Shown here: in pieces, positions 1 through 44,969 of the stretch
Layout: every line of letters starts with the position of its first letter
Numbering within the stretch: the first letter of the stretch is position 1
Assembly (NCBI RefSeq): GCF_001427785.1
Contig: NZ_LMHM01000012.1
Location: 359,783 to 404,751 of the forward strand
Length of the DNA: 44,969 nucleotides
DNA from: Lysobacter sp. Root690
Lineage (GTDB): Bacteria; Pseudomonadota; Gammaproteobacteria; Xanthomonadales; Xanthomonadaceae
Reading direction: 5' to 3'
The notes under the pieces: model-generated
The model's database searches: none
What the model saw: only the letters and a program-made list of their open reading frames with translations
What the model was told of the DNA's origin: nothing
Position numbers and translations under genes: made by a program

Positions 1-1
1 C

Positions 2-1198
2 GCCAAGCCGGTGCTGGCCTACGAGGTGATCGTGCAAGGCGATGGCAACAGCCGCCATTCGGGTCTGGTGAAGTATTACGTCGACGCGGCCAGCGGCAAG
101 GTGCTCGACGTGCAGGACCAGATCCAGACCGCCGCCGCGACCGGCACCGGCCGTTCGCTGTACTACGGCAACCTGAGCATCTCCACCGATCAGAAGAGCG
201 CGACCAAGTACGACCTGATCGACACAACCCGCGGCAGCGGCAGCGTCTACGACGCCAAGGGCGCGGCGATCTCCAACCTGTTCGACATCCTCTCGGCGAC
301 CTCCAACGCCACCTTGATGACCGACACCGACAACACCTGGGGCAACAACACGACCAGCGATCGCGCGACCGTCGGCGTCGACATCCACTACGGCGTCGGC
401 GTGACCTGGGATTACTACAAGAACGTGCATGGCCGCGCCGGCCTGGCCGGCGATGGCAAGGGCATCAAGAGCTACGCCCACACCATGTTCAAGACCTCCA
501 GCGGCGGCAACAGCGGCGTCAACGCGGCTTACGTGGATCTGGTCAAGAGCATGTTCTACGGCGACGGCGATGCCGCGCGCGGCTACGGCCCGGTGGTCGG
601 CATCGACGTGGCCGGTCACGAGATGACCCACGGCGTGACCGCGGCGACCTCCAAGCTGGCCTATTCCGGCGACGCCGGCGGCCTCAACGAAGCCGCGTCC
701 GACATCATCGGCACGCTGGTCGAGTTCTACGCCAACAACGCCAGCGATCCGGGCGATTACCGCATCGGCGAGAAGATGCGCAGCGACGGCAAGGCGTTCC
801 GCGACATGTACAACCAGGCCTCCGACGGCAAGTCGTTCAACTGCTACATCGCCGGCGGTTTCAATCCCAACCTGTCCGACGGCGCGCACAACCCGCATTA
901 CACCTCGGGGGTGGGCAACCTGTTCTTCTACTTCCTGGCCGAAGGCTCGGTTGCGCCGGCCGGCACCGGCCTGAACCCGGCGCAGATGGCCTGCAACGGC
1001 GACGCCGGCATGACCGGCATCGGCCGCGACAAGGCCGGCAAGATCTGGTATCGCGCGCTGACCGCGAAGTTCACCTCCAGCACCACCTACCCGCAGGCGC
1101 GCGCGGCGACGCTGGCGGCGGCGGGCGAGCTGTACGGCAACGGTTCGGCCGAGCAGAACGCGGTGGCGCGGGCGTGGAGCGCGGTCAAGGTCAACTGA
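2..1198 (+). CDS. M4 (thermolysin-like) metalloprotease, 5' end cut by window
   Basis: Secreted zinc metalloprotease. The reading frame is open at the left edge, so the signal peptide and most of the propeptide are missing; about 398 residues remain, starting in the PepSY-like end of the propeptide. The zinc motif HEMTH is encoded at 617-631, followed by GGLNEAASD, whose Glu is the third zinc ligand, and by PHYTSG, which corresponds to the catalytic His region of thermolysin. The C-terminal M4 helix bundle is complete and ends in SAVKVN. By eye most residues match the complete paralogue at 2274-3929, so the two are tandem duplicates. M4 enzymes are made as preproenzymes and self-process outside the cell. 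A GC-rich terminator hairpin follows. Confidence 0.93.
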   Translation, partial: AKPVLAYEVIVQGDGNSRHSGLVKYYVDAASGKVLDVQDQIQTAAATGTGRSLYYGNLSISTDQKSATKYDLIDTTRGSGSVYDAKGAAISNLFDILSATSNATLMTDTDNTWGNNTTSDRATVGVDIHYGVGVTWDYYKNVHGRAGLAGDGKGIKSYAHTMFKTSSGGNSGVNAAYVDLVKSMFYGDGDAARGYGPVVGIDVAGHEMTHGVTAATSKLAYSGDAGGLNEAASDIIGTLVEFYANNASDPGDYRIGEKMRSDGKAFRDMYNQASDGKSFNCYIAGGFNPNLSDGAHNPHYTSGVGNLFFYFLAEGSVAPAGTGLNPAQMACNGDAGMTGIGRDKAGKIWYRALTAKFTSSTTYPQARAATLAAAGELYGNGSAEQNAVARAWSAVKVN

Positions 1199-1297
1199 TC
1201 GACGCTGTCCACTTCAAGCTGCGCCGCTTCAAGTCGTACCCGCTTCAAGTTATAATGTTTCAAGCTGCACCGCGCGCATGCCGGTGCGCGTAATGGC

Positions 1298-1321
1298 AAC
1301 GGCCCGCCTCGGCGGGCCGTT
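1298..1321 (+). terminator. GC-rich hairpin after the first M4 gene
   Basis: Perfect 11-bp arms (1298-1308 and 1311-1321, AACGGCCCGCC and its complement) with a 2-base loop, followed by TGTCGTT. The run of T is poor but position and stem fit a Rho-independent terminator. A similar GGCCCGC hairpin follows the paralogue at 3994. Confidence 0.7.
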
Positions 1322-1395
1322 GTCGTTCGGGTTTGCGGTGACTTGGCGAGTCTTCGGCGCTTCTTCGGCGTTCTGAGGCACGCGGCGGCCGCGCG

Positions 1396-1905
1396 TCAGT
1401 GCCGGTCGTCGTAGATCGCCGGGATCTTCACGGTTTCGCCTCCCTGGGTGATGAACACATCGACCGAGTGGGTGATGCCCAGCACTTCGCCGTCTTCGAC
1501 GAAACGCTCGATCAGCTTGCCGGGCACCACGCGCACACTCACGCTCTCGCCCGTATAGGTGCCGGCGTAACGCACCTCGCGGTGCGGCGATTCGGACTTG
1601 CGTCGTACCTGATGGGTCTTGCCGTTGAAGCTGACATAGGCGCCGTCTTCGGCATCGCCGCAGCGGTCGGTGAAGAACGAAATCGTCGGGTTCGTGGCGG
1701 CGTTCTTCAGGCAGGTGCGATACGCGGCGGGGTCCTTGTTGACCGCGCAGTAGGCCTCGTCGTACTTGCGATTGCCCGCGCTGCGCTTGCTGACGATCGT
1801 GGCCGCGACGCAGTCGCTGCCCGGATCGTCGGTGGGGACGATGTCGCCGCCAGCCAGGCTCTGGCCGCTGAGCAGACACAAGACCACGCAAAAGATCGTT
1901 CTCAT
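1396..1905 (-). CDS. Small secreted protein of unknown function
   Basis: 169 residues. The chosen ATG (1905) gives a typical signal peptide (MRTIFCVVLCLLSGQSLAGG, cleavage near residue 19); a longer reading with an Arg-rich N-terminus is unlikely. The mature part holds four cysteines in its first half, then a beta-rich stretch (YVSFNGKTHQV, YAGTYTGESVSVRVVPG) and ends in AIYDDRH. I do not recognise a family. It lies convergent to the upstream M4 gene and divergent from the second M4 gene. The four Cys suggest two periplasmic disulfides, which is an inference. Confidence 0.7.
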   Translation of the reverse strand: MRTIFCVVLCLLSGQSLAGGDIVPTDDPGSDCVAATIVSKRSAGNRKYDEAYCAVNKDPAAYRTCLKNAATNPTISFFTDRCGDAEDGAYVSFNGKTHQVRRKSESPHREVRYAGTYTGESVSVRVVPGKLIERFVEDGEVLGITHSVDVFITQGGETVKIPAIYDDRH

Positions 1906-2273
1906 CCAGGCACCTGTGTTGAATCCGTTCGTCAGGAGGGCGCGCCGGCGAGTTCGTGGACGCAAGCGTCCGAGCCGGCGCGTATCGCCATCGCATGCCA
2001 CGGCCGAGACCGACCGGGCCGCGCGTTCGACGGCTCACTTTAGATCACCGCGCGCCGCAGGTGGCAAGCCGCCGCGGGCGCCGGGGCGTACGGCGAAGGT
2101 GCGCCCGGCGGAGGCGGGACGGGTAAAAAGCGCGAACTCCCAACGGATCCGCAGTTTTGCCGTGATCCACCCCCTGAATGGCGCCTCATGGCACCTGAAA
2201 TATGCCGAATATCGAAACCGGACCCGGCGCCGCGCCGGGCCGTAGCGACCCAAGGCCAAGGAGTAAGGACGCC
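1906..2273. other. 368-bp divergent intergenic region
   Basis: No convincing gene. It holds the 5' regions of the small secreted protein (minus) and the second M4 protease (plus). An 8-bp-arm hairpin (CCCGGCGC at 2223-2230, GCGCCGGG at 2232-2239) sits in the M4 leader just before its Shine-Dalgarno. I could not pick a clear -35/-10 pair. Confidence 0.5.
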
Positions 2274-3929
2274 ATGACTACCCGGTTCAAACAGGAAGGA
2301 CTCTCTCTCGCCATCGCCGCGACGCTGCTGACCGCGCCGCTCGCCCACGCCGCCGACGCCGGCCTCGCCGCCAAAGACGCCGCGACCGCGCAGGCGCGCA
2401 GCCTGATCGCCGGCAACCCCGGCCTGCTGCGCGCCAGCGCCGCCGACCGCTTCGAAGCGCGCGACGTCGTGATCGACCGCGACGGCACCCAGCACGCGCG
2501 CTTCGCCCGCAGCTATCAGGGCTTGCGCGTGATCGGCGGCGACGTGGTGGTGAAGTTGCAGCGCGGCGAGCTCAAGTCCGCGCAGCTGACCTTGCGCAGC
2601 GCGCAGCGTCCATTGCTGAGCGCGCGCGTGATCGGCAAGGATCAAGCCGCGATCGAAGCCGGCGCGCGCTTCAACGGACAGGTCGGCAAGATCCACGGCA
2701 ACGAACTGGTGGTGTATGCGCGCGGCGCGACGCCTGTGCTCGCCTACGAGGTCACCGTGCAGGGCGACGAGACCGAACAGCATTCCGGCTTCGTGACCTA
2801 TTACGTCGATGCCAGCGACGGCCGCGTGCTCGACGTGCAGGACCAGTTGCAGACCGCGGCCGCGATCGGCACCGGCAAGTCGTTCTACTACGGCAACCTG
2901 AGCCTGCCGACCGACCAGAAGAGCGCGACCAAGTTCGATCTGATCGACACCACCCGCGGCAGCGGCAAGGTCTACGACGCCAAGGGCGCGGCGATCTCCA
3001 ACCTGTTCGACATCCTCGGCGCGACCCTCGGCGCGACCTTGTTCACCGACGCCGACAACACCTGGGGCAACAACACCCTCAGCGATCGCGCCACCGTCGC
3101 CACCGACATCCACTACGGCGTCGGCGCGACCTGGGATTATTTCAAGAACGTGCACGGCCGCCTGGGCTTGTACAACGACAACAAGGGCATCAGCAGCTAC
3201 GCCCACACCAACTTCAAGACCTCCACCGGCGGCACCACCGGCGTCAACGCGGCCTATTTCGCCCTGACCAAGGTGATGTTCTACGGCGACGGCGACGCCA
3301 GCCGCGGTTACGGCCCGATCGTCGGCATCGACGTGGCCGGCCACGAGATGTCGCACGGGGTCAACGCGGCGACCGCGAACCTGGCCTACTCGGGCGATGC
3401 CGGCGGCTTGAACGAAGCCAATTCCGACATCCTCGGCACCTTGGTCGAGTTCTACGCCAACCACCCCAACGACCCGGGCGATTACCGCATCGGCGAGATC
3501 ATGCGCACCGGCGGGCTGGCATTCCGCGACATGTACAACCAGGGCGCCGACGGCAAGTCGTTCAATTGCTACATCGGCGGCAGCGGATTCGATCCGAATC
3601 TCGCGGCGGGCGGCATCCACGACCCGCACTACACCTCCGGCGTCGCCAACCGCATGGCCTATCTGGCGATCGAAGGCGCGGTGACTCCGGCCGGCACCAC
3701 GCTGACCCCGGCCCAGCTCGTGTGCAACGGCGACACCGGCATCGTCGGCATCGGTCGGGACAAGTTCGGCAAGATCTGGTATCGCGCGCTGACCACCAAG
3801 TTCACCTCCAGCACGACCTACCCGCAGGCGCGCGCGGCGACCCTGGCCGCCGCGGCCGAGTTGTACGGGGCCGGTTCGCCGGAGCAGACCACGATCGCGC
3901 GGGCCTGGAGCGCGGCCAGCGTCAACTGA
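2274..3929 (+). CDS. M4 (thermolysin-like) metalloprotease preproenzyme
   Basis: 551-residue secreted zinc endopeptidase. The start at 2274 is fixed by AAGGAG about 10 bases upstream and by a signal peptide ending in APLAHA (residue 26). The order is: signal peptide; FTP/PepSY propeptide (about 50-190); mature M4 catalytic domain from about residue 195. Zinc ligands are H357 and H361 in HEMSH with catalytic E358; E381 in GGLNEANSD is the third ligand; H452 in PHYTSG matches the transition-state His. Length and layout are normal for gammaproteobacterial M4 proteases. It is a tandem paralogue of the partial gene upstream; the copies differ mainly in surface loops (for example LYNDNKG versus LAGDGKG), suggesting divergence of specificity rather than a recent duplication. 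Confidence 0.96.
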   Translation: MTTRFKQEGLSLAIAATLLTAPLAHAADAGLAAKDAATAQARSLIAGNPGLLRASAADRFEARDVVIDRDGTQHARFARSYQGLRVIGGDVVVKLQRGELKSAQLTLRSAQRPLLSARVIGKDQAAIEAGARFNGQVGKIHGNELVVYARGATPVLAYEVTVQGDETEQHSGFVTYYVDASDGRVLDVQDQLQTAAAIGTGKSFYYGNLSLPTDQKSATKFDLIDTTRGSGKVYDAKGAAISNLFDILGATLGATLFTDADNTWGNNTLSDRATVATDIHYGVGATWDYFKNVHGRLGLYNDNKGISSYAHTNFKTSTGGTTGVNAAYFALTKVMFYGDGDASRGYGPIVGIDVAGHEMSHGVNAATANLAYSGDAGGLNEANSDILGTLVEFYANHPNDPGDYRIGEIMRTGGLAFRDMYNQGADGKSFNCYIGGSGFDPNLAAGGIHDPHYTSGVANRMAYLAIEGAVTPAGTTLTPAQLVCNGDTGIVGIGRDKFGKIWYRALTTKFTSSTTYPQARAATLAAAAELYGAGSPEQTTIARAWSAASVN

Positions 3930-3993
3930 GGGCTGCGCCGCCGAGCGTCGGTTTCAATCGGTGCGCGGCGGCGCGATGCCGCATCGCCTTGCG

Positions 3994-4018
3994 ACGGCCC
4001 GCTTCGGCGGGCCGTTTT
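3994..4018 (+). terminator. Rho-independent terminator after M4 protease
   Basis: Arms ACGGCCCGC (3994-4002) and GCGGGCCGT (4007-4015) with a TTCG loop and a following TTT. Confidence 0.8.
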
Positions 4019-4208
4019 GCGTCGAGAGCCGATACCATGAGCCGAGGCAGTCGTTTGATTTCCAGCGATATAGCCGCGATTACGTTCCGCGTTGCACCCG
4101 ATCTTCGTAACGGACCCCTCATGCGTTTACCGTGTCGCCCGCATTCGCCCACCCGCCGCATCGCCGCGATCGCCATCGCACTACCGCGCGACGCGAGAGT
4201 CTGAGCGC

Positions 4209-4928
4209 ATGCATCCGAACCATGACGCCTTCCTCCGCGAGGCCGCGCCGTTCGATACGCAGGTAAGAGGCCAACCACTGACCGGTTACGCCTGCCGTTT
4301 CCGCCTCGACGCCTACGACGACGCGCTGTACCCCGGCCATGGCTTGCGCCTGCCGCCCCAGCTCGCGCGCGCGGTGGCCAAGCGGCGCGGCGAATTCCTC
4401 GCCGGCCGGATCTGCGCGCGGCGCGCATTGGCGCGGCTGGGGATCGCTTCGGCCGATATCGCGATCGGCCCGGATCGCGAACCGCTGTGGCCGGCCGGGG
4501 CGATCGCCTCGATCTCGCATGCCGGCGACCGCGCGGTCTGCCTCGCGAGCGCCGATCCGCGGGTGATCGGCCTGGGCATCGACATCGAATCGCGGATCGA
4601 TGCGCGTCTGGCCGGGGAGATTCGCGGCGTGGTCGTCGACCACGCCGAACAGGCGCTGATCGAGGCCGGCTTCGACGATGCCGTGGCCGGATTGGCGGCG
4701 GCGTTTTCGGCCAAGGAAGCCTTGTACAAGGCGCTGTACCCGCAGGTGCGCGCGTTCTTCGGCTTCGAGGCGATGCGGCTGGCGCGGGTCGACGAAGGCC
4801 GCCTGGGTTTCCTGGCCGCGATCGATCTGTCGCCGACGGTGCGGGCCGGGCAGGCCTTCGAGGTCGATATCGCCTTCGAAGACGGCGGCGTGCGTTCGAT
4901 CGCCTGCTGCCTGCGCACCAGCGACTGA
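4209..4928 (+). CDS. 4'-phosphopantetheinyl transferase, Sfp/EntD type
   Basis: 239 residues. Transfers the phosphopantetheine arm of CoA to carrier proteins of polyketide, nonribosomal peptide or fatty acid synthesis. Seen in the protein: RRGEFLAGR (about 59-67, the CoA-binding region), ISHAGD (102-107), the Mg-binding GLGIDIE (121-127) and FSAKEALYK (166-174), all hallmarks of the EntD branch. The ATG at 4209 was chosen because the longer frame adds an Arg-rich tail; no strong Shine-Dalgarno is visible, so the start is less sure. It lies 103 bases upstream of the aminodeoxychorismate synthase gene on the same strand and may be co-transcribed. Lysobacter makes many NRPS/PKS products, so this could be a housekeeping activator of several pathways; no carrier protein lies in the window. 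Confidence 0.92.
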   Translation: MHPNHDAFLREAAPFDTQVRGQPLTGYACRFRLDAYDDALYPGHGLRLPPQLARAVAKRRGEFLAGRICARRALARLGIASADIAIGPDREPLWPAGAIASISHAGDRAVCLASADPRVIGLGIDIESRIDARLAGEIRGVVVDHAEQALIEAGFDDAVAGLAAAFSAKEALYKALYPQVRAFFGFEAMRLARVDEGRLGFLAAIDLSPTVRAGQAFEVDIAFEDGGVRSIACCLRTSD

Positions 4929-5031
4929 GCGCCGTTCGCCGCCGCCGCGACGGTCGCGCACGCGGCCCGATCGCGATGAGCCATCACCGAACCACCGCCG
5001 CGCCCGGGCTTTGTACGACAATGGCCGGATC

Positions 5032-7191
5032 ATGCGTTGCCTGTTGATCGATAACTACGACTCCTTCACCTGGAACCTCGCCGACCAGATCGGGCGCGCG
5101 TTCGGCCAGGCGCCGACCGTGCTGCGCAACGATGCGTGCGGTTGGGAGCAACTGCGGGCCGACCAGGACTACGACTGCATCGTGGTCTCGCCCGGTCCGG
5201 GCAGCGTCGAGCACGAGGCCGACTTCCACGTCGCGCGCCAGGCGATCGCGCACAGCGCGCTGCCCTTGCTCGGGGTCTGCCTGGGGTTCCAGGGCATCGC
5301 CTACGCCGAAGGCGGCCGCATCGCGCATGCGCCGCAGCCCTATCACGGCCGGGTCTCGCGCCTGCATCACGACGGCAGCGAGCTGTTCGCCGGTTTACCC
5401 GAATCGTTCGACGTGGTCCGCTATCACTCGCTGATCGCGGCGGCGCCGCTGCCGCCCGCGTTGCAGGCGACCGCGCACACCGACGACGGCCTGATCATGG
5501 CCCTGCGCCATCGTCATCGCCCGCAATGGGGCGTGCAGTTCCATCCCGAATCGATCCTGAGCGAACACGGCATCGACCTGATCGCGAATTTCCGCGATCT
5601 GGTGCGGCGGCATCACGGCCGCGCCTTCGTCAGTCTCGCCGCGCCGGTGATACAGCCGCCGCCGGCCGCGCCCATCGCACCGCCGCACGCCTTGCAGCTG
5701 TGGTGCAAGCCCTTGGACGCGAAGCTCGATCCGGAAACCGTGTTCAACGCGCTGTACGCGCGGCAGCGCAACAGCTTCTGGCTCGACAGCCAGGATGCGG
5801 TCGAGGAGCGCGCGGCGTGTTCGTTCATGGGCGCGGTCGACGACGAGGACCTGCTCGCCTACCGCATCGCCGACGACGATGCGTCGCTGTCGACAGGACA
5901 TGCCTTGTTCGATCGCATCGAACGCGAACTCGAGGCGGCCCAGATCGACGAGCCGATGCCGGCCGACGCCGAAAACGCATTGCCGTTCGATTTCCGCGGC
6001 GGCTTCATCGGCTGGCTGGGTTACGAGATGAAGGCGCTGTTCGATGGCGACGGCAATGGCGACAGCGGCAGCAACGCCGGCACGCCGTTGCCCGATGCAC
6101 TGTGGATGCGCGTGCATCGATTCCTCGCCTTCGATCATCGCCGCGGTCGCGCCTGGGCGATCGCGATCGCCGCGCCGCATACCGCGCAGGCGGCCGACGC
6201 GCAGCGCTGGCTCGAGACGATCGCCGCGCAGGCGGCATCGACTCTTGCCCAGCCCGCGCCCGAGCCGGCATCGCCGGCCGCGCCGCTGGATGCGCTCGAA
6301 GTCGACATGGACCTGGGCCACGACGATTACCTGGCCGCGATCGAACACTGCCGCCGCGCCATCGTCGACGGCGAGTCCTACCAGATCTGCCTGACCAATC
6401 ACTTCCGCTTCCGCGCGCAACTCGATCCACTCGCGTTGTACCTGCGTCTGCGTCGCGGCAACGCGGCGCCGTTCGGCGCCTATCTGCGCAGCGGCGAACA
6501 CCACGTGCTGAGCACCTCGCCGGAACGCTTCCTGCGTGTCGACCGTGGCGGCCGCATCCAGACCAAGCCGATCAAGGGCACGATGCGCCGCTCCGACGAC
6601 CCGCGACTCGATGCGCAGTACGCGCGGCATCTGGCCGAGTCGGTCAAGGATCGCGCCGAAAACCTGATGATCGTCGACCTGATGCGCAACGATCTCAACC
6701 GGGTCGCGGTGCATGCCACGGTCGAGGTGCCGAAGCTGCGCGAAGTCGAAAGCTATCGCACGGTGCACCAACTGGTCAGCACGGTCGAGGCGCAGTTGCG
6801 GCCCGATCGCAGCCTGATCGACCTGCTGCGCGCGACCTTCCCCGGCGGCTCGATCAGCGGCGCGCCCAAGCGCCGCACCATGCAGATCATCGATCGGCTC
6901 GAACGCAGCGCGCGCGGCGTCTATTGCGGTTCGATCGGTTATCTGGGCTACAACCGCGTCGCCGATCTCAACATCGGCATCCGCACCTTGTCCTACGACG
7001 GCGACAGCGTCGCGTTCGGCGCCGGCGGCGCGATCACCTGGCTGTCCGACCCGCAGGCCGAGTTCCAGGAAGTGCTGCTCAAGGCCGAAGCGGTGCTGCG
7101 GCCGCTGTGGGGCTTTCTGGCTCGGCCCGATGCCGGCTTCGCCTACGAGCTCGATGGCGAGCGTTTGCGGCTGCATCGGGTCGCGCGCTGA
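5032..7191 (+). CDS. pabAB: Fused aminodeoxychorismate synthase (PabA-PabB)
   Basis: 719 residues. Makes 4-amino-4-deoxychorismate from chorismate and glutamine, the first committed step to p-aminobenzoate and folate. The N-terminal glutamine amidotransferase (1-195) has NYDSFTWN, nucleophile C83 in GVCLGF, and H171/E173 in QFHPES. The C-terminal chorismate-binding half (about 330-710) contains TKPIKGTMRR; K515 in PIKGT is the PabB-type lysine nucleophile, where anthranilate synthase has Ala, so this is PabB and not TrpE. FPGGSISGAPKRR and FGAGGAITW complete the site. Fused PabAB enzymes are known in actinomycete antibiotic clusters and in other bacteria. It sits between the phosphopantetheinyl transferase and the peptide/YcaO pair, all on the same strand. 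The ATG at 5032 directly precedes the conserved LLIDNYDSF. Confidence 0.93.
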   Translation: MRCLLIDNYDSFTWNLADQIGRAFGQAPTVLRNDACGWEQLRADQDYDCIVVSPGPGSVEHEADFHVARQAIAHSALPLLGVCLGFQGIAYAEGGRIAHAPQPYHGRVSRLHHDGSELFAGLPESFDVVRYHSLIAAAPLPPALQATAHTDDGLIMALRHRHRPQWGVQFHPESILSEHGIDLIANFRDLVRRHHGRAFVSLAAPVIQPPPAAPIAPPHALQLWCKPLDAKLDPETVFNALYARQRNSFWLDSQDAVEERAACSFMGAVDDEDLLAYRIADDDASLSTGHALFDRIERELEAAQIDEPMPADAENALPFDFRGGFIGWLGYEMKALFDGDGNGDSGSNAGTPLPDALWMRVHRFLAFDHRRGRAWAIAIAAPHTAQAADAQRWLETIAAQAASTLAQPAPEPASPAAPLDALEVDMDLGHDDYLAAIEHCRRAIVDGESYQICLTNHFRFRAQLDPLALYLRLRRGNAAPFGAYLRSGEHHVLSTSPERFLRVDRGGRIQTKPIKGTMRRSDDPRLDAQYARHLAESVKDRAENLMIVDLMRNDLNRVAVHATVEVPKLREVESYRTVHQLVSTVEAQLRPDRSLIDLLRATFPGGSISGAPKRRTMQIIDRLERSARGVYCGSIGYLGYNRVADLNIGIRTLSYDGDSVAFGAGGAITWLSDPQAEFQEVLLKAEAVLRPLWGFLARPDAGFAYELDGERLRLHRVAR

Positions 7192-7341
7192 TCGGCGCAA
7201 TGGCGGCGCCGGCCGGATTCACAATCGCCGATTCAGCCAGCTTCCGGCCTTCATGCAATCGCAATTCGGCGCGGTCTGCATCGCCCACGCGCATGCCGGT
7301 GTGATCGCGGTTCCACACACGACAGGTCGCCGAATTCGCGA

Positions 7342-7371
7342 TTGACACCGTTCTTGTGCCATGGGTATAGA
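7342..7371 (+). promoter_or_regulatory. Sigma70-like promoter for the peptide/YcaO pair
   Basis: A perfect -35 TTGACA (7342-7347), 18-base spacer and -10 TATAGA (7366-7371), in an otherwise very GC-rich region. It would give a leader of about 85 bases before the peptide ATG at 7462. This makes the peptide and ycaO separately transcribed from pabAB. Confidence 0.7.
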
Positions 7372-7461
7372 CAACAGGCAGCCGACATGGAAGTCGCGTG
7401 GTTTCCGGCTTCGGCGTCGCTGCATCCACGCCATCGGCGACATCACCTGAAGAGGGACACC

Positions 7462-7599
7462 ATGAAAAAGGCGATCGATATCCCCGTGTTCAAGCCGCGC
7501 CCGCTCATCGAAGACGCCAGCAAGGTCATCTTCGAGCAGCAGATCAAGGTCGAGCTGACCGCCAAGGAAAAATCCTTCCTGGACCAGTACGCGAAGTAA
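7462..7599 (+). CDS. 45-residue peptide, candidate RiPP precursor next to YcaO
   Basis: Charged 45-residue peptide with no signal sequence, beginning MKKAIDIPVFKPRPLIEDAS and ending KEKSFLDQYAK. The Shine-Dalgarno AGAGGGA lies 6 bases before the ATG and a near-consensus promoter lies upstream, so it is very probably expressed. It has no Cys, only Ser20, Ser38 and Thr33, so it is not a usual azole/azoline substrate. The first half is rich in Pro (8, 12, 14) and the second half could form an amphipathic helix. The next gene, 89 bases on, encodes a stand-alone YcaO, a family that modifies ribosomal peptides. I infer a precursor peptide; it could instead be a small regulatory or partner protein for the YcaO enzyme. 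I do not recognise its family. Confidence 0.72.
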   Translation: MKKAIDIPVFKPRPLIEDASKVIFEQQIKVELTAKEKSFLDQYAK

Positions 7600-7621
7600 G
7601 CCGGCGACGGTTTGCTGTCGG

Positions 7622-7654
7622 GCGCGCGGCACGGACTTGTTCGTGCCGCCGCGC
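7622..7654 (+). promoter_or_regulatory. Hairpin between the peptide gene and ycaO
   Basis: Inner stem GGCACGGA (7628-7635) with TTCGTGCC (7640-7647), loop CTTG and one G-U pair, extended outward by two pairs and, past a one-base bulge, four more. There is no T run. Between a small peptide gene and its enzyme such a hairpin could protect the upstream message or attenuate read-through; this is inference. Confidence 0.45.
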
Positions 7655-7688
7655 TACGCGCAAGCCCGGTCGAGCAAGGAGCGACGCC

Positions 7689-8948
7689 ATGATTCCACTG
7701 GAACGCGAACGATCGCTGGCCGACGCCGATGCGGTGATCCGCGGCTACGTGCGCGATCAGGGCTGGCGGATGCAGATCGAGGTGCTCGGCGAGGGCATCG
7801 CTTCGACCGTGTGCACCTTGTACGACGCCGACGGTGTCGCCATCAGCAACGGCTTCGGCAAGGGCGAGGCCGCCGCCTCGCTGACCGGCGCGATGTATGA
7901 AGCGGTCGAGCACTACTACACGCGCAAGCCGCCGGCCGACGAACCCATCGCGCTGGTGCCTTCGCAACAATTCGCCCAGGACCCACGTTACGCCGGCCTG
8001 CCGTTCGTGGCCGCGTTCGAGGCCAATCCGCAACAACAGCTGGCCTGCCGCGCTTATCGCCGCCTCGACGAGCACGGCCCTGGCGAGGACAACGTGCCGG
8101 TGCCGTTGTTCATGACCTACCCGGCGTATCTGCACAATCTGGTCGAGGGCGACGACTTCGATTACACCAGCGCGATCCGCTTCAGCTCCAACAGCGGCGT
8201 GGCGATCGGCGCCAGCCTGGAGGAAGCCGCGGTCCACGCGATCGGCGAACTGGTCGAGCGCGATGCGTGGTCGCTGTTCCTGATCGCGCATTACCTGGGC
8301 GATCCGACCCGCCTGGGCGTGATCGTCGATCCGCAGTCGCTGCCCGACGAGGTCGCGCGCATCCACCGCGCGGTGTGCGGGCAACTCGATCGCGAGGTGT
8401 GGCTGATCGATGTGACCACCGACCTGCAGTTCCCGGCCTTCATCGCCACCACCGCCGACATCCTCGCCGACGAGGAAACGTTTCCCTGCGGCTACGGCGC
8501 GTCGCTGTACGCCGCGCATGCCGCGACGCGCGCGTTGACCGAACTGGTGCAGTGCATCGACATCAAGTCGCGCACGCCGAAGATGCGCGAGTACAGCCGG
8601 CTCGCGCTGGATACTTTGAGCGAATACCGCAAGCTGCGCGATTGCGCCTATTTCCAGGTCCGCGCCGACCGGCTGGAACGGGTCGACTGGGCCCATCCCG
8701 CGCGCGCGCCGATGCCGCCCAAAGCGATGCTAGCCGCCATGATCGCGCATCTGCGTCGGCATGGCATCGGCGTGTACTACGCGATCAACCAGCACGCGCC
8801 GGGCGCGTTCTGCATCGTCAGCTGCGTGTCGTTCGAACTCGAACGCTTCTTCATGGTGAGTTCGGGCATCGCGATGGGCCCGGGCCGGCGCGGCATGGAC
8901 CTGCTGGAAGGCCGTCTGCGGGTGCCGGCGTTGGCGCCATCGGCTTGA
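7689..8948 (+). CDS. Stand-alone YcaO-domain enzyme
   Basis: 419 residues. YcaO enzymes use ATP to activate backbone amides, forming azolines, thioamides or amidines in RiPPs; E. coli YcaO assists ribosomal protein S12 methylthiolation. Visible YcaO signatures are GFGKGEAAASLTGAMYEAVE (55-74), SSNSGVAIGASLEEA (166-180) and ELVERDAWS (187-195), which carry the conserved ATP/Mg-binding acidic residues. The C-terminus reads VPALAPSA, only a loose version of the PxPxP tail of azoline-forming members. No fused or adjacent E1-like (ocin-ThiF) or TfuA partner is seen, so the chemistry is undetermined. AAGGAG about 8 bases upstream fixes the ATG at 7689. It follows the 45-residue peptide gene and a hairpin; nothing downstream belongs to the unit, since the next gene is on the opposite strand. 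Confidence 0.9.
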   Translation: MIPLERERSLADADAVIRGYVRDQGWRMQIEVLGEGIASTVCTLYDADGVAISNGFGKGEAAASLTGAMYEAVEHYYTRKPPADEPIALVPSQQFAQDPRYAGLPFVAAFEANPQQQLACRAYRRLDEHGPGEDNVPVPLFMTYPAYLHNLVEGDDFDYTSAIRFSSNSGVAIGASLEEAAVHAIGELVERDAWSLFLIAHYLGDPTRLGVIVDPQSLPDEVARIHRAVCGQLDREVWLIDVTTDLQFPAFIATTADILADEETFPCGYGASLYAAHAATRALTELVQCIDIKSRTPKMREYSRLALDTLSEYRKLRDCAYFQVRADRLERVDWAHPARAPMPPKAMLAAMIAHLRRHGIGVYYAINQHAPGAFCIVSCVSFELERFFMVSSGIAMGPGRRGMDLLEGRLRVPALAPSA

Positions 8949-9063
8949 ATGCCGCGATCGGAATCCTGCGAGTCGGGGCTGATGATTCGAAACGCCGATG
9001 AGGTGAGGCCAATGACTTGAAGTCGGCGTCGCGTTCGTCGCGGCGCCGGTACCACCTCACGCT

Positions 9064-10296
9064 TCAGCCGCCGTAACGCGGGTAGACAGCGGGGAACCCG
9101 CTGGGCGCGCGCTCGTGATCGTTCTTGTTCTTCAACGTGGTGGCCTTGCGGCATTGGCGCGCGGCGCGCTGGGTGCCGGCCGGATCGGCCGCGTCGATGC
9201 AAACCTTGGTGCCGTCGCGTTCCATCAGCGCCTGTCCGCCGCCGAAGTCCGTGACTGCGTCGTACACGAACTCGCTCAGCGGCCGTCCCTGCGCATCGAG
9301 CAGCGCGAACTTGCCCGCGCGCGACACCGCGATCAGACCCTTGAGGTCCCAGGTCACTTCGATATCGCGCTGGTCGTAAACCAGTCGCCCCCGGGTGTCG
9401 AACAGCTCCAGCCGATAGCGCGCGGGATTGGCCTTGCGGTACTGCATCTTCTGGTACTGGTTGAGCGTTTCTGGCTCCGGATTGAGCAAGGTCGAATAGC
9501 CCACGGTGCGGCCGTAGAACGAACCGCCCGCGCGCGGCATGCGCACGCCGCTGAGGAAATTCACCGCAACGCTGCGGTGCTCGCGTTCGAACAGCATCGC
9601 CCAACCTTCGTCGAGGCCTTCGACATCCACGTTCGGCGAAATATCGAAGTATTCGATCGGCAGCACCGTCCGGCCGCGCGCATCCAGCAAGCCGGTGCGA
9701 TAGCGCTTGGGTTCGCCCGCCGTGCTCACGTCGCGTTCCACCAGATACCAGGAGACCGTGGGCCGGGATTGGGTGTGGCGTTCGAAGATGCGGCGATAGT
9801 CAAACGGGACGACGGTCTTGCCGTCGGTGTCGATCACGCCGTAACGCTCGGCATCGGCATCACCACCGGGCGGCTTGATGATCGCGACGGCCTGGCCGTT
9901 GACAAAGTTCAGCTCCCTTTCGAACAGCGTGGTCGCGGTTTGCCGGCCCTGCCGGTCGAAACTGCGCAAGCTTTGCAGGCCGATCGCGCCGAAACCGTCG
10001 GCGCCGCGATCGATGATGTGTTGATAGCCGATCGGGATCACCACCCGGTTCTTCCGATCGACGATGCCGAAAGCCTGCTCATCGTGTTTGTGAATCCGCG
10101 CCAGGCGCAAACCGTCGCCGTAAGTCGCGACCGTCTGGTGCGCCGGCGCCGGCTGCCCCTGTTCGACGATCGGCGCCGGCTCGCGCTGCGGAATCTGTTT
10201 GCCCGACAGCGCCTGGTAATAGCGCACCGGCGCGCAGCCGGCGGCCAGGGCGCAGGACAAGGCGAATGCGATCAGGCGGAGCGAGGCGTTGCGCAT
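9064..10296 (-). CDS. WG-repeat lipoprotein
   Basis: 410 residues. The N-terminus MRNASLRLIAFALSCALAAGC has a lipobox (LAAGC, lipidated C21), so it is anchored in the outer or inner membrane. The body has several degenerate WG-type repeats, each of the form 'G-[IL]-[VIL]-D-x-x-G-[KR]-x-V-x-P-x-x-Y': FGIVDRKNRVVIPIGYQHI, YGVIDTDGKTVVPFDYRRI, TGLLDARGRTVLPIEYFDI and ALLDAQGRPLSEFVYDAV. Such repeats build beta-rich scaffolds and usually bind partners; no enzyme activity is implied. It is convergent with ycaO and divergent from the hydrolase at 10468. No strong Shine-Dalgarno is seen, but the lipobox supports the start. Confidence 0.85.
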   Translation of the reverse strand: MRNASLRLIAFALSCALAAGCAPVRYYQALSGKQIPQREPAPIVEQGQPAPAHQTVATYGDGLRLARIHKHDEQAFGIVDRKNRVVIPIGYQHIIDRGADGFGAIGLQSLRSFDRQGRQTATTLFERELNFVNGQAVAIIKPPGGDADAERYGVIDTDGKTVVPFDYRRIFERHTQSRPTVSWYLVERDVSTAGEPKRYRTGLLDARGRTVLPIEYFDISPNVDVEGLDEGWAMLFEREHRSVAVNFLSGVRMPRAGGSFYGRTVGYSTLLNPEPETLNQYQKMQYRKANPARYRLELFDTRGRLVYDQRDIEVTWDLKGLIAVSRAGKFALLDAQGRPLSEFVYDAVTDFGGGQALMERDGTKVCIDAADPAGTQRAARQCRKATTLKNKNDHERAPSGFPAVYPRYGG

Positions 10297-10467
10297 CGGA
10301 GGCCGACATTGGGGGCTGGCTGATGATTAGCACGAATCGGCGCTCGCGGTATCGGCGAACGGGCTCGCGCGACCTCGGCCGCGACCGAACAAGCGTCGCG
10401 GCTTGTGCGCGATATTCCATCTCGCGTGCAGTAGGCTGGGCGTCCGCTCAACCGACGCAGGACGCCC

Positions 10468-11706
10468 ATGCCGAAACGCTCGCCCGCCGACGCCGTGGCC
10501 GGCCACGGCACCGACCTGCGCGGCATCGGCCGCCTGACCATCGACGCCATCACCGGCGTGACCGATCTGGTCGAATCCGTCCACGCCACCATCGTCGCCC
10601 TGCCGTCGCCGCTCGGCGCCGCGGTGCGCGACCCGACCCGCGGCATCACCGGCCTGGTTTACCGCAGCGTGCGCGGCATCACCCGCTTCGTCGGCGACGG
10701 ACTGGACCTGGCGCTGGCCCAGTTCGCGCCGCTGCTGAACCGGATCGACTCGCTGCCGCAGCGCGGCGCGGTGGTGTCCGCGCTCAACGGTGTGCTCGGC
10801 GACCATCTGGCCGCGACCGGAAATCCTCTCGCGATCGACATGCACCTGCGTAAGGACGGCCGGCCGCTCAAGCTTGGGCGCAAATCCCTGGCGGCGGCCT
10901 ACCCGCAAGCCACCGGCAAGATCGTGGTGCTGATCCACGGCCTGTGCATGAACGACCTGCAGTGGAACTGGAACGGCCACGATTACGGCGCCGCGCTCGC
11001 CCGCGATGCCGGCTGGACGCCGGTGTACCTGCATTACAACACCGGTCGCCATATCTCCAGCAACGGCCGCGAGCTGTCGGCGCAACTCGACAAACTGCTG
11101 CGCGAATGGCCGGTGCCGGTGGAACGTTTCGCGATCGTCTGCCACAGCATGGGCGGACTGGTCGCGCGCAGCGCCTGCTACCACGCGCAGCGCGGCAAGC
11201 GGCAGTGGCTGAGCCGGCTCGACAGTCTGGTGTTCCTCGGCACCCCGCATCACGGCGCGCCGCTGGAGCGCGCCGGCAGCTGGTTCGACATGCTGATCGG
11301 GCTGAGCCCATACACCGCGCCGTTCGCGCGGCTCGGCAAGATCCGCAGCGCCGGCATCCAGGACCTGCGCCACGGCAACCTGATCGAAGCCGACTGGCGC
11401 AAGCACGGCGACGACGGCCGCCGCGATCCGCGCACGCCGTTGCCGCTGCCGGAATCTGTGCGCAGCTACGCGATCGCGGTATCCACCGATAAAGAAGGTG
11501 CATCGAACGTCGGCGGCCTCGCGGCGGCGCAACGCTTCAGCGGCGACACCCTGGTGCCGGTCGCGAGTGCGCTGGGGCTGCATCCCGATCCCGCGTTCGA
11601 TCTGCATATTCCCAAGAGCCATCGCTGGATCGGCCATGGCCTGCACCATCTCGACCTGCTTGGGGATGCGCAGGTGTATCGGCGGATTCGTCGCTGGCTG
11701 GGGTGA
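10468..11706 (+). CDS. Alpha/beta hydrolase, PGAP1/lipase-like, with long N-terminal extension
   Basis: 412 residues. The hydrolase domain starts near residue 150 (KIVVLIHGLCMN gives the oxyanion loop). The nucleophile is S227 in CHSMGG, the acid probably D360 in SGDTLVP, and the His lies in GLHHLDLL (393-394). The loop FLGTPHHGAPLERAG (256-270) is typical of lipase/PGAP1-like esterases that act on large lipid or polyester substrates. The first 150 residues form predicted amphipathic helices (ITGVTDLVESVHATI, ITGLVYRSVRGITRFV) with no signal peptide, so the enzyme is probably cytoplasmic and may associate with membranes or granules through this part. The substrate cannot be told from sequence. 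AGGA precedes the ATG. Confidence 0.85.
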   Translation: MPKRSPADAVAGHGTDLRGIGRLTIDAITGVTDLVESVHATIVALPSPLGAAVRDPTRGITGLVYRSVRGITRFVGDGLDLALAQFAPLLNRIDSLPQRGAVVSALNGVLGDHLAATGNPLAIDMHLRKDGRPLKLGRKSLAAAYPQATGKIVVLIHGLCMNDLQWNWNGHDYGAALARDAGWTPVYLHYNTGRHISSNGRELSAQLDKLLREWPVPVERFAIVCHSMGGLVARSACYHAQRGKRQWLSRLDSLVFLGTPHHGAPLERAGSWFDMLIGLSPYTAPFARLGKIRSAGIQDLRHGNLIEADWRKHGDDGRRDPRTPLPLPESVRSYAIAVSTDKEGASNVGGLAAAQRFSGDTLVPVASALGLHPDPAFDLHIPKSHRWIGHGLHHLDLLGDAQVYRRIRRWLG

Positions 11707-11764
11707 GCGGTCGTTGTTCGGGGTGGATGGCGTGATGTTGCGTTCGCCGTTTACGTGAATTCGT

Positions 11765-11872
11765 GGTCGCGGCTTGCGCCGCTCCTACAGTCGGACGCGC
11801 GGGCTTAGTCGATCCTTCCACACGCGACGCCAGTGGCGATGTCCCACTGTAGGAGCGGCGCAAGCCGCGACC
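11765..11872. repeat. Inverted pair of 26-bp REP-like elements
   Basis: A 26-bp unit at 11765-11790 (core GCGGCTTGCGCCGC, ending CTCCTACAG) recurs as a perfect reverse complement at 11847-11872, with 56 bp between. Each unit contains its own small hairpin (GCGGC-TTGC-GCCGC). A third, imperfect copy is at 44798-44823. I read it as a REP/REPIN-type interspersed repeat. It lies between the convergent hydrolase and LytTR regulator genes and could end transcription from both. Confidence 0.85.
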
Positions 11873-11954
11873 GCGCCATCTCGCTGGCGACGATTCGTCG
11901 ACCGGCCTGGCGTGCATCCGATCCGACGCGCCGCGCCCACGCCGCAGCCCGCGC

Positions 11955-12722
11955 TCAATCGTCGCGCCGCGAGCCGACCAGGCGCAGAAAGGTTTCGTGC
12001 TGATACCGGCTCATGCGCAGCTGCTGGCCGTTGTCCATGGTCACGACATGGTGGCCGTTGAACCACGGATGGATAGTCCGCACCCGTTGCACGTTGACGA
12101 TCGCCGAGCGATGCACGCGGGCGAAGCGGCGCGGATCCAGGCGCGCGGCGAGCGCGGACATGGTCTCGCGCAGTTCGTGGATGCGATCGACCAGGTGGAT
12201 CTGCACCGTGTTGCGGTTGGCCTTGATCCAGACGATGTCGTCGACCGCCACGAAGATCACGTGTTCGTCGACCCGCACCGCGATGCGTTCGAGGTACTCG
12301 TCGCGTTGGCGCAGGCTTTCCAGCGCCTGCAGGATCCGCGCTTGAGCGTCGCCGGCCGCGGACAAGCGCGACTTGGCGCGTTGCAAGGTCGTGGCGAAGC
12401 GCTCGCGACTGAACGGCTTGACCAGGTAGTCGACCGCGTTAGCCTCGAACGCGCGCACCGCGTATTGCTCGTAGGCGGTGACGAAGATCGTCGCCGGCAT
12501 GCGCTGCGCGCCGATCGCCGCGACCACGTCCAGCCCGGTCATCGCCGGCATCTGGATGTCGAGGAACACCAGGTCGGGCGACTGGTTGCGGATCGCCTCG
12601 ACCGCGGACGCGCCGTCGCCGCATTCGCCGAGCACGTCGATCTCGGCGTCGGCGTCGAGCAGACGCACGATCGCGCGGCGCGCGATCGGTTCGTCGTCGA
12701 CCACCAGCGCGGTGAGGCTCAT
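11955..12722 (-). CDS. LytTR-family response regulator
   Basis: 255 residues. The receiver domain (1-120) has acidic D10/E11, phospho-acceptor D55 in LDIQMP, T82 and K102 in VKPF. The C-terminal LytTR DNA-binding domain (about 150-250) has the usual DDIVWIKANRNTV, RRFARVHRSAIVNV and LRMSRYQ signatures. The ATG at 12722 overlaps the kinase stop (TGA at 12719-12721) in an ATGA arrangement, so the pair is translationally coupled. LytTR regulators bind paired 9-bp sites and often control cell-surface, virulence or competence genes; no target is obvious here. A much longer reading frame through the kinase region is only a shadow. Confidence 0.95.
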   Translation of the reverse strand: MSLTALVVDDEPIARRAIVRLLDADAEIDVLGECGDGASAVEAIRNQSPDLVFLDIQMPAMTGLDVVAAIGAQRMPATIFVTAYEQYAVRAFEANAVDYLVKPFSRERFATTLQRAKSRLSAAGDAQARILQALESLRQRDEYLERIAVRVDEHVIFVAVDDIVWIKANRNTVQIHLVDRIHELRETMSALAARLDPRRFARVHRSAIVNVQRVRTIHPWFNGHHVVTMDNGQQLRMSRYQHETFLRLVGSRRDD

Positions 12723-13843
12723 GCGCCAATATGCTCCGGTTCGTCGTCGGCCGAGTCGAGCTCGCGGAACGGCAGCCGGATGCGGCAGGCCACGCCCTGC
12801 GGCCAGATCAGGTCGAGACGCAGCTGCGCGGCATCGCCGTACAGTTCCTGCAAACGCAGTTGCGTGTTGGACAGACCGATGCCGTGGCCCGCGCCGTCGC
12901 CTTCGGACGTGCGTTCGGTATCTAGCGTGCTGTTGTGATTGCGCACGTCGATGCACAGCTGATCGCCTTCGCGCCGGCAATCGATCTCGATCCGGTCGCT
13001 GCCGACGCGGCGGCCGATGCCGTGGCGGATCGCGTTCTCGACGATCGGCTGCAGCACCAGGCTCGGTACCGCGCAGTTCACGGTATCGGGCGCGACATAG
13101 ATCTGCGTGGTCAGCCGATCCTTGAAGCGCACGCGCTGGATGCCGAGGTACAGGTCCAGCAGTTCCAGTTCGCGTTGCAGGCTGATTTCCTGGCCGTCGT
13201 AGTCCTCCAGGAACGCGCGCAGCAACTCGCTCAGGCGCAGCAGCATGTCTTCGGCCGACACGGTGTCCTCGTTGAGCAAGGTCACGATGGCGTGCAGGGT
13301 GTTGAACAGGAAATGCGGCTGCAACTGGGTCTTGAGCACCTGCAGCCGCGACCGCGCCAGTTCGGTCGCGAGCCGGCTGGCTTCGACCTCGCGGCGGGCT
13401 TTCTCGGCCTGGTAGTGCAAGGAATGCTGGATGGCCAGCAGCGCCCAATAGGTCATGAAACCGGTCGCCGCGTAGCGGCCGATGTACTGCTGCAGTTGCT
13501 CGCCGAACGAGCCCGGCTCGGTCATCGTCGATACCGTCGCGCCGATCGCCAGCGCCAGCGCGGTCACGCCGGCGCCGCTGAGCAGATGCGCGGTCAGCGC
13601 GCGCAGCGGCGTCGGCGGCTGGATCGGCCGGCGCGCGGCCAGACGAAACACCATCGGCGCCAATGCGGCCCAGGTGTACCACTGGATCATCGACCAGCGC
13701 AGGTAATCGAGGATCGACCACACCGTCGAGCCGAGCAGCGCGTCGTGCACCAGGCCTTGCAGCGCGAACACCAGCACCACCGCCGACCACAGGCCGAGGT
13801 AGCGGCGCAGGCCGATGACGGTGTCGCCGAGCTGGATGTTCAT
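12719..13843 (-). CDS. LytS/YehU-type sensor histidine kinase
   Basis: 374 residues. Four hydrophobic helices in the first 140 residues form a membrane sensor without a large periplasmic domain. A short coiled-coil (KARREVEASRLATELARSRL) leads to the His_kinase domain, LKTQLQPHFLFNTLHAI with phospho-acceptor H177, followed by a HATPase_c domain with PIVENAIRHGIG (N box) and GHGIGLSNTQLRL (G box). This is the kinase class that partners LytTR regulators, and the gene overlaps the LytTR gene by four bases. The signal sensed is unknown. Confidence 0.94.
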   Translation of the reverse strand: MNIQLGDTVIGLRRYLGLWSAVVLVFALQGLVHDALLGSTVWSILDYLRWSMIQWYTWAALAPMVFRLAARRPIQPPTPLRALTAHLLSGAGVTALALAIGATVSTMTEPGSFGEQLQQYIGRYAATGFMTYWALLAIQHSLHYQAEKARREVEASRLATELARSRLQVLKTQLQPHFLFNTLHAIVTLLNEDTVSAEDMLLRLSELLRAFLEDYDGQEISLQRELELLDLYLGIQRVRFKDRLTTQIYVAPDTVNCAVPSLVLQPIVENAIRHGIGRRVGSDRIEIDCRREGDQLCIDVRNHNSTLDTERTSEGDGAGHGIGLSNTQLRLQELYGDAAQLRLDLIWPQGVACRIRLPFRELDSADDEPEHIGA

Positions 13844-14058
13844 GAGCGGCCGATGCAGCGGAGTCAGCGCCGATCCTAAGCGCCTGCACGCGCTTCGAAC
13901 AGCATTGGTTCGCGTCGCTACGATTGGTCCGGCCGCAGCGACGATTCGTCCCGAACGCGTGGACCGGCGCGGCCCGGGCCGGCTGTGATGCGCGCATCGG
14001 AGCGCCGGCGGATGGCGTCGGCGCCCGAGCCACCACCATCCCGCACCGGAGTCTGGCC

Positions 14059-14472
14059 ATGCGATCGTCCCGCGCCGCAGTTCTGACCGTTGTCGCCGTG
14101 TTCTCGTTCGCCACCGTCCTGCCCGCCCAGGCCGGCACGCGCACGCACTATTTCGAACTGATCAATCGCGCCCACGATCGCCTGGTCGCGTTGGCTATCG
14201 CGCCCGCCGGCAGCGACCGCTTTCAGCCCGAGCCGCTGGGCGAAGCGATCGACGGCGGCGGCGATTCGGCCACCATCGAATGGGCCGGCGAACAATGCGT
14301 CTACGATCTGCGCTTCACCTTCGGCAACGGCCGGGCGGTGGTGTACAGCGATATCGATGTGTGCCGCAATCGCAGCCTGCGCATTCAACCGTTGCGGCGG
14401 GGGCGAGCGGCGGCCGATGGCGTCGCCGTCGATGCATCGCCGGCCACGGCCGATGCGGCGCCCAATCCGTAA
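14059..14472 (+). CDS. Small secreted protein of unknown function
   Basis: 137 residues with a clear signal peptide (MRSSRAAVLTVVAVFSF through LPAQA, residue 24). The ATG at 14059 is preceded by GGAG. The mature part (THYFELINRAHDRLVALAIAP, then a Cys pair about 18 residues apart in ECVYDLRF-like and DVCRNRSL contexts) looks like a small beta-sandwich held by one disulfide. The C-terminal 25 residues are Ala/Pro-rich and probably disordered. Family not recognised. Divergent from the LytS kinase gene, so possibly under its control; that is inference from position only. Confidence 0.7.
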   Translation: MRSSRAAVLTVVAVFSFATVLPAQAGTRTHYFELINRAHDRLVALAIAPAGSDRFQPEPLGEAIDGGGDSATIEWAGEQCVYDLRFTFGNGRAVVYSDIDVCRNRSLRIQPLRRGRAAADGVAVDASPATADAAPNP

Positions 14473-14659
14473 GAGCGGGCGTAGCCAATGGGCGCAGTGC
14501 GTCGGAGTCGAAGCGCTCCCGCATCATCTAAGTCCTTTGTGTCCGTATCGAATCGAGCGCGAATCGAACATCCGCGACCGCTCGCGCGTTGCTTGCGAAC
14601 GAAAGTTCTCCCGGGTAGATTCGCCCCACCGCCGATGCGGCGCATGCCAAGGAAGACCG

Positions 14660-15364
14660 ATGCCATTCCAACGCTCGCGCGACCGATCGCCGCATGTCGC
14701 GCAACGCTTGCGCCAATACACGCAGATCGAACGTAGTCGGTTGCTGCTATGCGTCGCGGTCTGCGTCATGGCGCTGACCGCGGCTACCGCTTGCAGTCGG
14801 GCTGATGGCGCGAGCGCCGGAAAACAGCCGTCCACGACCCCGACGACCTCGTCGCGGCAAGCCGCAATCCCACCGGCCGACGCCATGACCGCGATCAAGA
14901 ACGCAATAGACACCGTGGTGGCCGCCGACACCCTGAGCGTCGACTACGTCGAAACCTTGCTGTCGGTGCGACTGAAAAAAGAGTCCGACAACGGATCGTT
15001 CACCTTCTACGCCGCGAGCGGCGGGCGGTTCGCCGGGCTGGTGGTGAAGGCGGTCGATTTGCGGATCAGCGACAGCGACCCCGCCAACAGCATGCTGGTG
15101 ATCGAACTGGCCCAGCCCGGTCCGGACGCGAACGAGTTCGCCCGGCGTTTCTGGACCAAGCCCGACTACATGCCGCCGAGTCCGCATTCCCGGGCGTCGT
15201 CGGGTTACTGGTCCACCCGGCAGGGCGGCAACAAGATCAGCATCGGCCACCCGTTCGATCACGATCACATCAACAGCGTCGTGATCGATCGCATTGCCGA
15301 TACGCCGTGTCCGCCCGAGGTATGCGAGCCCGCACCGCTGCCGCCGCTTCCGAAGTCGTCGTGA
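14660..15364 (+). CDS. Membrane-anchored or lipoprotein of unknown function
   Basis: 234 residues. AAGGA precedes the ATG at 14660. After a basic 25-residue N-terminus comes a hydrophobic segment (LLLCVAVCVMALTAATAC, about 28-45) ending in a Cys, which may be a weak lipobox (ATAC has Ala where Leu is usual). A Ser/Thr/Pro linker follows, then a folded domain with FTFYAASGGRFAGLVVKAVDLRI and a C-terminal CPPEVCEP motif with two Cys. Family not recognised. It is convergent with the S8 protease gene, with a strong hairpin between them. Confidence 0.65.
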   Translation: MPFQRSRDRSPHVAQRLRQYTQIERSRLLLCVAVCVMALTAATACSRADGASAGKQPSTTPTTSSRQAAIPPADAMTAIKNAIDTVVAADTLSVDYVETLLSVRLKKESDNGSFTFYAASGGRFAGLVVKAVDLRISDSDPANSMLVIELAQPGPDANEFARRFWTKPDYMPPSPHSRASSGYWSTRQGGNKISIGHPFDHDHINSVVIDRIADTPCPPEVCEPAPLPPLPKSS

Positions 15365-15378
15365 TTCGTACGCGCCGC

Positions 15379-15409
15379 GCGGACGCGCCGCACGCGGCGG
15401 CGCGTCCGC
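15379..15409. terminator. Hairpin between convergent genes
   Basis: Perfect 13-bp arms (15379-15391 and 15397-15409) with a 5-base loop, placed between two converging stop codons. There is no T run on either side, so it may act as a bidirectional barrier or stabiliser rather than a classical terminator. Confidence 0.6.
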
Positions 15410-15427
15410 CGATGGCTCATCGCAGGT

Positions 15428-16894
15428 TTACAGCCCGAGCGAATTGAGCGCCGTGCGCAGATTCGGCAGCGGGCCGATGTGCCCACCGCCGGTCTGTACC
15501 GTGCCGGTCGCAATCAGCGCATCGCGCATCTGCTGCGGGGTGGCGATAAAACCCCGGATCTTGAGGATGCCCGACAGCGCGACCACCGTGCTCGCCACGA
15601 TCGGCGTCGCGCTGGAGGTGCCGTCGAAACTGCCCGTGTAGTGCGAATTGATGCCGGCGCTGTACAGGCTGCCGTAACCGGTCGTGGTCACGCATGCGCC
15701 CCAACCCTGCAGATTGACCCGCGCGCCGTAGCTTGAAAACGACAGCTTCGCGCGCTCGGCTACGCCGCTGTTGCACGCGGCCACGCTCGGTCCGCCGGCA
15801 CCGACGATGATCGCTCCCGAATCCGGGCGGCCGTTCGGGAACGGCGATCCGAAGCAGGCGGCGTTGTCGAGGTTCATGTTGCCGTTGCCGGCGGCCTGGA
15901 TCACATGGATGCCGCGCGAAGTCGCCAGCGCGATCGCGTCGTACACCGACGGTATCCATTCCACCGGCACATAGCCGCCGCAACCGGGCGGGCCGAACGC
16001 CTGCTGTTCGAGCACCATCACATCGCCGGGCAACAGTGCGTAGGCCGCGGTGAACACCGCGTTGGCGGGGTCGTAGCCGCGTTCGACGTTGTACGCGTTG
16101 GTGTACTGGGGAATGGCGTCGGGCACCAGGCCGGTGACGCCGAAGCCGTTGCTGTCGGCGGACAGGATGCCCATCACCGCGGTGCCGTGGTCGGTGTTGC
16201 CGAACGGATCGACCGCGGTGCCGTTGGCGATGCGCGCGCCGGGCTGGCGCAGTTTGGACAGATCCTCGTGGTCGGTGTTCCAGCTGTATTCGATATCCAG
16301 CACGCGAATGTTCGCGCCGCCGCCGCCGGAGTAGTTCCAGCCGTAATCGGTGTCGACGCCGTTGCTCGCGATCGGCCCGCGGTACTGCTGATAGGCGTTG
16401 AAGTTGGGCGTGGGCGGCGGCACCGCCAGCGGCGCCGGGTAGGCGATCTCGACCAGCGCCATCGCGTTGAGTTGATCGGTCACGCGCGCCGCGTCCTGTC
16501 CCGGGCGCAGCCGCAGCCGGTACCACTGGCTCAAGTCGGCCAGGGCGCGGCCTGAGCGCTGCTGCGCGTCCTTGCTGGTGGATGCGAGCGTCGCGGGCGA
16601 AGCGCGGAACAGCGGCTCGACCGTCGCGATCGGGCCGGCGCCGGCGGTGAGTGCGTCCAGCACCGAGCCGCGGCCGTGCGTGGCCGACGACAGCCGCCCG
16701 TTGACCAGGCCGATGCCGCTGCCCTGGACGAACTTGACCTCGATGAACTCGCGCGAGTGGTAACGGCCCAGCGTGGTCTTGGCCGGTTTGATCGGCGGCG
16801 AATAAGTAGCCGATGCGGCGATCGCGGCCGGTGCGATGGCGAGCGCCAGGGCCGCGGCGAGCAGGCGGTGAAGCGGTTTCAATGTACGTTTCAT
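15428..16894 (-). CDS. Secreted subtilisin-family (S8) serine protease
   Basis: 488 residues. The ATG at 16894 has GGAGG 7 bases upstream and gives a signal peptide ending in AAIAA (about residue 27). A propeptide of about 150 residues precedes the catalytic domain. The triad reads D200 (VLDIEYSW), H236 (DHGTAVMG) and S427 (DGTSSATP), with oxyanion N337 (AAGNGN). The Asp motif is D-I-E rather than the usual D-T/S-G. Mature-part cysteines (C305, C347, C374, C401) could form disulfides. There is no C-terminal P-domain or other appendage. Extracellular proteases of this type serve predation and nutrient release in Lysobacter; substrate unknown. Confidence 0.93.
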   Translation of the reverse strand: MKRTLKPLHRLLAAALALAIAPAAIAASATYSPPIKPAKTTLGRYHSREFIEVKFVQGSGIGLVNGRLSSATHGRGSVLDALTAGAGPIATVEPLFRASPATLASTSKDAQQRSGRALADLSQWYRLRLRPGQDAARVTDQLNAMALVEIAYPAPLAVPPPTPNFNAYQQYRGPIASNGVDTDYGWNYSGGGGANIRVLDIEYSWNTDHEDLSKLRQPGARIANGTAVDPFGNTDHGTAVMGILSADSNGFGVTGLVPDAIPQYTNAYNVERGYDPANAVFTAAYALLPGDVMVLEQQAFGPPGCGGYVPVEWIPSVYDAIALATSRGIHVIQAAGNGNMNLDNAACFGSPFPNGRPDSGAIIVGAGGPSVAACNSGVAERAKLSFSSYGARVNLQGWGACVTTTGYGSLYSAGINSHYTGSFDGTSSATPIVASTVVALSGILKIRGFIATPQQMRDALIATGTVQTGGGHIGPLPNLRTALNSLGL

Positions 16895-17717
16895 GGCAAA
16901 CCTCCGTGTGGGAATCGTCCTGGTGATGCAAGCGCGATGATGTGGCGATCGCTGCTTGCGATGCGTTCTGGGTCTGCCGACCACGCCGCGTCGCGCGAAG
17001 CAGGCGACGGTTTGCGTGGATTCGCGATGGCTGTGCATGGCCGCGCCGATGCGGATGTCATCGAAGCGACGACGACGCTGAAGGCCGCGAAAACGATCCA
17101 TGCGATGCGATGAAGATCGGAGCGATGCCTGGCTGAGTCGCAATGGCGATGGCAACGCGAGGGGCACACAGTAGCCAGTCCGCGTCGAGCGTGTCGGTGA
17201 GGCGAGTCACGAATCGTCCGCCATCGATCGCGGGTTTGTTGATGCAGCGCCGATAACGAATCGTGCGTATTTATCCGCGACATGCATGCGCGGTTTCGCT
17301 ACGACGCGACACGCCACGCGCAACGATCGTCGCATCTGCGATGCGCATCGGGATAACGAAAAAAAGTTCGCGATGCGCCGCATCGGCGTGCGGGTTTTTC
17401 GTCGCTCGCTCGTCGCGCGCCTGAGCTGGAACCACCACGTTCGCCAATGCATGCCGTCGGCGCTTCATCGAGCGGACCTTCCAGGGCGTGATCGGCGTCG
17501 AAGTAGTGGCGTCATGGCTCGGGTATAGATGCGCGGGGCTTCTTATCCGTTGCAAGCGAAAGCATCTGTCGGCAATGACGACAGAGCGCATGCGCGCGAT
17601 CGCCCCGCGTCGCCGCCACCCACGTCGGACCGATCGAGCACAAGGACGTTACCCACCGCCGACCGCCTCACGCGTCAGGGAAGACGCCGCGCAGGTCTCA
17701 ATCTAAGGAGAGGGAAC
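16895..17717. other. 823-bp region without a convincing gene
   Basis: Lies between the divergent S8 protease and the Cys-rich peptide gene. Short open frames exist in all phases but none has both a Shine-Dalgarno and protein-like composition. The stretch is rich in CGATCG words and is locally less GC-rich (for example GATAACGAAAAAAAGTTCG near 17350). It must hold the promoters of both flanking genes; I could not choose clear -35/-10 boxes. A small RNA cannot be excluded. Confidence 0.5.
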
Positions 17718-17912
17718 ATGAAGCAAGTCGCATCCAGGATGAAAGCGGTTCTGCTGGCGCTCGCGATCGTCGGGTCGTTCAGTGTCGGCGCCGTGGGCGC
17801 GTTCCAGACCACGATGATCGGTGGCAAGTGCGTCAACCCGGATTCGGGTTGTCCGTGCAAGGCCGGTTGCCGCTACGGCGGCGGCCGCGTGGGTTGCTGC
17901 GTACCGCTGTAA
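17718..17912 (+). CDS. Secreted six-cysteine mini-protein
   Basis: 64 residues. TAAGGAGAGGG precedes the ATG. Residues 1-28 are a signal peptide (ending VGSFSVGAVGA), leaving a mature peptide of about 36 residues with six Cys in the pattern C-x6-C-x-C-x3-C-x8-C-C, a Gly-rich loop (RYGGGRVG) and a hydrophobic end (VPL). An even number of Cys, the CC pair and the small size suggest a three-disulfide knot-like fold similar in outline to defensins or knottins, but I recognise no family. It is followed by a strong bidirectional terminator, so it is monocistronic. Possible roles are antimicrobial, inhibitor or signalling peptide, all inference. Confidence 0.8.
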   Translation: MKQVASRMKAVLLALAIVGSFSVGAVGAFQTTMIGGKCVNPDSGCPCKAGCRYGGGRVGCCVPL

Positions 17913-17952
17913 GCGTTCGCGGTCGATCGGGCCGTATCGATCGAGTCGTATC

Positions 17953-17980
17953 GAAAGAGCCTCGCGTGCGAGGCTCTTTC
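17953..17980. terminator. Bidirectional Rho-independent terminator
   Basis: Perfect 13-base arms beginning GAAAGAGCCTCGC around GT, with A/T-rich outer ends, between the Cys-rich peptide gene (plus) and the convergent unknown gene (minus). Confidence 0.85.
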
Positions 17981-17990
17981 TTCGTGCGCG

Positions 17991-18461
17991 TTACAGCTCG
18001 CCGGTCAACTGGAACGAATAATTGCCGTTGCCATCGTTGTGGATCAACGCGGCCCAGGTGATGCCCCAGATCGGCTGATCGAACCCGCAGCTGCTGTCGG
18101 GCAACGACAGCAACACCGGAAACACCGTGCAGCTCGCACCCTGCCAGTGCAGGGTGAGGGTTTCGAGCGTGTGTCGCGGCCCCGGGAAACGGGTGCCGCT
18201 GTTGACGATGGTCAGGGTGGACGGCGCCAGGAAGGTATAGCCCCCGCCGCTGGTGGTGCCCGCCGGAACGGTCGAATAGGTGACCGCGGCTGAGACCGCC
18301 TGATTGGCCGGGGTCAGATAGCTGTCGAGGTAGGTCAGGGTCAACTTACTGGTGGCGGTCTGCGCCTGGACCGGCGCGGCGATGCAGGCCGCGACGAACA
18401 GGCACAGGCCGGGCAGGACGTAGCGCCGGCGGGATGAGCGTTGATGGATATGGATGGACAT
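17991..18461 (-). CDS. Secreted protein of unknown function
   Basis: 156 residues. AAGGAG lies 8 bases before the ATG at 18461. A signal peptide (hydrophobic LPGLCLFVAACIAAP, cleavage after VQA near residue 33) is followed by a small beta-rich domain with Thr/Ser-rich strands (SKLTLTYLDSYL, YTFLAPSTLTIVNSG) and two Cys (ASCTVF, SSCGFD) probably forming a disulfide. It ends in NYSFQLTGEL. Family not recognised. Confidence 0.72.
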   Translation of the reverse strand: MSIHIHQRSSRRRYVLPGLCLFVAACIAAPVQAQTATSKLTLTYLDSYLTPANQAVSAAVTYSTVPAGTTSGGGYTFLAPSTLTIVNSGTRFPGPRHTLETLTLHWQGASCTVFPVLLSLPDSSCGFDQPIWGITWAALIHNDGNGNYSFQLTGEL

Positions 18462-18705
18462 GTCGGGCTCCTTGGAGAGAATGCGCCCGAGCGGCGGATC
18501 GATCGCGAGGTGAACGTCGACCGTGATCCGCGCGCGGGTTGGCAAGCGATAGAACGCGGCGGCGGGGGTAAAACCGACAGCGAAGACGGTGTCCGCGCCG
18601 CGCGCCCACGGCCGGTCCACACCGTTTGCTCACTTGCGTATCAAAAGCCCGAGCGCTGCTCGTAAACTGTCGGCGCTGCGATCGCGCGGCCCTCGAGAGT
18701 TCGCC

Positions 18706-19761
18706 ATGACCGGTTCCCCCGTCGCCGCCGCGTCCGACGCCGCGGCAGACCGTTCGCCCCTGGCCTGTCCCGTCAGTCGTATCGCCGCGTGGTTGCTGGC
18801 CTTGACGGGCATGTACCTGGTGCTGCGGCTGGGCCTGGTCGGCGCCTTGCTGTCGGGGCTGCTGGTGTTCCAGTTGATCCACGTGCTGGCGCCACTGGTC
18901 GAGCGCAAGGTGCGCGGCGACCGCGCCCGCATCATCGCGGTGGCGGTGCTGGCGTTCGTCATCATCGGCTTGCTGATCCTGGCCGTGCTCGGGTTGGTGA
19001 CGTTCTTCCGGGTCGATACCGGCGGCGAACAGGCCCTGCTGGCGCGGGTGATGGAGATCATCGACGCCTCGCGCGGGCAAATTCCGCCGTGGGCCCAGCC
19101 CTACCTGCCCGACGATATGAGCGACCTCAAGCGCGCGGTGTCGGCGTGGCTGGAGGCGCATCGCGGCGAACTGAGCCTGGCCGGCGCCGAAGTGGCGCAG
19201 GTCGCGGTGCGGTTGATCATCGGCATGGTGCTCGGCGCGATGATCGCGCTGTACGACGAGCAGCCGATCGGCCGGCTCGGCCCGCTCGCCAACGAACTGC
19301 TCGGCCGCGCCAGTCGCTTCGCCGACGCGTTCCGCCGGGTGGTGTTCGCGCAGATCAAGATCTCCCTGCTCAACACCACCTTCACCGCGATCTTCCTGCT
19401 GATCGTGCTGCCGCTGTTCGGCATCCGCCTGCCGCTGGCCAAGACCCTGGTCGCGATCACCTTCGTCGCCGGCCTGTTGCCGGTGATCGGCAATCTGATC
19501 TCCAACACCCTGATCACCATCGCCGCGCTGTCGATATCGCTGTACGTCGCGATCGCCGCGCTGGCCTATCTGGTGGTGATCCACAAGCTGGAATATTTCC
19601 TCAACGCGCGCATCGTCGGCGGCGAGATCCAGGCGCGCGCCTGGGAACTGCTGTTGGCGATGCTGGTGATGGAGGCGGCGTTCTCGATGCCGGGATTGAT
19701 CGTCGGGCCGATCTACTACGCCTACATCAAGCGCGAGCTGGTCGATCAGCGCTGGGTTTGA
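18706..19761 (+). CDS. AI-2E family (YdiK/PerM-like) membrane protein
   Basis: 351 residues with eight or so transmembrane helices in the arrangement of the AI-2E transporter family: two or three N-terminal helices, a polar central region (about 110-185, with RGQIPPWAQPYLPDDM), then a C-terminal bundle that includes IKISLLNTTFTAIFLLIVLPLFGI, VAGLLPVIGNLISN and the final helices ending IYYAYIKRELVDQRWV. The GLLPVIGNL loop is the family signature. Despite the name, most members are not proven autoinducer transporters; some are ion/H+ antiporters. The next gene (M28 peptidase) starts 44 bases later, so the two may form an operon. Confidence 0.87.
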   Translation: MTGSPVAAASDAAADRSPLACPVSRIAAWLLALTGMYLVLRLGLVGALLSGLLVFQLIHVLAPLVERKVRGDRARIIAVAVLAFVIIGLLILAVLGLVTFFRVDTGGEQALLARVMEIIDASRGQIPPWAQPYLPDDMSDLKRAVSAWLEAHRGELSLAGAEVAQVAVRLIIGMVLGAMIALYDEQPIGRLGPLANELLGRASRFADAFRRVVFAQIKISLLNTTFTAIFLLIVLPLFGIRLPLAKTLVAITFVAGLLPVIGNLISNTLITIAALSISLYVAIAALAYLVVIHKLEYFLNARIVGGEIQARAWELLLAMLVMEAAFSMPGLIVGPIYYAYIKRELVDQRWV

Positions 19762-19805
19762 ACCGAGCAGGACTTGAGTCGCCACCCATCGAAAGGAATC
19801 GAGGC

Positions 19806-20825
19806 ATGTTGAAGTTCTTGCGACGGATCGCAACCCTGATCGCCATCGTCGCGGCGATCGCCGGCCTGATCGTGTTCGCGGTGGTGCAGCCCTGGGTGCG
19901 ACCGATCGCCTCCACGCCGCCGGCCGCCGATCCGCAGCGCTTGCTCGCCGACGTCAAGCATCTGTCGGTGGACCTGTATCCGCGCAGCTACGACCAGACC
20001 GAAACCCTCGATCAGGCCGCGCGCTACATCCACGAACAACTGCGCTTGGCCGGCGCGCAGGTCAGCTATCAGGACGTGACGGTCGAAGGCATGGTCTACC
20101 GCAACGTGATCGGGCGATTCGGGCCGGCGAACGGCCCGCTGCGAGTGATCGGCGCGCATTACGATTCCTTCGCCGAGGTCGGGGTCGAAAACGACGACCC
20201 GCGTGGTTACTCGCCCAAGACCCACACGCCCGGCGCCGACGACAACGCCAGCGGCGTGGCCGGCCTGCTGGAACTCGCGCGCATGCTCGGCCGCGGCGAG
20301 CAGACCCGACCGATCGAACTGGTCGCCTACACCCTGGAAGAGCCGCCGCATTTTCGCAGCGAACACATGGGCAGCGCGCATCACGCGCGCTCGCTGCGCC
20401 AGGCCGGACGCGAGGTGGAGTACATGCTGTCGCTGGAGATGATCGGCCGCTTCAGCGACCGGCCCGGCAGTCAGCGTTATCCGGTGCGCGGCATGCACCG
20501 GCTGTATTCCGATCGCGGCGATTTCGCCGTGCTGGTCGGCCGCATGGGCGACTTCGGCCAGACCCGCGCGTTGAAGGCGACGATGGCCGGCGCCACCGAC
20601 CTGCCGGTGCATTCGATCAGCGCGCCGCCGCTGCTGGTGCAGGGCGTGGATTTCTCCGATCACCTCAGCTACTGGGCGCAGGGCTATCCGGCCTGGATGG
20701 TCAGCGACACCGCGTTCCTGCGCAGCGACACCTACCACCAGGCCAGCGACACCTACGACCGGCTTGATTACCCGCGCATGGCGAAGGTGGTGCAGGCGGT
20801 GTATGCGATGAGTCAGCGGCCCTGA
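19806..20825 (+). CDS. M28-family zinc aminopeptidase-like protein, membrane-anchored
   Basis: 339 residues. A single N-terminal hydrophobic helix (ATLIAIVAAIAGLIVFAVV, 9-27) without a clear cleavage site suggests an inner-membrane anchor with a periplasmic catalytic domain. Co-catalytic two-zinc M28 ligands are visible: H118 in GAHYDS, D145 in PGADDNASG, the E178-E179 pair in TLEEPP, and a late His in SDTYHQASDTYDRLDY. Shine-Dalgarno AAGGA and GAGG precede the ATG. M28 members release N-terminal residues from peptides; some act on other amide substrates such as glutaminyl cyclase. Probably co-transcribed with the AI-2E gene. Confidence 0.88.
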   Translation: MLKFLRRIATLIAIVAAIAGLIVFAVVQPWVRPIASTPPAADPQRLLADVKHLSVDLYPRSYDQTETLDQAARYIHEQLRLAGAQVSYQDVTVEGMVYRNVIGRFGPANGPLRVIGAHYDSFAEVGVENDDPRGYSPKTHTPGADDNASGVAGLLELARMLGRGEQTRPIELVAYTLEEPPHFRSEHMGSAHHARSLRQAGREVEYMLSLEMIGRFSDRPGSQRYPVRGMHRLYSDRGDFAVLVGRMGDFGQTRALKATMAGATDLPVHSISAPPLLVQGVDFSDHLSYWAQGYPAWMVSDTAFLRSDTYHQASDTYDRLDYPRMAKVVQAVYAMSQRP

Positions 20826-20979
20826 TCGAAACGTCGCGAGAACCCGCGAACACGCCGCAATCGGCCGCGACGCACCTGTTCATCTGCACGCCCCGCGCTA
20901 GGGTCAGCCCCAGCTTTGTTCGCGCCGCGACATGCGCTGCAATGCCGCCACGAGATTTTTCTATTCCGTGAGGCAGCAC

Positions 20980-21585
20980 ATGACCGCTTTGAATGGCCCG
21001 TCCTACGCGGGGCCGCAGCTGGGCGCACTGGTGAACACCAAGGCCGAAGTCGAGGCCGCGCAAGTCGTTACGCCGTCGGGCATGAAGCCGATCGTGGTCC
21101 AGCCGGGCGACAACCTCAGCCAGATCGCCGCCGACAACAACATTCCGCTGGAAGAACTGCTCGCGGCGAATCCGCAGTTCAGTCTCGATCCGGCCTCCAA
21201 TCCGAACACCCGCAGCGCCGACCTGATCTACCCGGGCGAAGTGGTGTTCGCGCCGACCGCGGAAGCCAAGGCCACCGACGCGGCCGGGGCCAAGTACGAC
21301 GCGGCGACCCAGGCCAGCGAGCAGCCTTCGGCGAATCGCGGCGAATGGGAAGCCAAGTCGAAGGACGTGACCGACACCAGGAACGACTTCAAGGCAGCGG
21401 TGCAGGCCGAGATCGATGCCGGTATGAGCTACAGCGGCAACAGCCGCGAAGACTACGGCAACGAAGCGGTCGCCCTGGGCGAACAGATCGCCCAGCGTTA
21501 CGAAGCGCAGGGCAAGCCGGAGCTGGCCGCGGCGGCGCGCGAAGCCGCGCAGGAACGCTCGACCGCGATCAACAACGAAGTCTGA
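20980..21585 (+). CDS. LysM-domain protein
   Basis: 201 residues. One LysM motif spans about 37-92 (PIVVQPGDNLSQIAADNNIP ... YPGEVVFAPT), which binds N-acetylglucosamine-containing glycans such as peptidoglycan. No signal peptide is seen. The C-terminal half is charged, Ala-rich and predicted helical (DFKAAVQAEIDAGM, LAAAAREAAQERS) with no recognised domain. GAGG precedes the ATG. LysM proteins without a signal occur in secreted effectors and phage-like particles, but no such genes surround it, and the XVIPCD tag seen at 23614-24918 is absent. A strong terminator follows, so it is monocistronic. Confidence 0.82.
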   Translation: MTALNGPSYAGPQLGALVNTKAEVEAAQVVTPSGMKPIVVQPGDNLSQIAADNNIPLEELLAANPQFSLDPASNPNTRSADLIYPGEVVFAPTAEAKATDAAGAKYDAATQASEQPSANRGEWEAKSKDVTDTRNDFKAAVQAEIDAGMSYSGNSREDYGNEAVALGEQIAQRYEAQGKPELAAAAREAAQERSTAINNEV

Positions 21586-21610
21586 TCGTCGATTTGAAGT
21601 TGCGATGCGA

Positions 21611-21642
21611 ACGGCATGCCTTGCGGCATGCCGTTTGTTTTT
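21611..21642 (+). terminator. Rho-independent terminator after LysM gene
   Basis: Arms ACGGCATGCC (21611-21620) and GGCATGCCGT (21625-21634), loop TTGC, then a T-rich tail TTGTTTTT. Confidence 0.92.
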
Positions 21643-21714
21643 ATGGGATCCGTCGATTTATCGGATACGTGGGGTTCGTGCGACGCAGTGCATCGCGTTC
21701 GAAGCGAACCGGTT

Positions 21715-22608
21715 TCACACTGACCCGGCGATATGCTCGCGCAGCCATTGATGCGCCGGATCGCGATGCACGCGTTCGTGCCACAGCATCGCCATCTCGT
21801 AACCGGGCACCTCGACCGGCGGATCGACCACCCGCAGCGCCGGGGTGTCGCGCACCAGCCGCGCGGGCAGCATCGCGACCAAGTCGGTAGTCGCCAGCAC
21901 CGAGCGCACGAACAGGAAGTGCGGCACCGACAGCACCACGCGTCGCCGCAGGCCGAGCGGCGCCAGCGCATCGTCGGTGACGCCATGGAAGCCGCCGCCG
22001 TCGGGCGACACGATCACATGATCGAGCTTGCAGAACTGCGCGAGGGTCGGTCGCCGTTTCAGACGCGGATGCCCGGCGCGGCCGACCAACACATAACGCT
22101 CGGCGAACAAAGTGCGCCGGCGCAGGCCGCTGGGCGCATCGTGGCTGGTGTGGAAGGCCAGATCGATATCTCCTTGCTCGGCCTGTCTGGCGATGCGCGA
22201 GGGCGACGCTTCGACCACGGCCAGACGCGTGCCCGGCGCGGCCGCGCGCAAGCCGATCAAGGCCGGCAACAGCACGGTGGATTCGCTGTAATCGGACGCG
22301 GCCACGCGCCAGGTCTGGGTGGCCTGGGCCGGATCGAACGCGGCCGCGGGCGAGACCGCGCGTTCCAGCGCGGCCAAGGCCTGACGCAAGGGTTCGCGCA
22401 ACTCGTCGGCGCGCGCGGTCGGGCGCATGCCGCGCGGCCCGGGCAGCAACAGCGGGTCGCCAAACACATCGCGCAGCTTGGCCAGATGCACGCTGATCGA
22501 AGGCTGGGAGAAATTCAGCCGTTGCGCGGCGCGGGTGACGTTGTGTTCCGATAGCAGCGCATCGAGCGTCACCAGCAGGTTGAGATCGAGTCGCCTGAGA
22601 TTAGTCAT
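21715..22608 (-). CDS. LysR-family regulator
   Basis: 297 residues. The N-terminal winged helix-turn-helix is clear: LRRLDLNLLVTLDALLSEHN, VTRAAQRLNFSQPSISVHLAKLRDVFGDPLL (about 4-55). The effector-binding domain follows. A start nine codons further upstream (22635) is possible, but MTNLRRLDLN fits the family's usual N-terminus. It is divergent from the quinone-reductase gene, with 86 bases between the starts, the classical LysR layout in which the regulator controls its neighbour. The inducer is probably a quinone or electrophile by analogy, which is inference. Confidence 0.93.
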   Translation of the reverse strand: MTNLRRLDLNLLVTLDALLSEHNVTRAAQRLNFSQPSISVHLAKLRDVFGDPLLLPGPRGMRPTARADELREPLRQALAALERAVSPAAAFDPAQATQTWRVAASDYSESTVLLPALIGLRAAAPGTRLAVVEASPSRIARQAEQGDIDLAFHTSHDAPSGLRRRTLFAERYVLVGRAGHPRLKRRPTLAQFCKLDHVIVSPDGGGFHGVTDDALAPLGLRRRVVLSVPHFLFVRSVLATTDLVAMLPARLVRDTPALRVVDPPVEVPGYEMAMLWHERVHRDPAHQWLREHIAGSV

Positions 22609-22617
22609 GGCTATACC

Positions 22618-22641
22618 TGGAATATCACAAATCAATTTCCA
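22618..22641. promoter_or_regulatory. Candidate LysR operator
   Basis: TGGAA (22618-22622) and TTCCA (22637-22641) form an inverted repeat with a 14-base AT-rich spacer, within an AT-rich island between the two divergent genes. This is the only such island nearby. Confidence 0.45.
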
Positions 22642-22694
22642 ATATATCGGGCTGGCGCCTACCGTGGTGTTTTCCGACTTCGCAGGCCTTCGTC

Positions 22695-23471
22695 ATGAAC
22701 GTGCTTCTGATTTACGCCCATCCCGAACCGCGCTCCTTGAACGGCTCGCTGCGCGATTTCACCATCCAGCGGCTGCAGCAGGCCGGCCACAATGTGCAGG
22801 TGTCGGATCTGTACGCGATGCGCTGGAAGGCAGCGATCGATGCCGACGACAGCACCGATCAGGACCCGGACGCGCGCTTCGATCCGGCCCGCGATTCCAG
22901 GCGCGCGTTCGAAAGTGGCACCCAGCGCGAGGACATCGCCCGCGAACAGGACAAGCTGCGCTGGGCCGATACGGTGATCCTGCAGTTTCCGCTGTGGTGG
23001 TTCTCGATGCCGGCGATCCTCAAGGGCTGGGTCGATCGCGTGTATGCCTACGGTTTCGCCTATGGCGTGGGCGAACACTCCGACCGCCACTGGGGCGATC
23101 GCTACGGCGAAGGCAGCCTGGCCGGAAAGCGCGCGATGCTGATCGTCACCACCGGAGGCTGGGAATCGCATTACGGTCCGCGCGGCATCAACGGCCCGAT
23201 CGACGATGTGCTGTTTCCGATCCAGCACGGCGTGCTGTATTACCCCGGCTTCAGCGTGCTGCCGCCGTTCGTGGTCTATCGCAGCAGCCGCACCGACGAG
23301 GCGCGATACGCCGATCTGTGCGAGGCGCTCGGGCAACGCCTGGACGCATTGGAGACGACCGCGCCGATCGCGTACCGCCGCCAGAATGCCGGCGACTACC
23401 AGATTCCAGCATTGACCTTGCGCGAGCACATCGCGCCGGAGCGGGTCGGGTTCGCCGCGCATATCGAATAG
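22695..23471 (+). CDS. NAD(P)H:quinone oxidoreductase, NQO1/MdaB-like flavoprotein
   Basis: 258 residues with a flavodoxin-like fold. MNVLLIYAHPEPRSLNGSL (1-19) is the FMN/FAD phosphate loop of the NQO1 family, and ILQFPLWWFSMPAILKGWVD (about 95-115) with TTGGWESHYGPRG (about 152-165) line the isoalloxazine site. It reduces quinones by two electrons, avoiding semiquinone radicals; cytoplasmic. The pairing with a divergent LysR gene suggests induction by quinones or other electrophiles. Start supported by the family's N-terminus; the Shine-Dalgarno is poor. Confidence 0.92.
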   Translation: MNVLLIYAHPEPRSLNGSLRDFTIQRLQQAGHNVQVSDLYAMRWKAAIDADDSTDQDPDARFDPARDSRRAFESGTQREDIAREQDKLRWADTVILQFPLWWFSMPAILKGWVDRVYAYGFAYGVGEHSDRHWGDRYGEGSLAGKRAMLIVTTGGWESHYGPRGINGPIDDVLFPIQHGVLYYPGFSVLPPFVVYRSSRTDEARYADLCEALGQRLDALETTAPIAYRRQNAGDYQIPALTLREHIAPERVGFAAHIE

Positions 23472-23529
23472 GCTGACGCTCGCGCCGGCAGCGGGCATTC
23501 GCGTGCATCGCGACGAACGTCGCTGACAG

Positions 23530-23566
23530 AAAAAAGGGCGGATTCGGTCTAACGACGAATCCGCCC
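23530..23566 (-). terminator. Rho-independent terminator of the lipase effector gene
   Basis: Arms GGGCGGATTCG (23536-23546) and CGAATCCGCCC (23556-23566); read on the minus strand the stem is followed by six T (23535-23530). It may also slow plus-strand read-through from the quinone reductase gene. Confidence 0.92.
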
Positions 23567-23613
23567 CGCTTTAGCTTGCAAGTCACGCCGCCGTAGCCGC
23601 GACCGCCGCGCGA

Positions 23614-24918
23614 TCACACCATCGACGGATTGCGCCGGGTCTGTTCGACCGCCTCTTGCTGCGCGCCGTTGCGCTGCGCTTGTTCGGCCTGCTGCACCGA
23701 TTGCTGCGAACTCACCGCCAGCGGTTGCCGCTGGGTTTCCAGATCGACCGAGGCGCGCAACGCCGCCGGATCGTTGGGTGACTGGCCCTGCACCGCGAAC
23801 AAGGTGCCGTTGTTACCGCGTGCGACGTGGTTGATCTCGTGCAGGCCTTGCGCGCCGGCGCTGGCGGTCAGGCTGGCGACGGCGCGATGGTCCAGGCCGG
23901 CGAGCGCCGGGCCGCCGCGATCGATCGCCGCATAGGTCTGGCCCAGCAGCGGGCTGTCGCTGATCAGCGGCGCACCCTGCACGTGACCGTTGTGCGAGAA
24001 CAGGTCGTTCCAACCCTCGCGCACGCGGCGGATGCCGTCCTGCACGCCCTGCGAAGCGCCGGTGATGCCGGCGCGCGCGGCGCCGATGTCGCCGCGAAAC
24101 TTGTCGATCATCGGATCGAACTGCTGGGCGCGGTCGAGATTGGCCTGGGTCATCAGCGGCGGCGTGCCCGGGCCGCCGGCGAACGGCGCGATGTCGTGCG
24201 CGGCCAGGCCGCGACTGGCGACCACGCCGACCGGGTTGCGCAGATCGCCGCCGATGAAATCCGGCCAGAACGATTGCCTGCGGTTGTTCGCATAGCCGGC
24301 ATCGCGCAGCGCGTCGACGTCTTCCTGCGTCGCATACACTTTGGTCTGACCATATTGCGGGCTGGCCGAGCTGACCGTGTCGCTGGCGCGTACGTGATTG
24401 ATCATGCGGTCGTTGTCGCCGGCCGGGATGCCCATGTTCAGGCCGGCCGCGCCGTACGAGTTGAAGGTCTCGCCGTGCACGCCCTCGGCCTGGAACCGGT
24501 GCGCGGAAATCTGCGCCAGGGTGCCGCCGAGCGAATGGCCGGTGACCGCGACCGGCGGCTGCGGGCGGCCGGTGCGTTCGCCTTGCTCGCGCGCGATGTC
24601 GATCGCGCGCTGGGTCAGCGCGATCGCGTCGGGCGCCTGATTGTTGGCGCCGTTGATCACCATGCCGCCGTCGGTGCGAATCACGTCGCGGACGAATTCG
24701 CCGACCCCGTTGCTCGGCTCGGTGCCACGATGGGCAACGATAATCTCGCCCGAATCCACGCGTTGGTAGACCGTGCCCTGATAGCCGTTCTCGCGATTGT
24801 TGGCGGTGGCGAGCACGCGATAGTCGACGCCGTTGACCGGGAAGGACACCGTGGGATCGGCGCGGCGATCGTTGTAGGCGTCCTGGCTGAGCGCTGCATA
24901 GTCCTGGCTGCTGGGCAT
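23614..24918 (-). CDS. Lipase-fold effector with C-terminal XVIPCD tag (X-Tfe)
   Basis: 434 residues. The N-terminal half is a class-3-lipase-like alpha/beta hydrolase: IIVAHRGTEPSNG (59-71) is the oxyanion strand, S129 in VTGHSLGGTLAQ the nucleophile, D180 (RASDTVS) and H241 (LAAHDIAP) the likely acid and base. The C-terminal 110 residues match the XVIPCD recruitment domain: SPLLGQTYAAI, LAGLDHRAVASL, GLHEINHV (358-365), LFAVQGQSPNDPAALRASVD (373-392), then the Gln-rich tail. XVIPCD directs antibacterial effectors to the VirD4 coupling protein of the Xanthomonadales bacteria-killing type IV secretion system. No signal peptide, as expected. Its ATG overlaps the stop of the upstream periplasmic protein by one base, so immunity and toxin are translationally coupled. 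Predicted phospholipase acting in the victim's periplasm; lipid specificity unknown. Confidence 0.88.
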   Translation of the reverse strand: MPSSQDYAALSQDAYNDRRADPTVSFPVNGVDYRVLATANNRENGYQGTVYQRVDSGEIIVAHRGTEPSNGVGEFVRDVIRTDGGMVINGANNQAPDAIALTQRAIDIAREQGERTGRPQPPVAVTGHSLGGTLAQISAHRFQAEGVHGETFNSYGAAGLNMGIPAGDNDRMINHVRASDTVSSASPQYGQTKVYATQEDVDALRDAGYANNRRQSFWPDFIGGDLRNPVGVVASRGLAAHDIAPFAGGPGTPPLMTQANLDRAQQFDPMIDKFRGDIGAARAGITGASQGVQDGIRRVREGWNDLFSHNGHVQGAPLISDSPLLGQTYAAIDRGGPALAGLDHRAVASLTASAGAQGLHEINHVARGNNGTLFAVQGQSPNDPAALRASVDLETQRQPLAVSSQQSVQQAEQAQRNGAQQEAVEQTRRNPSMV

Positions 24919-25568
24919 CACGGCACTTCCTTGTGGGCGTTCAGTACCAAGGTGAACTGCGGACCGGCGCTGGCCTGATAGAAATCGGCCGCGGTTTCGC
25001 CGTACACGTAATCCATCGAGCGCGGTTTCTGCGCGAGGTCGCGCGCCAGGTAGTACTGGACCGTTTCGCCGCCCGCGATCAATCGGTCGGCCTTGAGGCC
25101 GCCGACGAAATGCGTGCTGGGCGAATGGAAATGCACCGTCGCCGTGGTCAGTTCCCAGCGGCATACTCCGAGCCCGTAATAGTCTTCGTCGAGCAGCGCG
25201 TCGACATGCACGATCGCGACATAGCGGCCGTCGTCGTCGCGCTTGAGGTTCAGCGGCAGGCTGTGGCGCGGCGCCAGGCGCACGCCGCCGATCGCCTTGC
25301 CGTAATCGACCGGCACGCATTCGACATTGGCGACCTGGAAGTCGGCGGTGGCGGTGACCTGAGTCAGCGCCTGCGGCAGATCGTCGAAATGAAAACTCAG
25401 GACATGGCCGTCGCGCGCATGTGGGTTGAGTTTGACCACCGGCGCGGCGACCGGCGTGGGTGCGGTGAACAGGCTGGGCGCCTGCGGTGGGTTCGCGCTC
25501 GCGGCGCTGTGCATACTCATGATGGCGATCATCCCTAATGCGGCAGACAGGCGGCTATGAGCTTCCAT
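24918..25568 (-). CDS. Periplasmic protein, probable immunity partner (X-Tfi)
   Basis: 216 residues with an N-terminal signal peptide (hydrophobic stretch through MHSAASA, about residue 25). The mature part is beta-rich with two Cys (VECVPVD and GVCRWEL) and ends LVLNAHKEVP. It shares no obvious family that I recognise. Function is inferred from position: it is directly upstream of the XVIPCD lipase gene with a TGATG stop/start overlap, and immunity proteins of this effector class are periplasmic proteins encoded next to the toxin. The Shine-Dalgarno at the chosen ATG is weak; an internal start at residue 13 (MIAIMSMHS) would still leave a signal peptide. Confidence 0.78.
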   Translation of the reverse strand: MEAHSRLSAALGMIAIMSMHSAASANPPQAPSLFTAPTPVAAPVVKLNPHARDGHVLSFHFDDLPQALTQVTATADFQVANVECVPVDYGKAIGGVRLAPRHSLPLNLKRDDDGRYVAIVHVDALLDEDYYGLGVCRWELTTATVHFHSPSTHFVGGLKADRLIAGGETVQYYLARDLAQKPRSMDYVYGETAADFYQASAGPQFTLVLNAHKEVP

Positions 25569-25965
25569 TCACTTGACCCGTGGTCAGGCTGAAACCAGCC
25601 TGGGCCAGGCCTGGCGGCGTGTCAAACGCGGCCGGGGAGTGACTGATCCATAAGGTTGTTGCGATGCGGCAGCGACCGACGAGAGGTAGGATCCGGCGTT
25701 CGCGGGCTTGCATCGCCCGGTGATCATGGGTCGATCGTAAAGGCTGGTCGTGTCGGTCGATGGCGCCGGGCGAGCCTGCGTATTTGCATTGCGAGTCGGC
25801 TTCGCGCCGCGTCGTCGCCAGTCCGCCAGCGGCGCCGATCTGCAACCCGCATGCAACACTTGTGACATACCGTGCCGCGACGCGGAAGCATCCGCGACCG
25901 GTCGCCGGCCTTGCGCCCGCCGCGCGCCATTGCACTCCAGGCATTCCCCCAAAGGATCACCCACG
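25569..25965. other. 397-bp divergent intergenic region
   Basis: No gene seen. It should hold promoters for the immunity/effector pair (minus) and the TonB receptor (plus). A lone TGTGA at 25861-25865 resembles half of a CRP/Clp site, but the second half is missing. No Fur-box-like palindrome was found by eye. Confidence 0.45.
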
Positions 25966-28326
25966 ATGTCCCTGTACCCCGAAGCCCGCCTGCCCATGCG
26001 CGGCGGCGTCGCCGTTTCCCGTCGTCCGCTCGCCATGACCGCGCTGGCCCGCGCCTGCGGCGCCTTGCTGCTGGTTTCGGCCGCCACCGCCGCGTCGGCC
26101 CAGGACGCACCGCAAGCGGCCGCGACCACGCAATCGGCCACATCGCTCGACGCGGTCACCGTGACCGCCGAGCGCCGCGAGCAGAACCTGCAGGACGTGC
26201 CGGTCTCGGTCGGGGTGATGCAGGGCGACGCGATGCGCGCGCTGACCGCCGGCGGCGACGACACCTTGCTGGCGCTGTCCGGCCGGGTCCCCAGCCTGTA
26301 CGCGGAAACCACCACCGGCCGCATCTTCCCGCGCTTCTACATCCGCGGCCTGGGCAATATCGACTTCTATCTCGGCGCTTCGCAGCCGGTGTCGATCATC
26401 CAGGACGACGTGGTGCTCGAGCACGTGGTGCTCAAATCCAATCCGGTGTTCGACACCGATCAGGTCGAAGTGCTGCGCGGCCCGCAGGGCTCGCTGTTCG
26501 GCCGCAATACCACCGCCGGCATCATCAAGTTCGACAGCATCAAGCCGAGCCAGGATTTCAGCGGTCGCGTGCAGGCCAGCGTCGGCAGCTACAACACCGT
26601 GTCGATCGACGGCGGCATCGGCGGCCCGATCAACGACGTGCTGTCGTTCCGCGTGTCCACGTTGTATCAGCACCGCGACGACTGGGTCGACAACACCTTC
26701 GCCGGCGCCAGCGCCGACGGCACGGTCACGCCGAAGAACGACGCGATGGGCGGTTTCGACGACCGCAACCTGCGCGTGCAGCTGCTGCTGGAACCCAGCG
26801 AGAATTTCTCGGTCCTGGCTTCGGCGCATGCGCGCGATTATTCGGGCACCTCGACGCTGTTCCTGCGCAACGCCATCGTCAAGGGCTCCAACGAGGTCGA
26901 TGTGCCGCGCGACCAGGTCGCCTATGACGAAGCCGGCAACAACCCGCAGGCGTACAAGACCTATGGCGGCTCGATCAAGGCGAGCTACAACTTCGGCGAA
27001 ACCTCGCTGACCTCGATCAGTGCCTACGAAACAACGTCGGGTTACAGCCGCGGCGACACCGACGGCGGCGCCGCGGCGAACTACCCGGTGCGCGGCGTGC
27101 CGAACGGCTTCGGCCAGTCGATGGGGCAGATCCGTGATCTGGATCAATTCACCCAGGAATTCCGTCTGGCCAGCGAAACCGACGACGCGCTGCAGTGGCA
27201 GGTCGGCGCGTTCTACTTCGACGGCCGCGACGTCACCGATTTCTATCAGCGCGCGTGGTTCCTAAACGGCCCGGCGCGCAATCCCAACAACTGGGTGCGC
27301 CTGCGCAACTTCAACACCTCGTGGGCCGCGTTCGGCCAGCTCAGCTACAAGGTCAGCGACGCGCTGACCCTGACCGCCGGCCTGCGCCAGACCCGCGACA
27401 CCAAGGAAACCCGTCTGCTCAAGACCGCCGACACCGTCGCCGGCGTGTCGACCTACACCGGCCGCCGCGACGTGCGCATGTCCGATACCCAGCCCAGCTG
27501 GGACCTGAGCGCGATGTACGAGATCAACCCGAACCTCAGCGTCTACGCCAAGGTCGCGCGCGGCTTCCGCGGGCCAACCATCCAGGGCCGCTCGGCGGTG
27601 TTCAACGCCGACTTCACCACCGCCGATTCGGAAACCATCCTGTCATGGGAAGCGGGCATCAAGAGCAGTCTGTTCGACAACCGCCTGCGCTTGAATGCCA
27701 CCGCGTTCACCTACACCGTCGACGACATCCAGCTCAACGGCAACGACTCCAACGGCAACGGCGTGCTGTTCAACGCCGACAAGGCCCGCGGCTACGGCAT
27801 CGAAGCCGACCTGGACTGGCGTCCGATCCCGAACCTGTCGCTGACCGCCGGTGTGAGCCTGCTGCACAGCGAAATCCAGGACAAGCGCGTGTACGCGCAG
27901 GTCTGCGCGCTCAACGGCGCGGTGGTGTGCACGGTCGAGGACCCGACCATCAAGGTCGGCGCCAACACCTTCGCCCAGATCGACGGCAACCCGCTGCCGA
28001 ACGCGCCCAAGTACAGCGTCAACCTGGGCGCGCGCTACGACATTCCGCTGAGCGACAGCGGCGCGTTGTTCGTCGCCACCGACTGGAACAAGCAGGGCTA
28101 CACCAGCTTCGTCCTGTACGACTCGAAGGAATTCAACGCCAGCGGCAATTTCGAGGGCGGCCTGAAGGTGGGTTACACCGGCGGCTACGGCGCTTATGAA
28201 GTCGCCCTGTTCGCGCGCAACATCACCAATGAGAAGAACCTCAAGGGCGTGATCGAGAACTACATGGCCGCGGTCTACAACGAGCCGCGCATCGTCGGGG
28301 TGTCGGTGAACGTCAACTGGCATTGA
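25966..28326 (+). CDS. TonB-dependent outer-membrane receptor
   Basis: 786 residues. AAGGA precedes the ATG. Signal peptide to ASA (residue 45), then a TonB-box-like DAVTVTA (61-67). The plug domain is clear: RREQNLQDVPVSVGVM, VPSLYAETTTGRIFPRFYIRGLG, QVEVLRGPQGSLFGRNTTAGII. The remaining 550 residues form the 22-strand barrel and end ARNITNEKNLKGVIENYMAA ... VSVNVNWH. There is no N-terminal extension for FecR-type signalling. Energised by TonB-ExbBD, it imports a siderophore, vitamin, sugar or plant/microbial metabolite; sequence does not say which. The neighbouring MFS exporter is convergent, with a terminator between, so it is not the same operon. Confidence 0.93.
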   Translation: MSLYPEARLPMRGGVAVSRRPLAMTALARACGALLLVSAATAASAQDAPQAAATTQSATSLDAVTVTAERREQNLQDVPVSVGVMQGDAMRALTAGGDDTLLALSGRVPSLYAETTTGRIFPRFYIRGLGNIDFYLGASQPVSIIQDDVVLEHVVLKSNPVFDTDQVEVLRGPQGSLFGRNTTAGIIKFDSIKPSQDFSGRVQASVGSYNTVSIDGGIGGPINDVLSFRVSTLYQHRDDWVDNTFAGASADGTVTPKNDAMGGFDDRNLRVQLLLEPSENFSVLASAHARDYSGTSTLFLRNAIVKGSNEVDVPRDQVAYDEAGNNPQAYKTYGGSIKASYNFGETSLTSISAYETTSGYSRGDTDGGAAANYPVRGVPNGFGQSMGQIRDLDQFTQEFRLASETDDALQWQVGAFYFDGRDVTDFYQRAWFLNGPARNPNNWVRLRNFNTSWAAFGQLSYKVSDALTLTAGLRQTRDTKETRLLKTADTVAGVSTYTGRRDVRMSDTQPSWDLSAMYEINPNLSVYAKVARGFRGPTIQGRSAVFNADFTTADSETILSWEAGIKSSLFDNRLRLNATAFTYTVDDIQLNGNDSNGNGVLFNADKARGYGIEADLDWRPIPNLSLTAGVSLLHSEIQDKRVYAQVCALNGAVVCTVEDPTIKVGANTFAQIDGNPLPNAPKYSVNLGARYDIPLSDSGALFVATDWNKQGYTSFVLYDSKEFNASGNFEGGLKVGYTGGYGAYEVALFARNITNEKNLKGVIENYMAAVYNEPRIVGVSVNVNWH

Positions 28327-28387
28327 TGCTGGCCGATAGTCGGCGGTCGCGATAAGGGCGGCCGTGCGATCTCAAACGTGAAAGCGG

Positions 28388-28417
28388 AAAGGCCGATGAC
28401 GGACTCATCGGCCTTTT
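28388..28417 (+). terminator. Rho-independent terminator after TonB receptor
   Basis: Perfect 12-bp arms (AAAGGCCGATGA 28388-28399; TCATCGGCCTTT 28405-28416) with loop CGGAC and T tail. The A-rich left side lets it work for the minus strand too. Confidence 0.92.
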
Positions 28418-28509
28418 CGGTGCTCGGATCGCTGCGAAGAAGGCCGTTGAACTTTGGCGCGGGCCCGGCTGCATCTGGACGACGCGAACGCGTCATCGGC
28501 AACGACCCG

Positions 28510-29754
28510 TCACGACTGCAACGCCGGCTGCAAGTCGCCGCCGGCCCGCGGCCGCCGTGCCGACGGAAACAGCATCGCGATCGCCGCCGCGGCCAGGCCC
28601 ATCGCCATCGAGCCGACATACAGCCAGGTGTAGCTGCCGTAGTGGTCGTACAACCAACCGCCGATCAACGGGCCGAGCGCCATGCCCAGGCTAGACAACA
28701 ACGTGGCCGCACCGAGCACGGTGCCGAGAATCGCGGGACTGAACGCATCGCGCGCGAGCGAGGCATACAACGGCATGGTGCCGCCGTAGGCCATGCCGAA
28801 CACGATCGCCACCGCGTAGAAACCGTCGAGCTGATTCACCGCCAGATAAGCCAGCGCCGCGAACGCCTGGATCAACAGTCCGGCCACCAGCACCGGCTTG
28901 GCGCCGAACCGATCGGCGAGCACGCCCAGCAGTAACCGACCGCCGAGCCCCGCCGCGCCTTCCATGCTGTAGATCGTGACCGCCGCGGTCACCGACAGAC
29001 CGCAACCGACCGCGTAGCTGACGGTATGGAAGATCGGCCCCGAATGCGCCGCGCAGCAGGCGAAGAACGCCGCCGCGAGCACGATGAACGGCCGCGAGCG
29101 CAGTGCCTGCGCGGCGCTCAGGGTATTGCTGCCGTTGTCGACGTCGGCCGCTCCGACCGACGCCGCCATCGGCGCGCCGCGCACGAACCACACCGCCGGC
29201 AAGGTCAGCGCCCACGCCAGCACGCCTACGATCAACAGACTGCTGCGCCAGCCGTATTCGCCGACCAGCCAGGCCACCAGCGGCGACAGGGTCATCGGCG
29301 CCACGCCCATGCCGGCCGACACCAGCGAGATCGCCAGGTTGCGTCGCCGGTCGAACGAGGCCGCGACCGCCGCGATCACCGGCGCGAAAAAACTGGCCGC
29401 CGCGGCGCCGAGCAACACGCCGTAGCTGAGCTGGAACTGCAGCAAGCTGCCGGCGCGGCTGGCCAGTACGCAGGCCAGGCCGAGCAGCACCGAGCCGGCC
29501 AGTACCACCACCCGCGGCCCGAACCGATCGCTGAGCACGCCCCAGCCGAAGCCGGCGAAGCCCATGCTCAGAAACGCCAGGGTCATCGCGCTGGACAGTC
29601 CGGCGCGCGACCACCCGGTCGCCGTGCTCATCGGTTGCAGCAGCACCGCCAGCGAGAACACCGCGCCGATGGCCACGCAGCCCATCAGCGCGCCGGCGGC
29701 GACCAGAGCCCAGTTGCGGTCCAGGGTGGGGGAGGAGGCGGTCGTGTCGTTCAT
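28510..29754 (-). CDS. MFS transporter
   Basis: 414 residues with 12 predicted transmembrane helices in two six-helix halves. The MFS motif A appears between helices 2 and 3 (GWGVLSDRFGPRVVV) and again in the second half (LLGVLADRFGAKPVLV). The overall pattern (GAVFSLAVLLQPMSTATGWSRAGLS near the start) resembles the oxalate/formate antiporter-like (monocarboxylate) MFS subgroup. A shorter start at 29754 was chosen because the upstream extension is Arg/Pro-rich and hydrophilic. Substrate unknown; its neighbour is the convergent TonB receptor. Confidence 0.9.
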   Translation of the reverse strand: MNDTTASSPTLDRNWALVAAGALMGCVAIGAVFSLAVLLQPMSTATGWSRAGLSSAMTLAFLSMGFAGFGWGVLSDRFGPRVVVLAGSVLLGLACVLASRAGSLLQFQLSYGVLLGAAAASFFAPVIAAVAASFDRRRNLAISLVSAGMGVAPMTLSPLVAWLVGEYGWRSSLLIVGVLAWALTLPAVWFVRGAPMAASVGAADVDNGSNTLSAAQALRSRPFIVLAAAFFACCAAHSGPIFHTVSYAVGCGLSVTAAVTIYSMEGAAGLGGRLLLGVLADRFGAKPVLVAGLLIQAFAALAYLAVNQLDGFYAVAIVFGMAYGGTMPLYASLARDAFSPAILGTVLGAATLLSSLGMALGPLIGGWLYDHYGSYTWLYVGSMAMGLAAAAIAMLFPSARRPRAGGDLQPALQS

Positions 29755-30069
29755 GAGGCGCGGCCCGTGGGGTGCTCTCTGATACGACGAAGCAGGCCAC
29801 CGCGGATCGACAAACCTTCGCGCCGGGCCCAATACCCGCGGTCCTGCGCAGCGATGGGAGCTTTACCGGGCCGGCGCCGCGAACCGGGCGGACATCGAGG
29901 TCCCGCACGCTCTCCAACCCGGCCCCCGCGGATTTGTATCGCAATGTATCCGCCGCCGCGACAGCCACCTTTGCAGACAAATCCCTGGGTCGGCTGACAC
30001 CGGGGCGATACCCCGCGACCTTGAAATGGCGTCACCGGAACGCATGGTCCGCCTCTTCAAGGAATCCCG
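29755..30069. other. 315-bp divergent intergenic region
   Basis: No gene seen. It separates the MFS gene (minus) from the start of the copper-RiPP operon (plus) and holds the TGTATC direct repeat described at 29935-29950. No confident sigma70 -35/-10 pair could be assigned. Confidence 0.5.
29935..29950 (+). promoter_or_regulatory. TGTATC direct repeat, candidate OmpR-type regulator site
   Basis: TGTATC-GCAA-TGTATC: two identical hexamers spaced 10 bp centre to centre, about 120 bases upstream of the first gene of the operon. OmpR-family regulators bind tandem half-sites one helical turn apart, and this operon ends with an OmpR-type regulator gene. Autoregulation is inference. Confidence 0.45.
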
Positions 30070-30744
30070 ATGTCTGTCGCCTCAACCCCCGCAGCGCCCC
30101 TGATGTCCCGCGTCGACGGCGTCGCGCCGTGGCTCGCCCCGCTCGGTCTGCGCGTCCTGCTGGCCTGGGAATTCTTCGAAGCCGGCCGCGAGAAGCTGCA
30201 GGGCGACAACTGGTTCGCCGACCTCGGCGACAAGTTTCCGCTGCCGTTCTCGCTGCTCGGTGCCGATCTCAACTGGACCCTGGCGACGTGGACGGAACTG
30301 GCCGGGGCCGTGGCCCTGCTGCTCGGCCTGGGCACGCGCTACGTCGCCGCCGCGCTGTGGGTGCTGACGGTGGTCGCGATCTACGCGGTGCATTGGCCGT
30401 CGGACTGGTCGAGCCTGGCCGAGCTGTGGCAGGGCTATGCGATCAGCAACGAGGGCCACGGCAACTACAAGCTGCCGCTGATCTATCTGGCGATGCTGCT
30501 GCCGCTGATGCTCGGCGGCGGTGGTCGCCTGAGCCTGGACCGGCTGATTGCATCGCGCCGCGCGCCGATCGCCGCCGCATCGGCCGATGCGCGCGCCTGG
30601 GGCGTGGTGTTGCTCGGTATCGGCGCGACCGTGTCGCTGCTGCTGCCGTGGGTCGGCGCGACCCTCGCGTTCGCCGGCATCGCGCTGACGATCAAGCGGC
30701 GCGGCCGCGACGCCGTGAACCGATTGTCCTCCGCCGTCGCCTGA
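30070..30744 (+). CDS. DoxX-like membrane protein, HvfX type
   Basis: 224 residues with four to six hydrophobic helices. [29 protein letters not shown] (about 20-48) and the conserved second half ([23 protein letters not shown]) are DoxX family features. DoxX-like proteins recur in gene clusters encoding MNIO-modified copper-binding peptides, where they are thought to be membrane maturation or redox factors. AAGGAA precedes the ATG. It is first in the run leading to the EGKCG precursor gene, which starts 91 bases downstream. I rely on context for the specific role. Confidence 0.85.
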
Positions 30745-30835
30745 CCGCCCGGCGCTGCTTCCTCTCGTTTCGCCCACGCCGCATCCGCGGCGCCCACCTC
30801 AGCGCGGCTTCGCCGTGCGCCATCGGAGAATCACC

Positions 30836-31393
30836 ATGTCCGTCAACAACCCTCGTTCCGCTTCGCGTTCCACCACCGCCGGCATGCTTGGCGTCGCCCT
30901 GGCCGGTCTGGTCCTCGGCCAATCCGCCTTCGCCATGCAGCCGCTCGCCCAGGGCTACATGGTCGCCGCCAGCCACGCCGCCGGCGAAGGCAAGTGTGGC
31001 GAAGGCAAGTGCGGTGCCGACAAGGCCAAGGGCGCGAACGCCAAGACCGCCGGTAAGACCTCCGCCGGCAAGACCGCGGAAGGCAAGTGCGGCGAGGGTA
31101 AGTGCGGCGCCGACGCCAAGGCCGCGGGCAAGACCGCCGAAGGCAAATGCGGCGAAGGCAAGTGCGGCGACGCCTCGTTCGCCAAGACCGATCGCAGCGG
31201 CGACGGCCGGGTTTCGCGCGCCGAATTCCTCGCGGTCGCGCCGACCCGCGCCGCCGACTTCCCGAAGCTCGACGTCGACGGCGACGGTTTCATCTCCGAG
31301 AAGGAGGCCTACGACTACCTCAAGGCCACCTACGCGGCCAACGGCAAGCCGATGCCGGCCGGCCTGTTCGCGAAGTTCCCCGGCGGCCAGTAA
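30836..31393 (+). CDS. hvfA: EGKCG-repeat RiPP precursor fused to EF-hand pair (HvfA/bufferin-like)
   Basis: 185 residues. Signal peptide 1-33 (LVLGQSAFA). Residues 51-111 hold six EGKCG motifs in three back-to-back pairs (51-60, 82-91, 102-111) separated by Ala/Lys/Gly linkers, giving six Cys (54, 59, 85, 90, 105, 110). EGKCG is the Cys motif that HvfB/BufB MNIO enzymes convert to copper-binding heterocycles. The C-terminal part has two canonical 12-residue EF-hand loops, D119-x-S-x-D-G ... E130 and D146-x-D-x-D-G ... E157, both with complete Ca ligands. GGAGA precedes the ATG. The next gene is the MNIO. Known HvfA-type precursors are small low-complexity peptides; the EF-hand module is an addition that may add Ca sensing or act as a recognition domain. 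After export it would sequester copper in the periplasm. Confidence 0.88.
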
Positions 31394-31403
31394 GCGCATT
31401 CAC

Positions 31404-31431
31404 GCGCCCCTGCGCTTCGGCGCGGGGGCGC
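31404..31431 (+). promoter_or_regulatory. C(UUCG)G hairpin between precursor and MNIO genes
   Basis: Twelve-base arms (31404-31415, 31420-31431) with one G-U pair close on a C(TTCG)G tetraloop, one of the most stable RNA loops. There is no T run. It begins 10 bases after the precursor stop and ends 24 bases before the MNIO ATG. It may cap the precursor message and reduce read-through, giving more substrate than enzyme; this is inference. Confidence 0.6.
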
Positions 31432-31455
31432 CTTCGAACGATCAAGGGATCCAGC

Positions 31456-32307
31456 ATGCGCACTATTCCCTCACTGTCCGCCGGGCTCGGCCTGCGCCGC
31501 GGTCTGCTGCCGTCGCTGCGGGCGATGGACGACGCCGCGGTGGATTTCCTCGAAGTCGCGCCGGACAACTGGATCGGCGTCGGCGGCCAATTCGGCGACG
31601 CGCTGAGCGAATTGTCCGCGCGGTTCCCGCTGAGCTGTCACGGCCTGTCGCTGTCGCTGGGCGGCAGCGCGCCGCTCGACATGGACCTGCTGCGCGCCAC
31701 GCGCCAGTTCAATGATCGCCACGGCATTGGCCTGTACAGCGAACACCTGAGCTACTGCGCCGACGACGGCCATCTGTACGACCTGATGCCGATCCCGTTT
31801 ACCGACGAAGCGATCGGCCACGTTGCCGCGCGCATCCGTCAGGTGCAGGACGTGCTCGGTCGGCGCATCGCGGTGGAGAACGTGTCGTACTATGCCGCGC
31901 CGTACCAGGCGCTGGCCGAGATCGACTTCATCCGCGCCGTGCTCGACGAAGCCGATTGCGACCTGCTGCTCGACGTCAACAACCTCTACGTCAACGCGAT
32001 CAACCACGGCTACGACGCGCAGGCCTTCCTGGCCCGCCTGCCCGGCGAGCGCATCGCCTCGTACCACATCGCCGGTCACTTCGATGAAGCGGCCGACCTC
32101 AAGATCGACACCCACGGCGCGCCGGTCAAGGCCGATGTGTGGTCGCTGCTGGACGGCGCCTACCGCCGCTTCGGCGTGCGTCCGACCTTGCTCGAACGCG
32201 ATTTCAATTTCCCGCCGCTGCCCGAACTGCTGGCCGAAACCCAGCGCATCCGCGCGATGCAGACCGCGCACGTCGGCATCGCGCAACCGGAGCCGGCTCA
32301 TGCATGA
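31456..32307 (+). CDS. hvfB: DUF692/MNIO peptide-modifying iron oxidase (HvfB/BufB)
   Basis: 283 residues, a TIM-barrel multinuclear non-haem iron oxidative enzyme. Family signatures in order: [83 protein letters not shown] and [10 protein letters not shown]. The repeated His, Glu, Asp and Asn in these motifs are the iron ligands. Related enzymes convert Cys in EGKCG motifs to oxazolone/thioamide or thiooxazole groups. The substrate here is almost certainly the adjacent precursor. AAGGGA precedes the ATG, and the stop overlaps the start of the DUF2063 partner by eight bases. Cytoplasmic, acting before export of the precursor. Confidence 0.93.
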
Positions 32308-33067
32308 CACTCTGCGCGAACAGCAATACGTCCTCGCACGTCATCTGCGCGACCCAGCCCGCCATCCGTCGCCGCCCGGCATCGAAGCGCGGCGCATGCG
32401 GGTGTACCGCGAGTTGTTCCAGGGCTCGATCGACAGCCTGTTGGGCGGCGGTTTTCCGGTGATCCGGCAAACCCTCGGCGCCGCGGCCTGGACCTCGCTG
32501 GTGCAGGCGTTCTACGCCCGCCATCGCAGCCGCACGCCGCTGTTCACCCGCATCGCCGGCGAGTTCGTCGACTTCATCGAAACCCATGCGGACGATCTGC
32601 AGCTGCCGCCGTGGCTGCCCGAACTCGCGCACTACGAATGGGTGGAACAAGCCCTGCTGATCAGCGATGCGCAAGCGCCGGCGCACGACCCGGACGGCGA
32701 TCTGCTCGACGGCCGACCGCTGCTGTCGCCGCTGGCGATGCCGCTGGCGTATCGCTGGCCGGTGCTGGAGATCGGTCCTACCGACATTCCGAAAGCACCG
32801 CCGCCGCACGTCACTACCTTGCTCGTGCATCGCGATCGCGACCACCAGGTGCGGTTCGCCCGCATCGCGCCGCTGGCCTACCACCTGCTGACCTCGCTGC
32901 AAGTCAACGCGTATCGCGGTCGCGAACATCTCGCGGCGTTGTCCGCGCAAACCGGCGGCGACGCCGACGAACTTCATACCCATGGCCTGAGCCTGCTGCG
33001 GCAACTGCGCGAGCAGGGCGTGGTCCTGGGTACCCATCTTGCAACGGAGTCATGCGATGAACGCTAA
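32300..33067 (+). CDS. hvfC: DUF2063 partner protein of the MNIO (HvfC/BufC)
   Basis: 255 residues. The N-terminal helical domain ([15 protein letters not shown] ... [29 protein letters not shown]) is the DUF2063 signature. The C-terminal half resembles a winged-helix RiPP recognition module. Such proteins form a complex with the MNIO and present the precursor's leader. The gene overlaps the MNIO gene by 8 bases and the following gene by 11, so it is translationally coupled on both sides. GGAG lies before the ATG. Confidence 0.9.
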
Positions 33068-33728
33068 ATCCCGAATCCCCAGCGGCTGGTCGTTGTTCTG
33101 GCTGATCGGCCTGTCGATCCTGGCGATGTCGGCGCTGATCCTGGCGCTGAATCCCGATACCACCGAAGCGGTGCGTTCGGTGATCCGCGCCACCGCGCGC
33201 ACTTCGTTCGCCCTGTTCCTGCTCGCGTTCGTGGCGTCCTCGCTGGCCGCGCTGGTGCCGAACGATTTCACCCGCGGCCTGATGCGCGAACGCCGCTACA
33301 TCGGCCTGTCGTTCGCGTTCTCGCACATCGTCCATCTGCTGGCGATCGTCGCCTACGGTGTGCTCAACCCGCAGTTCTGGCCCGGCCGCAATGCGGTGAC
33401 CAATGCGCCGGGAACGCTGGGTTACGTGTTCATCGCTTTGCTCGCGCTGACCTCGTTCCGCTTCGCCTCGCGCCACATGACCGCGGCAGCGTGGAAGCGC
33501 CTGCACACCGCCGGCATCTGGGTGATCGCAGCGATCTTCGGCTACTCGTTCTTCAAGCGCATTCCGAGCATGAGCGTGCTGTACGCGATTCCGTTCTCGA
33601 TTCTGTGCGCCGCCGTCGCGGTGCGCCTGGTCGGCAAGTGGGCGCAGGCCAACAAGCGCAAACAGGCGCGGACCCGCTCGCTGGACCGCGCCTCGTCCTT
33701 CCCCAACGCACTGGAGCCCACGTCATGA
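33057..33728 (+). CDS. Ferric-reductase-like transmembrane haem protein
   Basis: 223 residues with six predicted helices, the ferric reductase/MsrQ-like transmembrane fold. Candidate haem-ligand His occur in paired positions: FSHIVHLLAIVAYG (H at about 85 and 88) and SRHMTAAAWKRLHTAGIW (about 141 and 150). No flavin or NAD domain is attached, so electrons must come from a partner or from quinol. GGAG precedes the ATG; the start overlaps the end of hvfC by 11 bases and the stop overlaps the thioredoxin-like gene by four. Its position in a copper-peptide operon suggests redox control of copper or of the modified peptide in the periplasm, which is inference. Confidence 0.85.
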   Translation: MNAKSRIPSGWSLFWLIGLSILAMSALILALNPDTTEAVRSVIRATARTSFALFLLAFVASSLAALVPNDFTRGLMRERRYIGLSFAFSHIVHLLAIVAYGVLNPQFWPGRNAVTNAPGTLGYVFIALLALTSFRFASRHMTAAAWKRLHTAGIWVIAAIFGYSFFKRIPSMSVLYAIPFSILCAAVAVRLVGKWAQANKRKQARTRSLDRASSFPNALEPTS

Positions 33729-34306
33729 CGTCGTTGCCCGCAACCGCCGCTATCGCACGCGTCCCCGATTCGACCGGTCGCGCCTTGTGGAAGTCGATGC
33801 TCGCCGGCATGGCGCTGTGCCTGAGCGCCGCGGCCTGCACCCCGGCCGCGCATGCGGACGCGGCGCGCGCCGTGGCCGCGCCGGAATTCGCCGGAATCGA
33901 GCGCTGGTTCAACACCCCGGCGCTGAGCCTGGCCGGCCTGCGCGGCAAGGTGGTGCTGGTGGAGTTCTGGACCTACTCGTGCATCAACTGCCTGCACGTC
34001 GCGCCGCATGTGAAGCAGTGGCACGAGCGCTACCGCGACCAGGGACTGGTGGTGATCGGCGTGCATACGCCGGAGTACGACGAGGAACACAGCGCGGGCA
34101 ATCTGCAAGCCGCGATCAAGCGCCTGGGCATCGACTACCCGGTCGCGCAGGACAACGCCTACGCCACGTGGAACGCCTACGGCAATCGCTTCTGGCCGGC
34201 GCTGTACCTGATCGATCGCGACGGCCGCATCGTCTATCGCCACTACGGCGAAGGCGAGTACGAGGTCACCGACGCGCGGATCCGCGCGCTGCTGGCGCAG
34301 CGCTGA
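33725..34306 (+). CDS. TlpA/DipZ-like thioredoxin-fold protein, exported
   Basis: 193 residues. A hydrophobic segment (SMLAGMALCLSAAAC, about 24-38) serves as a signal peptide, possibly with a weak lipobox at C38. The thioredoxin fold follows, with active-site C86-I-N-C89 in FWTYSCINCLHVAPHV, the CINC variant typical of DipZ-type periplasmic thiol-disulfide proteins, then VVIGVHTPEYDEE and FWPALYLIDRDGRIVYRHYGEG with the cis-Pro. An ATGA overlap couples it to the haem membrane protein. In this operon it probably keeps the precursor's Cys reduced or handles copper-induced thiol oxidation; this is inference. Confidence 0.88.
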   Translation: MTSLPATAAIARVPDSTGRALWKSMLAGMALCLSAAACTPAAHADAARAVAAPEFAGIERWFNTPALSLAGLRGKVVLVEFWTYSCINCLHVAPHVKQWHERYRDQGLVVIGVHTPEYDEEHSAGNLQAAIKRLGIDYPVAQDNAYATWNAYGNRFWPALYLIDRDGRIVYRHYGEGEYEVTDARIRALLAQR

Positions 34307-34434
34307 GCGGCACGGCGGTGGAGCGGGCGACATCCGTGAGCCGTTGCCGCAGCGTCGCCGCCGCGCGGTGGCACAATCCCAATCAAAGTTCCGCCGCCGG
34401 CTCCATCCACCACCGCGCATCGCACAGGCCCCGC

Positions 34435-35175
34435 ATGGACCACGTAGATCACATCCTGGTCGTCGACGACGACCGCGAGATCCGCCAGATGGTCGCCGAC
34501 TATCTGCACAAGAACGGCCTGCGCGCCACCGTTGCCGCGGACGGCCGCGAGATGCGCGCGCTGCTCGACACCCACGCGGTGGACCTGATCGTGCTCGACT
34601 TGATGATGCCCGGCGAAGACGGCCTGACCCTGTGCCGCAACCTGCGCGCCGGCAAGCACCGCGCGATCCCGGTGGTGATGCTGACCGCGCGCGACGACCA
34701 GACCGATCGCATCATCGGCCTGGAGATGGGCGCCGATGATTACGTCACCAAGCCGTTCGCCGCGCGCGAACTGCTGGCGCGGATCAAGGCGGTGATCCGG
34801 CGCACGCGCATGCTGCCGCCGAACCTGCAGGTCACCCAGGCCAGCCGCACGATCGCGTTCGGACGCTGGCGCCTGGACACCACCGCGCGCCATCTGCTCG
34901 ATCCCGACGACACCGTGGTCGCACTCAGCGGCGCCGAGTTCCGCCTGCTGCACGTGTTTCTCGATCACGCCAACCGCGTGCTGACCCGCGACCAACTGCT
35001 CAACCTGACCCAGGGCCGCGACGCCGAACATTTCGAACGCTCCATCGACCTGCTGGTGAGCCGCCTGCGCCAGCGCCTGCAGGACGATGCGCGCGAGCAG
35101 AGCTACATCAAGACCGTGCGCAGCGAAGGCTATGTGTTCAGCATGCCGGTGAGCCTGCTGGGGGACGGCGAATGA
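34435..35175 (+). CDS. OmpR-family response regulator
   Basis: 246 residues. Receiver domain with D11-D13 acidic cluster, D55 in VLDLMMPGEDG and K106 in TKPFAA. The C-terminal winged helix has ALSGAEFRLLHVFLDHANRVLTRDQLL and IDLLVSRLRQRL ... IKTVRSEGYVF, the OmpR/PhoB DNA-binding signature. The kinase gene starts inside its stop codon (ATGA at 35172). 128 bases separate it from the thioredoxin-like gene, on the same strand, so it may be read from the operon or from its own promoter. It most likely controls the adjacent copper-peptide genes; the TGTATC direct repeat at 29935 is a candidate target. Confidence 0.94.
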   Translation: MDHVDHILVVDDDREIRQMVADYLHKNGLRATVAADGREMRALLDTHAVDLIVLDLMMPGEDGLTLCRNLRAGKHRAIPVVMLTARDDQTDRIIGLEMGADDYVTKPFAARELLARIKAVIRRTRMLPPNLQVTQASRTIAFGRWRLDTTARHLLDPDDTVVALSGAEFRLLHVFLDHANRVLTRDQLLNLTQGRDAEHFERSIDLLVSRLRQRLQDDAREQSYIKTVRSEGYVFSMPVSLLGDGE

Positions 35176-36575
35176 CCACGAACACGAACACGAGCACGCA
35201 TGCGACTGCGGCGCCGGCGCCGACCGTACCCGCCGGCTCGCGCTGGCTGCCGCGCACCTTGGCCTCGCGCCTGTCGCTGATCCTGCTGAGCGGTCTGTTG
35301 ATCGCACACGCGCTGTCGTTCGGCCTGCTGTTCTATGAGCGCTACACGGCGGCGACTTCGATGCTGATGAGCAATCTGGAGCAGGACGTGGTGGTCGCGG
35401 TGAACCTGCTCGATCGGCTGCCGCCGCAGGAACGCGAACGCTGGCTGCCGCTGCTGCGGCGGCGCACGTTTCATTACATGCTGGACAACGGCGCGACGGG
35501 CGATGCCGCGGCAAGCGCGCAGAACGAATCACCGCTCCGCGGCACCTCGCGCGACATGGCCGAGATGATCGCCAGCGCCCTGGGCCCGCGTTACCCGACC
35601 CGCGCCACCGCGGTGCCCGGCGACGGCGAGCACTTCCAGGTGCGGTTGAAATTGAGCGACGGCACCGCGATGGTCATCGACGTGCGGCCGTCGGTGATGC
35701 CGCTGGCGAAGTGGCTGCCGTACGTGCTCGCGATCCAGCTGGCGCTGCTGCTGCTCTGCACCTGGGCCGCGGTGCGGCTGGCTACCCGGCCGTTGGGCCG
35801 GCTGGCGAAAGCCGCCGAAACCCTGCACCCGGCCGGCGAGGGCGAGCGCCTGCCGGTCGGCGGTCCGACCGAAGTGGCGCAGGCGATCACCGCGTTCAAC
35901 GCCATGCAGGACCGCATCGCCCACTACATGCGCGAACGCCTGCAGATTCTCGCGGCGATCTCGCACGATCTGCAGACGCCGATCACCCGCATGCAGTTGC
36001 GCGCCGAGGCGATGGACGAATCGAGCGAGCGCGACAAGATGTTCGACGACCTCGGCCAGATGCAGCATCTGGTGCGCGAAGGCATCGCGTATGCGCGCAG
36101 CGCGCACGGCGCGTCGGAGTCGGCGGTGCGGATCGACCTCAATGCTTTCCTCGACAGCCTGGTCTGCGATTACCTCGACACCGACCGGCCGGTGACCTTC
36201 GCCGGCCGCGTCGACGGCCCGGTAATCACGCGTCCGCATGCGTTGCGTCGCATCGTCGGCAATCTGATCGACAACGCGATCCACTACGCCGGCGCGGCCG
36301 AACTCGAGCTCGATCACGACCCGGCCGGCGGCGTGCGCATCCAGGTGCGCGATCGCGGCCCCGGCATTCCCGAGGACGAACTGGGCAAGGTGATGCAGCC
36401 GTTCTACCGGCTCGAAGCCTCGCGCAATCGCAGCACCGGCGGCACCGGCCTGGGCCTGGCGATCGCCCAGCAACTGGCCGAATCGATCGGCGCCACGCTG
36501 ACGTTGCGCAATCGCGACGGCGGTGGCCTGGAAGCGATCCTGCGCATCGCGGGCCCGGGCGCCGCGGCGCGGTAG
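35172..36575 (+). CDS. HAMP-containing sensor histidine kinase
   Basis: 467 residues. Two membrane helices (LSLILLSGLLIAHALSFGLLF, about 35-55; LPYVLAIQLALLLLCTWAAV, about 180-200) flank a periplasmic sensor of about 120 residues. HAMP follows, then HisKA with H265 in ISHDLQTPITRMQLR, and HATPase_c with NLIDNAIHYA, RDRGPGIPEDELGKVMQPFYR and GGTGLGLAIAQQLAESIGA. Overlaps the regulator gene by four bases. The periplasmic part lacks the Met/His-rich pattern of CusS-type copper sensors, so whether it senses copper directly is open. Confidence 0.94.
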   Translation: MTTNTNTSTHATAAPAPTVPAGSRWLPRTLASRLSLILLSGLLIAHALSFGLLFYERYTAATSMLMSNLEQDVVVAVNLLDRLPPQERERWLPLLRRRTFHYMLDNGATGDAAASAQNESPLRGTSRDMAEMIASALGPRYPTRATAVPGDGEHFQVRLKLSDGTAMVIDVRPSVMPLAKWLPYVLAIQLALLLLCTWAAVRLATRPLGRLAKAAETLHPAGEGERLPVGGPTEVAQAITAFNAMQDRIAHYMRERLQILAAISHDLQTPITRMQLRAEAMDESSERDKMFDDLGQMQHLVREGIAYARSAHGASESAVRIDLNAFLDSLVCDYLDTDRPVTFAGRVDGPVITRPHALRRIVGNLIDNAIHYAGAAELELDHDPAGGVRIQVRDRGPGIPEDELGKVMQPFYRLEASRNRSTGGTGLGLAIAQQLAESIGATLTLRNRDGGGLEAILRIAGPGAAAR

Positions 36576-36741
36576 AATACGAGCCAAGCATGCAGCGGCC
36601 GCCTACATGTAATCCAACGACTCTTCGGGACCTCACGCCGACCCATCCGCAACCCCGCGTCCAACGCGGCGTGCCGCGGATCGGTCCGGGTCTGCCGCCG
36701 CGCGATGGCTCGCGCCCGCGCGGCACCGATGGAGATCGTCG

Positions 36742-38379
36742 ATGACGGATGCTTACCCCCGCGCTTTCTACCTGCGCGCTTCCAACCTGAGTTTTTCCTG
36801 GCCGGACGGCACGCCCGTGTTCGACCGGCTGTCGTGCGGCTTCGGCCCGCAGCGCAGCGGGCTGGTCGGGCCGAACGGCAGCGGCAAGAGCACGCTGATG
36901 CGCTTGCTGGCCGGGCAGCTCAAGCCCACCGCCGGGCAGATCGAGACCCACGGGGTCGTGGCCTACCTGCCGCAGCACCTGCCGCTGTCGGGCGATGCCA
37001 GCGTCGCCGACGTGCTGGGCATTCGCGCCCGGCTCGACGCCGTGCAGGCGATCGCCGCGGGCCGGACCGAGCCTGAGCTGTTCGAGACCGTCGGCGACGA
37101 CTGGGACATCGAGGAGCGCACCCACGCGGACCTAGCCCGCTTGGGTTTGAACGACATCGCCCTGCGGCGGCGTGTGGACAGTTTCAGCGGCGGCGAAATC
37201 GTCGCGCTCGGTATCGCCGCGCAATTGCTGCGCCGGCCCGACCTGCTGTTGCTGGACGAACCGTCGAACAATCTCGACCGTGCATCGCGGCAGCATCTGT
37301 ATCGTCTGATCGAGACTTGGCGCGGCGGCTTGATCGTGGTCAGCCACGACCGCGAGTTGCTCGAATGCATGGACCAGATCGCCGAGATCGGGCCGTCCGT
37401 GCTGCGCGTGTACGGCGGCGGTTTCAGCGTCTACCAAGCCGCGGTCGAGGCCGAAAACCAGGCCGCGGAGCAGGACGTGCGCAACCTGCGCCAGCAGGTG
37501 AAGCGCGAACAGCGCCAGCAGCAACAGGCGCACGAACGCGCCGAACGCCGCGCCGGCAACGCCGGCCGTTCGCTGGCCAGCGCCGGCTTGCCGCGCATCG
37601 TCGCCGGCAACCGCAAGCGCGGCGCGCAGGTCTCCGCGGGCAAGTCGGCGGATGTGCATTCGGCCCGGGTCGAGGCGGCGAGGCAGCGTTTAAGCCAGGC
37701 CCGTCGCGGGTTGCGCGAAGCGACCGAACTCGACTTGAGCCTGCCGGCGACGCGCGTCCCCGCGGACCGGTTGTTGTTCAGCGGCAAGCGGTTGCAGGTC
37801 TCGCATGGCGGGCGCGCGCTGTTCGCGGACGCGGGCGTCGACCTTGCCATCCGCGGGCCGGAACGGATTGCGATCCTTGGCGCCAACGGCGCGGGCAAGT
37901 CCAGTCTGCTGCGGGTGATCGCCGGCGAACGCGCGCCGGACGGCGGCGAGATCCATCGCGGCACCGGGCGCATCGCCTCGCTGTCGCAGCGCCTGGACGC
38001 GCTGGATCCATCGGCGAGCGTAGCGGCGAACTTCGCCGCCTGCACCCCGCAACTGCCGCCGCTCGAACGCGCCAACCTGCTTGCGCGCTGGTTGTTTCGC
38101 GGCGATCGCACGCAGTTGCCGGTCGGCGAGCTGTCCGGCGGCGAACGCCTGCGCATTTCCCTGGCCTGCGTGCTGCACGCCGAGCCGGCTCCGCAACTGC
38201 TGTTGTTGGACGAGCCGACCAATAATCTCGACCTGAGCACGATCGAGGACCTCGAAGCCGCGCTGCGTGCCTATCAAGGCGCGTTGCTGGTGGTGAGTCA
38301 CGACGAGCGTTTCATCGAGGCCATCGGCATCACCCGTCGCCTGCGCCTGGCGCAAGGGCGGTTGCGGGAGGTGCACTGA
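36742..38379 (+). CDS. ABC-F family ATPase
   Basis: 545 residues, two ABC cassettes on one chain with no transmembrane segment, as in ABC-F translation factors. First cassette: Walker A GPNGSGKST (43-51), signature FSGGEIVALGIA, Walker B LLLLDEPSNNLD. A charged linker (ENQAAEQDVRNLRQQVKREQRQQQQAHERAERRAGN) forms the ribosome-reaching coiled coil. Second cassette: GANGAGKSS (380-388), LSGGERLRISLA and LLLLDEPTNNLD. The members bind the ribosomal E site and relieve stalled or antibiotic-blocked ribosomes. The linker looks shorter and more Gln/Arg-rich than in Uup or EttA, closer to YheS/antibiotic-type or unassigned groups; subfamily not certain. GGAG precedes the ATG. Confidence 0.93.
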   Translation: MTDAYPRAFYLRASNLSFSWPDGTPVFDRLSCGFGPQRSGLVGPNGSGKSTLMRLLAGQLKPTAGQIETHGVVAYLPQHLPLSGDASVADVLGIRARLDAVQAIAAGRTEPELFETVGDDWDIEERTHADLARLGLNDIALRRRVDSFSGGEIVALGIAAQLLRRPDLLLLDEPSNNLDRASRQHLYRLIETWRGGLIVVSHDRELLECMDQIAEIGPSVLRVYGGGFSVYQAAVEAENQAAEQDVRNLRQQVKREQRQQQQAHERAERRAGNAGRSLASAGLPRIVAGNRKRGAQVSAGKSADVHSARVEAARQRLSQARRGLREATELDLSLPATRVPADRLLFSGKRLQVSHGGRALFADAGVDLAIRGPERIAILGANGAGKSSLLRVIAGERAPDGGEIHRGTGRIASLSQRLDALDPSASVAANFAACTPQLPPLERANLLARWLFRGDRTQLPVGELSGGERLRISLACVLHAEPAPQLLLLDEPTNNLDLSTIEDLEAALRAYQGALLVVSHDERFIEAIGITRRLRLAQGRLREVH

Positions 38380-38415
38380 GCGTTCGTGCCCGCACCGATG
38401 CGGCCGACGACACGA

Positions 38416-39336
38416 TCAACCGTCCGGATCGGCCCATGGCGCCTTTTCGAACTTGCGCGCCAGATAATCGATCAGCGCCTGCACCCGTTGCGGGCGCATG
38501 CGGCCCGGCGGGGTGACGATGTGCAACGCGATCGGCGGCGGCGACCACTCCGGCATCGCCATCTCCAGCTTGCCGTTGCGCAGTTCGCGCCAGACCAGGA
38601 ATTCAGGTTGTAGCGCCAAGCCTAGTCCCGCCAAAATCGCGGGATTCAGAGCCTCGGCGTTGTTGACCCGCAACGGCGTCGGCAAGCTGATCGAGAAATC
38701 CCCCTGGCGCCTGTGGCTGAAACGCCAGGCATTGCCGAAGCGCGAATAGGTGTAGAGCAAGGCGCGGTGTTCGCTGAGTTCGCGCGGGTGGCTCGGCCGT
38801 CCATGCGTTTCGAAATAGGCCGGCGAACCCACCAGCACGATGCGCACGCCGCACAGCCGCCGCGCCAGCAGGCTCGAATCGGCCAGCGCCGAAATGCGCA
38901 GCGCCAGGTCGTAGCCGCCGCCGACCAGATCGGTGACGCCGTCGTCGAACACGATCTCCAGCGCGATGTCCGGATAGCGCTTCATGAACTCCGGCAACAA
39001 CGGCGACAGATGCGCGATCCCGAACGACATCGGCACCGCGATCCGCACTTGGCCGCTGGGGCTCTTGGCCTGGGCGGTGATTTCCGCTTCCACCGCCTCA
39101 CCCTCGGCGAGGATGCGGCTGGCGCGTTCGAGCGCGCCGCGGCCGCTTTCGGTCAGCGACATGCGCCGCGAGGTTCGATGAAAAAGCACCGTCTTCAGCC
39201 GCGTCTCCAGGCGCGTGACCGCCTTGGACACGGTCGCCTGCGCCAGCCCGAACTCGGCCGCGGTGCGCGCGAACGATCCGGTTTCGGCGACCTTCGCGAA
39301 GATCGCCCAGGCTTCCAGGTCGGGCAGCTTATTCAT
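38416..39336 (-). CDS. LysR-family regulator
   Basis: 306 residues. N-terminal HTH: LEAWAIFAKVAETGSFARTAAEFGLAQATVSKAVTRLETRL (about 6-46), then the usual FHRTSRRMSLTESG. The effector domain is of the CrgA/'LTTR 8' type (VRIAVPMSFGIAHLSPLLPEFMKRYPDI). The ATG at 39336 was preferred over an in-frame upstream extension. It is divergent from the pirin/hydrolase pair with a palindrome in the 101-base gap, so it probably controls them. Confidence 0.93.
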   Translation of the reverse strand: MNKLPDLEAWAIFAKVAETGSFARTAAEFGLAQATVSKAVTRLETRLKTVLFHRTSRRMSLTESGRGALERASRILAEGEAVEAEITAQAKSPSGQVRIAVPMSFGIAHLSPLLPEFMKRYPDIALEIVFDDGVTDLVGGGYDLALRISALADSSLLARRLCGVRIVLVGSPAYFETHGRPSHPRELSEHRALLYTYSRFGNAWRFSHRRQGDFSISLPTPLRVNNAEALNPAILAGLGLALQPEFLVWRELRNGKLEMAMPEWSPPPIALHIVTPPGRMRPQRVQALIDYLARKFEKAPWADPDG

Positions 39337-39344
39337 GTCGTTTT

Positions 39345-39363
39345 TGGAAACGATAGTTTTCCA
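39345..39363. promoter_or_regulatory. Candidate LysR operator
   Basis: Palindrome TGGAAA (39345-39350), 7-base spacer, TTTCCA (39358-39363), in the gap between the LysR gene and the pirin gene. It lies just upstream of the regulator's own start, as expected for autoregulation. Confidence 0.55.
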
Positions 39364-39437
39364 TCGGTTCCATTCTAAACCCGATCGCGGACGCCTATCG
39401 TGTCGGTCAACAGCACACACCCACGGAAACCACGGCC

Positions 39438-40136
39438 ATGATCGAACTTCGCCCCTACGACAGCCTCGGCGGCGCCAACCACGGTTGGCTCGACGCCAAG
39501 CACCACTTCGCTTTCGCCGGCTACCACGACGCCGCCCGCATGGGCTGGGGCGCGCTGCGGGTATGGAACGACGACACCATCCAGGCCAACACCGGCTTCC
39601 CGCCGCATTCGCATGCCGACATGGAAATCATCACCTACGTCCGCGACGGCGCGATCAGCCATCAGGACAATCTCGGCAACCGCGGCCGCACCGAAGCCGG
39701 CGACGTGCAGGTGATGAGCGCGGGCAGCGGCATCCAGCACGCCGAGTACAACCTGGAGGCGCAAACCACCCGCATCTTCCAGATCTGGATCATTCCCGAT
39801 CAGCGCGGCGGCGCGCCGACCTGGGGCGCCAAGCCCTTTCCGAAGGGTGACCGCGCAGGACGTTTCGTGGTGCTGGCCAGCGGCAAGGGCGACGAAGACA
39901 CCCTGCCGATCCGCGCCGATGCGCGCGTGCTCGGCCTGACCCTGGCCGCCGGCGAGTCGGCCGAATACGTGTTCGGCGACAACCGCTACGGCTATCTGGT
40001 GCCGGCCAAGGGCGTGGTCGAGGTCGACGGCGTGCGCGTGCAGGCGCGTGATGGCGCCGCGATCCGCGATCAAGCCTCGATCCGGGTCACCGCGCTCGAA
40101 GACGCCGAACTGGTGCTGGTCGACACCGCGCCGTAA
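39438..40136 (+). CDS. Pirin-family bicupin protein (YhaK/YhhW-like)
   Basis: 232 residues. The N-terminal cupin has metal ligands H58 and H60 ([12 protein letters not shown]), H102 and E104 (GIQHAEYN). This is the pirin/quercetin 2,3-dioxygenase-like group; E. coli YhhW shows quercetinase activity, while other pirins act as redox-sensing partners. The C-terminal cupin lacks ligands, as usual. It is followed 55 bases later by a chloroperoxidase-like hydrolase gene and faces a LysR gene, a common stress-response arrangement. Cytoplasmic. Confidence 0.93.
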
Positions 40137-40191
40137 CCGCGTACACCGCATTCTCCAGGCAACCCCTTTCATCGATCACAGGAGCGACACC

Positions 40192-41022
40192 ATGGGCACC
40201 TTCACCACCAAAGACGGCGTAGAGATCTATTACAAGGATTGGGGCCCGGCTGACGGCGAGCCGGTGGTGTTCAGCCACGGCTGGCCGTTGAGCGCCGACA
40301 GCTGGGAATCGCAGATGCTGTTTCTCGCCTCCAACGGCTACCGCACCATCGCTCACGATCGCCGCGGCCACGGCCGTTCCAGCCAGCCCTGGGACGGCAA
40401 CGACATGGATCATTACGCCGACGACCTGGCCCAGTTGCTCGAACACCTCGACCTGCGCGACGCGACCTTGTTCGGCTTCTCCACCGGCGGCGGCGAAGTG
40501 GCGCGCTACATCGGCCGCCACGGCACCGCGCGGGTCAAGAAGGCCGGACTGATATCCGCGGTGCCGCCGTTGATGCTCAAGACCGATGCCAACCCCGGCG
40601 GCCTGCCGATCGAAGTGTTCGACGGCCTGCGCGAGGGCTCGATCGCCGACCGTTCGCAGCTGTACCAGGACCTCGCCAGCGGCCCGTTCTTCGGCTTCAA
40701 CCGCGAAGGCGCGAAGAAGTCGCAAGGCATGATCGATTCGTTCTGGGCCCAGGGCATGCAGGGCGGGCACAAGAACACCTACGACTCGATCGCCGCGTTC
40801 TCGGCCACCGATTTCACCGAGGACCTGAAGAAATTCGACGTTCCCACCCTGATCGTGCATGGCGACGACGATCAGGTCGTGCCGATCGACGCGGCCGGGC
40901 GCGCTTCGGCCAAGCTGATCGCGAACAACAAGCTGATCGTCTATCCGGGCGCGCCACACGGCCTGACCGACACCCACAAGGACAAGCTCAATCAGGATCT
41001 GCTGGCGTTCCTGAAGTCTTGA
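40192..41022 (+). CDS. Alpha/beta hydrolase, non-haem chloroperoxidase-like
   Basis: 276 residues. AGGAG lies 9 bases before the [18 protein letters not shown] gives the oxyanion loop, the nucleophile Ser is in [14 protein letters not shown] (about 97), the acid in [10 protein letters not shown] (about 225) and the His in [12 protein letters not shown] (about 254). This is the cofactor-free haloperoxidase/arylesterase subgroup, whose true substrates are usually esters or peracids. In operon with the pirin gene. Confidence 0.92.
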
Positions 41023-41049
41023 ACTGAAGCGTAGCTTGCATGCTTTCAT

Positions 41050-41090
41050 GCGCACGCCGCGGCGGCTCACGCTGCGGCGTGCGCGTTTGC
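41050..41090 (+). terminator. GC-rich hairpin after the hydrolase gene
   Basis: Eleven-base arms GCGCACGCCGC (41050-41060) and GCGGCGTGCGC (41074-41084) followed by GTTTGC; poor T tract. Confidence 0.55.
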
Positions 41091-41134
41091 ACGCATCGCG
41101 ACGCGCTGTCGGAAAGACGCAGGAGCGTCGTCGT

Positions 41135-41494
41135 TCAACGTTTCGGCGGTGGCAGCGTTTCCGGAACGGCCTGCCAGAACTCGCGGGGAAATCCCGTTTC
41201 CATCTGCGAGCGTTCCCACCAGTCGGGATTGACCGACTCGATCAGGCGGCGTTGCCAGCGATGCGGCCAACGCCGAATCTGCGCCGCGCGCGCGCGCGCG
41301 CCCGAATGCGTTGGCATTCGCTCGAACCAGACCAGACAAAACGCGGGCAGGTAGCTATCGTCGGCCGCACAGATTCGTCGGGTGGTTTCCTTGACCTCCC
41401 GCATCACGTCCGCGCGCAGGCCGCCCACGCCGATCACATACGGGCCGGTGCGTAAATCCGCGAGAAAATACACCATGTACGGCGTGGTGGGCAC
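41135..41494 (-). CDS. GIY-YIG-superfamily protein, probably inactive
   Basis: 119 residues, GTG start. The family outline is recognisable: MVYFLADLRTGPYVIGV (GIY...YIG strands), GGLRADVMREV (helix with Arg), CLVWFERM and the C-terminal helix AQIRRWPHRWQRRLIESVNPDWWE, which matches the small YhbQ-type 'QIKKW..AWKLALIE..NPDW' pattern. The catalytic Glu expected just before QIRRW is Ala here, and the GIY triplet is degenerate, so nuclease activity is unlikely. A run of alternating GC (41285-41301) encodes exactly this segment (GARARAA). The ATG at 41476 is an alternative start but would trim the first strand. Confidence 0.72.
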   Translation of the reverse strand: MPTTPYMVYFLADLRTGPYVIGVGGLRADVMREVKETTRRICAADDSYLPAFCLVWFERMPTHSGARARAAQIRRWPHRWQRRLIESVNPDWWERSQMETGFPREFWQAVPETLPPPKR

Positions 41495-41797
41495 GTTCGT
41501 CCCGCCGACCGCCTACATGCGCGGCCCGCGATCGGGATCGTCGGGGTTGCGCTGCGCCGCGTCGTGCGCAAGAGGCTGATTGCTGCGAGTTACTGCAGCT
41601 TGTCTTTATAAAAGGTAGGCGCTATGCGCGGACTGATCTCGGCAAACATTGCGTTGTTGCGATTGAAGCATGGGAAAAAGCAGGGGTTGATCGCTTTCGC
41701 CCATGTCTAAGCAGTAATTCACTCTTCGATGAGTCTGCCTGGACACTTTGCGTGTCGCCCCCAATACTGCGTACGCCAAAAAATCAAGGACGACCCT

Positions 41798-42181
41798 ATG
41801 AAAAGCAAGAAACCTTCCCAGGTCCGCATCGCTGTCGCATTGTTTTACGTCGCGCTGGTCCTCACCTTGGCCGCGCCCTTCATCAGCTCCGACTTCGGGC
41901 CGCGTCCGCCGGGCATCGTGATCGCGGTGCGTGTGGTGGCGGCCCTGTTCACGGTGTTCCTGATCGAGTTCATCTCCATCGGAAAGAACTGGGCGCGCAT
42001 CACCTATCTGGTTCTCACGGTGCTTGCGTTGCCTGTACCGTTGATCGCCGCGAAGCAGGGCGTTTCGATTTCCAATGTCGAGGTGGCCTCCATCGCCGTT
42101 CAACTGCTCGCGCACGGCGTTGGCCTGTACTTGCTGTTTACCGCCCCCGGAAAGTCGTGGTTCGCGCCATCGGGGCGGTGA
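41798..42181 (+). CDS. Small four-helix membrane protein of unknown function
   Basis: 127 residues. CAAGGA precedes the ATG at 41798. Four hydrophobic helices (IAVALFYVALVLTLAAPFI; IVIAVRVVAALFTVFLIEFI; ITYLVLTVLALPVPLIAA; IAVQLLAHGVGLYLLFTA) joined by short loops, with a basic N-terminus and a polar end. Resembles many small uncharacterised inner-membrane proteins; no family assigned. Confidence 0.75.
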   Translation: MKSKKPSQVRIAVALFYVALVLTLAAPFISSDFGPRPPGIVIAVRVVAALFTVFLIEFISIGKNWARITYLVLTVLALPVPLIAAKQGVSISNVEVASIAVQLLAHGVGLYLLFTAPGKSWFAPSGR

Positions 42182-42491
42182 GCGCGAACGCATGCGGCGG
42201 TTGAGTGCATTCGTCCCATGACGGCAGGGCGTTGATGGTTCCGCGTGGTCGGATCGGTTCCGCGCGGAGCAACGGTCGGTCCGCCGCGCGAGCGTTGACG
42301 AATGGATCGAAGGCGTGAGGCACGAATCGCAACACGCGTCACATCGCGTCATCGAATGCGAACGCGCGGGGCTGAACCGGACAGGTTCGACGTTTTCGAA
42401 TACGCGGGATGCCACACGACCTTAACTTGAGTGCGAGCAGGATCGGGCGAAGCCGATTGTCGGCATGTACGCCCATTCAGGAGTCGCATTC
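42182..42491. other. 310-bp region upstream of katE
   Basis: No gene seen. Expected to hold the katE promoter, but no clear OxyR-type or sigma70 elements could be picked out by eye. Confidence 0.4.
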
Positions 42492-44633
42492 ATGGCCGCC
42501 AGGAAAACCCCCAGCCCCGCACCGCCCGCCAAACCCGCTCGCGCCAGCAAGGACAAGGCCAGCCAGAGCAGCGCCAACAAGGCCGATCGCGATCAACGCG
42601 GCAACGGCGATGAGCTGCACCAGCAAGCCTCGGGCAAGCATCCGCCGCTGACCACCAACCAGGGTCTGCCGCTGTCGGATAACCAGAATTCGCTGCGCGC
42701 CAGCGAGCGCGGGCCGACCTTGCTCGAAGACTTCATCCTGCGCGAGAAGATCACCCACTTCGATCACGAGCGCATCCCCGAGCGCATCGTGCACGCGCGC
42801 GGTTCGGCCGCGCACGGCTATTTCGAGCTGACCAAGTCGCTGAAGAAGTACACCACCGCGCAGATCCTGACCGAAGTCGGTCAGCGCACGCCGCTGTTCT
42901 GCCGCTTCTCCACCGTCGCCGGCGGCGCCGGTTCGATCGACACGCCGCGCGACGTGCGCGGGTTCGCGGTCAAGTTCTACACTCAGCAAGGTAACTGGGA
43001 TCTGGTCGGCAACAACATCCCGGTGTTCTTCATCCAGGACGCGATGAAGTTCCCGGACGTGGTGCATTCGGTCAAGATGGAACCCGATCGCGGCTTCCCC
43101 CAGGCCGGCAGCGCCCACGACACGTTCTGGGATTTCATCTCGCTCACGCCCGAAGCGATGCACATGATCATGTGGGCGATGTCCGACCGCACGATTCCGC
43201 GCTCGCTGCGCATGATCGAAGGCTTCGGCGTTCACACGTTCCGTTTACTCGACGCGCGCGGCGCCTCGACCTTCGTCAAGTTCCACTGGCGGCCGAAGCT
43301 GGGCCTGCAATCGACGCTGTGGGACGAGGCGGTCAAGCTGGCCGGTGCCGATCCGGATTTTCATCGCCGCGATCTGTTCGAAGCGATCCAGAACGGCGAC
43401 TTCCCGGAATGGGAACTCGCGGTGCAGCTGTTCACCCAGGAACAGGCCGATGCCTTGCCGTTCGATCATCTCGACCCGACCAAGCTGATCCCCGAGGAAA
43501 CCATTCCGCTGACCGTGATCGGGCGCATGGTGCTGGATCGCTGGCCCGACAATTTCTTTGCCGAGACCGAACAGGTTGCGTTCTGTCCCTCGCACATCCT
43601 GCCGGGCATGGATTTTTCCAACGATCCGCTGCTGCAGGGGCGGTTGTTCTCGTATCTGGACACGCAGCTGTCGCGGCTGGGCTCGCCGAACTTCCATCAG
43701 TTGCCAATCAACGCGCCCAAGTGCCCGTTCGCCAATCAGCAGCGCGACGGCCACATGCAGATGCAGGTGCCGAAGGGCCGGGTCAATTACGAACCCAGTT
43801 CGCTCGATCCGACTTCGCCGCGCGAAACACCGGCGGGTTTCCGCAGCGCGGCGGTGACCGGCGATGACGGCGCCAAGGGCCGCATCCGTGCGGAAAGTTT
43901 CGCCGATCATTACAGTCAGGCGCGGATGTTCTATCGCAGCCAGACCGCGCCGGAGCAGGCGCATATGGCCTCGGCGCTGGTGTTCGAACTGTCCAAGGTC
44001 GAAACCGCGCACGTGCGCGAAGCGATCGTCGGACATCTGCGCCACATCGATGTAGATCTCGCCAAACGGGTCGCGGACGGGCTGGGCCTCGAGCGTCTGC
44101 CGCCGGCTCCGCCCGCGGCGGTGGAACCGGTGGACATGCCGCCTTCGCCGATGTTGCAGTTGATCGGCAAGATGAAGGACACCCTGGTCGGACGCTGCGT
44201 CGGCATCCTGATCGACGAGGGCTCCGATGCGGCCACGCTCAAGGCCTTGCGCAAGGCGGTCGAAGCGGCCGGCGCGCGGGTCAAGATCGTCGCGCCGAAA
44301 CTCGGCGGCGCCAAACTCAGCGACGGCAAGCAACAGCCGGCCGACGGACAACTGGCTGGGACCCCGTCGCTGGTGTTCGATGCGGTGGCGTTGGTGTTGT
44401 CGCAAGCCGCGGGCAAACGCTTGGCGAGCGAAGCGGCGGCGGTGGACTTCGTGCGCGACGCATTCGGTCATCTCAAGGCGATCGCGCTCGACGACGGCGC
44501 GCGCCAGGTATTGGTCGCCGCCGGCATCCAACCCGATGACGGTGTCGTGGCCGCCGACAAGGCTACAGCCTTCGTCAAGCTCGCCAAGACCCGGCAATGG
44601 GATCGCGAGCCGGGGCTACGTACTTTGGCGTAA
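42492..44633 (+). CDS. katE: Large-subunit (HPII-type) monofunctional catalase
   Basis: 713 residues; breaks down hydrogen peroxide in the cytoplasm. AGGAG precedes the ATG at 42492. An Ala/Lys/Ser-rich N-terminal arm (1-60) leads to the catalase core: [28 protein letters not shown] with distal H101, the distal Asn in [12 protein letters not shown], and proximal Y388 in [10 protein letters not shown]. The C-terminal 150 residues form the flavodoxin/GATase1-like domain of large catalases ([20 protein letters not shown]). The length matches E. coli KatE (about 750). Usually stationary-phase regulated. There is no partner gene in an operon. Confidence 0.95.
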
Positions 44634-44969
44634 GCGCTTCGCCGTATTGGTCGCTTCTCAGCACCGAGCTTAGCGTCCCTGAAGCGCTTCGAAGCATATG
44701 GATCGCGAAACAAGCACGCCCAGATAGCGACGCGCATGGATGCGCGTCGCGAGCCGACGCGGCAGTGTTGAAATATGCGCAGTAGCTGCATTTTAGCGGT
44801 CGCGGCTTGCACCGCTCCTGCAGGTAGGCCATGCGGCTTTTGCTCGATTTTGAAGTCGCGCAGTTCATCCAGCGCTGCGAGGCTTGTAGCTCGCGTTAGC
44901 AAAGGTACACCCGAAGGGCGGCGCACATGGATGTGCGCCGCGCGCCACCGGGACAGGATGTCCCGTGTG
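44634..44969. repeat. Terminal region of short palindromic repeats
   Basis: No gene seen. Contains: a hairpin 44727-44750 (10-bp arms around TGGA); an imperfect third copy of the REP-like unit at 44798-44823 (two base changes, one breaking its internal stem); a hairpin 44918-44941 (10-bp arms, different sequence, same TGGA loop); and a hairpin 44949-44965 (CGGGACA and TGTCCCG around GGA). Confidence 0.8.

What the first reader, a model, noticed from the sequence alone, without database searches (positions are those of the whole stretch)
30836..31393. EGKCG RiPP precursor fused to a paired EF-hand domain
Six EGKCG motifs in three doublets precede two intact Ca-binding loops on one chain with one signal peptide. 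EGKCG cysteines are the established MNIO target for copper-binding heterocycles. The EF-hand pair implies a peptide that could bind both copper and calcium, or a folded recognition module behind the modified core. The core lies between the signal peptide and a folded domain rather than at the C-terminus.
Basis: partly seen in the sequence, partly recalled or inferred. Interest (0 to 1): 0.85.

Follow-up and report, generated by a model that had tools for sequence, protein, structure and literature searches.

The report
Copper-peptide precursor with calcium-binding tail
A Lysobacter-like bacterium encodes an exported, probably copper-binding peptide joined to a pair of calcium-binding loops; this type of fusion is already described, but here it sits behind a conserved regulator site that links it to the EfhP/BfmR system of Pseudomonas.

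Summary
In detail: ORF 30836-31393 has a signal-like N-terminus, six EGKCG motifs in three doublets and two intact EF loops, beside hvfX, hvfB and hvfC. The architecture is not new: Leprevost et al. 2025 describe such chimaeras and cite EfhP as an example. Added here: (1) both modules are under purifying selection (nonsynonymous/synonymous ratio EGKCG 0, EF 0.11, linker plus tail 0.72). (2) Relatives carry the EF pair between EGKCG clusters, not only at the C-terminus. (3) A tandem TGTATC-N4-TGTATC site matching the published BfmR motif precedes the operon. All 18 EF-type operons found in the genus are within 1 mismatch; 0 of 21 EF-less EGKCG operons come within 2. EF-type genes outside this clade lack it. 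(4) In 23 of 23 P. fluorescens-type genomes the gene is detached from hvfBC, which persists elsewhere. Likeliest role: a BfmR-controlled periplasmic copper-binding RiPP whose EF pair folds with calcium after export. Modification, metal binding and structure are untested; structure prediction never ran (14 tries).

The parts
29935..29950 (-). Tandem repeat TGTATC-N4-TGTATC, BfmR-type operator 119 bp before hvfX (published-motif match at 29935-29948, - strand)
   Evidence: 1 mismatch to TACAA-N3-GATACA; only match of the full tandem in the window; TACA-N4-GATACA occurs twice in the 6.3 Mb genome, reversed-pattern control 0. At up to 2 mismatches the window count (3) is not above shuffles (mean 1.49; 15 of 100 reach 3)
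29976..30000 (+). Conserved downstream promoter block [GT]ACAAA ... GA[TC]AC
   Evidence: Seen in 22 operator regions that I chose from the 64; role inferred
30070..30744 (+). hvfX (DoxX family)
   Evidence: NF050144 148.2 bits over cut-off 80; PF07681
30836..31393 (+). Precursor: signal peptide, six EGKCG, EF-hand pair
30836..30934 (+). Signal peptide, residues 1-33 (cut after AFA, by eye)
   Evidence: sequence reading; no predictor run
30944..30958 (+). LAQGY element shared with EF-less precursors; candidate recognition element (inferred)
30986..31015 (+). [10 protein letters not shown] doublet 1
31079..31108 (+). [10 protein letters not shown] doublet 2
31139..31168 (+). [10 protein letters not shown] doublet 3, abutting the EF pair; both Cys and their Gly invariant in the 43 rows of alignment A2; last Cys 9 residues before the first Ca ligand
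31190..31225 (+). EF loop 1 [12 protein letters not shown]
31271..31306 (+). EF loop 2 [12 protein letters not shown]
31456..32307 (+). hvfB, MNIO peptide maturase
   Evidence: NF003818 421.6 bits over cut-off 360; PF05114 339.2 bits
32300..33067 (+). hvfC, DUF2063/NGO1945_C partner protein
   Evidence: NF050145 275.4 bits over cut-off 142
33057..33728 (+). Ferric-reductase-like membrane protein (weak MsrQ similarity, below that model's cut-off)
   Evidence: PF01794 28.9 bits over 28; recurs at several EF-type loci
33725..34306 (+). TlpA/ResA-like thioredoxin-fold protein
   Evidence: PF08534, PF00578; recurs at several EF-type loci
34435..35175 (+). OmpR-family response regulator, probable BfmR orthologue
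   Evidence: 75% identical to the regulator at L062; 377 bits against 157 for the next hit in the genome; nearest curated model is OmpR, below its cut-off
35172..36575 (+). Sensor histidine kinase, probable BfmS orthologue
   Evidence: similar kinases beside the regulator at other EF-type loci; nearest curated model EnvZ, below its cut-off

Best explanation
This is the precursor of an EGKCG-class (oxazolin/captophorin) RiPP of the known EF-hand chimaera subtype, related to EfhP. A BfmRS-type two-component system encoded 3 kb downstream switches the operon on through a tandem TGTATC site in front of hvfX. HvfB with HvfC oxidises the EGKCG cysteines in the cytoplasm to 5-thiooxazoles, and the Sec system exports the protein. 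In the calcium-poor cytoplasm the EF pair would be calcium-free and loosely folded, compatible with both the enzyme and Sec export. In the calcium-rich periplasm it would bind calcium and fold, leaving a copper-binding tail at a fixed short distance from a calcium-loaded domain that retains, positions or signals. Shown: genes, motifs, selection on both modules, the conserved operator, and regulator orthology to another EF-type locus. Inferred: modification here, copper binding, calcium-dependent folding, export order, control by the regulator, the downstream role.
For: Gene set and curated families. EGKCG is modified by HvfBC/FonBC relatives, and a two-repeat peptide was modified where a one-repeat peptide was not (PMC12668002 section 11); the doublet abutting the EF pair keeps both Cys and their Gly in all 43 rows of A2. 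Last Cys to first Ca ligand is 9 residues in 91 of 100 unique EF-type precursors while doublet number varies; 98 of 100 have no cysteine outside CG after residue 25 (picked with a permissive loop pattern, so loop counts are biased upwards). Substitution ratios EGKCG 0, EF 0.11, linker plus tail 0.72. Operator: exact in 16 of 18 EF-type operons of the genus, all 18 within 1 mismatch of the full tandem, against 0 of 21 EF-less operons within 2; 1000 draws of letter-permuted patterns hit at most 1 of 18. In P. aeruginosa pa4107(efhP)-pa4106-pa4105 is among the top three BfmR-bound promoters and efhP the most activated gene (PMC8025907 passages). EfhP binds Ca2+ with Kd 13.7 uM, changes conformation, and is predicted periplasmic (PMC9132961 passages).
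Against: No mass, metal or structure data for this protein; the AlphaFold job was never accepted (14 tries). The HvfA equivalog and EF-pair models fall below their curated cut-offs, as do the nearest models for the regulator and kinase, OmpR and EnvZ. EfhP and BfmR sequences were not compared directly; that link rests on gene order, the published motif and the papers. The operator marks a clade, not the EF fusion as such: 0 of 11 loci with an internal EF pair outside the genus have it, and three EF-less Pseudomonas precursors do. Even with 1 mismatch allowed, 5 of 56 of L033-L088 and all 23 of L089-L111 lack it. EfhP work ties the protein to calcium and iron rather than copper (passages).
Confidence: 0.6

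Rival explanations
1. Calcium sensor first: the EF pair is the working part (EfhP-like signalling) and the modified EGKCG stretch is a redox or metal input that tunes it, not a copper store.
For: EfhP is studied as a calcium sensor acting on gene expression (passages). In the P. fluorescens-type loci the core is a single doublet while the EF pair stays.
Against: EGKCG codons are even more constrained than the EF part; hvfBC is kept in all 23 such genomes; the window and its nearest relatives carry six to eight motifs.
Confidence: 0.25
2. EF pair as a passive solubility or retention tag: calcium-loaded EF only keeps an aggregation-prone copper peptide soluble or bound to envelope components.
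For: A copper-supplemented EGKCG peptide sample precipitated, and the authors speculate that copper-bound EGKCG peptides aggregate (PMC12668002 passage). The EF position differs between lineages, as expected of a tag.
Against: Fixed 9-residue Cys-to-ligand spacing in 91 of 100 and a conserved tail at residues 168-177 suggest more than a tag.
Confidence: 0.2
3. Uncoupled fusion: the EGKCG part is cut off after export and the EF part is a leftover.
For: The PMC12668002 authors leave open whether mature EGKCG products are cut by a host protease.
Against: Purifying selection on the EF part (ratio 0.11) and EF-type precursors found in 18 of 20 genomes of the genus.
Confidence: 0.07

Closest known systems
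[quoted passage not shown] 2025, PMC12452194; passages and section 15 seen)
   Same: Signal/TM segment, EGKCG domain, two C-terminal EF hands, MNIO/DUF2063/DoxX neighbours
   Different: The passages seen place the EF pair at the C-terminus, and the text holds no occurrence of BfmR, two-component or response regulator; here relatives show internal EF pairs, and a BfmR-type operator is documented
EfhP (PA4107) of P. aeruginosa (PMC9132961, PMC11559002, PMC8025907; passages seen)
   Same: Two EF hands, reported EGKCG repeats, periplasmic prediction, three-gene operon, BfmR control
   Different: EfhP is reported with four EGKCG; the window protein has six and its operon begins with hvfX; EfhP sequence not compared here
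HvfA/oxazolin of Haemophilus and FonA/fontiphorin (PMC13419390 passages; PMC12668002 passages and section 11)
   Same: EGKCG repeats modified by an HvfB-type MNIO with its partner; for HvfA also signal peptide and HvfX
   Different: No EF hands are mentioned in the passages seen; HvfA has its motifs towards the C-terminus
Own-genome paralogue operon at G000:C11 (L001/L172)
   Same: EGKCG precursor with its own hvfB and hvfC
   Different: No EF pair, no BfmR-type site, no hvfX or regulator match in the 18 kb held

Membership tests
EGKCG (oxazolin/captophorin) RiPP precursors | Repeated EGKCG core | tested here: met
   Six motifs; NF050137 47.4 bits over 19.5
EGKCG (oxazolin/captophorin) RiPP precursors | HvfB-type MNIO and HvfC-type partner encoded beside it | tested here: met
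   NF003818 and NF050145 over cut-off
EGKCG (oxazolin/captophorin) RiPP precursors | HvfA equivalog model NF050188 reaches its curated cut-off | tested here: not met
   55.2 bits against 95; so not filed as an HvfA equivalog, only under the wider EGKCG class
EGKCG (oxazolin/captophorin) RiPP precursors | Cys converted to 5-thiooxazole; copper bound | not testable with these tools
   needs co-expression and mass spectrometry
[quoted passage not shown]
   loops 119-130 and 146-157
[quoted passage not shown]
   doublets start at 51, 82 and 102: spacings 31 and 20
[quoted passage not shown]
   hydrophobic stretch and AFA|M read by eye; no predictor
EfhP orthologue | Direct sequence match to EfhP | not tested
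   EfhP sequence was not fetched; link rests on papers and gene order
BfmR regulon | BfmR motif in the operon promoter | tested here: met
BfmR regulon | BfmR binds and activates this promoter | not testable with these tools
   needs footprinting or a deletion

The most novel reading that the evidence does not exclude
EfhP-type proteins, this one included, are a calcium-gated branch of thiooxazole metallophores under one conserved BfmRS promoter. The EF pair works as a post-export folding switch that couples envelope calcium to copper (or iron) handling by the neighbouring modified doublet, and in the P. fluorescens group the same pathway runs in trans after its cluster split.
Probability: 0.3. 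Interest if true: 0.75.

Novelty: new member of a known kind. Interest (0 to 1): 0.5.

Why it matters
It joins two lines of work that the papers seen here treat largely apart: EfhP as a calcium sensor under BfmRS, and EGKCG peptides as MNIO-made copper binders. If EfhP-type proteins are modified in their own hosts, any calcium-binding or signalling result obtained with protein made without hvfBC would describe the unmodified form, and the question why a calcium sensor carries EGKCG becomes directly testable. The window operon, with operator, hvfX, precursor, hvfB, hvfC and the regulator pair within 6.6 kb, is a compact system for it.

Tried and rejected
AlphaFold of the precursor on alignment A2 was asked for 14 times and never accepted; no structural claim is made. 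The second TACA-N4-GATACA site in the genome (L183) was looked at and set aside: no gene start of interest follows it and its sequence is not the full tandem (sequence and ORFs). Idea that the EF pair is the recognition module for HvfBC: set aside, because EF-less precursors are served by the same enzyme families and mostly share the GY segment. Idea of a single EF fusion: on the HvfB tree (quick search, SH-aLRT support) EF-type rows as one clade are rejected (AU p 2e-58) and C-terminal types too (p 3e-9), but precursors can move or lose EF independently of hvfB, so gains and losses cannot be told apart. Idea that P. fluorescens-type genes are orphans without an enzyme: set aside, hvfB- and hvfC-type genes are present elsewhere in 23 of 23. 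The 1-mismatch motif hits at L115/L175, L118 and L121/L176 have their mismatch in the conserved half-sites and were treated as probable chance. The PDB sequence search gave only weak EF-hand hits (best E 0.0039).

Full report
What is there. ORF 30836-31393 encodes 185 residues: a hydrophobic signal ending AFA|M (by eye), LAQGY, three [10 protein letters not shown] doublets (51-60, 82-91, 102-111) in an Ala/Lys/Gly-rich linker, then two EF loops (119-130, 146-157) and a short tail. NCBIfam places hvfX before it and hvfB and hvfC after it, all over their curated cut-offs; the HvfA equivalog model is not reached. A ferric-reductase-like gene, a TlpA-like gene, a response regulator and a histidine kinase follow on the same strand.

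Prior art. Leprevost et al. 2025 (PMC12452194; [quoted passage not shown] a 2024 paper notes four EGKCG in EfhP (PMC11559002 passage). EGKCG cysteines become 5-thiooxazoles in oxazolin and fontiphorin, and a two-repeat peptide was modified where a one-repeat peptide was not (PMC12668002 passages and section 11).

Relatives. A scan of named genomes confirmed 222 stretches and kept 79 loci under its cap (its patterns included an EF loop, so EF types are favoured). The number of motifs before the EF pair runs from two to eight. Within the genus 18 of 20 genomes have an EF-type precursor among the matches: 11 with a C-terminal EF pair and 7 with EGKCG doublets on both sides of it. Internal EF pairs were also read at 4 loci of other genera of the family and at 7 loci of five other families (L115, L116, L117, L119, L120, L121, L125). 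Over 100 unique EF-type precursors, loop positions 1 and 12 are D and E in both loops, position 5 is D in 100 and 96, and the last Cys before the pair lies 9 residues before the first ligand in 91 (a permissive loop pattern chose them, so these loop figures are biased upwards). In ten gene pairs nonsynonymous-to-synonymous ratios are 0 for EGKCG, 0.11 for the EF part, 0.72 for linkers plus tail and 0.32 for the region before the core (pairs share members).

Tree. In an HvfB tree of 89 rows, taken from 159 extracted (quick search, SH-aLRT support only), the EF label needs 8 changes; one clade of EF types is rejected (AU p 2e-58), and so is one clade of C-terminal types (p 3e-9). The EF-less operon of the own genome falls with the other EF-less operons of the genus. 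The window lies in a mostly C-terminal-EF group of 42 rows, with internal-EF types of other family members (L031, L024, L032) branching just outside it.

Regulation. In P. aeruginosa the pa4107(efhP)-pa4106-pa4105 promoter is among the top three BfmR-bound regions and efhP is the most activated gene; the motif is TACAA-N3-GATACA (PMC8025907 passages). The window has one site with 1 mismatch, at 29935-29948, before hvfX; at up to 2 mismatches the window's count of 3 is not above shuffles (mean 1.49, 15 of 100 reach 3). The site reads as a tandem TGTATC-N4-TGTATC. TACA-N4-GATACA occurs twice in the own genome with 0 reversed controls, and 41 times in 20 genomes of the genus against 17 reversed controls. 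Of 18 EF-type operons of the genus 16 carry it exactly and all 18 come within 1 mismatch of the full tandem; of 21 EF-less EGKCG operons from the same 20 genomes (one genome gave two) 0 carry it and none comes within 2 (Fisher p 4e-9, relatedness ignored; 1000 draws of permuted patterns hit at most 1 of 18). Among the named loci, 51 of 56 of L033-L088 have a site with at most 1 mismatch to the published motif and 0 of 23 of L089-L111 do. It marks a clade, not the EF fusion as such: 0 of 11 loci with internal EF pairs outside the genus carry TACA-N4-GATACA, and three EF-less Pseudomonas precursors (L164, L165, L169) do. Around the sites the sequence diverges while a second block about 26 bp downstream recurs in the 22 regions shown. 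The window regulator is the best match in its genome to the regulator beside the P. hunanensis chimaera L062, 377 against 157 bits. The order at L062 (precursor, hvfB, hvfC, then hvfX, kinase and regulator on the other strand) resembles the pa4107-4105, pa4103-4104, bfmRS numbering in the paper. BfmR itself was not compared, and the nearest curated models (OmpR, EnvZ) are below their cut-offs.

Split clusters. L089-L111, all titled Pseudomonas, keep one doublet and the EF pair but show no hvfB or hvfC match in the fetched flanks. All 23 genomes hold hvfB- and hvfC-type genes elsewhere with no EGKCG precursor beside them: 19 loci of about 7 kb with 0 EG[KQ]CG in six frames, and 4 loci with 1.5 kb flanks where none was found. 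The regulator gene (77-79% identical) is beside hvfBC in 13 of those 19, and a BfmR-type site lies about 200 bp upstream of the hvfB match in 9 of 19. In three other genomes (those of L083, L085, L088) a separate hvfB operon has an EF-less EGKCG precursor, and both genes carry BfmR-type sites.

Reading. The strongest reading is a BfmR-controlled, exported EGKCG RiPP whose EF pair is kept by selection and sits at a set distance from one doublet. With EfhP's reported Ca2+ Kd of 13.7 uM, calcium-free EF in the cytoplasm and calcium-bound EF in the periplasm is a reasonable inference, and would explain how a would-be folded domain passes HvfBC and Sec. Copper binding, modification and any signalling by this protein remain untested.

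Literature gaps. MNIO with EF-hand gave one paper. EfhP with RiPP gave five, of which only PMC12452194 looks relevant from the listing. A search for papers holding at least two of BfmR, DUF692, MNIO, bufferin, HvfA, oxazolin found 15 and listed 11, none of those with BfmR. PMC12452194 has no BfmR, and PMC11559002 has no PA4106 or PA4105 but does mention BfmRS control of efhP. Subscription papers are mostly outside this library.

Noticed in passing
L172 (own genome C11), 7769 onward: A second hvf-type operon with an EF-less EGKCG precursor lies downstream of an ABC-transporter ATPase gene and a PhoU gene, with no BfmR-type site.
   Followed up: partly
window 23617-25320 (-): 568-aa protein with a C-terminal X-Tfes XVIPCD domain (39.1 bits over 24.9); recalled as a domain of Xanthomonadales type IV secretion effectors.
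   Followed up: no
L067:4926-5378 and 7162-7710: Lysobacter prati has two EF-type EGKCG precursor genes within 3 kb.
   Followed up: no
L142-L152: In these Pseudomonas genomes a more distant MNIO (41-44% identical to window HvfB) has a small Cys-rich ORF upstream, and in several a piece of a P-type-ATPase-like protein lies before that (the ATPase likeness is by eye).
   Followed up: no
window 29976-30000; L036, L062 and other EF-type loci: Second conserved promoter block [GT]ACAAA followed by GA[TC]AC downstream of the tandem operator; function unknown.
   Followed up: partly
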